Assembly: GCA_018457135.1 (NCBI GenBank)
Contig: JAGGDU010000148.1
Location: 62,001 to 126,000, forward strand
Reading direction: 5' to 3'
From: Trichodesmium erythraeum GBRTRLIN201
Lineage (GTDB): Bacteria > Cyanobacteriota > Cyanobacteriia > Cyanobacteriales > Microcoleaceae
DNA: 64,000 nt
Part shown: positions 1 to 64,000 of the stretch, one piece after another
Layout of the letters: each line of letters starts with the position of its first letter
Numbering within the stretch: position 1 is the stretch's first letter
Program-made: the position numbers and the translations under genes
Notes under the pieces: generated by a model
The model's database searches: none
What the model was told of the DNA's origin: nothing
The model's input: only the letters and a program-made list of their open reading frames with translations

Positions 1-778
1 TTTGTCTCGTTGTATGGAAAATACATTAGTTGCCGTTTTCTCAAGTGTTTATGATATTTATGCTGAAGCTTGGGATGCCAAAATTTGGTGTTGCAAAAGC
101 CTAGCTAATGTTCACTATTTTCCTCAAATCAATGCTTATCTTCCTAATGCCAAATACTTATATCTTTACAGAGATGGCCGAGACGTAGCAGTTTCTTTCA
201 AGGAAGCAGTAGTCGGACAAAAGCATTTTTTTCATATTGCTCAACAGTGGAGAAAAGACCAACATGCAGCTTTAAAGATCAAAAAGCAACTTAGAGGTGA
301 ACAATTTTTTAGTTTGAGTTATGAAGATCTGATTAATTCGCCTGAACTAAGTCTATATAATTTATGTGGGTTTCTAGAGCTAGAATTTAGCCCGACAATG
401 TTGGATTTCTATAATTCAAGGGAAGCTAGTAATACATCATCATCTAGTACTCTATGGTCTAATGTATCTAAACCTATTATCAAGAAAAATTCTAATAAAT
501 TTCTGAGTAAAGCAACAAAAGAAGAAGTCAAAATTTTTGAAAGTGTTGCAGGGGATGTTCTAGACTCTCTTGGATATGAGCGAAATCAAACAAATATGGG
601 AGAATTTAGAACCTTTAGTCAGGAAGAAATTGCCCAGTTTGATCTACAAAATGAAAAAGCTAAAGCTCAAGTCAGAGATATGATAGATGTCAAAGATAAA
701 AAACGACGAGAACAACAATTATCTTTACTAGAGGCCATTAAATCTCGCTGCTCGCTGATCGATAGTAAAACCTATTAG
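1..778 (+). CDS. Sulfotransferase family protein, 5'-truncated by window edge
   Basis: This is the C-terminal part of a PAPS-dependent sulfotransferase, which moves sulfate from PAPS to a hydroxyl or amine acceptor. The frame is open at the left edge, so the real start lies outside the window. The segment YLYRDGRDVAVSF (around residues 53-65 of the visible part) matches the motif in which Arg and Ser bind the 3'-phosphate of PAPS. The later LSYEDLINSPELSLYNLCGFLEL stretch is the usual helix pair of the family (compare 'YEDL...P...L..i..FLGL'). The N-terminal 5'-phosphosulfate loop is not visible. The last 60 residues are charged and rich in Glu, Lys and Gln. The acceptor cannot be inferred. 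The next gene starts about 300 bp downstream on the same strand. Confidence 0.8.
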   Translation, partial: LSRCMENTLVAVFSSVYDIYAEAWDAKIWCCKSLANVHYFPQINAYLPNAKYLYLYRDGRDVAVSFKEAVVGQKHFFHIAQQWRKDQHAALKIKKQLRGEQFFSLSYEDLINSPELSLYNLCGFLELEFSPTMLDFYNSREASNTSSSSTLWSNVSKPIIKKNSNKFLSKATKEEVKIFESVAGDVLDSLGYERNQTNMGEFRTFSQEEIAQFDLQNEKAKAQVRDMIDVKDKKRREQQLSLLEAIKSRCSLIDSKTY

Positions 779-1068
779 CTGGACTTTGAGATTTTTTACA
801 CCGAAAATGGCTCCAAACCCAGTCTTAGCAAGGGAAATACCTGAAAGAACTAAAAATAGCTAAAAACGTAGGTATATCAAGAAAACGGTTGATTCAAGGT
901 AAAAACATGATTGTATAGTAGTACAAAAAGACGTTAGGACACTTTTAACTTCTTTCATGTATTAAAAAATATTGTTAAGGAATCTAAAAATGTCCTAACC
1001 TTAGCACGTAGCGCTATATAAGGTTTTAAGATTATTTTCAATCTATTTTTTTCAAAAGTCCAGTTAGA
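779..1068. other. Intergenic region, nothing recognised
   Basis: About 300 bp between the sulfotransferase and chrA. No ORF with coding character, RNA gene or clear terminator was seen. Confidence 0.5.
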
Positions 1069-1076
1069 AGGAGGTT
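1069..1076 (+). promoter_or_regulatory. Strong Shine-Dalgarno for chrA
   Basis: AAGGAGG lies a few bases before the ATG at 1083. It is an almost perfect anti-16S match. Most other genes here have no visible Shine-Dalgarno, so this one fixes the chrA start. Confidence 0.75.
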
Positions 1077-1082
1077 TGTAAA

Positions 1083-2333
1083 ATGGGCGACATGACTGAT
1101 ACTTCAATCCCAAATGATGCTAAATCAAAGTTAAAGAAAGAAAGTTTCCTATTTTGGGCATTTTTGAAAATTGGGAGTACGGCTTTTGGGGGCTTTATGG
1201 CACTAGTTTCAGTGTGTGAAAGTATGATTGTTCAACAACATAAGCTACTATCTCATGAAGAAATGCTTGATGGTATTTCTCTAGCAACAGTTCTTCCCGG
1301 ACCGGTTGCTGTAAATGTTGTTGCTTACATAGGTTATAAAATTCGAGGGATTAGAGGAGCGTTTGCTAGCACTACTGGAGTATTGCTACCAACTTATCTT
1401 CTCGTTGTCAGCTTTACGGCTTTTTACTTTCGAGTAGGTGAAATTTCTGCCATTAGTAAAGCTTTTGCTGGATTTATCCCAGCTATGGTTGCCATTATAT
1501 TAGTAGCTATATGGCGACTGAGCAAAAAAACAATTAGAACACTTAAAAATTGGAAGTCTATTTCAATTGCTGTTGCTGCCTTTATTATTCTCAAGTTTGT
1601 AGGTGGATTTTACACAACTTTACTTATTGTACTAGGGTCTGGAATTTTTGGTTACCTTTTATATTATGATGCTACTGCTAGTGAACTATCTACTAGTAAT
1701 ATCTCTAGTCCTATCACTTCTCCATTAATCTCAAAGACAAAATTGCTTCTTTCTTCCTTTGTTCTCTCAGCATTCTTGGTTTTGTATTTAGTTCCACTTC
1801 CTTTTTTGGAAAATACTAGTCTAGCTAAACTTTTTATCGTTTTTTCAGGGATGAGCCTAACTTTGTTTGGCAGTGGTTATGTTTTCATTCCTATGATTCA
1901 AGAGATTGTTGTCAATAATTATGGATGGGTTACCCAAACAGAATTTGCGAGTGCGATCGCTTTAAGTCAAATAACACCTGGTCCAATCCTCATTAGTGCA
2001 GCTTTCATTGGTTATGCCGTCAAGGGAATACTAGGTTCTTTGGTTGCAACTATTGGTATCTTTTTCCCCCCCGCAATGTTGATGATTACTTGTTCCGACT
2101 TACTAGAACAGATTAAGAATTCGTCTACAATTCAGACCGCATTAAAAGGCGTTCGTCCTGCTGTAATTGGTATGATTTTTGCTGCAGCATTGATTTTATT
2201 ACAAGGTGTGAAAATTCATTGGGTCTCAGCTTTAATTTTAATGGGTGGGTTGTTTGCTATCTTACGCTTCAAAGTTGATGTGATTTTGGTAATTCCCGTT
2301 GCAGGAATCTTGGGAATACTACTTTATCCATAA
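1083..2333 (+). CDS. chrA: Chromate transporter, CHR family, two-domain
   Basis: Inner-membrane CHR-family transporter of 416 residues, normal length for long-chain ChrA made of two homologous halves. Half one (about residues 20-195) has the FGGF segment and the PGPVAVNVVAYIGY motif. Half two (about 230-412) repeats this as FGSGYVFIPM and TPGPILISAAFIGY, followed by KGILGS. Roughly ten hydrophobic segments are visible. The family exports chromate using the proton-motive force, and some members may handle sulfate or other oxyanions. A sulfotransferase gene upstream makes a sulfur link tempting, but 300 bp separate the two and no shared regulation is visible. The start is fixed by a strong Shine-Dalgarno. 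Confidence 0.9.
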   Translation: MGDMTDTSIPNDAKSKLKKESFLFWAFLKIGSTAFGGFMALVSVCESMIVQQHKLLSHEEMLDGISLATVLPGPVAVNVVAYIGYKIRGIRGAFASTTGVLLPTYLLVVSFTAFYFRVGEISAISKAFAGFIPAMVAIILVAIWRLSKKTIRTLKNWKSISIAVAAFIILKFVGGFYTTLLIVLGSGIFGYLLYYDATASELSTSNISSPITSPLISKTKLLLSSFVLSAFLVLYLVPLPFLENTSLAKLFIVFSGMSLTLFGSGYVFIPMIQEIVVNNYGWVTQTEFASAIALSQITPGPILISAAFIGYAVKGILGSLVATIGIFFPPAMLMITCSDLLEQIKNSSTIQTALKGVRPAVIGMIFAAALILLQGVKIHWVSALILMGGLFAILRFKVDVILVIPVAGILGILLYP

Positions 2334-2343
2334 ATGTACCTCA

Positions 2344-2390
2344 AATTGATTCCTTCTTTGGCAAGTTGACGATCTTATTCTGCAAACGCC
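2344..2390 (-). pseudogene. Antitoxin-gene fragment (first of three copies)
   Basis: About 40 bp match the middle of the antitoxin remnant at 2970-3011 with two or three differences, covering the 'cttctttggcaagttgacg' stretch. It is too short to encode anything and marks one edge of the duplicated block upstream of the CHAT gene. Confidence 0.6.
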
Positions 2391-2440
2391 ATATGTAGGA
2401 GCGAATGGCATTCGTCCTAACGCTGGTGTAGTGCCAGTGG

Positions 2441-2540
2441 GTAAGTCCTGATTAATTATTTAATTATTTATTTTGAGAAAATCAGAAAATGAAACGAATT
2501 ATTGTTACCTGTCTAATAGGAATAACAACCCTGACTACAG
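2441..2540 (+). pseudogene. Duplicated 5' end of the TPR-CHAT gene
   Basis: These roughly 100 bp repeat 3632-3729 almost base for base: the leader with two ATTATTTA units, the ribosome-binding region, ATG and about 17 codons of signal peptide. Similarity stops after 'ctgactaca', and what follows is the 3' end of a mazF-like gene on the other strand. It is a stub that could still start translation at 2488 but encodes only a short signal-peptide-like piece. Confidence 0.85.
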
Positions 2541-2588
2541 AAGTTTTAGTTGAGGTGAGGAAAATTTTAGAGCTATGAAATATGTTTT

Positions 2589-2933
2589 TCATTTATAACC
2601 TAAAGTAAATAATACAATACTTTCTAATTGATTTACGATAGTTGAACTTAGTTTTCCTAACTTGTGACCTAAACGAGTTTTATCTAATACTCTTAATTGA
2701 TGACATAAAGCAACTGAATCTTGATTTAATCCACCTTCATTTGTGGGAATAAGTAAACAACTAGGTAAAGAACTTCATCTTAAATTAGTAGTTAAAGGGA
2801 TGGTAATAATAGTCGTAGTAAATTGAGAAATCGTGTTTTCTTGAAAGATAATAACTGGACGAATTCCTGCTTGTTCAGAACCTTGTGTGGGGTTAAGAGT
2901 GGCAATCCAAATTTCTCCTCGTTCAGTTTTCAT
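2589..2933 (-). pseudogene. MazF/PemK-type toxin, in-frame stop at codon 53
   Basis: The reverse strand reads a 114-residue MazF/PemK-like endoribonuclease if one stop is read through. It starts MKTERGEIWIATLNP, continues with GSEQAGIRPVII, and has the TIITIPLTTNL strand typical of MazF sequence-specific mRNA interferases. Codon 53 is TGA (2775-2777) where an Arg codon CGA would fit; the frame stays open on both sides. The Arg of GIRPV and the later Thr/Ser-rich strand are still present. The ATG overlaps the TGA of the upstream antitoxin remnant (ATGA), the usual antitoxin-toxin coupling. With the stop, the toxin is almost certainly inactive. Confidence 0.8.
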
Positions 2934-3136
2934 AGTCTATCTTCTTGAGTTAATAAATCAGCATATTCATTGATTCCTTCTTCGGCAAGTTGACGATCTT
3001 CTTCTGCAAATTCTTGATAAAGTTGGGCTAATTGTTCTGTATTTAGGTTGAGTTTAATTAACTTTTCTCTAAATTTTAGAAAGGTGATAAAGTCAGCAAC
3101 TTGGTTAAAGGGTAATAGATGTAAATTCTGAATATA
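2930..3136 (-). pseudogene. Antitoxin of MazEF-type pair, N-terminus lost
   Basis: About 65 codons read LLPFNQVADFITFLKFREK and then an acidic helical tail ending in EEGINEYADLLTQEDRL, typical of the small DUF2281/VapB-like antitoxins paired with MazF in cyanobacteria. The frame meets TAA at 3137-3139 and has no start codon, so the N-terminus is lost. Its stop overlaps the toxin start by four bases. Pieces of the same gene recur at 2344-2390 and 6188-6232. Confidence 0.65.
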
Positions 3137-3501
3137 TTACTGTTAAAAAAGGTGGAAGTCGTGGTCGAGAAGCGATCGCTAATGTTCAAGAGATTAGCTT
3201 TTATGGAGACCTTTGGTGGCCCGCTTCTGATGGGATAATAATTCTTCGTGGGGGTAGTGTAGACGAAATAGGGACGGTTCGACGTTTTGAAGTGGGAGTG
3301 GATGGGTTGGTATGGACAAATGCAGATCAGAATCCTATTGAGATTAAACCAGAAAGTGTGATTCGGGTGGATGAAAGAGAGGGTATACCCAGGGAGATGA
3401 GGAATATTATTAATAGTCGTTATGTTGTGAGTAAGATGGAGTTTGAACCGGAGCGACAAATTTGGATTATTACTGCTACATTAAAGTCAAGAAAAGAATA
3501 A
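3109..3501 (+). pseudogene. Headless gene fragment, unknown family
   Basis: A 131-codon open frame with good coding character but no start codon at its beginning; the first possible start is a GTG at 3292. It reads SEYITVKKGGSRGREAIANV, then FYGDLWWPASDG and GGSVDEIGTVRRFEVGVDGL, and ends RQIWIITATLKSRKE. The gene seems cut where the antitoxin remnant begins (3106-3137). I do not recognise the family. The beta-rich, Trp-containing sequence could be a secreted or surface domain, but that is a guess. Confidence 0.45.
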
Positions 3502-3565
3502 TATTTGGTGGTCCTGGATAGTAATGGTATAGCACTACTACGGGCAAGTCAAAAGTTACAATTCA

Positions 3566-3598
3566 ACCCCCCTTTGTCTCCCCAAGGGGGGCGCTCAA
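3566..3598. repeat. G/C-run hairpin, cyanobacterial repeat type
   Basis: CCCCCCTT and AAGGGGGG are separated by nine bases and form a short perfect stem. A related run (ACCCCCCCTTTC) after a similar AAGTCAAAAGTTA leader occurs just downstream of the CHAT gene at 6164-6190. The hairpin lies upstream of the CHAT gene leader and could be a terminator-like or mobile palindrome; there is no T-run after it. Confidence 0.5.
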
Positions 3599-3676
3599 AA
3601 GTCATCCCTGACTGAATTCTGACTAGGGATAAGTCCTGATTAATTATTTAATTATTTATTTGGAGAAAATCAGAAA

Positions 3677-6163
3677 ATGAAACGAATTATTGTTACCTGT
3701 CTAATAGGAATAACAACCCTGACTACAACTGCCCTAATACTGCCGCTATTACCACAAAGCAGTTATGCTCAAAGTTCAAACTCTCAGGCAGAAAAGTTAG
3801 AGCAACTAATAAAAACAGCACAGCAACAAATAGGGCAATACCAATATCAGGAGTCTATAGAAACGCTTCAAGAAGCTTTAGCTATTGCTAGAAAAATTAA
3901 AGACCGAAAATATGAGGCAGTGGCTAACCTTGGTCTTGGTTATGTTTACGACCAAACAGGCCAACCCCAAAAGGCATTAGAATTCTACGAAAAAGCTTTA
4001 CCTATCTGGCAAGAAGTCGGCTATCGCTTTGGAGAAGCTACTACTCTCAATAATATTGGTGGAGTTTACTCTGACATAGGTCAACCCCAAAAGGCGTTAG
4101 AATTCTACGAAAAAGCTTTACCTATCTCGCAAGAAGTGGGCGCTCGCTCACAAGAAGCTACTACTCTCAATAATATTGGTCTAGTTTACGATAATATAGG
4201 TCAACCCCAAAAGGCATTAGAATACTACGAAAAAGCTTTACCTATCTCGCAAGAAGTGGGCGCTCGCTCACAAGAAGCTACTACTCTCAATAATATTGGT
4301 CTAGTTTACGATAATATAGGTCAACCCCAAAAGGCATTAGAATACTACGAAAAAGCTTTACCTATCTCGCAAGAAGTGGGCGCTCGCTCACAAGAAGCTA
4401 CTACTCTCAATAATATTGGTCTAGTTTACTCTAATATAGGTCAACCCCAAAAGGCATTAGAATTCTTCGAAAAAGCTTTACCTATCTGGCAAGAAGTGGG
4501 CTATCGCTCACAAGAAGCTACTACTCTGAATAATATTGGTAACGTTTACAGCAGTATAGGTCAACCCCAAAAGGCATTAGAATACTTACAGAAAGCTTTA
4601 CCTATCATGCAAGAAGTGGGCGCTCGCTCATTAGAATCTACTACTCTCAGTAGTATTGGTAAAGTTTACCGAGATAGCAACCAACCAGAAAAAGCCATAG
4701 ACCACTTGGAAAAGTCAGTAAAAATTACCCTAGAAATTCGTGGGGGTTTAAAAAAAGAAAATCGCAAAACTTTTTTAAATTTCCAATATAATAAGTGGAC
4801 ACCGATCGCCCTGATCGATCTTCTCATCGACCAAAACCAACCCGAAGCCGCTTGGAAATGGTATAATCTAGCCACCACTTTCGACCTCGCCGACTACACC
4901 CGCCTTATTAAGGCCAAAGTCAAAAACCCAGAAGCCCAAAAACTGATTAACCAATGGGAAGAAAACTATCAAAAATTGCAAGCTCTCTATAGCAAAATAG
5001 AAGATGGAACAACTACCCAACTTTCCCAACAAATTAAGCAGTTACAAGCAGAAAACAACCAACTCGCAGAAAACGCTAGCCAGAAATATCCAGAAGTTGC
5101 CGAGCTTTTTGAATTTGAACCCAAAGACATCGACAAACTCAAAGCCAATATTCCACCGGGCACCGTTGTTATTCAACCTGCTCTTTTAACTGGTCTGAAA
5201 AGTGTCCCCGATAGCATAGCTATATTCCTCGTGACCAGAGACCAAGCCACCCTCGTCAAAAAACTCCCCATAGATGCTAAAGAATTTGATAGCATCCTCA
5301 CCGAATATCGCAGCCAACTAGAAAAACCCAACGCCGACAACTACGCCACTAACCAAGAAAAACTCTACGACTATCTCATCCGCCCCATAGAAACAGAAAT
5401 AGCCGCCTACTCCCCCAAACGACTAGCCATCATCCCCACAGGAAAATTGCGTTATATTCCCTTTGAAACCCTATATGATAATCAAACCGAGCAATATTTA
5501 ATAGCCAAATATCCCATCCACTACCTGACCCGCATCTCTGCCACCAGACAGGAGCCAAAAGAGCCGACAAAGTCCCTGAAAGTATTGGCATTTGGAAATC
5601 CCCAGCCCACAGAGATCAACCTCCGCGGTGCAGAAGATGAAGCGAAAATTATCGCGGAAAACTTATCAGGAAAATCCTTAACTCGAGAAAAAGCGACCCT
5701 CAGCAGTTTTGAAAACGAATCTCCCGGTTTTCCCTTAGTGCATCTAGCTACCCACGGCTGCTTTCAAAAAGGTGGTTGCCGTGAGCAGGGTTTAGAAGAA
5801 AATACTATTTTGTTTGCCAACAATAAAACCTTTAATATTGCCAATGCAGCACGTTTAGGATTAGAAAATACAGATTTAATCGCTTTGAGTGCATGCCAAA
5901 CAGCCATGAAAGCGGACTCCAACGGAGAAGAAATAGCAGGAGTTGCCTATTTATTTGAGCGTGCAGGTGCGGATGCTGTCATAGCCAGTTTATGGAATGC
6001 CGAGGATGGAACAACAAAGGATATTATGGTGAAATTTTATGATAATTTGAAACAAGGAATGACCAAGGTGGAAGCATTACGTCAGGCGAAATTAAGTTAT
6101 GCTAGGTCAGATGTGAGTCCGTTTTATTGGTCGCCTTTTATTTTGATAGGGGATGGAGAATAA
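3677..6163 (+). CDS. Secreted TPR-CHAT domain protein
   Basis: An 828-residue protein with a signal peptide (residues 1-31, cleavage likely after SSYA), a TPR solenoid (about 42-370) and a C-terminal CHAT peptidase-like domain (about 560-826). The CHAT domain, a caspase/separase relative, keeps its catalytic pair: His693 in HLATHGC and Cys740 in LSACQTA. The TPR part contains about seven 40-residue units of the GQPQKALE(F/Y)YEKALPI type, encoded by 120-bp repeats that are almost identical at DNA level. Such proteins are common in filamentous cyanobacteria and most have no assigned role. Some cytoplasmic CHAT proteases act in defence, but the signal peptide argues for an envelope or extracellular role. 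A 5' copy lies at 2441-2540. The gene stands alone in a rearranged block. Confidence 0.9.
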   Translation: MKRIIVTCLIGITTLTTTALILPLLPQSSYAQSSNSQAEKLEQLIKTAQQQIGQYQYQESIETLQEALAIARKIKDRKYEAVANLGLGYVYDQTGQPQKALEFYEKALPIWQEVGYRFGEATTLNNIGGVYSDIGQPQKALEFYEKALPISQEVGARSQEATTLNNIGLVYDNIGQPQKALEYYEKALPISQEVGARSQEATTLNNIGLVYDNIGQPQKALEYYEKALPISQEVGARSQEATTLNNIGLVYSNIGQPQKALEFFEKALPIWQEVGYRSQEATTLNNIGNVYSSIGQPQKALEYLQKALPIMQEVGARSLESTTLSSIGKVYRDSNQPEKAIDHLEKSVKITLEIRGGLKKENRKTFLNFQYNKWTPIALIDLLIDQNQPEAAWKWYNLATTFDLADYTRLIKAKVKNPEAQKLINQWEENYQKLQALYSKIEDGTTTQLSQQIKQLQAENNQLAENASQKYPEVAELFEFEPKDIDKLKANIPPGTVVIQPALLTGLKSVPDSIAIFLVTRDQATLVKKLPIDAKEFDSILTEYRSQLEKPNADNYATNQEKLYDYLIRPIETEIAAYSPKRLAIIPTGKLRYIPFETLYDNQTEQYLIAKYPIHYLTRISATRQEPKEPTKSLKVLAFGNPQPTEINLRGAEDEAKIIAENLSGKSLTREKATLSSFENESPGFPLVHLATHGCFQKGGCREQGLEENTILFANNKTFNIANAARLGLENTDLIALSACQTAMKADSNGEEIAGVAYLFERAGADAVIASLWNAEDGTTKDIMVKFYDNLKQGMTKVEALRQAKLSYARSDVSPFYWSPFILIGDGE
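3916..4680 (+). repeat. 120-bp tandem repeats encoding TPR units
   Basis: About six units of exactly 120 bp in phase with the 40-residue TPR. The units beginning near 4201 and 4321 are identical except for two bases near their end, and the one at 4081 differs from 4201 at three bases. The outer units are more diverged. This points to recent expansion from the middle of the array. Confidence 0.95.
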
Positions 6164-6187
6164 GTCAAAAGTTAACCGACCCCCCCT

Positions 6188-6232
6188 TTCTTCTTGAATT
6201 AATAAACCAGCATATTCATTGATCCCTTCCTC
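6188..6232 (-). pseudogene. Antitoxin 3'-end fragment downstream of CHAT gene
   Basis: CTTCTTGAATTAATAAACCA and the following bases match 2941-2985, the C-terminal codons of the antitoxin remnant, with a few substitutions. It is a third copy, now separated from the pair by the CHAT gene. Confidence 0.65.
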
Positions 6233-6351
6233 GTATTTTTAGGCGATCGCTTTTCTTGAAAAAAATCCTAAATGGCTTTTATAGATCAAGATATTATTTC
6301 ATAAAAGAATCACTTTTTGTGAGAACCAACCCCCATATATTTAAGCCGGGG

Positions 6352-6555
6352 AGCATCTGAAAAACATGGAATATTGAAACGGGAGAGCTGACAGACATCG
6401 GAGAACATCAAGATAAATTGCGTGAAGTTGCCTAGAGTCCTAATGGCAAAATTATTACCAGTGCTAGTGATGATATCACTGTTAAACTCTCGAATGTCAG
6501 CAAAAGTAAACGTCAACATAGTTTCAAAGAGATTATTTTTGAACAAATATCATAA
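6352..6555 (+). pseudogene. WD40-repeat protein fragment
   Basis: One and a half WD40 blades can be read: WNIETGELTDIGEHQDKLR, then SPNGKIITSASDDITVKLSN. The usual VAFSPNG has become VA-stop-SPNG (TAG at 6433-6435), another stop lies at 6358-6360, and the blade's first strand is shortened. The frame ends with TAA at 6553-6555. It is the 3' remnant of a longer WD40 protein gene. Confidence 0.75.
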
Positions 6556-7723
6556 ATAATTATCATCAAATTATTACTAAAACTCTCGGGTAATATCCTA
6601 ATTGACCATAAGCTTAAAGTAACTGATCTCGAAAAATTATAATTACTAAAAACCACAAAAAATATTTGTTACTAACTGTAGGATATTTAAAAGTAAAAAA
6701 GGTACATAGTTGTATAGTGAACTGAGAAATTATTAATCATAAAAATTGGATTTACGAATATGAATTAGAACATAGAACAGCTTTAGATTTAATCAATAGT
6801 AGGTATTCCTAAAAGTCAAAAAAATTAGGGTTGTATCCCCCAGAAATTCGTACTTATACAGGATTTGCAATAAATTAGTTTTCTTAAAGATAAACCTCAA
6901 AAAATTAAGTTCAACTCAAGATATATAATTGCCAACTGTATTCAAGATCAACAAATTACTTAACTTGTCTAGCTTCAGTTTCATTTATCAACCAAAACAG
7001 TTATATTTTACAACATAAACTCAGGATTATTTTAGAGAAAAATATTTATAAAACCAGTAATTTTCTGAAAATTGTTTTAGATTTAGTTGCCACATTCTCT
7101 CCATAAAAACAAAAATAGACCTTCGCTTTTATAGAATTTAGATAGCATCACATTCTAGGGTATTTACACATTATTTTTTTACATATTTTCTAGAACCAAC
7201 TTTGAGCTGTAAATTGTAAATAACTGAAGTAAAAGCACTATAAAAAGTAAATCAAAAAAAAAATTATTCAAATGAATTATAGCAGTCGTGCTGAGAAATA
7301 AATCACTATTAATAATAGAAGTATTTCAGAATAAATTGACAGTAATTTATATCCAAAGTAAGTAAATAACTTTCTACCTAGGTGAAACTTTAATTATTCA
7401 GTAATTAATACATAAATAGTAGATTTTTTGATAATAAAAAACCAAAAGCGCCTTAATTATTCTTATGTTGTACGGACGTTGTATACAACGTCCATAGCCC
7501 TACTTATCCGAGATAAATTTACCTCATACTATTTCACAGAAGTCATGCATTTATCCATTAAGATTTTATCAGCTAAAAACTTTGAAAAACCCAGTAATTT
7601 CAGGAAATTATTTAAAACTTAAAGTTAGAAACTATTTGTAAAACCTTAAAAAATTAATTGGTATCCCCAAAGTATAACCTACTATAACTTAATAAATTTT
7701 ACCTTACTCCTTCAGATTTTATT
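6556..7723. other. AT-rich non-coding stretch with a perfect 20-bp palindrome
   Basis: About 1.2 kb with no convincing gene. The short open frame near 7428-7622 lacks family features. The only clear structure is the palindrome at 7474-7493. Short pieces of possible decayed coding sequence were too weak to assign. Confidence 0.5.
7474..7493. repeat. Perfect 20-bp palindrome
   Basis: GGACGTTGTATACAACGTCC equals its own reverse complement. The ends (GGACGTT/AACGTCC) are shared with hairpins at 21131-21168 and 51758-51813, so it probably belongs to a small palindromic repeat family. Confidence 0.75.
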
Positions 7724-8761
7724 CTAAGGTGTAGGATTAGGATATTTAGCATGAACTGTATCAATTTCAGCAATAATTTCCTCAGTCAAACTTATCTCCA
7801 CACTACTAATATTTTCCTTCAGTTGTTCCATAGTTGTTGCTCCAATAATTGTACTAGCTACAAACCATCGAGAATTCACATAAGCTAATGCTAATTGTGC
7901 CGGAGTCATATTATTTTTATTGGCAATTTCTATATAACTTTTTATCGCTTCAGTCAAATTTGTTTTACGATAACGTTGGTCAAATCCGGGGAAAAAAGCT
8001 AGACGAGAATTCTCAGGAACTCCTTGCAAATATTTACCTGTTAAAATACCAAAAGCTAGAGGACTATAAGCCATTAATCCCACATTATTAAATCGACAAG
8101 CTTCAGCTATATTAATATGAAAAACACGATTCACTAAACTAAAAGCATTTTGAATCGAAACTATTTTTGGTAAACCTAATTTTTCTGCTAGATGACAAAA
8201 TTCACACAGTCCCCAAGCCGTCTCATTACTTACTCCTAAATAACGAATTTTTCCAGCTTTAATTAACTCTGCAAATACTTCTAATTGCTCCGCAATAGGC
8301 GTCGAATCCCACTCATTATTTGGATCATAATCTGGGGCACCAAATAGAGGCACATAACGGTCAGGCCAATGGATTTGATAAAGGTCAATATAGTCAGTCT
8401 GAAGAGCACGCAAACTATCTTCTATTGCTTGCTGAATATTAGCTCGGTTAACTTTACGATTTTCCCCACGAATCCATGTAATTCTAGGACTAGGACCAGT
8501 AACTTTTGTAGCAATAATTAACTTATCCCGTTGTTGTTTAACTAACCATTCACCAATATATTCCTCTGTTTTTCCTTGAGTATCAGCCCTACTTGGCACG
8601 GGATACATTTCTGCCGTATCAATAAAATTAATACCTTCAGCAACAGCATAATTAAGTTGTTGATGAGCTTCTTCAATAGTATTTTGTAGTCCATAGGTCA
8701 TCGTGCCTAAACAAATTTCTGAAACATTAAGGTTACTATCGCCAAGCTTGTTGTATTTCAT
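7724..8761 (-). CDS. Aldo/keto reductase, Tas-like
   Basis: NADPH-dependent aldo/keto reductase, 345 residues from MKYNKLGDS, matching the length and start of E. coli Tas. The frame stays open upstream to 8851, but that extension (ILKKTSINIFVIPINANLK...) does not look like the family, so I chose the ATG at 8761. The catalytic tetrad is visible: Asp48 and Tyr53 in DTAEMYP, Lys86 in ATKVTG and His121 in QIHWPDRY. The C-terminal NADPH-binding segment reads STIIGATTMEQLKENI. The TIM-barrel fold and soluble location follow from the family; the substrate is unknown. It stands alone with large gaps on both sides and no obvious Shine-Dalgarno. Confidence 0.9.
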   Translation of the reverse strand: MKYNKLGDSNLNVSEICLGTMTYGLQNTIEEAHQQLNYAVAEGINFIDTAEMYPVPSRADTQGKTEEYIGEWLVKQQRDKLIIATKVTGPSPRITWIRGENRKVNRANIQQAIEDSLRALQTDYIDLYQIHWPDRYVPLFGAPDYDPNNEWDSTPIAEQLEVFAELIKAGKIRYLGVSNETAWGLCEFCHLAEKLGLPKIVSIQNAFSLVNRVFHINIAEACRFNNVGLMAYSPLAFGILTGKYLQGVPENSRLAFFPGFDQRYRKTNLTEAIKSYIEIANKNNMTPAQLALAYVNSRWFVASTIIGATTMEQLKENISSVEISLTEEIIAEIDTVHAKYPNPTP

Positions 8762-9725
8762 AGTTTTTTTTAGTGAATTGTATAATTTTAGATTAGCATT
8801 AATAGGAATAACGAAGATATTTATACTTGTTTTTTTTAAGATAGGAAGCAAAAAAAATGAGATTTAAACAGGCAAACAAAATTAATTACACCTATATGTA
8901 AGACTAAACCTCTAATGCTATATACTTCAGGTTAAACTAGAAGAGTTAAACAATGAGTGTAATGGTGCTGATCCTCGATATGCTTATCATTTCATTTATT
9001 AGTTATTATTACCTTGAGCTTTAACAGAAAGTAAAAAAAAATCAAAAAATTCCTTTTTCTACCCCCTAGAAAATGAGGTTTAAGACCTTATTTATTAGTC
9101 AGGCTTATAGAGCAATAAAATCTACCAATTAGCAAGACATTTTTTTTATTTAAGTTGCTGAACTAAAGCCTTTCCTATATTCCTGATTAAAAATTCATTT
9201 CTTATTGCCTATAGATTTTTTCATATTCTTTGATAAAATCAATATCAAATTTATGATAGAGGTTAGAAAATCAAACCCTCTACAATAGTTTATACCATTT
9301 CTAAAAAAGTTTTTTACATTTCTCAATAGTAGGAGACTCACCCCTAACCCCTCTTAGGAAGAGGGAGTCAAAAAGTGGGGTTAGGGATGTTGTATAAAGG
9401 CATCCATATAACACATCTAAAAATTAACATTAACATTAATATTAACACTTGATCAAAACACTTAAAAAGTTATGACAAGAGTGTGTTAATCACTTAAATT
9501 TTTAAAGTGCTGCCTAACTATAGTATTAATCCATGGAAATTGGTATTACCTATAAATTTATTGGCTAGTTTTTGTACTATCTTTTTTGGTAGTAGGATGT
9601 ACATAACTACACCATATAAATGAGGGAGTGTAAATATCGGAAAGAATCACAAAAAATACACAATACTATAGTAGTAATTAGTAAGTACCTGAGTAGTTTA
9701 TATTTACCTCAATTAATACTTTATA
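8762..9725. other. Non-coding stretch with nested hairpin
   Basis: Nearly 1 kb without a supported gene. A nested hairpin lies at 9342-9386. A 23-codon hydrophobic ORF (8953-9024) exists but matches no small photosystem or cytochrome subunit I know. Confidence 0.5.
9342..9386. repeat. Nested hairpin, CCCTAACCCC type
   Basis: Outer arms CCCTAACCCC (9342-9351) and GGGGTTAGGG (9377-9386) enclose a second palindrome, CCTCTT-AGG-AAGAGG (9350-9364). This type of G/C-rich hairpin is a frequent dispersed repeat in cyanobacterial intergenic DNA (from general knowledge). Confidence 0.7.
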
Positions 9726-10271
9726 CTATGATTTTTTAAAATGAATTTCCGTAGAAGTGTAATGAGGAGTCCAGCCTTCTGTGGAAGAGAAATATCTCAC
9801 AGCCTTAACCCGTTTTTCTGGTGTCAAATAAAACCAATGTTCTGTATTAGCTGGTATATTAATATATTCTTGTGGCTGTAGTGTTAGTTCGACTTGACTA
9901 TCATCGGGACGTACAAAACCAAAAATACAAATTCCAGCCACAATATAACGTGCTTCATCATCTGCATGGGTATGACACTTATCGAACTTTGATAAGATAG
10001 CATCAAGATTAGGAATTTCTGGATGTATCGCCAATAAGTCTCGTGACTGATAACCAGCAGTTTCTTTTAGTTCCTCAAAATAGTGATCCACACTTTGCAA
10101 GAATTCTTCTTTTTGATCATCACTAAGCACATCTTTTTCCAGTAGATTATGAGTTTCTAGATTATCTCCTACAGGCCAATGATTTAGTTGAATGTTTAGA
10201 GAAGAAAGTTCACGAGAAATATCGTGAAGCTGAGTGTATATTGTACCGTCTTCTAGTTTGAGTATTGCCAT
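9726..10271 (-). CDS. mtnD: Acireductone dioxygenase (methionine salvage)
   Basis: A cupin enzyme of the methionine salvage pathway. It oxidises acireductone to the ketoacid of methionine plus formate (Fe form), or to methylthiopropionate, formate and CO (Ni form). The 181-residue length is normal. The metal ligands are visible: His100, His102 and Glu106 in HTHADDEARY, and His145 in PANTEHWFYL. The start MAILKLEDGTIYT fits family N-termini. No other methionine-salvage gene is next to it; radC lies divergently about 210 bp away. Cytoplasmic. Confidence 0.92.
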   Translation of the reverse strand: MAILKLEDGTIYTQLHDISRELSSLNIQLNHWPVGDNLETHNLLEKDVLSDDQKEEFLQSVDHYFEELKETAGYQSRDLLAIHPEIPNLDAILSKFDKCHTHADDEARYIVAGICIFGFVRPDDSQVELTLQPQEYINIPANTEHWFYLTPEKRVKAVRYFSSTEGWTPHYTSTEIHFKKS

Positions 10272-10481
10272 ATTTAACCTGTTGATTTTTTATAACTAAA
10301 GTTGATTCTATAAATAAGAATAATATTGCAATATAATAAATAATACTGAATTTTATAAAATTTTTGTGTTTATCGAATTTATCTGTGACTAAACTATGCT
10401 ATGTTGAAAAAAATTAACTCTAGTATTTCAAGTTTTATAATTCAGCTAGAAGTACTGATAACTAATAAGTAATAACTAGAA

Positions 10482-11213
10482 ATGACCTACAGCCTCAGAA
10501 TAGCAGACTTACCTAGTAATGAACGACCACGGGAAAGATTAATTGCCTGTGGTTCTCAAAGTCTTTCGACGGCAGAATTAATTGCTATTCTACTAGGTAC
10601 GGGTCAAGGAAAAGGAAAACTCTCTGCTGTTGGCCTCGGACAATACATATTAAATCAATTAAGTCAATATGAGCGTGACCCCCTCTCAATTCTCCGTAAT
10701 ATTACAGTTCAAGAATTAACTCAAATTCATGGTATTGGTACAGCGAAAGCAACAACTATTCTCGCTGCTATTGAATTAGGAAAAAGAGTATTTCAATCTC
10801 GCCCTCCAGAATTAGCAGTTGTTGAAAGTCCCCAAGCTGCTGCTGATGCCTTGAGTCAAGATTTGATGTGGCAAACCCAAGAAAAATTTGCTGTTTTATT
10901 ATTAGATGTAAAGAACCGCTTACTCGGAACTCAGGTAATTACTATTGGTACAGCAACAGAAACATTAGCTCATCCCCGCGAAATTTTTGGAGAAGTGATT
11001 CGCCAAGGTGCAAGCAGAGTAATTATTTCTCATAACCATCCTTCAGGAAATGTCGAACCAAGCCCTGAAGATATCAATTTAACTAAACAACTTTTAGCAG
11101 GAGCGCAAATTTTAGATATACCCTTACTAGATCATATTATTATCGGTAACGGAGAACATTCTAGTCTGCGCCAGATAACTAATTTATGGGAAGACTACCC
11201 TCAAAGAGGTTAG
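10482..11213 (+). CDS. radC: RadC family JAB/MPN-domain protein
   Basis: A 243-residue RadC (DUF2466) protein. The N-terminal half has a helix-hairpin-helix ([24 protein letters not shown], about residues 79-102). The C-terminal half is a JAB/MPN+ metalloprotease-like domain with Glu171, His184, His186 and Asp197 in [15 protein letters not shown], so the zinc site is complete. E. coli RadC was once linked to repair, but that phenotype was later assigned to recG, so the cellular function is unsettled. The start [20 protein letters not shown] is the standard RadC N-terminus. It stands alone. Confidence 0.93.
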
Positions 11214-11405
11214 TGAATATTGAAAATATCTTTGTCTTGTTTATTTGAAGGTAAAACTTACTCAGAGTCGCCACCCAAAATCTATATACCAGACAGCGCA
11301 TTGACCATATAATGAAGCACACCATAGGTCATTTTTGTTATATAGTTCAGAAAAATAGTCATAGATAAGTTTTGTCTATTTTTAAGATCATAAATATACT
11401 AATAA

Positions 11406-13931
11406 CTAACAACTAGATTTTACAGTCTTTACCTGATTTGGATTTATTGCCCCTTTAGGATAAGCAATACGTTTGTGATTATACTGTTCCCAAACTTGTA
11501 CAAAAATTTCTGCAATACTTGAGATTTCTCCTCTCGTCAAACCAGAATCAACCAATTGATGATCCTGCCACCGTGCCCGCAAAATTTTCTTCACCATCTG
11601 TAGTGCATCCTTATGATTCGCATCCTTAAGCGATCGCAACGCTGCTTCACAAGAATCTGCCAACATCACAATAGCTGTTTCCCGTGACTGCGGAATAGGA
11701 CCTGCATAGCGGAAAAGCTCTTCCTCAATTACCTTCTCTTCCTTCTCAGATCTTTGCTTTGCCTGGTAATAAAAAAAAGCAATTAACATTGTACCCTGAT
11801 GTTCAGGAATAAACGCCTGAATAGCCTTTGGTAATCTATGTCTACGAGCCATCACCAACCCTTCAGTAACATGCTTTTTAATAATTTCTACACTCATCCA
11901 CGGATCATTAATTTCATCATGTTTATTCGGTCCACCCATTTGATTTTCAATAAAACCCAATGGATCGTGCATTTTACCAATGTCATGATATAAAGTACCC
12001 GTTCTCACCAATTCTACATTGCAACCAATTTCTCGTGCTGCTGCTTCCGCCAAAGTTGCCACAAACAAAGTGTGCTGAAAAGTACCAGGTGCTTCCGATG
12101 CCAAACGCTTCAACAAAGGGCGATTAGGATTAGCCAACTCAGACAAACGGATCGGAGTAATTAAATCAAACAAATGCTCTAAATACGGACTCAAACCCAA
12201 AGCCACGATACCCCAAATCAAACCTGTTAGTACTTGCCAACCCACTGGACCGATGATTGCATACCATAACAATCCAGGATTAGCACGAACAATCAAATTT
12301 GTCAACAAATACACCATACCTTGAGTTAAACCCACCCCTACACCTAAAAGTGCCTGTTCCTCACGCGATCGCATTTTTTCTACCACTAGACTGCCAACAA
12401 TACCACCAACAGCACTAGCAAACCAATCTATTTTGTCAACATCCATACCAATAGGCAGTACTACAGATATCAACCCCACCAATGTTACTCCCATAGTTGA
12501 ACCGTAGAAATTTCCCACCAACAAACCAATTGCTGGCAAACTACTAGTCCAGGGTATTCTCAATGCCACCAGTAATGGCGCACTCAAACTTAACAACAAT
12601 AAGAGTATATGATCTCTGCGCCTTAAACAGGATTGAAATTTTTTTCCTACTATAACGACTATAGCTACAGAAGCACTCACAATACACACAAATACCACCA
12701 AGCTACGCCAATTGACTCTGCGGCGACTCAAAGAAAAATTATCCAAAAGCACAAATGCCTTACGGTTAATTTTTTCTCCTGTTTTAACAATAACTTCATT
12801 CTTACGAACTTTATACTGCACAGGCTTAACATTTTGTGCTTCCTTTTCTACTAATTTCCTAGTTTCATCTTGATCTTTAGCTAAATTCGGCTCCAAAATG
12901 TTCTTCAAAATATTGACTGCTAAATCTTGAGTTTCCAATGGCAGCACACCAACTACTTGTGCTTTTATTGCATTCACCCATTTCTTTTTGGGGAAATTTG
13001 GTGATATTCCTTGAGCCAACATACGATCTTTTACAGTTTTAATACCTATTTGAGTTTTCTGCCAAGTAGAATCATACAGCTCTAGTAAAGTATGATCATA
13101 TACCTCATAACCTTCATTTTCTTGCTCTTGAGCCAAAAGTTTTTTAGCATTTTTATAAAAATTGCGAGCAAGTGAAACTTCCTCTAAAACTTTGAGGTAG
13201 TTTTCAAATAAACTCTTTTTACGATAAGTTAGTAACTCTGAAATTACTTTTTTATCTCTACTACTAACCACTATAGAACTATTTTTTTGATTACCTGCCA
13301 GTATTGATTTTCCCTTTGACAATTCCTCATCTGTTGAAGTTGGGCGTATAATATCATTCTTTTCATTTGTAACTTTTCGAGTTTTTTGAGTTGAGCTAGC
13401 AGAAACATTTCTTTCTGACTCAGGTCCAGGCGGTCTTTCTTGTAACTCTTCCTCCACTATCTTTTGAATAGCTTGCCACTTTTGTTGAGAAACTTGACGT
13501 AAGTATCGCTGAGTAATTGTTGATAATATACCTGTATTTACAAAAGGAAAATTAGCAACCATATATCTAGCTTTATTACCCACTGTTAGTATTTCTTCTA
13601 ATTCCTTATCTACTTTCCGATTAACTGATTGATCAATCATAAATACAGTTATATCCCCAAGTCTAGCTGACTTACGTCTCTCATCAGTAAGTTTATGATC
13701 TATCACCGTATCATCTTGAGGAACGCGGATAATTTGAGGAGCAATAGTTCCCTCTTTTAACTCTGGCTGGTTATAATATCGCTGGCCCATAGTAGCGGTT
13801 AGAGATACTATTGCTAGTATGACCAACATGGGCGAAGTTGCCAGAGTTGACCAACGCGATACTTGTCCTTTTTTCTGGGGTTTAAATAATATCCCAATCA
13901 AACGTGTCAGATACATATTTCTTGATGTCAA
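11406..13931 (-). CDS. pgpH: 7TM-HD phosphodiesterase, PgpH-like (c-di-AMP)
   Basis: An 841-residue membrane protein with the 7TMR-HD layout: one N-terminal membrane segment (about 28-48), a large extracytoplasmic domain rich in charged residues (about 50-400), seven membrane segments (about 407-590) and a cytoplasmic HD domain. The HD pair is His649-Asp650 in LYHDIGKMHDP, followed by FIENQMGGPNKHDEIND and the HH-type LMARRHRLP...IPEHQGT. PgpH of Listeria degrades cyclic di-AMP, and cyanobacterial homologues are assumed to do the same, with a role in osmotic and day/night control. The extracytoplasmic loop has a low-complexity Ser/Thr/Lys insert around residues 165-220. It lies 15 bp downstream of the ADP-ribosylglycohydrolase-like gene, so the two are probably cotranscribed. 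Confidence 0.88.
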   Translation of the reverse strand: MTSRNMYLTRLIGILFKPQKKGQVSRWSTLATSPMLVILAIVSLTATMGQRYYNQPELKEGTIAPQIIRVPQDDTVIDHKLTDERRKSARLGDITVFMIDQSVNRKVDKELEEILTVGNKARYMVANFPFVNTGILSTITQRYLRQVSQQKWQAIQKIVEEELQERPPGPESERNVSASSTQKTRKVTNEKNDIIRPTSTDEELSKGKSILAGNQKNSSIVVSSRDKKVISELLTYRKKSLFENYLKVLEEVSLARNFYKNAKKLLAQEQENEGYEVYDHTLLELYDSTWQKTQIGIKTVKDRMLAQGISPNFPKKKWVNAIKAQVVGVLPLETQDLAVNILKNILEPNLAKDQDETRKLVEKEAQNVKPVQYKVRKNEVIVKTGEKINRKAFVLLDNFSLSRRRVNWRSLVVFVCIVSASVAIVVIVGKKFQSCLRRRDHILLLLLSLSAPLLVALRIPWTSSLPAIGLLVGNFYGSTMGVTLVGLISVVLPIGMDVDKIDWFASAVGGIVGSLVVEKMRSREEQALLGVGVGLTQGMVYLLTNLIVRANPGLLWYAIIGPVGWQVLTGLIWGIVALGLSPYLEHLFDLITPIRLSELANPNRPLLKRLASEAPGTFQHTLFVATLAEAAAREIGCNVELVRTGTLYHDIGKMHDPLGFIENQMGGPNKHDEINDPWMSVEIIKKHVTEGLVMARRHRLPKAIQAFIPEHQGTMLIAFFYYQAKQRSEKEEKVIEEELFRYAGPIPQSRETAIVMLADSCEAALRSLKDANHKDALQMVKKILRARWQDHQLVDSGLTRGEISSIAEIFVQVWEQYNHKRIAYPKGAINPNQVKTVKSSC

Positions 13932-13946
13932 AACATCATAGAGTTT

Positions 13947-15104
13947 TCAATATCCATTAGCTGGGCAAGGGCGAGGACGAATCACATTGCTCGCAGCAAC
14001 TGCTGGAACCAGACTTTGTGTCAGATTATTTGGATCATAAACCCCACACCAAACTGCCCAAAGGCTTTTTGCCAACTTCATAATCTCTACTTCATCTTTC
14101 ATTCCCAACAGTTCAACACCCATTTTTTGTCGCCATTCCACAGGAACTCCAGCAATACTATTATAAGCTCCTGATAAAGTACTTACTATGGCACAAACCT
14201 GAGTTGACCATGCTGTTCTTGCAGAACACAATACTGCTAAACCAAAGTCCTCCGGGGTACTTAGAAAGCAGTATAAGGCCAAAGAAATAGGTATAAAAAA
14301 AGTACAAGATTGGGATTTTTGTTGACCCTCATTAGATATTTGCCCATTATCAAAAAAACTAACATTTTTTGAAAAAATATTTATTGCCGCATCTAAATTT
14401 GCTCCCTGATTAATCAATTTTTCTACCTGTCTAAGTTGGTCTACTATTGATTCTTTTTCTCCAATATAATTGATAATTTTCGGTATGATGGTTCGAGGGT
14501 CTAATCTTTCTGTCAAGGCTTGAGCTATTGTATATCCAATAACTAAATTGCTTAGGTTTACTTCTAAGCAATTTTGCCAAACATTTCCCCATTGTCGCAA
14601 TTTTTGTTGGAGTTTTAATTCATCTTCATGATACATCAAAGAAACTGGCAAGCTAGCAATAATTGCATTACTGGCTGTAGGAATCAAAACATCATCGTTT
14701 ATGTATTGAAAATTAGACTCCTTATCATTAACTCTCCTTACTAACTTTTCTAATTCTATTGGAGAATCTTTGATTTTGTTGGGTTCACCAGTATAATCTT
14801 TTTGGTCCTCCCATTTATTTTTCCATTCTATATAAACTTTCTGCCAATTCTCTTCATTAAATTCTTGTTGGCTAATTAAGCTTTTTGCGCAATTAAATGT
14901 AGCTTCTCCCCATTTTTGTAAGTAGTTTTTCTGTGAATTTGATAGATAACATTTATGCTGATTAATAAATAATTTATAATTTCCTCTATTTTTTCTGACC
15001 TGATACTCAAAATGAGAACCTATATAATTTCCTAAAACTGCTCCTAGTAAAGCACCTTGAAATTTCTTTAAAAGAGAATACTGCATTATTTTTTCATTAT
15101 ACAA
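13947..15104 (-). CDS. Degenerate ADP-ribosylglycohydrolase-like protein
   Basis: A 385-residue protein. Its start (FQGALLGAVLGNYIGSHFEY) and end (STLSGAYNSIAGVPVEWR) match the first and last helices of the ADP-ribosylglycohydrolase (DraG/ARH) fold. The metal-binding residues are missing: the N-terminal GD(A/S)LG motif reads GNYIG, and the late GGDTDT motif is replaced by AWSTQVCAI. The catalytic site is therefore probably dead and the protein may be a binding or scaffold relative. An alternative start is the ATG six codons in (MQYSLLKKFQGAL, at 15086), which looks closer to homologues. The gene runs into pgpH with a 15-bp gap. Confidence 0.6.
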   Translation of the reverse strand: MYNEKIMQYSLLKKFQGALLGAVLGNYIGSHFEYQVRKNRGNYKLFINQHKCYLSNSQKNYLQKWGEATFNCAKSLISQQEFNEENWQKVYIEWKNKWEDQKDYTGEPNKIKDSPIELEKLVRRVNDKESNFQYINDDVLIPTASNAIIASLPVSLMYHEDELKLQQKLRQWGNVWQNCLEVNLSNLVIGYTIAQALTERLDPRTIIPKIINYIGEKESIVDQLRQVEKLINQGANLDAAINIFSKNVSFFDNGQISNEGQQKSQSCTFFIPISLALYCFLSTPEDFGLAVLCSARTAWSTQVCAIVSTLSGAYNSIAGVPVEWRQKMGVELLGMKDEVEIMKLAKSLWAVWCGVYDPNNLTQSLVPAVAASNVIRPRPCPANGY

Positions 15105-16227
15105 TTTTTATTATTTAAGCTTCTTACACTATCTATACATATTTATATTACTACTCACTAAAAAAAAATATTGTACATCCAGAATAATTTAATTCTTGTC
15201 AAGAGTATTTAACTTACTAAGCTATTCATAAAATCAATCTATTAGTCTACTCAAAACTTACATTTCGTTGGGTTACGGCGAATCACATAGATTATTCAGT
15301 TTAACAATCAAGCAAGATAATTTAACTTACGAAGCTATTCATAAAATCAATCTATTAGTCTACTCAAAACTTTAATTTATCTGGGTTAAGGCGAATCAAA
15401 TAGATTGTTTAGCTTAACGAGCAAATCTGCGAATTAATTACCCTACATCAAGATTTAATATTTATTTAAAGATATCTTCTAAATCTAATATTTATTTTAA
15501 AAATAATTATTGTTGCACTAGCATAGCTTTTTTATATAACAGTTATACAGCATTTTTCCCTACCGGTGAGTTCACTAAAAATTTAGTGATATTCATAATA
15601 TCATAATAGTTTTACTCTTCACGGCTTGTAACTCATTTGTCCGAAATTTGCTATAAAAATCTGCTATAATATAATAATAATTGAGATTAATAAATTTTCT
15701 ATCTACTTTCTTCTTTTCTTGATTGTGTCAATTGAGAAATATCAAAAATACCATAGCTTTTCCTTTTTAACAAGAATATTTATCATAAACAAATATTTGC
15801 CAAAAAAAATTTTTGGAGCACGAGCATTGAGGAGAATAGAATAGATCGAGCATTATGAAGGCAAGAAGCAACAATAGAATAAGTCGCTATATTGTTAGAA
15901 TTAGTGCTTATATTTCCTTTGTTGCCCACATGAGATAGGATACATCTTCACCCTTGCCTTCTGTCTTTAATTCACAACTTATACCAAGTGTGATAAATTT
16001 TTGCTACAAATAGCTAGGAGAATTTTTAAGACTCAGAAGTCAGAACTCATTTTCATAATGACAATACCATTTTTAATTAATTAGTAAATCATCTTTTTGG
16101 CTCTAGTGGACATCTCCTGTAAAATCTTTTTATCTCCCTGACTATTCAAATACATTCTTCTTTCAAAACGGTATTAGGTAATTTGTATCAGAAAAAAATT
16201 TTTAACATACATTTTGGATAATTATTT
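15105..16227. other. Non-coding stretch with a 113-bp tandem duplication
   Basis: 1.1 kb upstream of the pgpH pair. It contains the duplication at 15210-15425 and otherwise AT-rich DNA. No gene or RNA was recognised. Confidence 0.5.
15210..15425. repeat. Direct tandem duplication, 113-bp period
   Basis: TAACTTACTAAGCTATTCAT begins at 15210 and recurs as TAACTTACGAAGCTATTCAT at 15323. Similarity continues through 'caatctattagtctactcaa', the GGGTTA(C/A)GGCGAATCA core and the AGATT(A/G)TT end. A handful of substitutions separate the copies. No coding potential. Confidence 0.85.
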
Positions 16228-16680
16228 TTAATCACCCCTGTTTTTAAGATAATTAACTATTGCTTTTAGTCCCAATAGATAGCTTTGTGAACCAAAACCA
16301 CTAATTTGACCAATAGCTACTGGTGCAATAAAAGAATGATGTCGAAATTCTTCTCGACTATATATATTACTAAGATGAACTTCTACTGTGGGAATATTAA
16401 TCCCAGAAATAGCATCTCTAATGGCAACACTAGTATGGGTATATGCACCAGCATTAATAAGTATGCCTTGGTGTTGCTCACTACTTGAGTGAATTAAATC
16501 TACCAAGACACCTTCATGATTAGACTGTGATATGGAGATTTTGACTCCAATGGCTTCCGCCTCTTGTTTTAACAGTCGATTTATATTATCTAAAGTTACA
16601 GAGCCATATATTCCTGGTTCACGCAGACCCAAGAGATTCAAGTTTGGCCCATGTAAAACTAAAATATTAAACAAAAACAA
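16228..16680 (-). CDS. aroQ: 3-dehydroquinate dehydratase, type II
   Basis: Shikimate-pathway enzyme converting 3-dehydroquinate to 3-dehydroshikimate, a cytoplasmic dodecamer in the family. 150 residues, standard length. Conserved features are [10 protein letters not shown] at the N-terminus, Tyr25 of the catalytic lid (EPGIYG), Asn77 in [10 protein letters not shown] with His82, and His102 in [15 protein letters not shown] with the following Arg residues. It lies 25 bp downstream of the 43-residue protein gene on the same strand, so the two probably share a transcript. Confidence 0.95.
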
Positions 16681-16705
16681 ATAATCTACAGATTGAATGA
16701 TAAAG

Positions 16706-16837
16706 TTATGAACGACGGGGACGGTCGTTTACTGGAATAGGAATAGGTTCTGGTTGTGCTTCTGGTCCTAACAAAGCCTCAACTAGCTTCCGAGTCCATT
16801 CCTTTAATTTTTCTAGTACTTTTTCAATGTAATCCAT
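16706..16837 (-). CDS. 43-residue amphipathic-helix protein
   Basis: A small protein from the ATG at 16837: an amphipathic charged helix ([13 protein letters not shown], then RKLVEALLG) followed by a Pro-rich acidic linker and a basic end ([11 protein letters not shown]). The frame is open upstream to 16957, giving up to 83 residues, but that part (REAAYPAPLTPHYTNKKSKYG) looks unrelated, so I prefer the short form. Similar small helix-plus-PIPV proteins occur in other cyanobacteria, to my recollection next to aroQ; I cannot confirm this here. The 25-bp spacing to aroQ supports a real gene. Function unknown; the helix could bind membrane or a partner. Confidence 0.6.
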
Positions 16838-17134
16838 TAAATTGAATTCCCACTGGTTACTTTCACCATACTTACTTTTTTTATTTGTATAGTGAGGGGT
16901 AAGCGGGGCGGGATATGCCGCTTCCCTTGTTAAATCAAGTTCTTGGAATATTCTCACAACTTAGCCAAAAGAAATAATTATCCTGGCTTTTTGTTGATTT
17001 ATCTTTTTATGTTAACACGGTATCTTGAACTGTGGTCTTTATGGCCATTCATTAATAATAAGTTTATGTTATGGAATTATGGACTAAAGTTAAAAACTCT
17101 AGTATGTTTTTGTTATCATCTAATTCAATTATAA

Positions 17135-18412
17135 TCAAGCTTGATGATGTTGTGGTCTTTGCTTAGATAAGTATAACTTTCTTCTCAACAAGTCAAGAGC
17201 TGTAGAAACACTAACTCTTCTAATCCAATTACGATCACGCAAATTACTGAAGCGGTATTCAAAACTTTCTACAATATCATCATATCTAGCTATCCCAATG
17301 TAAACTAAACCTACAGGTTTAGTATCACTTCCACCTCCAGGTCCAGCAATACCAGTAATACTAATTCCCCAATTAGTTCCTAGTTTCTTTACCACTCCAC
17401 TTGCCATTTGCTTTGCTACTACATGGCTTACACTACCTTCAGCCATTAAATCTTCAAGATTAACATCTAGGAGAGTAATTTTCACTTGATTTTCATAACT
17501 GATAACTCCACCATAAAAATATTCTGAACTTCCTGGAATAGAGGTCAACATACTACCTAAACTACCACCTGTACAAGATTCTGCTACAGCTAAAGTTTCA
17601 CCAGATTCTAATAATAACTTCCCTACTACCGAAGCTAGAGATTCATCGTTAATTCCATAAAAGTCAATTCCGGCAATATCTTTTATTTCTTCTTCTACAG
17701 GAATAATTAATTTATTTGCTAATTCAAGGGACGTAGCACGGGCGGAAATCCGTAGTTTTACTTCTCCATAATTAGCGTAAGGGGCAACAGTAGGATTTTC
17801 CTTTTCCAGAAATGGAGCTACTTTTTCTGCTAAACTTGACTCTGTAATACCCCAAAATTTCAAAGTCCGACTATATATTGTTTGTTCACACCAACCCTGA
17901 CTCTGCATATAAGGTATAGCAGTTTCTTGCCACATTGACTTCATTTCCGTAGGAACTCCAGGAAAAGTCATTATTGTTATATTTTGTACTGGTTGCCAAA
18001 TAATTCCAGGAGCTGTGCCTATAGGATTTGGTAGAATATTTGCACCTTGGGGAATTAGAGCTTGTTTCCGGTTACTGGCAGTCATAATCCGACCCCTTCG
18101 GGCAAATTTTTTGGTAATATCTTCTATAATCTCAGGCCTTTCTATTAATGGGGTCTCAAAAAAATCAGCAATAGTTGCTACAGTTAAATCATCTGGAGTT
18201 GGGCCTAAACCTCCTGTAAAAATTAATATTTGTGAGCGGTCTGTAGCGATCGCTAATACTTGTTTGATTCTGTCTGGATTATCTCCTACTACGGTTTGAT
18301 AATAATGAGCTATGCCTAAATTTGCTAATTGTTTGGCTAAAAATTGAGCATTACTATTTAAAATATCTCCTAATAATAGCTCTGTACCAACGCATATAAT
18401 TTCTGCAATCAT
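17135..18412 (-). CDS. cinA: CinA-like protein (nicotinamide mononucleotide deamidase)
   Basis: A 425-residue protein with an N-terminal MoaB/MogA-like domain (about 1-170; AEIICVGTELLLGDILNSNA and the FTGGLGPTPDD loop) and a C-terminal PncC-type amidohydrolase domain (about 255-415; VAESCTGGSLGSMLTSIPGSS and GISITGIAGPGGG). The C-terminal domain deamidates NMN to nicotinic acid mononucleotide in pyridine-nucleotide recycling; the N-terminal domain can have ADP-ribose pyrophosphatase activity in some members. Length and both active-site motifs are intact. Nearly 300 bp separate it from the next same-strand gene. Confidence 0.93.
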   Translation of the reverse strand: MIAEIICVGTELLLGDILNSNAQFLAKQLANLGIAHYYQTVVGDNPDRIKQVLAIATDRSQILIFTGGLGPTPDDLTVATIADFFETPLIERPEIIEDITKKFARRGRIMTASNRKQALIPQGANILPNPIGTAPGIIWQPVQNITIMTFPGVPTEMKSMWQETAIPYMQSQGWCEQTIYSRTLKFWGITESSLAEKVAPFLEKENPTVAPYANYGEVKLRISARATSLELANKLIIPVEEEIKDIAGIDFYGINDESLASVVGKLLLESGETLAVAESCTGGSLGSMLTSIPGSSEYFYGGVISYENQVKITLLDVNLEDLMAEGSVSHVVAKQMASGVVKKLGTNWGISITGIAGPGGGSDTKPVGLVYIGIARYDDIVESFEYRFSNLRDRNWIRRVSVSTALDLLRRKLYLSKQRPQHHQA

Positions 18413-19852
18413 GTAGTCATCCTAATTTTATTTTTAAGTGAAAAAAACTAGCAAATGTCCTTATAAAAACAACTAATTCAATCTTATTAGAATTAGACTG
18501 AATATCTAAGGGTAAATATTCAGTCCTCACCTATCAGCTATGGCTTTTGGTGTACCATAAAAGTTTGATTTAAACCCCGGCTTTTGAGCTATACTTTATC
18601 AATTTTTTTATTAACATAAAAACTGACAAAATAGAAAATTTATGTAATTATTATCCAATCCATATTTCGGAAAAGTCAATGTATTTAAAAATATACATTA
18701 CTAAAGTATCTAATACTAAATCTAGTTTTCATACATCTGTTATTTTTATAGCCTAGGCTTTTAAGAGAAAAGAATTAAGTCAATTTTTATCAAGGGGCTT
18801 TAATAACAGGGCTTTGTATAATTTGTTTATTCTTGTATATAGTTTTTTTAAGATTCAATAAACACCATCATGAAAATTATCTTGTCAACAACAGCCATAA
18901 ACGATGGTTTCTTAAGAATAATCTTAATTTATTGACAAGATAGATTTGCCAAGAATAAGTTTTTTTCTTTCTGATGAGTAATTTAGCACTTCTTTTGCCT
19001 CCCATCTCCCCATCTCACTATAAGAAAAAGGTATTAAGTAGTTAGACAAAATTAATTACATAATTTTCTCCCCTCATTCTCTCCGATTTTTTCGTGATCC
19101 AATCGGGAAAAAGTGTCCCAGTTGATATAAGCATCTATTCCCAGGGATTAATATTTAATCAACGGCCACCAAATTTATCTCAAATTCAACTATGGCGACT
19201 CGGATATTTAAGTATTATCCTATATCCAGTTATGTACTTATAATCCCAGAAATCATACTAAACCCTACCTCATCTAAGTAATATAAATTAAATTTTCTCC
19301 CAGAGCTATAATTTTAAATTCTTCTTTTTCTTGGCATTTTTTTTCTTCATATTTTTCACCCATAAGGTTGTTCTTCTAAAGCTTTACTCTAATGATTTGC
19401 TCCTCATTCTTAAACTTTTAATGATTCTTGTAAGAGTTTTATCTGAGGTCATAATTAGCCACTCACTTTACATTTTTTCTAAGGCTTTATTGAATTGTAT
19501 TAATTATTATTAAGACTAGTTTTTGACCTGAGCTTTTTGTTGGCAATTAAATATTTGTAAAGGGCATAATTGTGATTTATGAATACGACTTTAGTTTACA
19601 ATTAATGACCAATAAATTTAGCAAAAAAGAGAATTTTGAGAGTGAAAAATATCAGATTATGACAGAATTAATTCACAACATTTATAGAGTAATATATTAT
19701 TAGTTATTTGTGTCATTAGTTTCGTATAATTACTTATCTATTCAGAATTAAATATTACTACAAAATAAAACTATCCTGATAGTTAATCTTATACTAATTT
19801 CAACCTTTTATTTAAAAGAAAAATGTTATTAATGAGAGCTGAATGCTCATAT
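18413..19852. other. Long gap holding an IS630-type remnant
   Basis: 1.4 kb between wecA and cinA. It holds an inverted repeat (TATCTTGTCAA near 18882 and TTGACAAGATA near 18935) and the transposase remnant at 19030-19550. The 60-codon open frame at 19331-19513 is on the opposite strand and is not a gene. Confidence 0.6.
19030..19550 (-). mobile_element. IS630-family transposase remnant (copy A)
   Basis: On the reverse strand a piece reads YYLDEVGFSMISGI, which aligns with the catalytic YYxDExGF segment of IS630-type DDE transposases, followed by degraded sequence with stops. The whole block is alignable at DNA level to 26695-27560 (shared stretches include TAATTTTCTCCCCTC, CCAGTTGATAT, TATCTATTCCCAG and AATTTTAAATT), with a deletion here relative to copy B. 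Confidence 0.6.
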
Positions 19853-20974
19853 CTAAGCTTGTTTTTGTTTCCAAACTTTCCAACTTGTATAAGCTAGTAA
19901 ACCTGTAGCGCTAAAAGCATAAATTGTACCGCTAGGAATACCTGAAAAAGCCATTGCTAAACTTCCGGCCCAAAGTGTTAATGAATAAATAAAAAAAACT
20001 GTCAATCTTTGGGATAAACCAGCGTCTAATAAACGATGATGTAGATGACGTTTATCTGCAATAAAAGGAGATTTACCATTTCTTAAACGGTCTAAAATTA
20101 CAGCAGACATATCTAAAATTGGTACTGCTAAAATTAGATAAGGCAAAACAACAGAAGTAACCATCGTTGTTTTTACTAAACCTATTACTCCTACTCCTGC
20201 TAAAGTAAATCCTACATAATAAGCTCCTCCATCTCCCATAAATATTTGGGCTGGATTAAAGTTATAACGAAGAAAACCTAATGTTGCACCAGCTAAAGCT
20301 GCTGCTATTAAAGCTGCTGCTGGCTGATCCATAAATATACTAACAATTAACATCATAAAAGCTGCAATACCAGAAACACCAGCAGCTAAACCGTCTACAC
20401 CATCAATCCAATTAATAGCATTTGCCATACCTACTAACCAAATCACAGTTACAGGCCAGCTGAGTAATATATCAATATGTGCTAATCCATAAAAAGGAAT
20501 AGTGAGAAATTGAATTTGTACTCCAACTACCCAGGCTATACTAGCAGCAATTATTTGCGTAAATAACCTAAATAGGGGTGATAAACCAAACAAATCATCT
20601 GCTAAGCCAATAACAAAGAAAGCTATACCACCTACTGTCACGCCCCAGATTTCAAACTCTTTTTCAGGAGGTAGAATATTACCATTAGTATCTATAAATC
20701 CTCCTAACCACCAAACAATTAAAAGTGCGATTAGACTACTAATAAAAATAGAAACTCCTCCCAAACGCACCATTGGTTGTTTATGAATTTTACGACCTCC
20801 AGGATGGTCTACAAGTCCAATTATGAGAGCAATTTTTTTGATTGTTGGTGTAGTTAAAAGTACAAGTAAAGTCGAAATAATTAAAGTAATTAAATGGTAG
20901 AAATAATTAGGTATCTGAAGTAATGGAGGATTAAGAGTTAATAATAAATTATTAATTTTTTCTATTATCATCAA
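19853..20974 (-). CDS. Undecaprenyl-phosphate sugar-1-phosphate transferase (WecA/TagO type)
   Basis: A polytopic enzyme of the MraY/WecA (PNPT) family, 373 residues and about 11 membrane segments. It transfers a sugar-1-phosphate, usually GlcNAc-1-P, from UDP-sugar to undecaprenyl phosphate at the cytoplasmic face, the first step of many surface polysaccharides. Motifs: DHPGGRKIHKQPMVRLGG (51-73), Asp126-Asp127 in LADDLFG, NAINWIDGVDGLAAG (about 185-199), FMGDGGAYYVGF, and the WecA-type HIH region here reading DKRHLHHRLLD. These fit WecA/TagO better than MraY. It lies 324 bp downstream of glyA on the same strand and could feed the glycosyltransferase cluster at 54-62 kb, though that is only inference. 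Confidence 0.88.
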   Translation of the reverse strand: MMIIEKINNLLLTLNPPLLQIPNYFYHLITLIISTLLVLLTTPTIKKIALIIGLVDHPGGRKIHKQPMVRLGGVSIFISSLIALLIVWWLGGFIDTNGNILPPEKEFEIWGVTVGGIAFFVIGLADDLFGLSPLFRLFTQIIAASIAWVVGVQIQFLTIPFYGLAHIDILLSWPVTVIWLVGMANAINWIDGVDGLAAGVSGIAAFMMLIVSIFMDQPAAALIAAALAGATLGFLRYNFNPAQIFMGDGGAYYVGFTLAGVGVIGLVKTTMVTSVVLPYLILAVPILDMSAVILDRLRNGKSPFIADKRHLHHRLLDAGLSQRLTVFFIYSLTLWAGSLAMAFSGIPSGTIYAFSATGLLAYTSWKVWKQKQA

Positions 20975-21130
20975 AATATTTTGCCACTTATTATGATATC
21001 AACTAGGTAATAATTGTAGAAAATTAAAATATTTTTTTGTCAGAGTTGGGTGCTGACACATAGTTGATTTGTTTCAAACTATAGTGCCACTCCATATTTA
21101 ATATTTAAATTTGATTAATTGAACAGTCAG

Positions 21131-21168
21131 AATTGGTAAAGACGTTGTCTAAAACGTCTCTACTAATT
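21131..21168. repeat. Short hairpin, AGACGTT/AACGTCT family
   Basis: Left arm AATTGGTAAAGACGTT (21131-21146) and right arm AACGTCTCTACTAATT (21153-21168) pair at 14 of 16 positions around a six-base loop. It lies in the 324-bp gap between glyA and wecA, which holds nothing else of note. The core resembles the palindrome at 7474 and the hairpin at 51758. Confidence 0.75.
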
Positions 21169-21298
21169 CCTAATCAAATATATAGCTTGGGAATTCAATT
21201 AAGCCTTTGAATTGGCTAGTCCATCGGTTATCTAGTTTGAGATATAGAATGAATTCTAAATTGAATTAGGATTACCTATATCTTCTATACAAAATCCT

Positions 21299-22576
21299 TT
21301 AAACTAGACTAGGAACTTTAGCCATCATATGAGGGTAAAGAGGAAAAGCTTTGCATAATGATGCTACCCTCTCTCGACACTTTTGAGCTATCCCTTCATC
21401 TTCTGGATTTTGTAATCTTTCCGCTATAATATCGCCTATTTCTATAAATTCAGTAGCTTTCATACCTCGACTTGTCATTGCTGGAGAACCCAGTCGGAGA
21501 CCACTGGTAACAAAAGGAGACTCTGGGTCAAAAGGTACAGTATTTTTATTAGCAGTAATATTTACCCCACTCATCAATTTATCTGCTTTTTTACCTGTCA
21601 TACTTACTGATCTTAGATCCACTAGCATAACGTGATTTTCCGTACCACCAGAAACTATTTTCAATTTCCGTTCTTGTAGTTGGGTTGCTAAGGCCGCAGC
21701 ATTTTCTATAACTTGGCCGGAATAAGTTTTGAATTCTGGTTTTAAAGCTTCTCCAAATGCGACTGCTTTAGCTGCAATAACATGTTCTAAAGGACCACCT
21801 TGAGTTCCAGGAAATACTGATTTGTCTAGTTTTTTCCCTAATTCTGAGTCTCGAGTAAGGATGAGACCGCCTCGTGGTCCCCTTAAAGTTTTGTGGGTGG
21901 TAGTTGTTACTACGTCACAGTGAGGGACTGGGTTAGGATGGTGGCCTGTTGCTACTAACCCAGCAATATGAGCAATGTCTGCTAATAAATAAGCTCCTAC
22001 TTCATCAGCGATCGCCCGGAATTTTTCAAAATTAATTATCTGAGAATAGGCAGAGTAACCACAAATCAGTAGTTTAGGTTTATGCTTCTTTGCTAACTCA
22101 AGAACTTGGTCATAGTCTATAGCTTCTGTTTCTTTATTTACCCCATAATGATGAGCTTTGAACCATTTACCAGAAATGTTAACTGGGGAACCATGAGTTA
22201 AATGTCCACCATGGGATAAGTCCATACCCATGATAGTGTCTCCTGGTTTTAATAAGGTCAGAAACACGGCAAGGTTGGCCTGTGCCCCAGCATGGGGTTG
22301 TACATTTGCATGGGCAGCTCCAAATAATTGTTTGGCGCGATCTATAGCTATTTGTTCGACTTCGTCTATAAATTCACAGCCACCATAGTAACGTTTACTT
22401 GGGAGACCTTCAGCATATTTGTTGGTGAGTACGGATCCTTGGGCTGCCATAACTGCAGGTGAGGTAAAGTTTTCACTAGCAATTAATTCTAGGTGGTCTT
22501 GTTGCCGTCCATATTCTTTTTGAATTATTTCTGCTACTAGGGGGTCAGTATCAGCGAGAAAGTTAGCGTTAATCAT
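21299..22576 (-). CDS. glyA: Serine hydroxymethyltransferase
   Basis: PLP enzyme interconverting serine and glycine with tetrahydrofolate, the main source of one-carbon units and important in the photorespiratory cycle. 425 residues, standard length. Motifs: the N-terminal [21 protein letters not shown], the [11 protein letters not shown] active-site segment, DIAHIAGLV, and the PLP lysine Lys229 in [14 protein letters not shown]. Cytoplasmic homodimer or tetramer. The start [14 protein letters not shown] matches homologues. No riboswitch-like structure was seen upstream. Confidence 0.97.
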
Positions 22577-22818
22577 GTTTATTATTTTTTGTAACTACAT
22601 TAAAAGTATAGTAAATGTTCTCAAGAAATATAATCGTATATGGTCAAATAATATTAAATATCTTCGTTTATTTGTACAAAAGAGCTACTAAATATTTGAC
22701 AAAATTCAATAACTATCGTATTTAAAGCTAATGTAATCACCTAATCATTAAAGGCCAAATCATAATCATCAAAATTAATAAATATTTGGATCCTTTCGTA
22801 ATTTTAGTCCTTTGATTT

Positions 22819-23790
22819 ATGAGATTAGTTGAAAGACTGATGATTTTTGGGAATCATCAGTTTTATCCTGAAATTTACTTACTCTGTTTCTTGTTTAAAA
22901 ATTTCTATAACTATGCTAATTATTTAGTTAGTCAGTCTTTGATATTTGAAAATCTTTATCATTCTGCTTCATCAGCTTCAATAAAAACACTTTCTTTTCA
23001 AAGAGACTATCAAGCAATACCGACTAAAGTCTCTCAAAAAATATTGACAACTTTATAGGGAAACAGGAATTACTTTTAAGCAGTAAAGTAAGTTGAAAAT
23101 AGAACCTATCAAAGTTTAGATATGCTCCTCGTCTTCCTGTTTATAAAAATCAAATAACAGGAATAAATATTGTAGTTGATACAAAAAAAGCTATCCGTAA
23201 GAGGCAACTTAAAACTTGGAATTATTAATTGAAGTAAAAATATAATTTATCTACAAATTATTATATCTACTTCATATCCTTCAAGTTTATATCATCTCTA
23301 GACTTAACCATAAAGTCAATTGAGGTAACTTATGAAGCCATTTAAAAATAAGACGAGCTAGAAAAAAATTCTTATACTAGTATTCATATTGAATTAAACA
23401 ATTTAGCGAAATTAACTTTTAATCAAGTCGAAATAAAACTGTTATTTATCAAGAACAGGCCGTTAAAATATATCAATCAATATTATCATAACCTTAAAAA
23501 TTTCCTGCAATCTCAAATCCGGGAAAATTAATCGAGCCTCAGGCTAAAAAAGCTTTGTAATTAAAGATGATTATCTGATCAATGATTATCTCCATAAAAT
23601 ATCTCGTTTGATTATTTATACCTTGATTAATGATTAAATAAAAAAATTGATAATTGGTCACAATGAAGGCAGGAAGGAGAAGATAAATTTAGGTAAAAAA
23701 ATTTATATTTTTTCCCAATAACACATAAGTTTCCGTGGGTTATCAGGTACATTTAGAAATAAAAATTTGATGATATAATTATGAACTTAT
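22819..23790 (+). mobile_element. TnpB (IS200/IS605-type) remnant
   Basis: The first 79 codons are intact and read as a TnpB N-terminus: MRLVERLMIFGNHQFYPEI, then LCFLFKNFYNYANYLVSQS and QAIPTKVSQKIL. After a stop at 23058 the match continues with stops and frameshifts: APRLPVYKNQITGINIVV, KNRPLKYINQYYHNLKNF (the NGRPLKSINQYYNK segment), INDYLHKISRLIIYTL, and LIIGHNEGRKEKINLGK (the VIGxNxxWKQExNxGK segment). The C-terminal zinc-finger and final RuvC part are not found. No tnpA was seen nearby. Confidence 0.8.
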
Positions 23791-24601
23791 ATCCAAAATA
23801 ACTCCGAAAAAAATAGTTACTGCATACTTGAAACATAAAATATAAATTTCCATCTGTTGCCATCTTATGTTCTGTTACTAAAAATTGAGTACAAAAATAG
23901 GGATTCCCACATATAATAGATGGAAATTTAGAACTATTAAAATGTGAGAAACAAAACTTTAGTTATCTGATAAATGTAGATAAGGGTTGAAAACAAATTG
24001 TATCATAACATCCAGATGCTACTATTGTATAACTATGTAAATTATTGCCAATTAAAACTAAAAATTTGGTGAGTATTACTGCCATATTTTGAGCTTTATA
24101 AAAACTGAGATTAAGTCATAAAAAACCAGCATAGTAGATAATTAGAGGCATAAAAAAGTACAAAAAATAATATATTAATCAGAAGTAATTGATGAAAAGT
24201 ATAGATTAATGAAATTTAGTATTTATAGATGAAACAGATATAATGCTAGGTTTAAACATAACTAATTAAATTTCAATAGCTACAAACAATAAATGAAATG
24301 AAGCTATTTTTTTTTGAGGTTAAAAGTTTATTTATTGGTGTGGTAAGTATTAAAAAATATAGCAATTCGCGCGTAGGTTGTAGTTATATTTAAGACCAAA
24401 AAAAATGGTAAATTAAATATTTTCTTATTTACAAAAAACTTAAATAACCACTTAACTATTTTCAAATAACTGCAAATATAATAAAATTATCTAATGATTT
24501 TTTTTGCTTGTAAGCAAATATTTTTAACAGTATTTTTCTCTGTGGTATTTTGAGACAATTTTGTACAATTTATCAACCATTATTTTTTTGATAAATATTA
24601 A

Positions 24602-25170
24602 TTAATTGTTGTTAAGTATTCTCGAAATTATTTCTTGAGATTTATGGTAAGTTGCTCCATCCCCAAATATTGCAAATCTTTTACCTAGTCTTTGAGTAGT
24701 GCCAAGATTTAATAAATTCTATAGTGTTTTTAGTATTTCTACTTCTCTAATTGTTGCAAAATAAATTCTTTACTTTGATAATCTAAGGTTCCATGATAAG
24801 TATGGATTTTAAATTAATTTTTTATCGCAATTTCTATTCTTTTATCTGTTTTTATCCAAGCATAACCTAATATATCTCTCCATAGAATATGACATTGGTT
24901 AAGTATAAACACTGCCAGCTTTTCAGCTTCTATTTCTAGTTGCCTTATATTTCACAATTCCTCTGGAAACTTTTTTTGAGCTTGCACTAATTCATCATTT
25001 TTCGTAGGATTCTTTTTTTTGAGTTTTTTCTAACTTATGCCCACTTCTATTTAGGTCGTTATAATAACTGTGATTAGACTCAAAAAGCACATCATATTAT
25101 TTCTTATCATAGTTTTGTAAGTCTAATAACCTCAGATAATTTTGTACCCTTAAGCACTCAATTATTTTCT
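24602..25170 (-). mobile_element. IS630-family transposase remnant (copy C)
   Basis: The reverse strand reads AEKLAVFILNQCHILWRDIL, GYAWIKTDKRIEIAIKN, HTYHGTLDYQSKEFILQQ and FAIFGDGATYHKSQEI, the order of segments seen in IS630-type transposases (GxxWxxx..RxE..., TYYGALNY, WDGAxYHxS) with the second catalytic Asp in DGATYH. Several stops and frameshifts are present, and the last catalytic Glu region is absent because the frame ends at 24602. It belongs to a different subgroup from copies A and B. Confidence 0.7.
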
Positions 25171-25493
25171 ATTTTTCTTCGTGTTAAGGCAAAAAAAATC
25201 AAGTTCCTTTTTCAGGAATAACAGTAAAAAGAGATTTGTATCGTACTGCCAGCAAAAGATTAATAAAAGAGTAATGTGGGGGTTTCTCTGAACATAATGA
25301 AAAAAGCAGCTCCCTTATATATTTGACCATAGGATAGAAGGTGTTGTAGTTTACCCAGTTAGGGTAACACCTGTAAAACCATGATATGTCTTATGTGACT
25401 ATATTGTCATGAACTATAAACCCCACACTAGCACTTCAGGTTTTGAGTGTGGGTTAAAGTAAATTAGTTTATAATAATAAAATTATAGTTAAT

Positions 25494-26102
25494 TTATTTT
25501 GTGAACTGATTTTCAACTTTTAATTCTGCCAATGGTAATTGTCCTGGTTTAGGCCAAGGGTCTTTAACTTTTTTACCAATAGCTACCATAGGACCTATTA
25601 CATAATCTTCAGGTAAATTAATCAATTCTGCTAGTTTTTCAATATCAAAACCAATCATCGGGCAGGAATCATAACCCATCGCTTTTGCTGCTAACATTAA
25701 AGTCTGCATTGCCATACCAATTGAACGTTGAGCTTCATCTCGTTGAAGCCATTCACGGTCTTTATAGAAATCGCCTGTCATACCTACCATCATGTTACTG
25801 ACTTGCTCTGGAGCATTTTTCCAATAGCGCTCAACACCTTTTCCCCAAGCTTTCATATCTGCTGTAAAAAGAATGAGTAAAGAAGCATCTGTCATTTGGG
25901 CTTGATCAAAACCAAGTTCTCGAATCTTTTGTCGTAATTCTGTATCTCGCAAAATAACAAAACGCCAATGTTGAATATTAAAACTGGTGGGAGCTTGAAT
26001 TGTTGCTTCCAAAAGCTTTTTTTCATCATCTTCTGTAATTTTATGGTTAGGATCAAAACCTTTAATAGCGCGACGCTGATAAATTGCCTCTAAAGTATCC
26101 AT
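25494..26102 (-). CDS. Nitroreductase family FMN protein
   Basis: A 202-residue flavoprotein of the nitroreductase superfamily: RRAIKGFDPNHKITEDD at the N-terminus, APTSFNIQHWRFVILRD (FMN-binding Ser/Asn/Gln), GMAMQTLMLAAKAMGYDSCPMIGFD in the middle, and VIGPMVAIGKK with basic residues for the FMN phosphate at the end. The family reduces nitro-aromatics, quinones or flavins with NAD(P)H; the physiological substrate is not evident. Closest in style to the NfnB/YodC group. Isolated gene between two IS-rich gaps. Confidence 0.88.
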   Translation of the reverse strand: MDTLEAIYQRRAIKGFDPNHKITEDDEKKLLEATIQAPTSFNIQHWRFVILRDTELRQKIRELGFDQAQMTDASLLILFTADMKAWGKGVERYWKNAPEQVSNMMVGMTGDFYKDREWLQRDEAQRSIGMAMQTLMLAAKAMGYDSCPMIGFDIEKLAELINLPEDYVIGPMVAIGKKVKDPWPKPGQLPLAELKVENQFTK

Positions 26103-26375
26103 TAAGTCAAACTCCTCTTAATAAGTTTAAAATTTAGAAACTGATTCACTAGAATGAGCTTTTAAAATTCAAGTTAAAAACTCCGTCTTGCAATTCTTAT
26201 TTTCTATGATTTTGTCACAGTTTTGTCAGATTATACCTCAAAAAAGTTGCTAAAGTTTTACAGTATTAATAATTCCAATTATTCAGTACTTGACTCGAAA
26301 GTACAAAGTTCTCCTAAAAAACTATTGACTTTAAAAGTTGAAAGTATTATAAAAATTTGCTTGCAGCATTTATAG

Positions 26376-26489
26376 TTATTTTAAGAAAGTTTTAACCTTA
26401 AGATAGCTGTCAGCCAAAGCTCGCAATAGTTCTTCCCAGAACTTTCCACTGTCTAGTAATTGACTTGTGGCAGCCAAAATATGATCCAT
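26376..26489 (-). pseudogene. Possible gene fragment, 37 codons, unknown
   Basis: The frame reads MDHILAATSQLLDSGKFW and then EELLRALADSYLKVKTFLK before TAA, and stays open for at least a dozen codons upstream of the ATG without a better start. Composition is strongly protein-like (amphipathic helix), unlike the surrounding DNA. I do not recognise it. It may be the 3' end of a lost gene or a small protein. Confidence 0.3.
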
Positions 26490-26694
26490 AAATATAAAAA
26501 GATTGGGATTTGATAAAATAGATATAAATAGAGTTGTTGGGAATGTTGTTGGGAATTAAGCCCCAAAAATGGCTATAACCCAAAACAAATCCAGGTTTAT
26601 ATTCTTTTTAAGTCTTAAAATCATGAAAAGCTTATATAGTAAAGTTTTGATAATTTTAAATTTTTCCACACCCAATAAATCTAATATTGGTGAT

Positions 26695-27560
26695 GGTAAT
26701 TAAGTAGTTAGACAAACATACTTAACATAATTTTCTCCCCTCTTCTCTCAGAATTTTTTCGTGATGTAATGAGATAAAAGTTTTCCAGTTGATATCAGTA
26801 TCTATTCCCAGCAATTCATATTAGATATCTCCAAAAAACATTCTCAAGCCCTTACCTTACTGTTCCTAAATTGGTATTTTTTGAGAGGTCTATTTAATAA
26901 ACTGCTACTAAACTTATCTCAAATTCAACTGTGGAGAATTAAGTAAGTAATTCAAAGATAGTAATTTGCCGAATTGAGCACTATTCAAGTCAATACAAAA
27001 CCCATCACTTCCATGAATAGGTGATTGATATAAAACAATCACTTTGGGTTTATTTATAGTAGAAAAAAAGTATTTATACAAGAAATAATCACATCATAAT
27101 TAATTGTCACAGTTGAAACATAACTTGCTTGATTTTTCTGCAGATTCATGATTCTATTAACATTCCGACGGTAACGATGATGGCGACTCCGAATCCTTGA
27201 GTATTTCCTATATCCTGCCAGGCACTTATAACTCCAGAAATTATAATGAACCCTACTTTGTCTAAGTAATATCAATCAATTTTTTCTCCATATCTATAAT
27301 TTTAAATTATTCTTTTTCTGAGCTTTTTTTATTCAAATTCTTCACCTATAGGGTACTCTTTCTAAAGCTTTAGACCAATGATGCGCTCCTAATTCTTAAA
27401 CTTGTAATAATTTTTATCAGAGTTTTTTTGAGGTCACAATTCTCTACTCACTTTTAATTTTTTGATAAGACTTTCTTTAATTATCTTAGTTCTTCTTTTA
27501 AGCAGTTTTTTACACGAGCTTTTATTTGGGAATTGAAATATTAGTTAAAGACCTCTTCTT
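26695..27560 (-). mobile_element. IS630-family transposase remnant (copy B)
   Basis: The reverse strand gives YYLDKVGFIIISGVISAWQ (the YYxDExGFxLxPxxxYAWQ motif), then in another frame NRIMNLQKNQASYVSTV and TINYDVIISCINTFF (the 'GxMN...SINTDxVIxxxDxF' part). It is thus longer than copy A in its centre. Stops and frameshifts are frequent. The forward DNA aligns with copy A over most of its length. Confidence 0.7.
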
Positions 27561-28212
27561 GATTACTGAATATGTATTACTACGCTTTCATATTCTGTTA
27601 TATCAAACTAATTATAAATTGTTTAACGAGTGTCTTAAAAAATCCTAACTGACTATTAAGATTTATCCTTTTGCAGCTAGTAAATAGCAACTCTAAATCA
27701 TTCTTGAAAATCACCAGTTTTATTTAATAATATAGTTATAAGCCCTGCTCCTTTTGCTTTTTGTATTCAGCATAAGTGCCTTCTCGTCGCCAATATTTTT
27801 CACTTTTCAGATAGGATTTTTATAGTATAATGTACTCTTTGACGTACTTGATACTTTAGACCTTTTATTTAACTTAAAAATATATCACCTATTTTCAAGT
27901 AAATATAATAATTGAAAGAAAAGATTAGGAATATTTTGTCTTGAATCAGAAAAAAATAATAAAACAAAGGATTAGTATACAGGATTTTTTTTATTTTTCA
28001 AGCTATGTATATGGTTATTGGAAGCATTAAAATACTTACTAAATGGCAACTATACTGAAGCTGATTAAGGATTCTGGATCTAGATTTATAAATTTGGAAA
28101 TTTCTTAAGATATTTATTGAATTAGCATTTCATTTAATAGTTTAGTATTACAACTACTGAAGAGCCATAATTAGATATTTAAGTTCATAAACATTTCCAT
28201 ATTTGATAATAT

Positions 28213-28365
28213 TTATATAGCAGTTTTATCAAAGGGTTGTCACGATTCAAAAAAAACAGAAATTAACTCCAAAACTTTTACCCATTTTCCCAAATCATCA
28301 AAATCACAATCCTAAAAAGTTGCCAGATTTTGAAGAAGGTAAAAATAGGACTACTATATGTATTT
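28213..28365. repeat. Dispersed repeat, copy 1
   Basis: About 130 bp align with 31962-32090: shared order TATCAAA-(c/g)G-(a/g)TTGTCA, CAGAAAT(A/T)A, TCCAAAACT, AGATTTTG, ACTATAT. Divergence is considerable (roughly a quarter of positions). Unknown origin; both copies lie a few hundred bases from gene ends. Confidence 0.55.
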
Positions 28366-28491
28366 TTCCTTTGAAAAATAACTATTTCCTAAATTGTTTT
28401 AAAATACTTAAGTAAGGTATTTAGAAACATTTCAGTTCCATTTGTAAGATACACTTCCACTCCAAATTCAGTAACTTGTAGAATTCTGGTT

Positions 28492-30150
28492 TTACCAAAA
28501 TTGAGGTGCAGCATTTAACAACATCTGAGTATAAGAATGTTGGGGATGATTAAATATTTCTTCTGTTTTCCCTTCCTCCACAATTTTGCCATTATTCATA
28601 ACAGCAATTCTGTCACAAATAAATCTAGCTACCCACAAGTCATGGGTAATAAATAAGTAAGTTAAACTTAATTCTTTTCTCAAATCCAACATTAACTTTA
28701 AAACTTGAGTTTGAATAGTAGCATCTAACATACTTACAGGTTCATCACAAATAATTAGTTTTGGATTAGTAATTAGAGCTCTGGCTATAGCAACCCTTTG
28801 TTGCTGTCCACCAGATAGTTGGGAAGGGTATCGTGTACCATATTCTGATACTGGAGTCAAGCCTACTTTTTCCAATATTTCCTCAACTTGAATTTTAGCT
28901 TCCTCTGCATTAGCCAAATTATGGATAAATAGGGGATCAGCTACTATCTGGTTAATAGTCATCATGGGGTTGAGACAAGCCAGAGGGTCTTGAAATATCA
29001 TTTGCATTTCCCTACGATAGGGTTGTAAGGCTGAGTGTGATAAGGTAGTTAAATCTGTACCTTGAAATTTCACTGAGCCAGAAGTAGGTTTGATTAACTG
29101 TAAAATAGTTCGAGTCATGGTACTTTTACCACAACCAGATTCTCCGACTAATCCTAATATTTCTCCTGAATAAAGATTTAAGTTGACTCCATCAACTGCT
29201 TTAATAAGTTTGCTTTTGCCAGAAAATAATAACTGTTCTATAAAATTACTTTCTAAGGTGTAATGTTTAACTAAATCTTTGATTTGCAAAATAGGTTTAA
29301 CTGTTTTGGCAACTGTTATTTCTTCAGATTTTTCTGATTGAATTTGAGGAACAGTAGATTCAACTACTTGAATATGTAAAGCTGCTGCAAACAGAGATTT
29401 GGTATATTCATGTTGAGGATTTTGGATAATTTGTTGAATTGCACCTATCTCTACTATTTCACCTCCATACATTACAGCAATACGGTCACAATATTCTGCC
29501 ACCATTGCCAAATCGTGAGAAATTAATAATAAGGAAGTCTGACGTTCTTGACAAATTTTGGTTAGCTCCTGCAAAATTTGAGATGCTATAGTTACATCTA
29601 AACTAGTAGTAGGTTCGTCAGCCACTATTAGTTTGGGATCCAGTAGAAGTGCTAAAGCGATCGCCACCCTTTGCCGCATTCCGCCACTAAATTCATGAGG
29701 ATATTGAGACCAACGACTAGCAGGAATATTAACAGTTTCTAGGGTTTCTATAGACTTTTGTTGTGCCTGAGATTTAGATAGATGGGGTTGATGCGCAATA
29801 AGAGTTTCTAAACAATGATCTCCAATAGTCATTAATGGGTCGAGGCGAGTCATAGGGTCTTGAAAAACTAATGCTACCGCTTCACCTCGAAATTTTCTGA
29901 GTTGAGAGGGTTCCATCCTAAACAATGATTCTCCCTTGAAGGTAACAGACCCCTCAACTTCTGCTGACTTGGGTAATAATCTCATAGCAGCACGTCCAAG
30001 GGTAGATTTGCCACAACCAGATTCTCCCACTAATCCTAATTTTTCACCAGGTTGAAGTTTTAGAGAAACATTATTTACTGCCCAATGATATTTTCTCTCT
30101 TCTTCAGGATAAGCTACTCGTAGATTTTCTATACTAAGTAAGGGATTCAT
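28492..30150 (-). CDS. Tandem ABC ATPase, oligopeptide/dipeptide transporter type
   Basis: A 552-residue protein with two complete ABC ATPase domains, equivalent to fused DppD and DppF or E. coli YejF/GsiA. Domain one: Walker A GESGCGKST at 42-50, signature FSGGMRQRVAIALAL at about 154, Walker B LIVADEPTTSLD. Domain two: Walker A at 336-344, signature LSGGQQQRVAIARAL at 445, Walker B LIICDEPVSMLD. Each ends with the oligopeptide-type tail (HPQHSYTQMLL; NPQHEYTKSLF). It energises uptake of peptides or related solutes. The permease and binding-protein genes are not nearby, common for cyanobacteria. Note PVSMLD instead of PVSALD in the second Walker B region. Confidence 0.92.
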   Translation of the reverse strand: MNPLLSIENLRVAYPEEERKYHWAVNNVSLKLQPGEKLGLVGESGCGKSTLGRAAMRLLPKSAEVEGSVTFKGESLFRMEPSQLRKFRGEAVALVFQDPMTRLDPLMTIGDHCLETLIAHQPHLSKSQAQQKSIETLETVNIPASRWSQYPHEFSGGMRQRVAIALALLLDPKLIVADEPTTSLDVTIASQILQELTKICQERQTSLLLISHDLAMVAEYCDRIAVMYGGEIVEIGAIQQIIQNPQHEYTKSLFAAALHIQVVESTVPQIQSEKSEEITVAKTVKPILQIKDLVKHYTLESNFIEQLLFSGKSKLIKAVDGVNLNLYSGEILGLVGESGCGKSTMTRTILQLIKPTSGSVKFQGTDLTTLSHSALQPYRREMQMIFQDPLACLNPMMTINQIVADPLFIHNLANAEEAKIQVEEILEKVGLTPVSEYGTRYPSQLSGGQQQRVAIARALITNPKLIICDEPVSMLDATIQTQVLKLMLDLRKELSLTYLFITHDLWVARFICDRIAVMNNGKIVEEGKTEEIFNHPQHSYTQMLLNAAPQFW

Positions 30151-30377
30151 TGGTTAAAAGTTAAAAGTAATCTCTGGCTAAAAAATCAGGTATCCTACTC
30201 TTTTAAGACGGTCAAAAAAATTAACTTCAGTATTTTAAGGTTTTGACTGCAGCAGTCGGTACTGATCACTAGTAACTTATAACTAAAATGACTGAGTTTT
30301 TTCTGTCCAAATACTCCCCAAGTCCGCAAATGGAATCTAGCTCGGCATCTTAAATGGGTAGTAATACATGATAAAAA

Positions 30378-30989
30378 TTATTCACTTTGACTTTTGATAC
30401 TAAATGTTCCATTTAGTTCCTTTCTTTTATTTTCAAATCTGCGTAACATATAAGTAGCAGCACAGTCTGCTTGGGGGTAAGTTTCCAATATATCTGTTAA
30501 TTGAAAAATATACTCAGCTATTTCTTCTCCCAATTTATCAATGACAGTCTCACGATTAATCATTTCTTGTTGATGCTCTCGCACTCTTGCTTGCCATTGA
30601 CTGGAAAATATCTCGTTAATTTTAGTGTGAAGACCAAGCTCTTCTAAGATGTTCCACTCTTCGCTATTATCAAACCAGATACCTCCACAACTCATGCAAC
30701 GTTCTATATAGAAAGGTTGTTTAATGTTTATTCTGCATCGTGATAAATAAGTACCACATTCAGGACACAGTCCTGCTTTACCATCAAACAAAGAGGGGAC
30801 AAAATCTTCAAATTGATTATAGTAGGGCAAAGTTTCTTCTGGAGCATACCATACAGGTAAACTGGATAACCATGCTTCATAATCTTTTGCCGAAATCCAA
30901 AAACCTTCAGACTTAGGACAGTATTTTACCGGGATAATATCATTTAAAATAGCGTCTTCTAACTCTGCATCGCATTTAGGGCTTTTCAT
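30378..30989 (-). CDS. Zinc-ribbon (zf-TFIIB type) protein
   Basis: A 203-residue soluble protein. A TFIIB-like zinc ribbon lies at about 73-113: Cys75 and Cys78 in LCPECGTYL, then Cys98 and Cys101 in RCMSCGGIWFDNSEEW. The N-terminus (residues 3-40: SPKCDAELEDA, KYCPKSEGFWISAKDYEAW) has the spacing of a second ribbon that lost two Cys. The C-terminal third is helical. The start overlaps the stop of the PatD-like gene by four bases (ATGA), so translation is probably coupled. Function unknown; it may bind nucleic acid or a protein partner. Confidence 0.7.
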   Translation of the reverse strand: MKSPKCDAELEDAILNDIIPVKYCPKSEGFWISAKDYEAWLSSLPVWYAPEETLPYYNQFEDFVPSLFDGKAGLCPECGTYLSRCRINIKQPFYIERCMSCGGIWFDNSEEWNILEELGLHTKINEIFSSQWQARVREHQQEMINRETVIDKLGEEIAEYIFQLTDILETYPQADCAATYMLRRFENKRKELNGTFSIKSQSE

Positions 30990-31372
30990 CCTGTTTTTTC
31001 CTGATTCTGTATTAATTTGTCTTGACCAAGTATAATTCTACAATAACCTTTAAGAGTTTTTAGGCGATCGCTAATATTGGCCAGCCGTGTTTTTTGTGTT
31101 TGACAGTTTTGGGATGCTTGTAAAAAGCTAACATCTAGATTCAATAGTTTAAATTGCTTATGAATCTCCGTCAAATAAGACTGTATCTTGGATGCTATAG
31201 ATGGGTCTAGTTCAGAGCTATCTAAATTAATAATCTGAGTCTCAAACCACCCTTGGGCTTCCTGAAAATTGGCCAATATTTTTTCTAGTTCTATTTCTGT
31301 CACATTCTGTTGTAACTGATTTATAAGTTGACTTAATTTTTGATACTGCTGATTATACTTCTTTGGTAACAT
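30986..31372 (-). CDS. PatD-like protein (heterocyst-frequency family)
   Basis: A 128-residue helical protein, mostly coiled-coil-like. The arrangement YQKLSQLINQL near the start, LDSSELDPSIASKIQSYLTEIHKQFKLLNLDVSFLQASQ in the middle, and ISDRLKTLKGYCRIIL at the end resembles the cyanobacterial PatD family, whose Anabaena member tunes heterocyst frequency and is NtcA-regulated. The family is also present in strains without heterocysts, so a developmental role is not implied. The identification is from memory of the family pattern. It overlaps the zinc-ribbon gene by four bases. Confidence 0.55.
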   Translation of the reverse strand: MLPKKYNQQYQKLSQLINQLQQNVTEIELEKILANFQEAQGWFETQIINLDSSELDPSIASKIQSYLTEIHKQFKLLNLDVSFLQASQNCQTQKTRLANISDRLKTLKGYCRIILGQDKLIQNQEKTG

Positions 31373-31494
31373 AATATAAATAAATCGAAACTTGCATATA
31401 TTATTATTAACAGACGAAGTAATACCGTCATATATTATTTAGTATATTAAGTAATACTATTCTATATTATTAACATATAGAGTATTAAAGGTTG

Positions 31495-31725
31495 ATAGAA
31501 GTCAAAAGTCAAAATTCAAAAGTCAAAAGTAAAAAAATATAAAGATTAGACAGTAGCATATTTTTAAGGCACTATAGCTAAAAGTAAAAAATTAAACGTT
31601 AAAAAATCATATAGTAGTAGATTTTCCCAGAAACTATAAGTTAAAAGTGAAAAGTCAAAAAATCGGATAATAGCATATTTTTGAAGGTACTATAGTTAAG
31701 AGTGAAAAGTAAAAAAAATCATAGG
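31495..31725. repeat. Degenerate A-rich repeats (AGTCAAAAGTCAAAA type)
   Basis: Starts with heptamer-like AGTCAAAAGTCAAAATTCAA and continues as about three 60-bp units. ATAGCATATTTTTAAGGCAC near 31554 recurs as ATAGCATATTTTTGAAGGTA near 31670, each followed by CTATAG(C/T)TAA. This is the short tandemly repeated repetitive sequence style common in filamentous cyanobacteria. Confidence 0.7.
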
Positions 31726-31961
31726 AGAAAAATGAAAGTATAAAAATCACAGATTATCTACAGAAAAACTAGAAAATTTAAGTAAAAATCTAGTTGATAG
31801 TTATATTACTTTATAATAAAATAAAGATATGTAATTCAATTAGATACTACTAGGAAAATACACAAATATAACTGGTAGTAGTTTATTGCAATTATTGTAG
31901 TAACGGTATAGTTATGATTCCAGCTTTTATCTACTATTACTTATTACTACACATGACTATT

Positions 31962-32090
31962 ACAGCAATCATATCAAACGATTGTCAAAATTAAAAAGCC
32001 AGAAATAAGTTCCAAAACTCTTGCTCATTCACCCCGTTATAAAAAGTGGGAAGATTTTGGAATTGTAAAAGTAGGATTGCTATATATAGC
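31962..32090. repeat. Dispersed repeat, copy 2
   Basis: Partner of 28213-28365; contains TATCAAACGATTGTCAAAAT and ends near GGATTGCTATAT. It sits about 55 bp upstream of the rel start, so it may lie inside the rel leader. Confidence 0.55.
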
Positions 32091-32146
32091 TGTTTTATAC
32101 AGAAATAAACTAATATTTGATACTTATTAACTCTAAACTAATTACT

Positions 32147-34399
32147 ATGAAAACAAAAACCGTCACACCGAAAGCTCAAATTTCATGTGTAATTCCTGAT
32201 TGGTTGCAAGAATGTCTAGATAACAGAAATAAGGGCAATAATGTTACTAGTTGTTCAGTGGATACAGCATTAATTTGTCGAGCATTTGAATTTGCATATA
32301 AGTTACATGAAGGGCAGTATAGAAAATCAGGAGAACCTTATATTTGTCATCCTGTAGCCGTAGCAGGATTATTAAAATATTTAGGTGGTGATAGTACCAT
32401 GATTGCTGCAGGTTTGCTACATGATATTGTTGAAGATACTGACGTAAAAATTGAAGAAATAGAGGAAAAATTTGGTTCAGAAGTAACTTTATTAGTAGAA
32501 GGTGTAACTAAACTTTCTAAGTTTAATTTTTCTAATAAAACAGAGCTACAAGCTGAAAATTTTCGCCGAATGTTTTTGGCAATGGCAAAAGATATTAGAG
32601 TCATTGTTGTCAAGTTGGCAGACAGATTACATAATATGAGAACTCTCCAACATTTACCTTCTCATAAACAGTTAAGTAAAGCATTAGAAACACGGGAAAT
32701 ATTTGCACCACTGGCAAATCGTTTAGGAATTGGTAGGATTAAATGGGAATTAGAAGATTTATCTTTCAAATATCTTGAACCAAATGCTTATCGTGAAATT
32801 CAAGAGTTGGTAGCAGATAAAAGGGTAGATAGGGAAGCTAGATTATTAAAAATGACAGAAAATTTACGACAAAAATTAGACCGCTTAGGAATAGAATGTT
32901 ACGACATTAGTGGTCGCCCTAAACATCTTTATGGAATTTATCGAAAGATGTACTTAAAACAAAAAGAATTTCACGAAGTATATGATATTTCTGGACTGAG
33001 AATTATTGTAGAAAAAAGAGAAGATTGTTATCGAACTTTAGCTATTGTTCATGACTCTTATCGTCCTATTCCTGGAAGATTTAAAGACTATATTGGTCTG
33101 CCAAAACCTAATCGTTATCAGTCGTTACATACAGGAGTAATAGGTATTACAGGTCGTCCGGTAGAGGTGCAAATTAGAACTGTGGAAATGCACCATGTTG
33201 CTGAGTATGGAATAGCTGCTCATTGGAAGTATAAAGAGACTGGTTATAGTAATACTAATGTTAATATTACGACAGAAGATGAAAAGTTTACTTGGCTTAG
33301 ACAGTTATTAGAATGGCAAAGTGACCTGAAAGATGATCGGGAATATTTGGAAACTATTAAGGGTGATTTATTCTCTGAAGATGTTTATGCATTTACACCA
33401 AAAGGTGATGTTATTTCCCTCAAACATGGATCGACACCAATAGATTTCGCTTATCGTATTCATACAGAGGTAGGAAATCATTGTACAGGTGCTAAGGTAA
33501 ATGAACGAATAGTACCTTTAGATACTCCTTTAAAAAATGGTGATATTGTCGAAATTTTAACTCATAAAAATGGCCATCCTAGCTTAGATTGGCTAAATTC
33601 TGTGGTTACTGGTGGAGCACGAAATCGAATTCGTCAGTGGTATAAGCGTTCCCATAGAGAAGAAATTTTAGCTAGAGGTCGAGAATTATTAGAAAAAGAA
33701 TTGGGTAAAAAAGGTTTTGAATCTTTACTCAAATCTGAGCAAATGCGACTTGTTTCTGAAAAATTTAATTATCATAATGTAGATGATTTATTGGCTGGTT
33801 TGGGATATGGTGAAATAACTTTAAATTTAGTGGTCAATCGATTGCGAGATGCTTTTAGAGAAGTCACAAAAGTTGAGGAAAATTCAGATATTTGTTCAGA
33901 AAAATATTTACACAAGTCTACTCAAATTTCGTCTCCTAATAATTATCATCCAATCGCTGGAGTTGAAGGGTTAATGTATCATTTAGCAGGTTGTTGTAAT
34001 CCGATTCCAGGTGAGCCTATTATTGGAGCTGTAACTCGTATAAATGGTATTTCTATTCATCGTCAAGGTTGTTCTAATATAGAAAATGTACCTGGAGAAA
34101 GGTTAGTTCCTGTTAGTTGGAATAATGCTAATGAAAATAATGGAAGACCGAAAACTTATCCAGTTAATATCTATATTGAAGTTATAGATAGAGTGGGTGT
34201 TCTCAAAGATATTTTATCCCGTTTGATGGATAATAATGTTAATGTTAAAAATGCTCAGGTTAAAACAAATCCTGGTCATACTGCTATTATTAATCTATGT
34301 ATTGAAGTGAGCGACTGCCAACAATTTGAACGTAGTTGTACTCAGATTAAAAATATAAGTGATATTTTGAATTTACGTCGTGTTAGTCAGGTTGAATAG
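32147..34399 (+). CDS. Bifunctional (p)ppGpp synthetase/hydrolase
   Basis: Long RelA/SpoT homologue (Rel) controlling the stringent response, about 750 residues. Domain order: HD hydrolase (His92-Asp93 in LLHDIVEDTDVKIEE; intact, so hydrolysis is expected), RelA/SpoT synthetase (YDISGLRIIV, PKPNRYQSLHTGV, VEVQIRTVEMHHVAEYGIAAHWKYK), TGS (VYAFTPKGDVISLKHGSTPIDFAYRIHTEVG), zinc-finger/helical region with the Cys-Cys motif (GCCNPIPGEPIIGAVTRINGISIHRQGC) and a C-terminal ACT domain (VEVIDRVGVLKDILSRL-like). The frame opens at a TTG at 32117, but ATG at 32147 (MKTKTVTPKAQ) is the better start. Confidence 0.95.
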   Translation: MKTKTVTPKAQISCVIPDWLQECLDNRNKGNNVTSCSVDTALICRAFEFAYKLHEGQYRKSGEPYICHPVAVAGLLKYLGGDSTMIAAGLLHDIVEDTDVKIEEIEEKFGSEVTLLVEGVTKLSKFNFSNKTELQAENFRRMFLAMAKDIRVIVVKLADRLHNMRTLQHLPSHKQLSKALETREIFAPLANRLGIGRIKWELEDLSFKYLEPNAYREIQELVADKRVDREARLLKMTENLRQKLDRLGIECYDISGRPKHLYGIYRKMYLKQKEFHEVYDISGLRIIVEKREDCYRTLAIVHDSYRPIPGRFKDYIGLPKPNRYQSLHTGVIGITGRPVEVQIRTVEMHHVAEYGIAAHWKYKETGYSNTNVNITTEDEKFTWLRQLLEWQSDLKDDREYLETIKGDLFSEDVYAFTPKGDVISLKHGSTPIDFAYRIHTEVGNHCTGAKVNERIVPLDTPLKNGDIVEILTHKNGHPSLDWLNSVVTGGARNRIRQWYKRSHREEILARGRELLEKELGKKGFESLLKSEQMRLVSEKFNYHNVDDLLAGLGYGEITLNLVVNRLRDAFREVTKVEENSDICSEKYLHKSTQISSPNNYHPIAGVEGLMYHLAGCCNPIPGEPIIGAVTRINGISIHRQGCSNIENVPGERLVPVSWNNANENNGRPKTYPVNIYIEVIDRVGVLKDILSRLMDNNVNVKNAQVKTNPGHTAIINLCIEVSDCQQFERSCTQIKNISDILNLRRVSQVE

Positions 34400-34745
34400 T
34401 ATTTTTAGTTAGGAGGAATAAGTAGTAAGGAAAAGTCAAATGTAAGTATTCAGCTTTTAAGTATTAAAGGAATTACTGAAGGTGAGCTGAACGCCTTTTT
34501 ATTTCAGCGGGGAATGTCATGAAACGTAACTTTGAATTCTCTTTGAAGACTAATTTTTGATAGAAAATTACAATGATTTAATAACTCATTGCTAATAGCT
34601 GATAGCTAACTGCTAAGTACTTACAGAGTGCCTATCCTATTTCTCAGACTTTAACTTTTTATGCCTCAATTTAGTCTTATATCCAAGGGCAAATATTGAA
34701 TTAATACCTCAAACTTTCTTGTATCTCAAATTTAGGATAAAAACT
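34400..34745. other. Intergenic region, weak hairpin only
   Basis: A GCTGAA...TTCAGC hairpin at about 34489-34508 follows rel without a T-run. Nothing else seen. Confidence 0.4.
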
Positions 34746-36125
34746 ATGCTTTTAGACCAATCATCTATAAGTAATTTATTAAATAAACAACGTAAATTTT
34801 TTGCTACAGGAAAAACCAAAAATATTGACTTTAGAATAGAACAACTAAAGGGTTTAAAACAGGCAGTTTCAGATTATCAAAACAAAATAGTTGCTGCCGT
34901 TAAAGCAGATTTGAATAGAGCGGAATTTGAAGCATATTTTGAACTGACTTTTTTTCCAGAGATAAATGATGGGATTAAAAAGCTGAAATCTTGGGCAAAA
35001 CCTCGTCGGGTTTCTACTCCAATTGAACAGTTTCCTGCCGGAGCTAAAATTTATCAAGAACCCTTAGGGGTTGTGTTAATTATTGGAGCTTGGAATTATC
35101 CTTTTCAATTAGTTATTCATCCCTTATTGGGAGCGATCGCTGCTGGAAATTGTGCGATTATTAAACCTTCGGAAATAGCTGTTAATACCTCTGAGGTTGT
35201 TGCAGATTTAATTGCTCATACTTTTGACTCTAGCTATATTGCTGCTGTTACAGGAGGAGTGGAAAAAAGTCAACAGTTATTAGCCGAAAAATTTGACCAT
35301 ATTTTCTTTACTGGAGGAACAAGAGTAGGGAAAATAGTTATGGAAGCTGCTGCTAAAAGTCTCACTCCTGTTACTTTGGAATTAGGTGGAAAAAGCCCTT
35401 GTATTGTTGATGATGATATTCAGTTAGAATATACAGCAAAACGTATTACTTGGGGAAAGTTTATTAATGCTGGTCAGACTTGTGTTGCTCCTGATTATTT
35501 GTTGGTAAATAAGTCGGTTAAGTCTGATTTGTTGGAGAAAATTAAACAGTCTATTGATAAGTTTTATGGTAAAAATCCTGCTAATAGTCCAGATTATGGT
35601 CGGATTATAAATGAAAAGCAATTTAATAGATTAAATCATTTGTTGGAAGAAGGAAAAATTTTTATTGGTGGTGAAACAAAGTCGGAAGAACTTTATATTT
35701 CACCTACAGTTATTGAGGGAGTTAATTGGGATTCAGGAATTATGGAGGAGGAGATTTTTGGACCTATTTTACCTGTTTTAGAATATGAAAATTTGGATGA
35801 GGCGATCGCTCTTGTTAATTCTCGTCCTAAACCTTTATCTCTTTACTTTTTTTCTCGAAATAAACAGAAACAAGAACAAGTTTTAAGGGAAACTTCTTCT
35901 GGAAATGTTTGTATTAATGATACTGTGATGCAGTTTGTTGTGAGATTTTTGCCGTTTGGAGGTGTGGGAAATAGTGGTATTGGTAGTTATCATGGTAAAG
36001 CTAGTTTTGATACTTTTTCTCACTATAAAAGTGTATTGAATAAGGGATTATGGTTTGATTTAAAATTCCGATATGCTCCTTATAAAAATAAGGTTGGTTT
36101 GATTAAAAAAATAATTTTTTGGTAA
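34746..36125 (+). CDS. Class 3 (fatty) aldehyde dehydrogenase
   Basis: NAD(P)-dependent aldehyde dehydrogenase, 459 residues from the ATG at 34746; the frame extends nine codons to a TTG, which looks unnecessary. Catalytic Cys246 lies in NAGQTCVAPDY and general-base Glu212 in LELGGKSPCIV, 34 residues apart as in the ALDH3 class. Also EPLGVVLIIGAWNYPFQL, the Rossmann FFTGGTRVGKIV and the C-terminal PFGGVGNSGIGSYHG. The hydrophobic, basic C-terminus (YKNKVGLIKKIIFW) fits membrane-associated fatty aldehyde dehydrogenases. In cyanobacteria this class oxidises fatty aldehydes to fatty acids, competing with alkane formation. Confidence 0.92.
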   Translation: MLLDQSSISNLLNKQRKFFATGKTKNIDFRIEQLKGLKQAVSDYQNKIVAAVKADLNRAEFEAYFELTFFPEINDGIKKLKSWAKPRRVSTPIEQFPAGAKIYQEPLGVVLIIGAWNYPFQLVIHPLLGAIAAGNCAIIKPSEIAVNTSEVVADLIAHTFDSSYIAAVTGGVEKSQQLLAEKFDHIFFTGGTRVGKIVMEAAAKSLTPVTLELGGKSPCIVDDDIQLEYTAKRITWGKFINAGQTCVAPDYLLVNKSVKSDLLEKIKQSIDKFYGKNPANSPDYGRIINEKQFNRLNHLLEEGKIFIGGETKSEELYISPTVIEGVNWDSGIMEEEIFGPILPVLEYENLDEAIALVNSRPKPLSLYFFSRNKQKQEQVLRETSSGNVCINDTVMQFVVRFLPFGGVGNSGIGSYHGKASFDTFSHYKSVLNKGLWFDLKFRYAPYKNKVGLIKKIIFW

Positions 36126-36854
36126 TATTTGGCTGTGTTGTGTTTCGTTAGCTCAACCCAACATACATGAATATTTTGATCGTTCATGTATAGGAGCAAG
36201 ATGCTCCGACTGCTGAAAAATTATGGGATATCTCCTTGAAAATTAGTCTCCCAAGCCGAACTCCTTTGATAAGTAGGTCGGTTTTGAAATTTGTCCCTAT
36301 GTAACAAAATGTAAATTCACCTCAAATTAATTTTGTAGAGGAGCTTGAAGTCAGTATACAAATCTTAATATAGCTAAGTTTTTTCATGCCTAGCTACTTA
36401 GATAATTAAGGGAGAAATTTGATTCTCAAGTTGTATAAAAAAAAAGGTGTTGCTAAATTAAGGGATGAATATAATTGGAGCGAACATTCTAACAACCTAA
36501 AAATATAACGAATAGGCAAGATGCTCATTTGAGAAAAGTATTAAAATTATTTTCCTTTTATGCAACCCCTGCTCGTGCCATGTTGGCCTGGAATTACTTA
36601 AATAAAATAGGAACTATATCTTGGTAAAACTATTTATATTTGTATATAATTGTGATTCAATGTCATAATTATATACTTACTACTTAGCACCAGAAAGAGG
36701 GATCGGTACTAAATAAAATATTATAGTGCTAGCTTTCAGGTAATTTTAGGTAAAAATTGATATATGGAAACTCCCGAACAACTAAAAAAGAAAAAAGATG
36801 ATGAACAGCCAAACGATAACTAGAGGAAACTCAAAAGTTCAAGCTTTGTATTTA
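36126..36854. other. Intergenic region, short hairpin
   Basis: A perfect short hairpin GGAGCA-AGA-TGCTCC lies at about 36192-36206; 'gcaagatgctc' recurs near 36518. A 19-codon charged ORF from 36763 (METPEQLKKKKDDEQPNDN) cannot be supported. Nothing else. Confidence 0.5.
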
Positions 36855-37451
36855 CTACCGCATCAAAGCAATACCTGTAATTAGGGCAACAAAAAACCAT
36901 GTCACAAATAAACCAATAACCTCACTAATAAACAAACCTATCGCTTCATAGATCAAGCCACCTACTAACCAACCTAGAGGCAAACCAATTGCCCAAGCTA
37001 GAATATTTGCCATTATCCATCGCTGTGGCCGAGAAATTTGCCTTTTCACTACAAACCATTGAGCTAATCCCAAAATCCCTCCCATAATAGCACCATTAAT
37101 AACTCCATAAAACAACCTCAGCCAAATTTGTTCTGTTCGTGGAGCGATCCAACCTAACGCCCCTAAACTACTTGCCCCAATTAATAACCAAGCCACAATA
37201 CTGACTACAACCCACCATCTGCTCTGGAAAATTCGATTTCTTAGCACCAACCATTGTGCTAATCCCACCACAGCACCACCCATAGCTCCTGATATAGCCC
37301 CCACATAAGGTTTCACATCCACTTCTACAAACATTAAGCTGACCAAAAAGCCAATAAGAGTGAAAAATACCCACCGCAAACAAAAACTCCATCCAGTGTT
37401 TTTGGGTTTAGTACTATAAGAAAAGTAATATAATTCGCTAACTGACATCAA
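36855..37451 (-). CDS. Polytopic membrane protein with internal repeat, unknown
   Basis: A 198-residue membrane protein with about six hydrophobic segments. It contains an internal duplication: GAMGGAVVGLAQWLVLRNRI then RWWVVVSIVAWLLIGASS, and GAIMGGILGLAQWFVVKRQI then RWIMANILAWAIGLPLG. The GLAQW(L/F)V motif followed by a basic loop and an RW start of the next helix is the signature. I have seen similar proteins annotated as hypothetical in cyanobacteria; no function is known to me. It lies 128 bp downstream of the glycosidase-like gene on the same strand. Confidence 0.75.
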   Translation of the reverse strand: MMSVSELYYFSYSTKPKNTGWSFCLRWVFFTLIGFLVSLMFVEVDVKPYVGAISGAMGGAVVGLAQWLVLRNRIFQSRWWVVVSIVAWLLIGASSLGALGWIAPRTEQIWLRLFYGVINGAIMGGILGLAQWFVVKRQISRPQRWIMANILAWAIGLPLGWLVGGLIYEAIGLFISEVIGLFVTWFFVALITGIALMR

Positions 37452-37579
37452 AAAAAATTTTCTAGCAACTTTACATCTAACTTATAGATTCTACACTGAT
37501 AAGTATACTTTGAACAAATCGGGGTTAGTAATTTATGGGACTACTAAATTGTAGGGGTAATACCACCCCAACTACCTTG

Positions 37580-38905
37580 TTAGGGCAACCATGGGGTAAG
37601 TGGTTGAGCAAATTTAGGACGGTGTACAGAAGTGGGAAACATTTTCTTAAAAGCAACACGCCGCTTTTGGGGTGACTCTGGAGTCATATAACTCCATAAG
37701 GTTTCCCAATAGAAAAAAGATACTCCAGCAAAGTGTCGTTCACGGACTGCTTTTACCTGTTGTTTAATTTTATCAATTGTCATAGTTGTTTTCAAAGTCC
37801 CTGTGAGTATACCAATACTGAAAGGAATTTTATTTTTAGCAATTTTAACGTCTGGCTGTTCTAACTCTTCTAAGAATGAAGGCAAATCATCTCGGTACAC
37901 CTGCAAAATAAATTCATCTACTAAACCTCTCTCGATCCAAGTTTGCCAGTCTTGTAGATATAATTTGTAGGCAAAATCATAAGGATTAGAAGACAAAGAC
38001 ACAATACAGTTAGGTTTAACAGCTTTGATAGATTTGTAAAGTCTTTCTATGAAAGCAGTAATTTGATTTGCCCGCCATTGCATCCATTCTGGATCTGTAA
38101 AATTTTCTGGAGGCTTTTTTCCCTGATGCTGTTCTTGATAAAGGTAAATTGTCATTGGATCGTAGCCAAATTGTACTGGCATTCCAAAGCGATCGTCTAT
38201 TTGAATTCCATCGACATCGTATTTTTTGACAACTTCTAATATTAGCTCAAGAATAAAGTTTTGTACTTGAGGATGAATGGGATTAAGCCAAACATTATAG
38301 ATGGATAGCGACTGCTGTAGTTGGGTTAATAAAGACTGTTCATCTGATTTTGGTAGTAAATCTTTCAGCTCTAGTTCAGAGAATTGTTCAGAAAAATTTC
38401 TATTTTTGTCAAGACTCGTTGTCACCCACTGAGGATGACGTCTGACTAACAGAGAGTTTATTGGGGCCATGAAACCATATTCAAACCAAGGGATAACTCG
38501 TAAACCTTGGCGATGGGACTGTTGAAATATTTCTCTGAGTACATCTTGACCAAGGCGAAATGCAGTTAGAGTTGGGTCTTGAGGTTGACCTATGATTTTT
38601 TTGGCGACGTCACTGGGGTAAAAGGTGTTACCTCGGTTCCAGGTGACAGGATAAACTGTGTTGAAGTTGAGTTGAGAAAGTTGACGGAGGGCGCGATTAA
38701 TTGCCCACGGACTGAATAATACGTTACTACTAACGTTAGTTATCCAGACTCCACGTACTTCTTTTTTTTCAGGTGTAGCTTTGATGGTGACTGGAGTTGT
38801 CAAGGTTAATATTGTGCTTAGGAAAACATAGAAGATGGCGATCGCTACTCCTATTACTAGCAATATTTTTAATCGTTTGAATTTATGATTATTTTTATTA
38901 GTCAT
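37580..38905 (-). CDS. Glycosyl hydrolase-like 10 (GHL10/DUF187) protein
   Basis: A 441-residue protein with a signal anchor or signal peptide (about 13-36, LLVIGVAIAIFYVFLSTILTL) and a TIM-barrel GHL10 domain. Motifs: KEVRGVWITNVSSN at the barrel start, LNFNTVYPVTWNRGNTFYPS, VIPWFEYGFMAP, WLNPIHPQVQNFILELILEVVKKYDVDGIQIDDRFG (the Asp pair of IQIDD is the likely catalytic region), and VSFFYWETLW near the end. The YngK-like family is thought to cut cell-wall or surface polysaccharide, with weak direct evidence. Located outside the cytoplasmic membrane. Confidence 0.87.
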   Translation of the reverse strand: MTNKNNHKFKRLKILLVIGVAIAIFYVFLSTILTLTTPVTIKATPEKKEVRGVWITNVSSNVLFSPWAINRALRQLSQLNFNTVYPVTWNRGNTFYPSDVAKKIIGQPQDPTLTAFRLGQDVLREIFQQSHRQGLRVIPWFEYGFMAPINSLLVRRHPQWVTTSLDKNRNFSEQFSELELKDLLPKSDEQSLLTQLQQSLSIYNVWLNPIHPQVQNFILELILEVVKKYDVDGIQIDDRFGMPVQFGYDPMTIYLYQEQHQGKKPPENFTDPEWMQWRANQITAFIERLYKSIKAVKPNCIVSLSSNPYDFAYKLYLQDWQTWIERGLVDEFILQVYRDDLPSFLEELEQPDVKIAKNKIPFSIGILTGTLKTTMTIDKIKQQVKAVRERHFAGVSFFYWETLWSYMTPESPQKRRVAFKKMFPTSVHRPKFAQPLTPWLP

Positions 38906-39534
38906 TATTTTGGCTGTCTTGCATGAAAGTTGCGATATATCTGGTTTGTTACTGGCCTCAAAGTAATACTTTTCTTAATCAGACCAACAGAAAAGTAATT
39001 AAACTATCCTAAACAATAACTATTCCCAAGGTAGCTACTGAATGTAGGACGAAAGTTAGGGGACTAATGAGCATGGATATCGTGTGACCTATGTTAATAA
39101 CCAGGAATAGTCTCTCAGGATATTTTAACTCATACTTGTCAGTCGCAATAAAGGTATAAGGGAACGACGAAATATCCTTAGAGTACCTAAGCATATTAGG
39201 TCGAAATTGATAAAAGTCATTCAAGGTCAATCTATACATTAATCTAGGTTTGAAGGATGGTCAAATTGGTTAAGAAGTATATATATTCAAACTTACCTAC
39301 TCCTAGACTGAATTTATCGCAATAATTAGCAATGAATAAAGCTAAAATACTAATTTACAAGAAATTTCAGTAGTTAAGACTAGAAAAAATAGTTGTATAG
39401 GTATTGATTTTAATACTGATTCAATTTCGGGTAGTCCTGTAGATGTAGTGATAAAATTACGGTGAAGCTATCACTTCATTATAATGGTGATGGTGAATAT
39501 AATATCTTTGTAAAACCCTAGTTATTTTCGCACT

Positions 39535-39790
39535 TTTTTAGAAAAAGATCAAGTTTTTTCTGACATTCCCAAGAAATTATTTGACGTTAAGTATAATTTA
39601 ATCTTTCCGTTGTAGGTAGTTAAAGCAGTTTCTTTACCTACTAATTTATGCTGACAATTAGGAAAACGATCATCATAAGCTGACCAGAAATCTGTATAAT
39701 GCTCTTGTACATTGCCTGTAGACACCAGGCAGTAGATTTCACAGCGTAAGTGTGCCTTGTTATCCTATTTATGCTGAAAAGTTCAGTTCG
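39535..39790 (-). mobile_element. IS1-family transposase remnant
   Basis: The reverse strand reads EHYTDFWSAYDDRFPNCQHK, then LVGKETALTTYNGKIKLYLT, SNNFLGMSEKT-stop-SFSKKV. This matches the C-terminal part of cyanobacterial IS1-type transposases (TDFWxAY..., VGKETG...HIERxNxTLRQR..RLVRKTLSFSK). The stop and altered HIER segment show decay. The N-terminal half was not found. Confidence 0.7.
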
Positions 39791-39839
39791 TTAATTACAG
39801 CTTTTAGTTTAGCTCATTTAAGTTAGAACCGCTATATAG

Positions 39840-40124
39840 GACTACCAAACACAAAAAAATCAGCCAGTTACAGCTAACATTTTCAACCAAGTTTTTGCAT
39901 TTATTCAGGAGCAATATCCAAGTTATCCAAGGGTAGATGCATTTCTTGATGATTTGATTATTCCTTCTCTAGAAATAGATTTGAGCAAAACTTCAGGGTT
40001 TGCAACTCAAAACAAAAAGGTAATTGAAATTTACCAAAAACTTGAGAAGTTAAGGAATAATAAAGGAGAAGATATAGATTTTTTTCAGGTCATTGACGAA
40101 TTTATAAATTCACTAGAACACTAA
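39840..40124 (+). pseudogene. Start-less open frame, unknown protein fragment
   Basis: A 94-codon frame, well coding-like, ending IDEFINSLEH before TAA. It contains FNQVFAFIQEQYPSYPRVDA, then FLDDLIIPSLEIDLSKTSG and a Lys-rich helix. It opens right after a TAG at 39837-39839 and has no ATG, GTG or TTG until the TTG at 39956. The IS1-type remnant ends just upstream, so insertion may have removed the 5' end. Family not recognised. Confidence 0.45.
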
Positions 40125-40614
40125 GTTGATGATGGTGCGTTACATTTCATAAACGCGCCGTTCTAGAAAATTACCCAAATTTACCTACATGTGGTTGTAT
40201 AAGCTTTGGAGCTAGCTTCGGTGTTTCACGCTGATGCTACTGAGCGCAGCCTGTAACTTATCTTCACTCTTCAGACAAAGAAGATAAAGCTACTTCTTTA
40301 CATAATTTGTACATGGGGTTTTCCCTCCTTATCCCAGCATTAAAGTCTTTGCCTTCCTTCAAACTGCAGTTATCACATTCATAAGTTTTCTCTTGTTAAA
40401 TAAGGTTTACTGAAAAAATATAGATGGTAAGTTTAGCAAGACTTACCCACTTATCTGAAAATTACAGAATATCTGTAGGGGTTAACCATCGTGAGTGCTC
40501 CGCAACATGAAAACTTCTACTATATATGTTGATAGTTACATAAGTTATGGTTAGGAGTTATGTCAGTTATTATCTGAGGAGCTGAACAGTAACCGCCCTC
40601 AATATCTGGGTTCA

Positions 40615-40666
40615 AAAAAATGCTAACTTATGTGAGCTTTTTGAATCAAAAAGCTAGCATTTTTTA
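40615..40666 (-). terminator. Hairpin downstream of argD
   Basis: Inner palindrome AGCTTTTTGA-A-TCAAAAAGCT (40635-40655) is framed by outer arms AAAAAATGCTA and TAGCATTTTTT. Read on the minus strand, argD (stop at 40735) runs into it and ends with a T-run, as for an intrinsic terminator. Confidence 0.7.
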
Positions 40667-40734
40667 TATACCAAAAAAAGCGCTGTCTTTATCTGACAAC
40701 ACTAAGACTTTTAGCGGGTTTGAGAAAGATCCAC

Positions 40735-42006
40735 CTAATTAACAGTATTAGCGATCGCCTTTGCCAAAAGATCCATAGCTTCCTTCACTTCAGTCTCAGT
40801 AACTATCAGTGGAGGTACAAACCGTAAAACCTTTGGACCCGCTGGCACAATTAACAACCCCTCATTCATAGCCGCTTTAACTATATCAATAGAAGTTAAA
40901 GTTGCCGTGGCATTTAACTCCAGACCATTAATTAAACCCCAACCTCGAACTTCGCTAAACAAGTTAGGATACTTATCTGCAATAGCCTTTAATTCTATCC
41001 GTAACTCATCCCCCCTCTGCTGTACATTTGCCAATAAATTTTCTTGTTCCAAAGTATGACAAACCGCCAATGCTACCGCACAAGCAAAAGGGTTTCCACC
41101 AAACGTGCTAGCATGACTGCCTGGTTCAAACACATCACAGTGAGATTTACATAACATTGCACCGATGGGAATACCACCACCTAACCCCTTAGCAGAAGTG
41201 AAAATATCTGGTTCAATGCCAAGATTTTCATATCCCCAAATTTTGCCACTACGCCCCATTCCTGCTTGTACTTCATCTAATATTAAAAGAATGCCTTTCT
41301 CATTACAAATTTCTCTAATTCTTTTGAAGTAAGTCATATCACCGGGGCGAATACCACCTTCTCCCTGTAGTGCTTCTAGCATAATAGCTGCAACTTGTCG
41401 TTTGTCTTTGTCTAATTCTTCGATCGCACTTTCTATCGCAGCAATATCATTGTAGGGCACATAATAAAACCCTGGCATTAACGGGCTAAAACCTTTGTGA
41501 TATTTCGGTTGTCCAGTTGCGGTCATAGTTGCCAGAGTTCTTCCATGGAAGCTAGCATGGGCAGTCAAAATTGTTGGATTTTCGATGTTTAACTTTTCGT
41601 GGGCATATTTACGGGCAAGTTTAATTGCTCCTTCGTTGGCTTCTGCTCCAGAATTACAGAAAAATGCTTTATCAGCACAGGAGTGTTGTATTAACCATTG
41701 TGCTAATTCTCCCTGAACTGGAATATAGTATAGATTAGATACATGATGCAATCTTTTAATTTGTTCTGACACTGTTGCCATCATCACCGGGTGAGCGTGA
41801 CCGAGAGTGCAGGTAGCAATTCCAGCAACAAAATCCAGATATTCTTTTCCTTCTGTATCCCAAACACGACAACCTTCGCCCCGTTCGATGGCAATGGGGA
41901 AACGCCCATAAGTGTTCATTACATAAGTGTTAAAGTTGTCAGCACTAAATGTTGTATATGCATTAGATGTTTCTAAAGACTGCTGAACTATTGTTTCTGG
42001 ACTCAT
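40735..42006 (-). CDS. argD: Acetylornithine aminotransferase
   Basis: PLP-dependent transaminase of arginine biosynthesis, converting N-acetylglutamate semialdehyde to N-acetylornithine with glutamate. 423 residues. Features: FVAGIATCTLGHAHP at the N-terminus, FCNSGAEANEGAIKLARKY (PLP phosphate site), ASFHGRT, LDEVQAGMGRSGK, and the PLP lysine Lys273 in TSAKGLGGGIPIGA. These fit the ArgD/AstC class rather than GABA or DAPA aminotransferases; cyanobacterial members are generally ArgD. Stand-alone gene with a hairpin terminator. Confidence 0.93.
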   Translation of the reverse strand: MSPETIVQQSLETSNAYTTFSADNFNTYVMNTYGRFPIAIERGEGCRVWDTEGKEYLDFVAGIATCTLGHAHPVMMATVSEQIKRLHHVSNLYYIPVQGELAQWLIQHSCADKAFFCNSGAEANEGAIKLARKYAHEKLNIENPTILTAHASFHGRTLATMTATGQPKYHKGFSPLMPGFYYVPYNDIAAIESAIEELDKDKRQVAAIMLEALQGEGGIRPGDMTYFKRIREICNEKGILLILDEVQAGMGRSGKIWGYENLGIEPDIFTSAKGLGGGIPIGAMLCKSHCDVFEPGSHASTFGGNPFACAVALAVCHTLEQENLLANVQQRGDELRIELKAIADKYPNLFSEVRGWGLINGLELNATATLTSIDIVKAAMNEGLLIVPAGPKVLRFVPPLIVTETEVKEAMDLLAKAIANTVN

Positions 42007-42903
42007 ATAATTATACCTTTAATTATATTCTCAAAATTAATGTTAATACTAACTGAATATTAGAAGATAATATATTTTTTTTCCAGTTTTTTTAACTTAT
42101 CATAACTTACCCAGGCGAACCCAGAAACCTGGATATCTTTTGTTAAAAATAAAAAATTACTCTAGAAACCGGGTACCCCCATGAATCAGTCCTACTTTCT
42201 GGTATTTTTGGCAAAGGAAAAAATAATTTTATATCTTATCAACTCTTTTCTCTATTATTGGCTATTATTTAGATTGTTTTAAAGTTTATCTTTGCTATTA
42301 ATAAATTAATTGATATAGTAATGGATGTGATCAATATTTTATCAATCTAGAATAATTGAGATAATAATTGGCTAGTATTAATCTCAATTAGTCATGAAAA
42401 ATTATGTTTTTTTCATCTTAAAACTGGTAATTTTCCTAATACCAATAATTATGAATTTATTGACCATTTAAAATATTAAAACAGATCGTAATAGGTCTAA
42501 TCTATAACAATTTATTTGCTTAAATATTCCCATTTTTGTCTATTTTTTTTATTCATGACTTTCTTGTTAATAAAAAAAATAATTACGGAGATTATAGACA
42601 ATAAAAATTACCAGGAATTAATGCTATACTTAAGTAGTAACTCAGTTATTAAGTAATTCATAAAAAGAATAATTTTATTACTTACCTTAGTTAAATTAAT
42701 GTTGGTTTAATAAATATTTACCTCTCCCCTACTCCCTAAATAGGTTACATTCAATACCCCTAACCTTAATCAAAAGCGATGGTTAAAAGTTTTGTATAAA
42801 TAGTATAAACCTACCTTTTGAAGACAAAATATTTTTATATATTTACTCTAAATCTTTGTTATAAAAATAACTTCTGACTTATAACCTTTAACTTTATTAA
42901 TCT
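42007..42903. other. AT-rich intergenic region, nothing assigned
   Basis: 0.9 kb without a supported gene. A pair of CCCAG-AAACC-TGG and GAAACCGGGT motifs occurs at about 42118-42175. No other structure seen. Confidence 0.5.
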
Positions 42904-43365
42904 TTACCTCTTAATTTTTAATCCAGTCATAAGTTCCAGGTCTGTTCTAAACAAAAGAGCATCTCGACTACGAACATCAATAACAGTTACATTTTGATTA
43001 TTTTGGTCATCCCAATAAACAATTGCGACTTGAATTCTAGCCTGTTTATCTATTGCACTAATTATCCCACCAAGAGGAGAAAGAAGACCCTTAGCGACAC
43101 TTTTTTCTACTTGACTTTTAGCATACTGTCCTGTAGAAATTTCTGTAATATCATTTTTTGTTAAATTTAAGTTAGCATCTTGAAATTCTTTCTTTCTAAA
43201 CTTTATATCCAGAGTTCTAGCATCTGTATCTATAGTCACTGCACATGGTTTTAACTCCCCATTATTCTGATTTAAACAATAAGCGCCGTGAGTTCTTACC
43301 AAGGCAATGTTAACAGGAAAAACTAATGAAAAAGCAGAGATCAAACTAATTAATTTATTTTTCAT
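42904..43365 (-). CDS. Small secreted protein, family member 1
   Basis: A 153-residue protein with a signal peptide (about 1-22, ending near NIALVRTHGAY). The mature part has two Cys (CLNQNNGELKPC), then a beta-rich body with ITEISTGQYAKSQVEKSV, a Gly-rich hydrophobic loop (GLLSPLGGIISAI) and a C-terminal strand-helix (VTVIDVRSRDALLFRTDLELMTGLKIK). The body recalls small pleckstrin-homology-like domains, but this is a guess. It is clearly paralogous to the product of 44575-45051, and broken copies lie between them. Function unknown, probably envelope or periplasm. Confidence 0.75.
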   Translation of the reverse strand: MKNKLISLISAFSLVFPVNIALVRTHGAYCLNQNNGELKPCAVTIDTDARTLDIKFRKKEFQDANLNLTKNDITEISTGQYAKSQVEKSVAKGLLSPLGGIISAIDKQARIQVAIVYWDDQNNQNVTVIDVRSRDALLFRTDLELMTGLKIKR

Positions 43366-43884
43366 AACTCCAGTAAAATAATTAACCGCTTCAGAAATAT
43401 ATAATAATTCTATCTCAAGAGTGAAAAATTGAGGTTGCTCTGAGGGAGCAAGCAGGAGACACTTATATCATGTCGAGTTGAATAATTACACTTTAGAGGT
43501 AATAAGGTAGGAGGATCTGTGGCTCTCAGCAGAAGGATAAAATTTGTATTTACAGTCGTTAGTTTTTGGATAACTTATTATCCAGATACAATATTATACT
43601 GAAGCCACAGGAGTTGGAACTATTTTTTAACAAGTCTAGTGATTTTACATAAAATTTAAGATTGCTATATTTTGTAAATACTCATTATAAATACTCAGAA
43701 TAGCTTTAGCAAAAAAAATCGTTTAAAAAAACGCATTTGAGGCTAACTTTTTTGGGAAATATTACTCAAAATATCCATTGCAAAAACTTGAAAAATATTG
43801 TCTTAAAAGCTCAATTTTTACTATTACTTTTACTCTATTTTTTTGAACTATAACCATAATTTTTCACCAATAATATGATTTTTT

Positions 43885-44145
43885 TTTGACTTGATTTTTA
43901 GGATACTTTCCTGTATGAATTTCTGTAATTTTATTTTTATTTCAATTAAACTTAGCAGCTTAAAATTTTTCCTAGCTAAACTCTATATTTAAACTTTTAT
44001 CATCCGTATCTATAGTCATTTTAGATAGTTTTAAATTCCTATTATCCTGATTTAAATAGTAAGTGCTGTGAGTTCTTACCCAGGAAATTTTAATAGGAAA
44101 AACCAATAAAAAAGCAGATATTCAACTAATTAATTTATTTTTCAT
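43885..44145 (-). pseudogene. Small secreted protein, broken copy
   Basis: Reverse strand reads MKNKLIS-stop-ISAFLLVFP, then RTHSTYYLNQDN, MTIDTDDKSLNIEFS-stop and NKNKITEIHTGKYP. It lines up with the first 85 residues of the 42904-43365 product and carries at least four in-frame stops. The remaining 3' part is lost. Confidence 0.85.
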
Positions 44146-44359
44146 AACTCCAGCAAAATAATTAATAGCTTCAGAAATATATAATAATCTTATTTCAAGA
44201 ATAAAAGATTTAGGCAGCTTGAAGAGAGGAGGTAAAAGGCAATTATGCTAAATTTACAGGGGTGAGAACCATTTTTTAATAATCCTAATAATTTTACATA
44301 AAATTTAAGATTCCTATAGTTGATAAATATTCATAATAGTTTGGAAAAAAAAGGCAGCT

Positions 44360-44470
44360 ATAAAACTAATTAGTTTATTTTTCATAACTGCAGCCAAATA
44401 ATTAAAAGCTTCAGAAATGTATAATAATTATATCTCAAGATTGAAAGATTGAGGCTACATTTTAGGTAGA
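44360..44470 (-). pseudogene. Third copy: promoter and start-codon stub
   Basis: TAGTTTATTTTTCATAACTG followed by the upstream block with GCTTCAGAAATGTATAATAA repeats the 5' ends at 43353-43440 and 44130-44215. Only about six codons and the upstream region remain. Confidence 0.8.
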
Positions 44471-44574
44471 AAACTATACATTTTTTTCACTTTTTAGGCA
44501 AAAATTTTGCTGAAAGGTTACTCAAAATATCCGTGACAGAAAAAACTTTTTACCTCTGATTACTAACTTCATTA

Positions 44575-45051
44575 TTAAGGATTTTCTATACTCCGAATTT
44601 TTAAACCAGTCAAACTTTCTAAGTCTTGTATTAAAGATTCACTATCTTTTGTCTTAATATCAATAAAAGCGATATTTGTTTTGTTTTGAGTATCCACATA
44701 TTCAATTGCAAATTGAGTCCGTTTTTCTTTACCAAATAAACCAACTAATGCTCCTAAAGGACCAAGCACTAAACTTGCTCCAATAGTTTCTTTAGTTCTT
44801 TTTTGAGCGTGTTTACCACTTGAAATTTCAATAATTCTATTATTTTTCAACCTCAGATTATCATTTTGATATTTATCAGACCTAAAATTCAAAATTAAGC
44901 TATTTTCTATTGTAGAGACAATAACTATACATCCTTTCATTTTACTACTAGCTATATGGAGACATTTGGCGCCATGTTCTCCTGCTAAAACTAAGTTGTT
45001 AGTCAAAATAACTGAAGCAACAGATATAAATAAAGCAAATTTTTTCATCAT
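44575..45051 (-). CDS. Small secreted protein, family member 2
   Basis: A 158-residue paralogue of the 42904-43365 product. Signal peptide (about 1-23, ILTNNLVLAGEHGAK), the two-Cys segment CLHIASSKMKGC, then IIEISSGKHAQKRTKETIGA, a Gly-rich loop (LVLGPLGALVGLFGKEKRTQFAIEYVD) and the end LIQDLESLTGLKIR. Pairwise conservation is clear in the ITEIS/IIEISSG, PLGG/PLGA and TGLKI parts, but overall divergence is high, so this duplication is old. Unlike the other copies, its upstream region lacks the GCTTCAGAAAT block. Function unknown. Confidence 0.75.
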   Translation of the reverse strand: MMKKFALFISVASVILTNNLVLAGEHGAKCLHIASSKMKGCIVIVSTIENSLILNFRSDKYQNDNLRLKNNRIIEISSGKHAQKRTKETIGASLVLGPLGALVGLFGKEKRTQFAIEYVDTQNKTNIAFIDIKTKDSESLIQDLESLTGLKIRSIENP

Positions 45052-45590
45052 ATCAAAGTTCTCAATAATTTAAACTTAATAACCAGGTGATTACATCAAT
45101 TTATGGCCTATTATATTGCTACTTATTATATACGGATCTTCAATGAGATTGTGCGTAAAATATTTTTTTGTACTTAGGAAATAGGAATTAGTAACAATAA
45201 TGAATAGGGATAATAATTTAAGATTAGTATTCTATGATTCCATAAATACCAACAATTTCTCCAAGAAGGGATAGTTCGCAAATTCCTATTCACCACCCTC
45301 AAAGATCAAAGTTATATCCAATTTGGTTGAGTACTTATTATATAGTTAAAGAATATGGAGAAATGGAAAAACTAAATATTGGAGGTATGAATATTGAAGT
45401 AATCTAAGAAATTTTAAACATATATTGTAGAATCGAATCCTATATAATTTATTTAGATTTAAATAAAATTATAACTGTAAGCAAAGTTAAAGGTTTGTTT
45501 AGATAATTTTAAATTAAAAAAATATTAAAAAAAAATTGGATGCTTTAACTAAAATGAGAAGATAAAAGAATATTTTTTTACTCAAACAAC
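45052..45590. other. Intergenic region, possible decayed coding
   Basis: 0.5 kb. Around 45320-45407 a short open stretch (LYPIWLSTYYIVKEYGEM, then IGGMNIEVI and a stop) looks protein-like but has no start and matches nothing I know. No other feature. Confidence 0.35.
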
Positions 45591-45983
45591 ATGAAAAATT
45601 TACAGCCTTGGATTTCACTCTTAGCTAGAATATTTCTCTCTGCTGTTTTTCTCAAATCTGGTATTGGTAAAATTTTTAGTGGAGCAAGTACTCAACAATA
45701 TATGGAATCTTCAGGAGTTCCTGGTTGGTTATTAATTCCAACCATTATTGTTCTTTTAGTAGGTGGATTATCTGTTTTATTGGGTTATAAAGCTCGTTAT
45801 GGAGCACTTGCATTAGTAGGATTTTTAATTCCAGCTACTCTAGTTTTTCATAATATTTTTATAGAGCCTGCTCAAGAAATTGCTTTTATGAAAAATCTGG
45901 GATTAATAGGAGGACTTTTAATGGTAACTTCCTTTGGTCCTGGTAGCATTAGTTTTGATGAAAAAAGTATTGATTTTAATTAA
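45591..45983 (+). CDS. DoxX family membrane protein
   Basis: A 130-residue protein with four membrane segments, the DoxX/DoxD fold. Motifs: LLARIFLSAVFLKSGIGKIF at the N-terminus, VPGWLLIPTIIVLLVGGLSVLLGYKARYGALAL, TLVFHNIF and MKNLGLIGGLLMVTSFGPG near the end. Bacterial DoxX members have been linked to thiol and quinone redox handling, but most are uncharacterised. Stand-alone gene; ATG start is the only reasonable one. Confidence 0.9.
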   Translation: MKNLQPWISLLARIFLSAVFLKSGIGKIFSGASTQQYMESSGVPGWLLIPTIIVLLVGGLSVLLGYKARYGALALVGFLIPATLVFHNIFIEPAQEIAFMKNLGLIGGLLMVTSFGPGSISFDEKSIDFN

Positions 45984-46582
45984 AATACACTTAGTTTTAG
46001 GGAATAGGGGAGTGAAAGAATAGAGTGGCAAAGTGAGAAAGTGAGAGACTAGGGGAGTAGTAGACATACGGTATCATATCAGACAAATGATATAGAAGAG
46101 GTGAATAATAAAATTATTACTAATACAGGTATCTTATACCAATTCCCGTGCATTAATACTAACTTTTTGTAAAACTTTAATTATTAAATAATTAATCTAA
46201 AATAAATAACCTTTTTTGCTCTCTTTAGCTAAGTTAATGTTCATTATTATTGTATTTAGTTCATCTCTATTCTCCTACTACCCTAGTTTCTTACTTAATA
46301 AAATTTATAAGTTTTTACCAAAAATAGTATTGCCCACTTTTAAATGTACCTTAAACATCAGCAATAAGTACTGTAATAATAATTCATTTTACTAGCTAAT
46401 AATTATTAAAAAGGTTAAAATTTTTCTGTTAATTAATTAATAATTGAAGTGTGACTTAAGAATTAGATTAATTTTGAATTAGTACTATTAATAAATTCCA
46501 AAAGCTAATCTCATGTAGAGACTTGGGATTTTGTTTAATCTCTTTTAAAATAATAAAAAACTACAAATATTTCCTAAAAAAT
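45984..46582. other. Intergenic region with a dispersed repeat
   Basis: Begins with heptamer-like GGGAATAGGGGAGTGAAAGA. At 46186-46300 it aligns with 51585-51700. No gene seen. Confidence 0.5.
46186..46300. repeat. Dispersed repeat pair, copy 1
   Basis: ATTAATCTAAAATAAATAAC, then TTTTTTGCTCTCTTTAGCTA and AGTTAAT match ATTAATCTAAAAGAAATAAC, TTTTTGACTCTCTTTAGGTA and AGTTAAT at 51592-51640. Both are followed by T/C-rich DNA with CTACTAC and CTAC motifs. Origin unknown. Confidence 0.6.
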
Positions 46583-47431
46583 ATGAAAACACAATGGGAA
46601 AATTTTCTGCAAAATCTTGGTGAATGGCACGGTTCATTTACTAAAATTTCTGACAAATTAGCAATACTGCAAGACAGACCTAGTATTCTGATTTTAGAAG
46701 GTCTTGATGACCAGAATAAACGAGTACGTTTAACACTACGTCGCTTTAACTCTTTTGTAAAAAATCCTGAGTCAAAAGCTGATGAAATAGTGATAGAATA
46801 TAATACTACAGATCAAAATATTTTATATTTTGAAAATGGTGCTTTTTCTAGAGGAATAATGAAAATAACACCCTTTTCAAGATGTGTTACTGAGTTTTGT
46901 TTGATTAATAAAAATCGTCGTCTACGTTTAGTTGAATTCTTTAACCAAGATGGTAATTTTGATAAATTAATTTTAATTCGAGAAAAACGAGCTGGAACAG
47001 ATGCTTTAGAAAACCCTCCTTTGACAGTAGATGATTTATTAGGAAAATGGCAGGGAGAAGCTATTACGATGTATCCTGATTTGCGGGAACCTAATACTTA
47101 TACAACTCAAATGGAATTAAATATTGATAATACAGGTAGATTAGTTCAGGAAATTACTTTTGGTGATCAGAATCCGACAATTATTACTTCTAGCGCTATA
47201 ATTGAAGGGTCAATTTTACATTTTGACCAAAGTTCTCAACCTGTCAAAGTTTTGTTGCTTCCTGATGGTGCATCTGCTACTTTACCTGTCAAAGTTGAGT
47301 TGAGAAAACCTTTATTTTTTGAACTTGGCTGGTTAGTTGAGCCGCAACTTCGTCAACGAATTATTCGTAGTTATAATGACAAAGGAGAATGGGTAAGTTC
47401 AACTTTTGTTACGGAGCAAAAAATTCAATAA
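46583..47431 (+). CDS. DUF3598 family protein, lipocalin-like
   Basis: 282 residues from ATG 46583 (MKTQWENFLQNLGEWHGSFT); the frame extends 20 codons to a TTG that I regard as untranslated. This is the cyanobacterial/plastid DUF3598 pattern: two lipocalin-like beta-barrel halves, each with a GxWxG motif (LGEWHGSF at about 12 and LLGKWQGEAITMYPDL at about 153), and ends SFVTEQKIQ-like. No signal peptide. The fold resembles bilin lyases of the CpcS type and fatty-acid-binding lipocalins, but no function is established for DUF3598 that I know. Confidence 0.75.
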   Translation: MKTQWENFLQNLGEWHGSFTKISDKLAILQDRPSILILEGLDDQNKRVRLTLRRFNSFVKNPESKADEIVIEYNTTDQNILYFENGAFSRGIMKITPFSRCVTEFCLINKNRRLRLVEFFNQDGNFDKLILIREKRAGTDALENPPLTVDDLLGKWQGEAITMYPDLREPNTYTTQMELNIDNTGRLVQEITFGDQNPTIITSSAIIEGSILHFDQSSQPVKVLLLPDGASATLPVKVELRKPLFFELGWLVEPQLRQRIIRSYNDKGEWVSSTFVTEQKIQ

Positions 47432-47714
47432 AAAAAAGTTTTGCGATGTTACCTAACTTGCAAGGTGTCTGAAACTGCAGTTTTTTCCTTCTAATATGAT
47501 CATCTCTGTTTTTCTGGGTGATCACTATTCTTAATTAGGGAAGGATTAACTTTGTACCTATCAGTAATATAGAAAAAATAAGCACAACCCCAATTTTGAA
47601 TCGTCAGCCTAATAATTGTGCAGGTCAGTGTGAAGTTTACGGCAGAGCTATATGGGGAGCACCCCTATCGCGATCATGTCGAGATGAAAGTAGATTCATT
47701 CGCTTTATTCAGCA

Positions 47715-48926
47715 TTAGTAGTTAGCGCCATACCTCTCTAAGACAAAATCCCACAAATAATGAGCCATCTCTAATTTACTACAAGAAGGAATATCTAGCT
47801 GCCGCCCTTCAACATCTAAAAAAATTCCCTGATTTGTATTACTGCCAAAACCTGCACCTTTTTGATCGATAGGGTTAGCAACAATAGCATCTAAATTTTT
47901 AACCCACAATTTTTCCAAAGCAGGGGGAACAATATCTCCAGTCTGTGCCGCAAAACCAATTAAATATTGGTGAGACTGCTTTAATTTTCCTAACTCTGCT
48001 ACAATGTCTGGTACTGGTTTTAAGGGTAATGAATTTCCTAGGGATCTCTTGGCTAACTTCTCACCATTATACTTAGCAGGTTTGACATCTGCAACTGCAG
48101 CATTCATTATCACTATATCTGATTGAGCAAAATGAGCTAACATTGCTTGTTGCATTTGAGCAGCACTCACTACTTCTATCATTTTTACTCCTGATAATAG
48201 TATTTTTCCTACAATGCTATGCACCAAAGTTACATTTGCTCCGCGATGCAATGCTGCTTGAGCTAAAGCTATTCCCATTTTACCCGTAGAAGGATTACCT
48301 ATAAATCTTACAGGATCTAAATGTTCCCGCGTTCCCCCTGCACTAATTAATATTTTCTTACCTACTAAATCTTTTTTGCCTGCTGTATATAATAAAGATT
48401 TTATCTTTGTAATTATTTCTTTGGGCTCTGCCATTCTACCTTTACCAATACGATCGCAAGCTAAAATTCCAGTACTAGGACTTATACCATGAAATCGTTT
48501 TTCTGCTAATATTTGTTGCCAGTTTCTTTGTACTGCTGTTTGTTCCCACATATCAGTATTCATCGCCGGAGCTAATAAAATGGGGCAACTGGAAGCCAAG
48601 ATGATATTAGTCAGCAAATTATCTGCAAAACCATAGGTTAATTTGGCTAAGGTATTTGCTGTGAGGGGAGCAATAACTATTATTTCCGCCCATTCTCCTA
48701 ACTGAATATGCAACGGGCGTCCGTGAGAGGGTTGCCAAAAATCTTTGTCTGTATAAGCGGGATAACGAGAAAGAGTAGATAAAGTCAGAGGTGTAATAAA
48801 TTGTTGAGCAGCGTCTGTCAAAATTGCTCTAGTTTCAGCTCCAGATTTTACTAAAGTAGAAACTATTTCACAAACTTTATAAGCTGCAATACCACCACAA
48901 ATACCAATTAAAACTTTTCTATCCAT
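47715..48926 (-). CDS. coaBC: CoaBC (PPC synthetase/decarboxylase)
   Basis: Bifunctional coenzyme A enzyme of 403 residues. The N-terminal flavin decarboxylase (CoaC, 1-185) has [10 protein letters not shown], active-site His73 in [20 protein letters not shown] and the lid Cys in [13 protein letters not shown]. The C-terminal ligase (CoaB, about 188-403) has [50 protein letters not shown] and [18 protein letters not shown]. It turns 4'-phosphopantothenate plus cysteine into 4'-phosphopantetheine. The DUF2555 gene lies upstream on the same strand, separated by a MITE-like element. Confidence 0.96.
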
Positions 48927-49715
48927 ATAGCAATTTCCACAGTTTAATGGTACATTTATAATCCGCTATTTTTGCCCATAAAAAGGGGTGTTTTTTTGTT
49001 AGCTCCACCTGAAAAATAGGGGCGGGGAGGATCTAAACGTTTAACTCATAGATTAAATAATTTCTATAATATTTTTAATTAATAATTTGAAGTTAAGAAT
49101 AAAAGAATAAGGAAGTCATCTCAAGTTTGATAAATATATTTGTAATTAATAATTGAACCGCAGATAAATATTTTATCAACTAGAAGTAATCAAAAACTTT
49201 TGAGTTGGAAAATTTATAAAAATTAACTCTTTAAAGTGGGCTATTCTGATTAATTTTTTCTATTTTTGACTACAATTTTATTTATTATGATACTTACCGA
49301 TAAGTACTATATGTAGTCAGGGTAAACTGCTGAACAGTCCCTAAAGATGCTTTAGGATTTGATGTTTTACCTAGAGTGATTTTATAGATAAATGTATAAT
49401 TTGTCTGATGACCTTGAAGATAAATGTTGAGAAATGGATAAAATTATCGAAAAAAACAGATTAATGCCACACTGACTTGATAGTTTTCGGTGTGGAGCAA
49501 TTAGATAAAAAGCTAATTTAGATAAATTAGGAGTGTTAGGCCAAAAATATCCTGCTTTTTCTCTTCTTATAGCTATTGCCAGGGTGGCTAAGATATTCTT
49601 GCCCCTTTCAAATATAGTTCGTGCTCCGAATTTAATTTCGCGCCTTCTGCTATAAACCAACACTCCCAATTCAACAAATTATTAAATTAATAACTGGGAA
49701 TTCACAATATTTTGC
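48927..49715. other. Intergenic region with MITE-like element
   Basis: Between coaBC and the DUF2555 gene. Apart from the element at 49526-49671 it is AT-rich. The reverse-strand frame 49382-49669 overlaps the element and shows no known family. Confidence 0.5.
49526..49671. mobile_element. MITE-like element, 13-bp inverted ends
   Basis: AATTAGGAGTGTT (49526-49538) and AACACTCCCAATT (49659-49671) are inverted repeats with one mismatch, bounding 146 bp. The inside contains GCAAGAATATCTTAG-like sequence when read in reverse and has no gene. Flanking target duplication is not clear (A/T-rich on both sides). Confidence 0.5.
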
Positions 49716-49928
49716 TTAAGCCTCATCACAAGGCTCTAGATCTAATAAATGGATATAAGGTTCAATTAATTCTGGGCGTTGAAAGGCGATCGCTCGTAAT
49801 AAGTGCCAATCATTTAAACCCTCAAAAGGATTTTTATAGTCATCTTCCTCTAGACGAAAAGCTAACTTAGCTACATCATCTGTTGTCAAATTAGGTACTT
49901 CCTGTAAGGAACGGGTTATAGTTTGCAT
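49716..49928 (-). CDS. DUF2555 family small protein
   Basis: A 70-residue protein from ATG 49928 (MQTITRSLQEV); a TTG three codons upstream would give 73. The sequence LTTDDVAKLAFRLEEDDYKN, then PFEGLNDWHLLRAIAFQRPE and a C-terminus of YIHLLDLEP plus an acidic end, is the pattern of the small cyanobacterial and plastid-lineage family DUF2555. No role is known to me. It precedes coaBC on the same strand, with about 790 bp between them here. Confidence 0.75.
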   Translation of the reverse strand: MQTITRSLQEVPNLTTDDVAKLAFRLEEDDYKNPFEGLNDWHLLRAIAFQRPELIEPYIHLLDLEPCDEA

Positions 49929-50292
49929 CAAAACCAACCTGCTTCATAAAGCTGATATCAAATGTCACAATTTACAGTTTGTGGCATTTTAATTTTTACT
50001 TCCTGTTTCTACAGTCACTGTCGGCAGCAAGACCTCCACAGGTATCAACGGTCAAGTTGACCGTATTTTTCAATTAATTTGAAAAATAAATTGAGGCATT
50101 TAAGTTTAAATATAGATATAAATAAACTTAAATCATAACACAAATGTGAGTTTCCATGACAAGTTTTCTAATTATTATTTAATTTTAATTTAGTTGGGCA
50201 TAAATTTCATGTAAATTGAGTACAGTTATATCTAATGAAGAATACTTTTATTCTTTCATTAAGTCAATACTCTGTTTAATATAATAGTCTTT
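49929..50292. other. Intergenic region, nothing recognised
   Basis: About 360 bp upstream of the DUF2555 gene; a likely place for its promoter. No structure seen. Confidence 0.4.
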
Positions 50293-50910
50293 TTAGGCTT
50301 TTGCTATAACATCTATAACAAAACTTTGTATCAACTTCAAAATTTCCGGCCGAACTTCATGTCCCATATCAAATTCTTGATATTGTATTTTTGCCCCTAA
50401 GTTTGTGAAAGTATCACGCGATCGCCTCCCTTGTTCAATAGGTACAACTGGGTCTTCTATACCGTGTGCCATCAAAATGGGTGGTAATTTTTCTACAGAT
50501 GGTTGAAGTGGAGAATGTAAATAGCTACTTAAAATAATTAACCCTGCTAATGGCAATGTGACCCCTACATCCATAGTCATTGCTCCACCCTGAGAAAAAC
50601 CACATAGAATAGTTTTAGATAAAGGTATTCCTGTTTTACTTTCTAGAGAAATTAGGAAATTAATCAACATTTGGCGACTTTTCACTAAACCTCGGAATTC
50701 TTTGTTGGATAAGTCATACCACATTTTTCCTCCAGGTACTTTGGGATGAGGTAGTGGGGCGTCTGGGAACTCAAACCAACAATTAGGGAGATTCAACTCT
50801 GCTACAAAGGATGTTAAATCATTACAATTAGCTCCTAAGCCATGTAAGGCAACAAATAAAAAATTGGGTTCTAATTTAGGTCGAACGGAAATTGAATTTA
50901 ATTGTGTCAT
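50293..50910 (-). CDS. Serine esterase, alpha/beta hydrolase (YpfH/carboxylesterase type)
   Basis: A 205-residue alpha/beta hydrolase of the phospholipase/carboxylesterase family. The catalytic triad is visible: Ser106 in GFSQGGAMT, Asp153 in AHGIEDPVVP and His184 in MGHEVRPEI. The oxyanion region reads ALHGLGANCNDL and a WFEFPDAPLPHPKVPGG loop follows, as in the family. Cytoplasmic, short-chain acyl esters expected; the natural substrate is unknown. It lies 60 bp downstream of the uncharacterised 50971-51456 gene on the same strand. Confidence 0.9.
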   Translation of the reverse strand: MTQLNSISVRPKLEPNFLFVALHGLGANCNDLTSFVAELNLPNCWFEFPDAPLPHPKVPGGKMWYDLSNKEFRGLVKSRQMLINFLISLESKTGIPLSKTILCGFSQGGAMTMDVGVTLPLAGLIILSSYLHSPLQPSVEKLPPILMAHGIEDPVVPIEQGRRSRDTFTNLGAKIQYQEFDMGHEVRPEILKLIQSFVIDVIAKA

Positions 50911-50970
50911 TCCTATGTTAGGTGTTAGGTTTCAGGTTTCAGGTATTAAATGACTAGTTTTTCATATGTC

Positions 50971-51456
50971 CTAAACTGAGACGTATGTGGTAATTATTCG
51001 ACGAGGTTGATTGAATGCTTCAATAGTCATTTTAATTCTACCTACTTTACCACTACTAGGATCTAGCGCATCGTAACGACGGGTGACTAGTCCTAACCGT
51101 GTTTCATACTGGGTTAGTCCTACATTTTTGTTTGGCCCAATTGTTTGATCCTGATCTCCTTCCCAAGTGGTCCAATCTTCAAATCGAGAACGCCAAGGCA
51201 TGAGAGACCCATCAATTTCATCAGGAGAAAGTCCTTTAGAGGCCAAGTAGTCAGCAGCTAATTTTATGCCTACAGTAGTCGGACCTGTAAATATGGTTTT
51301 GCTTAATATATCATTATTAACTTTTACATTAGCTAATCTGGGATTAAGGGCAATTTTCTCATTTTTATAAGTACCCCAAAATGGATTGCTCTTTCTACCA
51401 TCAGCACCTCTTTGAGCGAAGGGAGTTGGCTTTTGTTTATATCCGTTCTGGATCAA
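50971..51456 (-). CDS. Uncharacterised protein, no ATG start
   Basis: A 161-residue protein from a TTG at 51456; the frame opens after a TAG only ten codons further upstream, with no ATG or GTG. The sequence (PFAQRGADGRKSNPFWGTYK, KTIFTGPTTVGIKLAADYLA, SLMPWRSRFEDWTTWEGD, YETRLGLVTRRYDALDPSSG, MTIEAFNQPRRIITTY) is compositionally a normal soluble protein and appears conserved in style, but I cannot name the family. Either TTG is the real start or the 5' end was lost. It may be cotranscribed with the esterase gene. Confidence 0.6.
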   Translation of the reverse strand: MIQNGYKQKPTPFAQRGADGRKSNPFWGTYKNEKIALNPRLANVKVNNDILSKTIFTGPTTVGIKLAADYLASKGLSPDEIDGSLMPWRSRFEDWTTWEGDQDQTIGPNKNVGLTQYETRLGLVTRRYDALDPSSGKVGRIKMTIEAFNQPRRIITTYVSV

Positions 51457-51584
51457 TTTTGCATTGACAGTTTGAACAGTAGGCTAAATATAAGCGGAAA
51501 AATTTCGTAAATAATCCCACATTAAATAATGATATTCTAACCATTTCTCTTTCATTTTTTAATCTTATCTTACTTTGGTAATGA

Positions 51585-51700
51585 CTCATAAATTAATCTA
51601 AAAGAAATAACTTTTTGACTCTCTTTAGGTAAGTTAATTATTGTTATGTTGACTTTTTTTCTACTACTCTACTTACCTACTTTTCTACTCAATTCAGCTA
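51585..51700. repeat. Dispersed repeat pair, copy 2
   Basis: Partner of 46186-46300; contains ATTAATCTAAAAGAAATAAC and TTTTTGACTCTCTTTAGGTA. Confidence 0.6.
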
Positions 51701-51757
51701 GAAAGAAAAATTAGCCTTCAAGAATAATTACAGCAGTTTTCATTTCGGTAGACAAAA

Positions 51758-51813
51758 GTAGGGACGTTTCGCTACGCGACATGAAACGCATTTTTGTTAT
51801 GCAACGTCCCTAC
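51758..51813. repeat. Hairpin GTAGGGACGTT...AACGTCCCTAC
   Basis: Perfect 11-bp inverted ends at 51758-51768 and 51803-51813 with a 34-base interior. It shares its GACGTT core with the elements at 7474 and 21131. This is a common style of cyanobacterial mobile palindrome. Confidence 0.8.
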
Positions 51814-52122
51814 AAGGTTTTGGTTATGGTGATGTAGTTAATCAATTTTTGTATAAAAAATCTCAAAGTACCCCACTTTCCTACTGACCCTCTAGGGTCA
51901 AAGTTATGGGTTAGTCCGTACTCTTTAAAAAGATCAAAAAGAGCAAAACCCAACTAGAATATAGTCTGATATATTTGTAGCTCAAAAATTTCCCCCTTGT
52001 CTGCTAAAAAAGAGTGACGAAGGTCAGGCGATCGCATCAAAAATCAACTAAATTCCTTTGAACCATATTATAGTATCTTTGCCTAAGCCCTGTTAATATT
52101 AAAACAACGTATTATCAAACAA

Positions 52123-53091
52123 ATGGTTAATAAACGCAGATCACTTCCACCCTCTCTAACAATTAAATTAGGAAAATGGGTTTGGACAACCCTCTGGCAA
52201 ACAATGATGTCAAAACTTGCTCCAAGAAACAATTCAGGAGAATACATTCGCCCAGTCAGCCTATTTAGACAAACAGTAGGGATACAACCAGAGAATAAAT
52301 ATCAACCAGCTACCAAACGCTACCGCCTATTTGTTGGGCTAGGTTGCCCTTGGGCACACCGAACTATTGTAGTTAGAGCACTGAAAGGTTTGGAAGATGC
52401 TATATCAGTAACTATTGCTTCTCCAGCAGGAGATAAAGGCATTTGGGTATTTGAAGAAGAAGAAGAAGGATGCAATACTTTACCAGAATTATATAATTTA
52501 GCACAGCCTGGTTACAACGGCCGTGCCACTGTACCTGTGTTGTGGGATGAGCAAACAAAAACTATTGTTAATAATGAAAGTGCAGATATTATTGTTATAC
52601 TCAATACTGAATTTAATCACTTTGCCAAAAATTCTAATCTTGACCTTTATCCAGAACAACTAAAAGCAAAAATAGACCAGTGGAATGAAAAGATTTATCA
52701 TACAGTAAATAATGGAGTTTATCGTTGTGGGTTTGCCCAAAGTCAAGAAGCTTATGAAAAAGCTTGCCAAGAATTATTTACTACCTTAGATGAAATTGAC
52801 AATATGCTTTCTACAAGTCGATATCTTTGTGGTGAGTCAGTAACATTAGCAGATGTACGTTTATTTACTACTTTATTCCGCTTTGATATTGTTTACTATG
52901 GATTATTTAAATGTAACTTACGGAGAATTAAAGATTATAAATATTTGAGTGTTTATTTACAAGATTTATATAAACTTCCAGGAATAGCAGAGACTTGCAA
53001 TTTAGAGGCAGTGAAAAAAGATTATTATGGTAATCTTTTTCCTCTTAACCCAGGAGGTATAATTCCTTTAGGTCCAGATCTAAATAGCTAG
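52123..53091 (+). CDS. Glutathionyl-hydroquinone reductase-like (Xi-class GST)
   Basis: A 322-residue Xi-class glutathione transferase (YqjG/PcpF/ECM4 type). The active-site Cys75 lies in LFVGLGCPWAHRTIVVRALKG, the Xi-class CPWA motif. The N-terminal thioredoxin fold continues with RATVPVLWDEQTKTIVNNESADI, and the helical C-terminal domain has YRCGFAQSQEAYEKA and LCGESVTLADVRLFTTLFRFD. The enzyme reduces glutathionyl-hydroquinones with glutathione. The last part of this gene and the DNA after it are tandemly duplicated downstream. Confidence 0.92.
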   Translation: MVNKRRSLPPSLTIKLGKWVWTTLWQTMMSKLAPRNNSGEYIRPVSLFRQTVGIQPENKYQPATKRYRLFVGLGCPWAHRTIVVRALKGLEDAISVTIASPAGDKGIWVFEEEEEGCNTLPELYNLAQPGYNGRATVPVLWDEQTKTIVNNESADIIVILNTEFNHFAKNSNLDLYPEQLKAKIDQWNEKIYHTVNNGVYRCGFAQSQEAYEKACQELFTTLDEIDNMLSTSRYLCGESVTLADVRLFTTLFRFDIVYYGLFKCNLRRIKDYKYLSVYLQDLYKLPGIAETCNLEAVKKDYYGNLFPLNPGGIIPLGPDLNS

Positions 53092-53487
53092 GTTTTACTG
53101 AAAAAAACAAAGGGGAAAGTTGGCTATCAGAGAGAAAAATTAGGATAACACATCTTGTTGGCTAATAGGCACAAAATTTTTGAGCTTTAACTACTGAAAA
53201 ATTTGCACTTTTTTCACTACAAAAAAGTACTTACCTTTATTTTTAAATACTTTGATACTTTATCAGCTTAACCCAGGGGGTATAGTTCCTTTGGGTTCAG
53301 ATATAAATAGCTAGGGTTTACTGAAAAAAAGAAAGGGTAAGTTTGGCTGTCAGAAAAGTTAGGATAACACATCTTATTAGCTAATAGATACTAAATTTTT
53401 GAGCTTTAACTACTGAAAAAAAACCGCATTTTTTTTCACAATAAAAAGTACTTATCTTTATTTTTCAATGCTTTGATGCTTCATCAG
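53043..53487 (+). repeat. Tandem duplication of the Xi-GST 3' end, ~225 bp
   Basis: The final 15 codons (CTTAACCCAGGAGGTATAAT...) and about 180 bp downstream recur from 53268 (CTTAACCCAGGGGGTATAGT...) with roughly 10-15% differences. The second copy includes a decayed 3' coding piece ending in TAG and the shared GAGCTTTAACTACTGAAAAA block. Confidence 0.9.
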
Positions 53488-53887
53488 CAATTCCTAAATT
53501 TGAGGTGCAAATATTAGAGATTTCCATAAAAAAGGTAATAGGAAATAGGGAATAGGGAATAGTAATTCGTAATTGATGGATAAGAATTGATTTTGTGTAA
53601 GCATTCAGCACTTTAGCAGTCAGTTCGAGTGCTTTTCCTAGGTCATGTTGCGAAAAAAAATCTATGGAAGTAATCAAATACTAAGTCAAGCTGATCATCT
53701 TTTCTGTGTCAGAGTTTTAATTCTTCTTAGAGGCTAACTTTTGTTTCTGGCTGATAGGTGATACTGACAGCTAAATGCTTAGGATTTTGTTTTTAATTTG
53801 TTCAGGGGTATTTTAATGATAAACTCTTTATAGTGCAGGCATATTGCCTAGCAAGGTTGTACCTAAATGATATAAAAAACATTGTAA
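53488..53887. other. Intergenic region with heptamer repeats
   Basis: Includes GAAATAGGGAATAGGGAATA near 53550 (7-bp tandem repeat). No gene seen. Confidence 0.5.
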
Positions 53888-54862
53888 ATGAAACGACTAA
53901 TTTCTCTAATTATCAGTTTACTTATTCTGATAGTAATTTACCAAAAAATTAATTTTACTGGACTCATAAAAGTATTTCAAAACTCTCACCATATATGGAT
54001 GATAATTAGCGTCAGTATGATAATTCCATTGACAATGTTAACTGCTTGGAGATTACAACAGTTAATGCCAAAAAAGGATAAAAAATTATCATCTTATTTA
54101 AATTTTGGGGAAGCAAATCAATTAATTTTAGCTGCTAGTGTATTGAATATGATTTTGCCCTCAAAAATGGGAGATATTGCTAAAGCTTATTTTATGAAAA
54201 AAAGGGGGAATTTAGAGGGAACTTTATCTTTATCTATAGTGATATTTGAAAAAGCCTGTGATTTAGTTTCTTTACTAATTTGGTGTGTTTTTGGATTAAT
54301 TGTTTATCCAGAAAAAGACTTATTATTTTGGATAATGACTACTGGAGTTACATCAGGTTTAATTATTTGCCTATTGTTATTATCATCTCGGAAATTTGCC
54401 AGAATATTTTTTCACATTGCTCGAAAATTTACGCCTAAAAAAATTAGTTCAAAAATTGATGACTTAGAAAATTCTTGGATAGAAATGCACAAATATTTTT
54501 GGCATGACAAACGACAGTTAACAAAAATTGCTGTTACCTCTATATTTATCTGGTTTGGGCATTTATCACAAATCTGGTTTTTTACTTTAGCATTAAATGC
54601 TTCAGCACCATTTGTTCAAAGTTTAGCATTATCTTCTCTAGCAATTTTAGCAGGATTATTACCTTTAACTTTTGCTGGAGTTGGTACTCGTGACGCAGCT
54701 TTTATTATGTTTTATAAACCTTATTTTTCTCAAGAAGTTGGAGCAGCTTTAGGATTACTTTGTACATCCCGTTATGTATTACCAGCAATTGCTGGTTTAC
54801 CATTTTTTGGCAAATATTTAATTGAAATGAATAAGATGAAAAGTCTCCAAAAATCTCAATAA
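53888..54862 (+). CDS. UPF0104 / lysylphosphatidylglycerol-synthase TM-like protein
   Basis: A 324-residue polytopic membrane protein of the AglD/MprF transmembrane-domain family (UPF0104, lysylphosphatidylglycerol synthase TM region). Eight or so membrane segments. Typical motifs are present: LNFGEANQLILAASVLNMILPSKMGDIAKAYFMKK (family 'R...vg...n.ilP.r.GE..R...l'), LSIVIFEKACDLVSLL, and LAGLLPLTFAGVGTRDAAFIMFY near the end. Members may translocate lipids or lipid-linked sugars; the lysyl-transfer domain of MprF is absent. It is the first gene of the same-strand membrane-protein cluster. Confidence 0.8.
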   Translation: MKRLISLIISLLILIVIYQKINFTGLIKVFQNSHHIWMIISVSMIIPLTMLTAWRLQQLMPKKDKKLSSYLNFGEANQLILAASVLNMILPSKMGDIAKAYFMKKRGNLEGTLSLSIVIFEKACDLVSLLIWCVFGLIVYPEKDLLFWIMTTGVTSGLIICLLLLSSRKFARIFFHIARKFTPKKISSKIDDLENSWIEMHKYFWHDKRQLTKIAVTSIFIWFGHLSQIWFFTLALNASAPFVQSLALSSLAILAGLLPLTFAGVGTRDAAFIMFYKPYFSQEVGAALGLLCTSRYVLPAIAGLPFFGKYLIEMNKMKSLQKSQ

Positions 54863-55144
54863 TACCAAGTTAGACTAAATATCAAAAGTATTGCTATATT
54901 TTCTTGATAATAGAGAATATAGTTAGTATTAAAGTTCATAAAAAAATTATCATTAGGCTAGGGAATAGGGTTATTATAAATAAGATAATTTCTGGCTGAA
55001 TAGTTATAATTAAATCTCGTAAAATAAAAAAAAATTATCAATTAAAATCCGGAATTATATAATATATATTAGCTTAATACCTATAATTATTAAAACATTA
55101 CTGAACCTTTTTTATAGGAGATTAATTTTGATATTTTATCTAGG
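54863..55144. other. Intergenic region, AT-rich
   Basis: Nothing recognised apart from its junction with the duplication that follows. Confidence 0.4.
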
Positions 55145-55394
55145 GTAATTCTTCTTATTTTTTGCTGGAGTTGAGGATGAAAATTCTTAGATATAAAAAG
55201 TTTCAAAATTTAGGTTTAGCAGATTTCAAATTTTTATTTAACAGGCCAATACTACCTTATTTGATTAGGGTAATTTTTCTTATTTTTTGCTGGAGTTGAG
55301 GATGAAAATTCTTAGATATAAAAAGTTTCAAAATTTAGGTTTAGCAGATTTCAAATTTTTATTTAACAGGCCAACACTACCTTATTTAATTATT
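55145..55394 (+). repeat. 125-bp tandem duplication of a gene start
   Basis: TAGGGTAATT(C/T)TTCTTATTT...ATGAAAATTCTTAGATATAAAA recurs with a 125-bp period (ATG at 55177 and at 55302) and only a few mismatches. The period is not a multiple of three, so the first copy encodes a separate 40-codon frame (55177-55299) ending in TGA two bases before the second ATG. Confidence 0.95.
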
Positions 55395-56852
55395 GCTTTT
55401 GGGGTAGCTATGAGGTTTATTCAATATTTATCTAATCGTTCTCTCTGGGCAGATGAAGCAGTTTTAGCCTTAAATATTGTCAATCGTTCTTATTTAGAAT
55501 TAATGCAACCTTTGGATTATGATCAAGGTGCGCCCATAGGTTTTTTAATAGTAGAAAAATTAGCAGTTCAGATATTAGGTAATAATGAGTATTCCCTACG
55601 TTTTTTTCCTTTTATCTGTGGTGTTTGCTCGTTGTTTTTATTCTATGAATTAGGCAAAAAATGGAGTTCTAAATCTGCTATTATTATTAGTTTGGCTTTA
55701 TTTGCTAGCCTACAATATTTAGTGTATTACTCAGCAGAAGTCAAACAATATTCCAGTGATGTAGCGATCGCTCTGCTTTTATATGTACTATTAATACCTT
55801 TGCTACAACAAAAATTGCACCGGGTTCAGATAGTTAAATATTCTCTAGTGGGAGTAACTGCTATTTGGTTTTCTCATCCTTCTATCTTTATTTTGGCAAG
55901 TTTTGGTAGTAGTGCTTTACTAATTAATTTTTGGCAGAAAGAACTCAGTAAAATCAAACAGTTATTACTCATTTATTCAGCTTGGGTTTTAAGTTTTGCC
56001 ATCTTTTATTTCCTATCTTTGATAAATTTAACGAGCAATGAAACTTTAACGACTTCTTGGGAGGATGGTTTCCCTACTTCCCCATTGGATATTATTTGGA
56101 TGCTAGACGCTTTCGGTAAATTTTTCTATAAACCCTTAGGCTTTAGCAAATGGGTTGATGGATTAGCCATTGTCGCTTTTTTAGTAGGTTGTATTTCCTG
56201 TTGGTTGAGCAGAAAAAAAATTTTGCTGCTCCTACTTTCTCCATTGTTGATGACTTTTTTAGCATCCTTTTTACATCAATACCCATTTCGGAGTCGTTTG
56301 GTTCTATTTCTCACACCATTTGTAATTTTTCTCATAGCAGAAGGCGGAAGTTATATTTTGACAAAATCTAAATTTAGACCAATTAAAATTATAACTATTT
56401 TCTTGATTATTTTATTACTCAGACAACCTTTAGTAAAAGCCATTAAATTAATAGAAAAACCTCTCAATTTATCAGAAATAAAACCTGTGTTGAGCTATAT
56501 CAAAAAAAATCAACAACCAGGAGATATTTTGTATGTCTATCAACGAGGAATATATCAGTTTCAGTATTATGCAGAAAAATATGGTTATCAAGAAGGTGAC
56601 TATATTATTGGTGTGGATGATTTAGATAAGTTTGATGGTCAAGAATTATCAATTACTGAGATGACAAGATATGAAAAAGACTTAGACAAACTGCGGGGGA
56701 ATGAAAGAGTATGGTTATTATTTTCTCATACTCATATTCCAGCAGAAAGAAGATTTTTAAACTATTATTTAAATGAAATTGGTCTCAGAATAGATACTTT
56801 TGAAAAACCTGGATCTTATGTATATTTATACGACATGAGTTACCGAAATTAG
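55302..56852 (+). CDS. GT-C glycosyltransferase-like membrane protein 1
   Basis: About 516 residues from ATG 55302; an upstream TTG at 55287 would add five. A polytopic protein with 10-12 membrane segments and the GT-C acidic pair Asp51-Glu52 in SLWADEAVLAL in the first periplasmic loop, as in PMT/ArnT-type transferases that use lipid-phosphate sugars. The next loop has YDQGAPIGFLIVEKLAV and then YSLRFFPFICGVCSL, the family's second helix pair. The C-terminal soluble part (about 400-516) is periplasmic, with ILYVYQRGIYQFQYYAEKY. Acceptor and sugar are unknown. Its start is duplicated (see repeat). Confidence 0.8.
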   Translation: MKILRYKKFQNLGLADFKFLFNRPTLPYLIIAFGVAMRFIQYLSNRSLWADEAVLALNIVNRSYLELMQPLDYDQGAPIGFLIVEKLAVQILGNNEYSLRFFPFICGVCSLFLFYELGKKWSSKSAIIISLALFASLQYLVYYSAEVKQYSSDVAIALLLYVLLIPLLQQKLHRVQIVKYSLVGVTAIWFSHPSIFILASFGSSALLINFWQKELSKIKQLLLIYSAWVLSFAIFYFLSLINLTSNETLTTSWEDGFPTSPLDIIWMLDAFGKFFYKPLGFSKWVDGLAIVAFLVGCISCWLSRKKILLLLLSPLLMTFLASFLHQYPFRSRLVLFLTPFVIFLIAEGGSYILTKSKFRPIKIITIFLIILLLRQPLVKAIKLIEKPLNLSEIKPVLSYIKKNQQPGDILYVYQRGIYQFQYYAEKYGYQEGDYIIGVDDLDKFDGQELSITEMTRYEKDLDKLRGNERVWLLFSHTHIPAERRFLNYYLNEIGLRIDTFEKPGSYVYLYDMSYRN

Positions 56853-56990
56853 AATCAAGTCTTTCCTTATCTCTATGCATCAAAAATTTTTATCCTGCTG
56901 AGATAATTGAATAATTAATCTGTACATGTATGAACAAATACATGTGGTAATTTTAGTCTTTATCAAGAGCAGGAATGAGTAATAAAAATT

Positions 56991-58754
56991 ATGTATATTC
57001 AAAAGATTAAACAAATTTTAATCCCATCAAATTATCCAAAAAAATCGTCAACAATATTCTGGCTAATTCTTAGTTTAACCTTCACAACAATCTATAGTTT
57101 ACTAGTAATTAAAGAAGCTTTTAGAGGAGAATATATAGTACAAGATGATGCCAGACAGCACGTTTTTTGGATGCGCCGTTTTTTAGATCCAGAATTATTT
57201 CCCAACGACTTAATTGCCGACTATTTTCAATCTGTTGCACCTTGGGGATATAAAACTTTTTATTGGCTATTTTCTCAAGTAGGAATAGATCCAATATTCC
57301 TAAATAAACTCTTACCTTTAGGATTAAGTTTGGTAACTACTTTCTATTGTTTTGGTCTGTGTTTTCAGATATTGCCAATACCTTTTGCAGGTTTTCTTGC
57401 CTCAGTATTATTAAGTCAAAATCTTTGGTTTCAAGATGACATCGCTTCCGGCACACCAAGAGCTTTTTTGTATCCTTTATTTTTAGCAGTTTTATACTAT
57501 TTATTGCGAAAATTATTACTTCCTTTTTTAGTAGCGATCGCTCTCCTCGGATTATTCTATCCACAATATGTTATCGTCACTGGATTAATTTTAATTATCA
57601 GAATTTTTAACTGGGAAAAGAGTCAGTTTTATCTGAGCAAAAATCCACAGCATTATCTATTTAGTGGAGTAGGTTTAGGAGTAAGCTTACTAGTAATTTT
57701 ATTTTATGTTTTAAATTCTAGTAATTATGCACCTATAATTACAGCATCCCAAGCCAAAATTTTGCCAGAATTTGGCGAAGCTGGTAGAAGTGTTTTTTTC
57801 TCACAAAATTACTGGGATTTTTTCATCCTTGGCGGTCGTAGTGGTATTCTACCTAAACAATTATTTCTGCCTCATATATTAATAGTTGGATTATTATTAC
57901 CAATACTTTTGAAAAGCAAAGAAGGGAAAAATAATAATCTTGATCATGGAATAAATTTCCCCAGACAACTTCCCTTGCTAAAACAAATAAGTCCTAATAT
58001 TAATTTATTATTTCAAATATTGTTAGCTGGCGTCGCTTTATTTGTAATAGCTCATCTTTTATTATTCAAATTACATTTACCAAGTCGTTACACAAATCAT
58101 AGTTTTCGGATAGTATTAGCCATAGGCACTGCCATTGTTTTATGTATAATTTTAGATAGATTTTTTTACTGGATAAATCAACAGTTATCCTGCCCAAAAA
58201 GAAAAATTTTAGGATTAATAATAATTGGGATTTTGGGGATTTTATTAATAAGTAATATGAGCTTATGGAAAAAAATTTCTTACCCTGATTATCAAAAAGG
58301 TAAATCCCCAGAAATTTATCAGTTTTTTGCTCAAAAACCAAAAGATATTTTGATTGCTTCTCTGTCAGAAGAGGCAAATTATATTCCTACATTTTCTCAA
58401 CGTTCCGTATTATTTGCCTGGGAATATGCTATTCCCTATCATCTTAGTTATTACAGTCAAATAAAACAACGAGCTACAGAATTTGTTTGGGCTCAGTATC
58501 ATTCAGATATTCAGTGGATGAAGAATTTTATTAATACTTATAGAATTGATTTCTTAATCTTAGACCGAGAAGCATTTATGCCAGAATATGTAATAAAAAA
58601 TCGTTGGTTGAGGCAGTGGTATTATCAAATGGGAAATCAAATTGAAATTAATCTCCAAAATGGAAAGACTCCTGCCATAGTTGACACTATAGATAAATGT
58701 TCAGTTTTAGAAACAGAAAAATTATGGGTTTTGGAAGCTAAATGTATTGAATAA
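56991..58754 (+). CDS. GT-C-like membrane protein 2, uncharacterised
   Basis: A 587-residue protein with about 11 membrane segments. The acidic pair Asp52-Asp53 lies in YIVQDDARQHVFWMRRF after the first membrane segment, the position of the GT-C catalytic motif, followed by LFPNDLIADYFQSVAPWGYK. A C-terminal soluble domain (about 460-587) contains FSQRSVLFAWEYAIPYHLSYY and RIDFLILDREAF. I know similar cyanobacterial proteins only as hypothetical membrane proteins. It starts 138 bp after the previous gene. Confidence 0.7.
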   Translation: MYIQKIKQILIPSNYPKKSSTIFWLILSLTFTTIYSLLVIKEAFRGEYIVQDDARQHVFWMRRFLDPELFPNDLIADYFQSVAPWGYKTFYWLFSQVGIDPIFLNKLLPLGLSLVTTFYCFGLCFQILPIPFAGFLASVLLSQNLWFQDDIASGTPRAFLYPLFLAVLYYLLRKLLLPFLVAIALLGLFYPQYVIVTGLILIIRIFNWEKSQFYLSKNPQHYLFSGVGLGVSLLVILFYVLNSSNYAPIITASQAKILPEFGEAGRSVFFSQNYWDFFILGGRSGILPKQLFLPHILIVGLLLPILLKSKEGKNNNLDHGINFPRQLPLLKQISPNINLLFQILLAGVALFVIAHLLLFKLHLPSRYTNHSFRIVLAIGTAIVLCIILDRFFYWINQQLSCPKRKILGLIIIGILGILLISNMSLWKKISYPDYQKGKSPEIYQFFAQKPKDILIASLSEEANYIPTFSQRSVLFAWEYAIPYHLSYYSQIKQRATEFVWAQYHSDIQWMKNFINTYRIDFLILDREAFMPEYVIKNRWLRQWYYQMGNQIEINLQNGKTPAIVDTIDKCSVLETEKLWVLEAKCIE

Positions 58755-58950
58755 GGAAAAAGGAAAAAGGAAGAAGGAAAAGTATAGTAAATAAAGTCTG
58801 ATGTATGTCAAGCTTTTAACTTTGAGACAATAGAATACTTCAACTGATAATCAATAATTAATTTAGATTTTTTTTCATATTTTTTCTCTATTATTAACTT
58901 TTTTATCCATTAATTGTAACTTCTAGATAATGGTATTAGTAACTTAAAAA
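58755..58950. repeat. Short A/G-rich repeats between GT-C genes
   Basis: GGAAAAAGGAAAAAGGAAGA right after the previous stop is a short tandem repeat. No gene. Confidence 0.5.
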
Positions 58951-60486
58951 ATGAAGCAAATACTCAAAAAAAAAATTATTATTTTCGTCTGGAAAATTTT
59001 TATCTTAGGCTTAATTTTTGGAATTTCCTATACCCAATATCCCCTATATACCTCAAACCAACATACTAAATTTTTACAAGGATTAGCCAAAGCTGGTAAT
59101 GGTTATTTAAACAAAGATTGGTTAGCCAATACATTAGACCCTCTACCTGCTTTTACTTTTTTAGTGAAAATCACTTCTACCTACTTCCATGAAAATTTTT
59201 TCTACTTTTATTACATTCTAATTTTTGGCATCTATATTTATAGTATCCTTGGCATTGCCTCAGTAATTTTTAAAATTAATAGTTCGCGAATAAAGCTCCT
59301 AATTTATTTCCTCCTGATCCTGACTATTCACTGTCTAAAAATCCGAATTTTTGACTTTAAAACTCATGTACACCTCCACTATGGTTTAGCAGACCAATAC
59401 ATTCTCGGTGGATATTTTCAACCCTGTACATTTGGAGTATTAATTATCTTTTCTATCTATACCTTTCTAAGAAAAAAACCTTTTTTAGCAGTCTTAGCTT
59501 TAGGGATAGCTGCAACTTTTCATCCCACATATCTTCCTAGTACCGCTTTACTGACTTTAGCTTACATGATCACAACTTATAAAAATGAAAAAAATCTCCA
59601 AAAATCATTATTAATAGGTACATTTTCATTCATCTTAGTTTTACCAGTAGTCAGTTATATGACTATTACTTTTCAACCTACATCTCCCGAACTTTTTCAA
59701 ATATCTGAAAGCTTGCTTGTTAATAGAATTCCTCATCATTCCTTCCCCGATATTTGGTTGACTGAACCCGCTGCTCCAACTCAAATTTTAGTAGTAGCGA
59801 TCGCTCTCTATCTTTTGTACAAAACCAGACTATTTTTTATCTTATTTTTTCCTTTTGCCACCGCAACTATTCTGACAATAACTCAAGTTTTTTCTAGTAG
59901 TAATACTTTAGCATTTCTTACCCCATGGCGCATCTCTGCTTTTTTGGTTCCTCTTTCTACTTGTATGATATTGGCTAATATTATTACTATTATTTTTAAT
60001 AAGTATCATTCTCAAATTCAGCAACACAAAAAAACCATAGAAATTTTCTCTGTCGTAGCAATATATCTGTTCATTCTTTCAGGGCTGGGAATGCAATTAG
60101 AAAAATTAACTATTAATCAGAAAGATACACCAATTATTATGGAATATGTCAAAGAAAATAAACAACCAGACGATATTTATTTAGTTCCTATAACTTCAGG
60201 TAAATTTGTTAACTTTAGAATTGCCACAGGTGCACCAATTTTAATTAATCTCAAGTCTCATCCCTATAAAGATATAGAAGTTATTGAATGGCACAACAGA
60301 TTATTAATGGCACAACAATTTTATGATAATTCTGGTATAGCTCAATGTCAGGCTTTACAGAACTTAATTGATAAATATAGAATAAATTATGTCATTATTG
60401 AAAATGAAAACTCTCTTAACTGTCTAAAAATAGAAAAAACTTATATGGATAATTTATATCAAATGTATAAAGTAACTGATAAATAA
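58951..60486 (+). CDS. GT-C-like membrane protein 3, uncharacterised
   Basis: A 511-residue polytopic protein with a first membrane segment (about 12-32) and a periplasmic loop with FLQGLAKAGNGYLNKDWLAN, where Asp is followed by Trp, a pattern seen in related uncharacterised GT-C-like proteins. Later features are HLHYGLADQYILGGYFQPCTFG and FHPTYLPSTALL, and a C-terminal soluble part with DDIYLVPITSG and INYVIIENENSL. No classical DxD or DE pair was found in the first loop, so catalysis is less certain than for neighbours 1 and 4. Same strand and spacing (196 bp) as its neighbours. Confidence 0.65.
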   Translation: MKQILKKKIIIFVWKIFILGLIFGISYTQYPLYTSNQHTKFLQGLAKAGNGYLNKDWLANTLDPLPAFTFLVKITSTYFHENFFYFYYILIFGIYIYSILGIASVIFKINSSRIKLLIYFLLILTIHCLKIRIFDFKTHVHLHYGLADQYILGGYFQPCTFGVLIIFSIYTFLRKKPFLAVLALGIAATFHPTYLPSTALLTLAYMITTYKNEKNLQKSLLIGTFSFILVLPVVSYMTITFQPTSPELFQISESLLVNRIPHHSFPDIWLTEPAAPTQILVVAIALYLLYKTRLFFILFFPFATATILTITQVFSSSNTLAFLTPWRISAFLVPLSTCMILANIITIIFNKYHSQIQQHKKTIEIFSVVAIYLFILSGLGMQLEKLTINQKDTPIIMEYVKENKQPDDIYLVPITSGKFVNFRIATGAPILINLKSHPYKDIEVIEWHNRLLMAQQFYDNSGIAQCQALQNLIDKYRINYVIIENENSLNCLKIEKTYMDNLYQMYKVTDK

Positions 60487-60575
60487 CCTCTTGCTTAAAA
60501 CCACTTTTAACTTCCTTATCTGTGCATCCGTTGGAAAATTATTGTGGTGCATTCCTACTCAAATTTAATTAAAAA

Positions 60576-62174
60576 ATGTTCCAACAAAAACCTTATTTTA
60601 CTTGGTTAAAAATCTTTATTGCCATCATCCTAATCTTAGGAATATGTTTCAGATTTATCAATATTGACCAGAAAGTTTACTGGTTCGATGAAACAATTAC
60701 ATCCTTAAGAATTGTTAGTTACACCAGGGGAGAACTTGAAGACCTACTCTCAAACGACGGAACTATTACCGTCGAAAAATTACAGAAATATCAAGAAATT
60801 AATCCTCAGAAAAACACAATTAATATTATCAGCTCTCTAGCTAAAGATAATCCTGAACACTTACCAATTTATTTTGTACTTTTGAGGTGGTGGGTAAAAT
60901 TATTCGGTAATTCTGTCACCGTAATTAGAAGTTTTTCAGCCATAACAAGCTTACTCATTTTTCCCTGTACTTATTGGCTATGTCGAGAATTATTTAGCAA
61001 CTCATTAGTAGGATGGATAGCAATTTCTCTCACAGCAGCTTCCCCAATTTTAGTATTATATTCCCAGGAAGCACGAGCTTATACTCTTTTTTCCCTAGTT
61101 ATTTTACTATCCAGTATTGCCTTACTTCAAGCAATAAGAATTAATACGAAACGTAGCTGGAAAATTTATATTGCAAGTCTCATTTTTGCTTTATATACTC
61201 ATCTCTTTTCTGTATTAGTAGCCCTTGGTCATGGATTATATGTAATCCTGATTGAAAAATTTAAACTAACCCAAAAATTAAAAGCTTATTTACTAGCCTC
61301 TTTCTGGGGATTTTTAGGATTTTTACCTTGGCTTATATTGATAATTAATCATTTTGAAGGCATTGGTTGGGTCTCCAAAGATTTACCTTTATCCAGTTTG
61401 TTCAAAAGATGGTTTATCAATCTTGGTTTTACATTTTTTGATATTCAAATTGGTTCCTCTGAGAGATTATTTGATGTGAAAAAACTAGTTTTTGATAATC
61501 ATGCTTTGTTACAATTAAATACTATCTGGCCCTATATCTTGGGATTGATTTTAGTATTAGTTATTTACTCTATTTATTTCCTCCTAAAAAATGCACCTCG
61601 ACGGGTAACTATATTTATCTTAACCTTAATGGCAGTTACCCCAATATGTTTAATAATTCCTGACTTAATATCTGGAGGGCAACGTTCTACTATTCCTCGT
61701 TATTTAATTCCAGCTTACCTAGGAATTCAATTATCTGTAGCTTTTTTATTAGGAACAAAATTGACTAACTTTACTAATAAAATCGAACATAAATTTTGGA
61801 AAATAGCAACTGTAGCTCTCATTTCTTTGGGTATTATATCTTGTGGTATTAGTTCTCAAGCTGAGACTTGGTGGAATAAATATAGTAGTTATTATGATGG
61901 GGAAGTAGCTAGAATAATTAATCAAACAAACAAACCTCTTATTATTAGTAATTATTCCGTAAGATTAGCTACTCTCGGGTATATGTTGAGACCTGATGTG
62001 GAAGTTTTATTCATTGAAGAACCGAAAGTTCCTACAGTTCCAAAAGGTTTCACTGATGTATTTGTATTTCGTCCTCCATGGAGTTTAATTTCTGGATTAG
62101 AAATACAAGAAAATTCTCGAATGGAGTTAGTTTATAATCCTGGGGAACTTTGGATTTTAAATCAAAGTAAGTAA
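60576..62174 (+). CDS. GT-C glycosyltransferase-like membrane protein 4 (GT39/ArnT-like)
   Basis: A 532-residue polytopic protein. The acidic pair Asp38-Glu39 in KVYWFDETITSLR is a typical GT39/ArnT first-loop motif. The second loop holds NPEHLPIYFVLLRWWVKLFG and VTVIRSFSAITSL. TASPILVLYSQEARAYTLF is a highly typical ArnT/PMT-type segment (SP...xYSQEARxYxL). C-terminal soluble part with RPDVEVLFIEEP and LELVYNPGELWIL-like ending. This is the clearest glycosyltransferase of the cluster. It lies 89 bp after the previous gene. Confidence 0.85.
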   Translation: MFQQKPYFTWLKIFIAIILILGICFRFINIDQKVYWFDETITSLRIVSYTRGELEDLLSNDGTITVEKLQKYQEINPQKNTINIISSLAKDNPEHLPIYFVLLRWWVKLFGNSVTVIRSFSAITSLLIFPCTYWLCRELFSNSLVGWIAISLTAASPILVLYSQEARAYTLFSLVILLSSIALLQAIRINTKRSWKIYIASLIFALYTHLFSVLVALGHGLYVILIEKFKLTQKLKAYLLASFWGFLGFLPWLILIINHFEGIGWVSKDLPLSSLFKRWFINLGFTFFDIQIGSSERLFDVKKLVFDNHALLQLNTIWPYILGLILVLVIYSIYFLLKNAPRRVTIFILTLMAVTPICLIIPDLISGGQRSTIPRYLIPAYLGIQLSVAFLLGTKLTNFTNKIEHKFWKIATVALISLGIISCGISSQAETWWNKYSSYYDGEVARIINQTNKPLIISNYSVRLATLGYMLRPDVEVLFIEEPKVPTVPKGFTDVFVFRPPWSLISGLEIQENSRMELVYNPGELWILNQSK

Positions 62175-62579
62175 TAAACATAAATAATTTAAGTATTCAG
62201 CTGAATGCTAGAAACTAACATAACTTTTTTGATGATTATTACCCCAAGAATGTGTTAATTATTCTTCGGTTGTAGGAAGGTTTCATGGCAAGTTTCTACA
62301 TAAATATTCAGGTTTCAGTTATCAGCTATCAAAAAGGAAAAAATTAGCCTCCAAGAAAAATTAAAAGTCCGCACAAAAAAGATGATCAGCTAAACTTAGT
62401 AACAGGATTTTACAGTCAAAATTCAGTACTCTTTTAATATACTTCTCTGGAAACTAAGTTTTAGCCTATTAAATTTAAATGTTTGAGATGAATTTGCGGA
62501 GGGGTCTAATAGAAAAAAATGCATAATTTTTAAATTTAAATGTTTGAGATGAATTTTCAGAGGGGTCTAATAGAAAAAA
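62175..62579. other. Intergenic: duplicated leader of the next gene
   Basis: Besides the duplication at 62471-62590 only AT-rich DNA is present. Confidence 0.5.
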
Positions 62580-62590
62580 ATGCGTAATTT
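62471..62590 (+). repeat. 61-bp tandem duplication of a leader and start codon
   Basis: AAATTTAAATGTTTGAGATG (62471) recurs at 62532, through GAGGGGTCTAATAGAAAAAA and the ATG. Copy 1 has an ATG at 62519 with a frame of only four codons before TAA (62531-62533). Copy 2 provides the ATG at 62580 of the gamma-glutamyltransferase gene. Confidence 0.95.
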
Positions 62591-64000
62591 TCATAAACCC
62601 GAAAGATCAGAAGTGTTTTCACAGAATGGAATGATAGCAACTTCTCATCCTCTAGCTGCCAAAATTGGTCTTGATACCATGTCCCATGGAGGGAACGCCA
62701 TAGATGCTGCCATCAGCGCCGCTTTGATGCTCACCTTATGTGAACCACAAAGTACCGGGCTCTACGGCGATGCCTTTGTCATTTTAAAATCCCAAAAAAG
62801 TGATAAACTCATTGGAATAAACGGCTCCGGGAACTCCCCCAAGGCAATATCTAGTGATCTGCTCCTCCAAAAAGGCTTGAATAAAATTCCCATTAACAGC
62901 GTGCATTCAATTACACTTCCAGGAGCTGTAGCCTTATTTGAGGAATTAGCTCTTAAATTCAGTAATTTAGGGTTAGCAGAATTATGTAAAGCATCTATTA
63001 AATACGCCGAAGAAGGAGTAGTAGTCAGTCCTAGAGTGGCTTTTGACTGGCGCTTAAATAATTTGAAATTTTCTCAAACCACCAAAAAATTCTACTTGGT
63101 TGATGGTAAAGTGCCTGAAACTGGGTCAATTTTTAGAGCTCCAAAGCAAGCGGAAGTTTTGAGAAAAATCCAAAAAAATGGCTCAAAAGGGTTTTATCAG
63201 TCTGAGGTTACAGAAGATCTTGTTAAGTCTTTACAAAACTTGGGGGGAGTTCACACTTTAGATGATTTTGCTAACGTGACATTTGAATATGTAGAGCCAA
63301 TTTTCTCCAATTTTCAAGATGGAAGTAAATTATTTGAGCTGCCTCCTAATGGGCAAGGTATAACTGCTATCATGATCCGGAAACTCATGGAAATTTGCAA
63401 CATTCAAGAACATTCTCCATATTCTGCTAACAGGGTACACTTAGAGGCAGAGATCGCAAAGCTTGCATATACTGCCAGAAATGCTTTTATTGGAGATCCT
63501 AAGTTTTCCCAAATTAAAGAACACTTCTTTTTAGACTCAGCTTTTCTGGAAAAAATTGCTCAACAAATATCTCTCAACAAACTAATAGATGGAAGCGGCA
63601 TCCAATATTTTGATGAAAAACCAAAAGATACCGTTTTAATATCTGCTGCAGATAAAGACGGAAACGCTATCTCTTTAATTTTTTCAAATTTTGATTCGTT
63701 TGGTACTGGAAAATGCTCTGAAAAATACGGTCTCATTTTTCATAACCGCGGAGCTAGTTTTGTTCTTGAGAAAAACCATCCTAATGAACTTGAAGGAAAT
63801 AAAAGACCCTTGCATACTATCATACCTGCTATTTTTAAAGGTAAAAATGACATGATCATGGCTTTTGGGGTTATGGGTGGAGACTACCAACCTTATGGTC
63901 ATGCTCGCATTCTTAGTAATCTTTTTGACTACAGTATGGACCCGCAGTCAGCAATAAATTTTCCCAGAAGTTTTTTCTTTAACGGGGTTTTAAAACTAGA
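62580..64000 (+). CDS. ggt: Gamma-glutamyltransferase, 3'-truncated by window edge
   Basis: An open frame from ATG 62580 to the window end (473 codons visible). It reads NGMIATSHPLAAKIGLDTMS, then HGGNAIDAAISAALMLTLCE, QSTGLYGDAFVIL, and PPNGQGITAIMI, the order of the Ntn-hydrolase GGT family. The predicted autoprocessing nucleophile is Thr351 in KDTVLISAADKDGNAISLI (TTHxSVxDxxGNAV pattern, with T-V instead of T-T). Cyanobacterial GGTs split glutathione or gamma-glutamyl compounds. No signal peptide is seen, so it may be the cytoplasmic YwrD-like type. Coding GC is noticeably higher than its neighbours, hinting at transfer. Confidence 0.88.
   Translation, partial: MRNFHKPERSEVFSQNGMIATSHPLAAKIGLDTMSHGGNAIDAAISAALMLTLCEPQSTGLYGDAFVILKSQKSDKLIGINGSGNSPKAISSDLLLQKGLNKIPINSVHSITLPGAVALFEELALKFSNLGLAELCKASIKYAEEGVVVSPRVAFDWRLNNLKFSQTTKKFYLVDGKVPETGSIFRAPKQAEVLRKIQKNGSKGFYQSEVTEDLVKSLQNLGGVHTLDDFANVTFEYVEPIFSNFQDGSKLFELPPNGQGITAIMIRKLMEICNIQEHSPYSANRVHLEAEIAKLAYTARNAFIGDPKFSQIKEHFFLDSAFLEKIAQQISLNKLIDGSGIQYFDEKPKDTVLISAADKDGNAISLIFSNFDSFGTGKCSEKYGLIFHNRGASFVLEKNHPNELEGNKRPLHTIIPAIFKGKNDMIMAFGVMGGDYQPYGHARILSNLFDYSMDPQSAINFPRSFFFNGVLKL

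Follow-up and report, generated by a model that had tools for sequence, protein, structure and literature searches.

A cyanobacterial gene cluster encoding a putative UPF0104 sugar-lipid flippase and four GT-C-like membrane proteins

Known systems and how the locus compares

Several multi-component systems for transmembrane glycosylation have been described, namely GtrA/GtrB/Gtr*, CsbB/GtcA/YfhO and a pentofuranose system with GT136 (excerpts of PMC8035078 and PMC11127046). As presented in these excerpts, they combine a polyprenyl-phosphate sugar synthase, a flippase and GT-C enzymes of low mutual similarity, PMT_2 proteins among them. Candidates for similar components can be named for a cluster of five membrane-protein genes (P1 to P5) in Trichodesmium erythraeum GBRTRLIN201. 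The cluster differs from the systems covered by the excerpts in that a UPF0104 protein appears to take the place of the GtrA, Wzx or MATE flippase, several GT-C genes are clustered, the synthase gene is unlinked in this genome and P3 stands outside the curated families. A GtrA-type flippase is found in many of these systems, albeit not in all; no match to GtrA (PF04138) was obtained in this genome, in a search that was positive in 7 of 14 controls.

In archaea, the AglD / arCOG00899 neighbourhood is conserved and unites a UPF0104 protein, a PMT/STT3-like protein and an AglD-like GT2 (excerpt of PMC5898192). From such neighbourhoods, the same excerpt proposes UPF0104 proteins as flippases for polyprenyl-phosphate sugars. 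The three protein types recur here, the corresponding GT2 (GT2a) being nearest to the AglJ model and to DPM synthase. However, GT2 and UPF0104 are fused in AglD according to that excerpt and separate here; moreover, the host is a bacterium, several GT-Cs are present and an S-layer acceptor would be hypothetical. A further UPF0104 protein, GpgF from P. aeruginosa, adjoins the GT4 GlcN-PG synthase, and flippase activity has been proposed for it (excerpt of PMC12713373).

Three groups of GT-C enzymes are relevant for comparison. The GT66 oligosaccharyltransferases (OSTs: STT3, PglB, AglB) resemble P3 in its predicted fold, with a membrane and a C-terminal domain. P3 differs from them in that it shows no detectable sequence kinship, lacks the WWD motif in 36 of 37 aligned sequences and is multicopy. 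The PMT_2 / ArnT-type enzymes (GT39, GT83) are matched by P5 and, below the cut-off, by P2, whereas neither P3 nor P4 has a PMT_2 match. In the mycobacterial AftA/AftD/Emb pathway, several GT-Cs share one lipid-phosphate sugar. Several GT-Cs also occur here, and AftA is among the structural matches of P3 (Z 17.1) and P4 (Foldseek rank 2), but the cluster proteins have no sequence match to these arabinosyltransferases in the PDB profile searches.

To our knowledge, the enzymes that assemble the sheaths and surface glycans of filamentous cyanobacteria are largely unknown. In the open-licence literature, no paper was recognised on the P1-P5 locus, on DUF6798 or on a cyanobacterial GT-C family.

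Layout of the locus

The window, i.e. the whole stretch of DNA that was analysed, comprises 64,000 nucleotides. A sequence-only reading had described five same-strand membrane-protein genes in a row, the last four 89-196 bp apart. Both points are reproduced by the open reading frames (Table 1): all five proteins are hydrophobic (5, 9, 10, 8 and 10 supra-threshold Kyte-Doolittle segments in P1 to P5), and the successive gaps measure 424, 138, 196 and 89 bp. The motifs named in that reading are likewise all present: WADEAV in P2, QDDARQ in P3, and WFDETI and SPILVLYSQEARAY in P5. A tandem duplication spans the start region of P2, for which the ATG at 55302 is the more likely initiation site. The promoter scan, with 51 promoter-like sites on both strands against 50.5 expected, was uninformative as to separate promoters. 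No intergenic terminator-like site was found on the + strand, the only one on that strand lying inside P3.

Table 1. Features of the P1-P5 locus (window positions)
Feature	Position	Strand	Size	Description
P1	53888..54862	+	324 aa	UPF0104 / LPG_synthase_TM (PF03706) membrane protein
P2	55287..56852	+	521 aa	divergent PMT_2-like GT-C membrane protein
P3	56991..58754	+	587 aa	unclassified cyanobacterial family, predicted GT-C fold
P4	58951..60486	+	511 aa	DUF6798 (PF20604) membrane protein, predicted GT-C-like fold
P5	60576..62174	+	532 aa	PMT_2 (GT39/ArnT-like) GT-C glycosyltransferase by profile
Tandem duplication	55141..55390	+	unit 125 bp	98% identity; copies 55141-55265 and 55266-55390

The UPF0104 protein P1 and the PMT_2-like proteins P2 and P5

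The assignment of the first gene to UPF0104 is confirmed by PF03706, whose Pfam gathering cut-off of 33.4 bits is passed with 132.1 bits (E 3.7e-38); TIGR00374 gave 71.2 bits (cut-off 43.2). P1 is the sole PF03706 match in this genome. The HpnL, MprF and GlcN_PG_flip models matched it weakly, far under their cut-offs, and Pfam and NCBIfam reported no extra domain on it. P1 can be regarded as a putative flippase for a lipid-linked sugar.

P5 passes the Pfam gathering cut-off of PMT_2 (36.2 against 26.1 bits), whereas P2 fails it with 21.1 bits. PMT_2 was found at E <= 0.01 in all seven sequences of the P2 alignment (the P2 of the window and all 6 homologues), and the profile comparison of P2 and P5 matched 177 columns at a probability of 91.3. 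The earlier statement that P2 and P3 are unannotated needs correction for P2, a sub-threshold PMT_2 protein; P3 has no credible family. The acidic pair of WADEAV (D56 and E57) is present in 7/7 rows of P2, six of which are 81-100% identical to the P2 of the window. For P5, the window sequence was aligned with 10 of 14 homologues. The acidic pair of WFDETI (D38 and E39), E165 and R167 of the SPILVLYSQEARAY segment, and R375 and Y376 each occur in 11/11 rows. In the PDB, nothing was found at E <= 1 with the profiles of P2 and P5.

P3, an unclassified family with a predicted GT-C fold

The P3 of the window was aligned with 36 of 72 homologues (42 non-redundant, <660 aa; left out were L052:9425, L067:10061, L076:8574, L080:4521, L089:8592 and the fragment L095). 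Pfam and NCBIfam gave no credible family in any of the 37 rows, and no OST family of Pfam was present in them at E <= 0.01. With both the protein and the 37-sequence profile, no PDB chain was matched at E <= 1. Since the sequence searches against the PDB gave no usable match for P2 to P5, the evidence on folds consists of predicted models.

The P3 model (pLDDT 92.0) is best matched by 8b6l_I in VIA (Z 20.4 over 494 residues). Overall, the Z values of the OST catalytic chains STT3, PglB and AglB range from 18.0 to 20.4, with 456-498 residues matched; Pmt4 reaches Z 19.1 over 358 residues. The C-terminal part of P3 matches the globular domain of AglB (3vu0, Z 9.2, 130 residues). Foldseek gave 25 matches at E <= 0.001, all of them to GT-C enzymes or to OST/translocon entries in which the chain matched is read as STT3. 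By its model, P3 has a GT-C fold nearest to the oligosaccharyltransferases; 'OST-like' over 'PMT-like' is a preference, because the OST chains and Pmt lie about 1 Z unit apart.

Several P3 residues are strongly conserved. D53, D73, H355 and R366 are invariant across the 37 rows, so that D53 of QDDARQ is found in 37/37 rows and D52 in 35/37. D52 and D53 follow helix 18-43 and stand in the first loop, which, judging by the fold, is predicted to be extracytoplasmic. WWD was not found in the C-terminal domain of P3; the string occurs in a single row of the 37 (L070, residue 278 of 584), and the P3 of the window lacks it.

Among 292 genomes sampled from the phylum, the family was detected in 34. 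A single genome can have up to 10 matches, pieces included, a number that we take to be unusual for an OST. A kinship of P3 with P5 by profile was rejected (probability 2.4%). Likewise rejected was the idea that the P1-linked P3 genes form one orthologous group, as they are scattered over the P3 tree; in this tree P1-linked loci were marked by hand, L052_17519 merely since its locus holds P1.

P4, a distant relative of P3

P4 belongs to DUF6798 (PF20604, 49.1 bits, cut-off 26.9), and hhalign matched it to P3 at 95.0% over 456 columns. In Foldseek, its model reached E 2.7e-4 to the yeast OST chain 8agb_A. The best VIA match has Z 13.2, and for helical proteins the tool advises caution at about 13; the 45 listed rows at Z >= 8.0 are all GT-C-fold entries, PIG-U included, which we count as such. 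The P4 profile found merely one weak PDB sequence match, an unrelated regulator (E 0.97). P4 thus looks like a distant P3 relative with a GT-C-like fold, more weakly matched than P3. The proposal of four GT-C-like proteins can be maintained to different degrees: P5 qualifies by PMT_2 and P3 clearly by structure prediction, whereas the match of P4 is weaker and P2 stays under the PMT_2 threshold.

The P4 alignment comprised the P4 of the window, 7 of 11 cyanobacterial and 7 of 9 other homologues (L110 and L116, which have no whole frame, were left out). The first-loop acidic pair is absent from P4: the consensus is TSNQNT, with N36 in 14/15 and Q37 in 15/15 rows, and Q37 is read as the position equivalent to the acidic site. 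Within residues 26-110, two adjacent acids occur in 1/15 rows; further along, D56 is invariant in 15 rows. Homologues of P4 are also found in Chloroflexota. Beside some of them, there and at other loci, no other cluster gene was recognised by BLAST.

Gene order and partners across genomes

The order P1-P5 on one contig is found in five genomes, i.e. this one and G012, G023, G027 and G030. This conserved order exceeds chance. The latter four have gaps of up to kilobase size among P1-P5. Between P2 and P3 they contain opposite-strand frames of 109-381 aa, and three of them also have smaller ones between P3 and P4. Both features argue against a single operon in these four genomes. In G001, P1-P2-P3 lie at one contig end and P4-P5 at another. 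Among the genomes examined, the five-gene set is restricted to the Trichodesmium/Okeania group, some members of which do not have the full set. G005, from the same genus, contains P1-P2 and both flanking genes, with the downstream gene directly after P2 and none of P3, P4 and P5 in between; P3-P5 are therefore dispensable for the retention of P1-P2. Conservation of the neighbourhood, as called for in the sequence-only reading, is thus partial. At the relatives' loci L063, L058 and L054 the gaps are short or overlapping. Several P3, P4 or P5 pieces of G010 and G056 contain stops.

Orthologues of P1 occur in 33 of 79 genomes. P3 is present in 31 of these 33, c14 in the same 31, and the two genomes missing both are 55% and 61% complete. 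All 15 genomes with P2 also have P1. P3 without P1 was found in 22 of the 79 genomes, including g11 genomes, and P5-like proteins in at least 74 of them (a broad PMT_2 family, not orthologues). In at least 16 of the 33 genomes, P1 lies <=9 kb from a P3 gene; in 17, no P3 near P1 was found among the matches listed, many contigs being short. Random placement would give about 1% per genome in a rough model with 3 P3 copies and 6.5 Mb assumed. Linkages and presence/absence sets were listed by hand, and the sixty stretches requested as loci cover part of the P3 matches. In the Fisher tests, related genomes count as independent observations, which makes the p-values too small; the counts were relied on instead.

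In G063, a DPM-synthase-like GT2 (GT2a), c14, P1, P2 and P3 are contiguous on the same strand, and a GT2 is near P1 in 10 fetched loci of relatives. The wider recurring core is a GT2, c14, UPF0104 and P3, plus P5 or P2. The GT2a orthologue of this genome (G000:C22, 74% identical) is unlinked to the window, and c14 is also away from the P1-P5 locus. The best PDB match of GT2a is the dolichol monophosphate mannose synthase 5mlz (3.5e-16), ArnC was matched at 1.1e-9, and the best NCBIfam model, AglJ, stayed under its cut-off. The protein c14 stayed without a Pfam or NCBIfam family at E <= 0.01 and without a PDB hit at E <= 1; judged by eye, it could be a putative alpha-toroid carbohydrate enzyme.

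Proposed function and alternatives

The five genes appear to encode a sugar-lipid carrier and four related transferases, and therefore they probably contribute to building or decorating a cell-surface glycan. The earlier proposal of a surface-glycan or lipid-glycan modification set is supported in part. From sequences and predicted models, a lipid-sugar flippase and GT-C transferases working jointly on an extracytoplasmic glycan would be the favoured reading (probability about 0.55). The scheme starts at the cytoplasmic face, where the GT2, whose gene is unlinked to the cluster in this genome, would synthesise a polyprenyl-phosphate sugar; P1 would carry it across the membrane. At the outer face, P2, P3 and P5 would attach the sugar to at least one acceptor, which might be LPS, a protein or a surface polysaccharide. 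For P4, two roles are proposed, that of a diverged transferase or that of a GT-C partner without catalytic function. P1-P2 would form a possible basic part and P3-P4-P5 a possible added block that can be lost. For this scheme we infer the flippase activity, the donor, the acceptor and the joint function of the cluster. In its favour are the sole UPF0104 protein, the lack of a GtrA match, the co-occurrence and linkage of P1 with P3, the contiguous set of G063, the DPMS-like GT2, the GT-C matches of the P3 and P4 models and the archaeal parallel. The G005 locus, the intervening frames, the unlinked synthase, the P3 genes apart from P1, the scatter of the P1-linked ones over the P3 tree, the pieces with stops in G010 and G056 and the missing acidic pair of P4 weigh against it. 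A bolder version is tentative and, taken as a whole, rather unlikely: P3 would found a new cyanobacterial GT-C family with an OST-like fold, and the cluster would act as an assembly line for a glycan, several GT-Cs being supplied with one and the same lipid-linked sugar by the cell's sole UPF0104 protein. P4 would be a catalytically dead partner, P3-P4-P5 a losable decoration block, and the P3 of Okeania would be diversified by an in-frame loop repeat array of varying length.

P1 might instead flip a glycolipid or phospholipid that the GT-Cs elongate or decorate, yielding a modified membrane lipid and not a surface polymer or protein glycan. The UPF0104 members MprF (excerpt of PMC5898192) and GpgF (excerpt of PMC12713373) act, or are proposed to act, on phospholipids, and the sub-cut-off matches of P1 to HpnL, MprF and GlcN_PG_flip fit such a role. 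However, the recurring partner beside P1 and c14 in relatives is a DPMS-like GT2 and not a GT4 lipid synthase, and P1 carries no further reported domain; we consider this explanation unlikely. Less likely again is that the genes are mere neighbours, each GT-C serving a separate pathway at a site where membrane glycosyltransferases collect. P1-P2 without P3-P5 in G005, the foreign frames between the genes in four genomes, P4 in loci without other recognised cluster genes, the breadth of P5-like proteins and P3 copies without P1 in many fetched loci would all be in line with this. It is countered by the P1-P3 linkage, which far exceeds the random-placement expectation, by the short or overlapping gaps in relatives and by the coupled presence and absence of P1 with P3, P2 and c14.

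The least probable alternative makes P3 an OST-like enzyme: P2 and P5 would assemble an oligosaccharide on a lipid, and P3 would hand it over to protein in one piece. The top structural matches and the AglB-like C-terminal part of P3 agree with this role, but P3 has no sequence match among PDB chains at E <= 1, the one WWD string lies outside the C-terminal domain, the copy number is high and Pmt4 follows the OST chains closely.

Significance

Under the favoured reading of a flippase and GT-Cs acting on one extracytoplasmic glycan, the P3 family together with UPF0104, in a genome without a GtrA match, would be a test case for a bacterial UPF0104 sugar-lipid flippase. Genomes of the G005 type, with P1-P2 and no P3-P5 at the same site, would provide a natural comparison.

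Organization of the cluster and family assignment

The 7.2-Mb cyanobacterial genome that contains the window (G000) carries five consecutive membrane-protein genes, P1 to P5, on a single strand. This row, as the sequence-only reading had described it, is confirmed: the intergenic gaps measure 424, 138, 196 and 89 bp, and no other frame of at least 100 aa lies between the genes in the window. The 125-bp duplication covers the start of P2 and thereby leaves a truncated copy of its 5' end just upstream of the gene.

Coordinates of the cluster and of related features (positions without prefix lie in the window; L, fetched loci)
Feature	Position	Assignment or remark
Glutathione-S-transferase-like (GST-like) gene	52123-53091	upstream flank of P1-P5
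P1	53888-54862 (+)	UPF0104; PF03706, 132.1 bits
P2	55287-56852 (+)	PMT_2-like; 21.1 bits, under the cut-off of 26.1
P3	56991-58754 (+)	
P4	58951-60486 (+)	DUF6798, 15 of 15 rows
P5	60576-62174 (+)	PMT_2, score over cut-off
Downstream flank gene	from 62580	gamma-glutamyltransferase, read by eye
Tandem duplication	55141-55390	125 bp, copies 98% identical; over P2 start region
Tandem duplication	62469-62591	61 bp; over start of downstream gene
c14	L051:5387-6979 and relatives; G000:C112:26418-27998	adjoins GT2a and UPF0104 in relatives
P1, P2 and downstream gene in G005	L127:419-5082	
P3 loop repeat	L046:9546-10088	in-frame 93-bp tandem repeat (31 aa), 5.8 copies
P3 loop repeat	L049:10426-10883	in-frame 93-bp tandem repeat (31 aa), 4.9 copies
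P4 orthologue of G012	L046:11861-13597	in-frame insertion, resembles translated heptamer repeat
P3 paralogue parts	L084:8158-9101	three extra 5' parts upstream of full copy
P1 parts	L049:1184-1782	extra 3' ends

P1 is the sole UPF0104 member found in G000. The PMT_2 model is matched at E <= 0.01 by all seven rows (aligned sequences, including that of the window) of the P2 alignment, and the P2 profile aligns with that of P5 over 177 columns (probability 91.3%). D38, E39, E165, R167, R375 and Y376 are invariant in P5 (11/11). In P2, D56, E57 and R337 are invariant as well (7/7), but this says little, because six of the seven rows share 81-100% identity with the window protein. For P3, no credible family was found among 37 rows: four unrelated models matched one row each (E 0.00036-0.0083).

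Predicted folds of P3 and P4

GT-C folds had been suggested from sequence and were checked by structure prediction for P3 and P4. For P3, the check clearly supports the suggestion. Its predicted model (37 sequences) reached a pLDDT of 92.0 and a pTM of 0.91, and the 25 Foldseek matches at E <= 0.001 were GT-C enzymes or OST/translocon entries; in the latter, we take the matched chain to be STT3. In VIA, catalytic chains of OST ranked at the top (8b6l_I: Z 20.4, rmsd 5.0, 494 residues), followed by Pmt4 (Z 19.1, 358 residues), AftA (17.1) and ArnT (14.9). The C-terminal part (435-584) also resembles the globular domain of AglB (3vu0: Z 9.2, rmsd 3.0, 130 residues). D53, D73, H355 and R366 are invariant in all 37 rows. 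The P3 profile does not align with that of P5 (probability 2.4%). It has members in 34 of 292 genomes sampled across the phylum (25 of 116 genera).

The loop around residues 310-335 of P3 is modelled with a pLDDT of 55 (block 311-320) and 67 (321-330). Between fixed anchors, its length ranges from 49 to 218 aa in eight orthologues from the Trichodesmium/Okeania group and near relatives: 49 in the window and L041 (the window thus holding a short form), 74 in L044, 117 in L045, 218 in L046, 194 in L049, 136 in L050 and 70 in L052.

For P4 (15 sequences, pLDDT 87.2), the GT-C assignment holds more weakly than for P3, with a Foldseek E of 2.7e-4 and a Z of 13.2, which lies at the tool's caution limit. 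The P4 and P3 profiles align at 95.0% over 456 columns. Invariant in all 15 rows are D56, H191, R259 and R327. Where acidic residues are expected in the first loop, P4 has N36 (14/15) and Q37 (15/15), the latter paired with D53 of P3 by reading two alignments, not by structural superposition. PIG-U is a non-catalytic GT-C of the GPI transamidase; by analogy, the first-loop site suggests that P4 may be a non-catalytic, PIG-U-like GT-C.

Relatives of P4 at 30-39% identity are found in Chloroflexota, one Catalimonadaceae and one Gemmatales record. Nine such non-cyanobacterial loci (L110-L118; at L110 the gene caller kept no P4 frame) contain no P1, P2, P3, P5, GT2 or c14 by BLAST at E <= 1e-4, so P4 also exists outside the cluster. 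In DUF6798 proteins outside cyanobacteria (L111-L115, L117, L118), the first-loop glutamine is likewise invariant.

Conservation of the cluster in relatives

Among 79 genomes, P1 is present in 33, P2 in 15, P3 in 53, P4 in 13 and c14, a conserved protein near P1 in relatives, in 42. All 15 genomes with P2 contain P1. P3 accompanies P1 in 31 of 33 genomes and c14 occurs in the same 31; the two exceptions, G007 and G076, are 55% and 61% complete.

A conserved neighbourhood is borne out in part. The order P1-P2-P3-P4-P5 stands on a single contig in G000 and in four other genomes (G012, G023, G027, G030), but in these four the gaps extend into the kilobase range. There, frames of 109-381 aa on the opposite strand separate P2 from P3, and in G023, G027 and G030 smaller ones also lie between P3 and P4. 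In G001, P1-P2-P3 lie at the end of one contig, while P4-P5 and the downstream gene open another. No more than 1.3 kb separates P3 and P4 in at least eight of the 13 P4 genomes (G000, G009, G011, G012, G013, G023, G027, G030). At least 16 of the 33 P1 genomes have a P3 gene no more than 9 kb from P1; in the remaining 17, no P3 frame was found in the 6-20 kb fetched around P1.

Several findings speak against a single unit. In G005, a genome of the same genus, the end of the GST-like gene, P1, P2 and the downstream gene follow one another, and tblastn found no P3, P4 or P5 on this contig; the P3-P5 block is absent there, through loss or because it was never gained. Furthermore, 22 genomes contain P3 without P1, P1-linked copies are spread across the P3 tree, and several P3, P4 or P5 pieces in G010 and G056 contain stops.

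Partners and putative function

A glycosyltransferase of one GT2 type, GT2a, lies near P1 in ten fetched loci (L051, L054, L056, L064, L069, L119, L120, L123, L126, L130), with c14 (~530 aa) between the two in six of them. In L130 (G063), GT2a, c14, P1, P2 and P3 are contiguous on a single strand. A second type, GT2b, is found near P1 in three other loci (L048, L058, L063). GT2a matches dolichol monophosphate mannose synthase (5mlz, 3.5e-16), ArnC and, under the cut-off, the AglJ model; c14 has no match in Pfam, NCBIfam or PDB. In G000, both partners are unlinked to the window: GT2a lies on contig C22 (74% identical) and c14 on C112 (71%). A search that matches in seven of 14 control genomes, including one cyanobacterium, found no GtrA in G000.

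Among the systems described so far, multi-component transmembrane glycosylation comes closest; PMC8035078 and PMC11127046 present such a system as a synthase of polyprenyl-phosphate sugars, a flippase of the GtrA, Wzx or MATE type, and GT-C transferases. The cluster fits this scheme, but differs in that the candidate flippase is a UPF0104 protein and that several GT-Cs are present. In archaea, PMC5898192 describes a neighbourhood combining UPF0104 with PMT/STT3-like and AglD-like GT2 genes; its authors regard members of the COG0392 family as a whole as likely flippases. In PMC12713373, flipping is proposed for gpgF of P. aeruginosa, a UPF0104 gene adjoining glycolipid synthesis genes. In the proposed mechanism, P1-P5 would act jointly, with a donor sugar being flipped and transferred to an acceptor.

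The analysis itself shows the homologies, the predicted folds, the gene order and the patterns of presence and absence, whereas the donor sugar, its flipping and transfer, the acceptor and the joint action are inferred. The surface-glycan or lipid-glycan modification set proposed from sequence is partly supported, in the sharper form of a UPF0104-centred GT-C module; its P3-P5 part appears to be a losable block. The cluster is described, with partial support, as such a module, comprising an unnamed GT-C family and the losable P3-P5 block, with a putative function in glycan modification.
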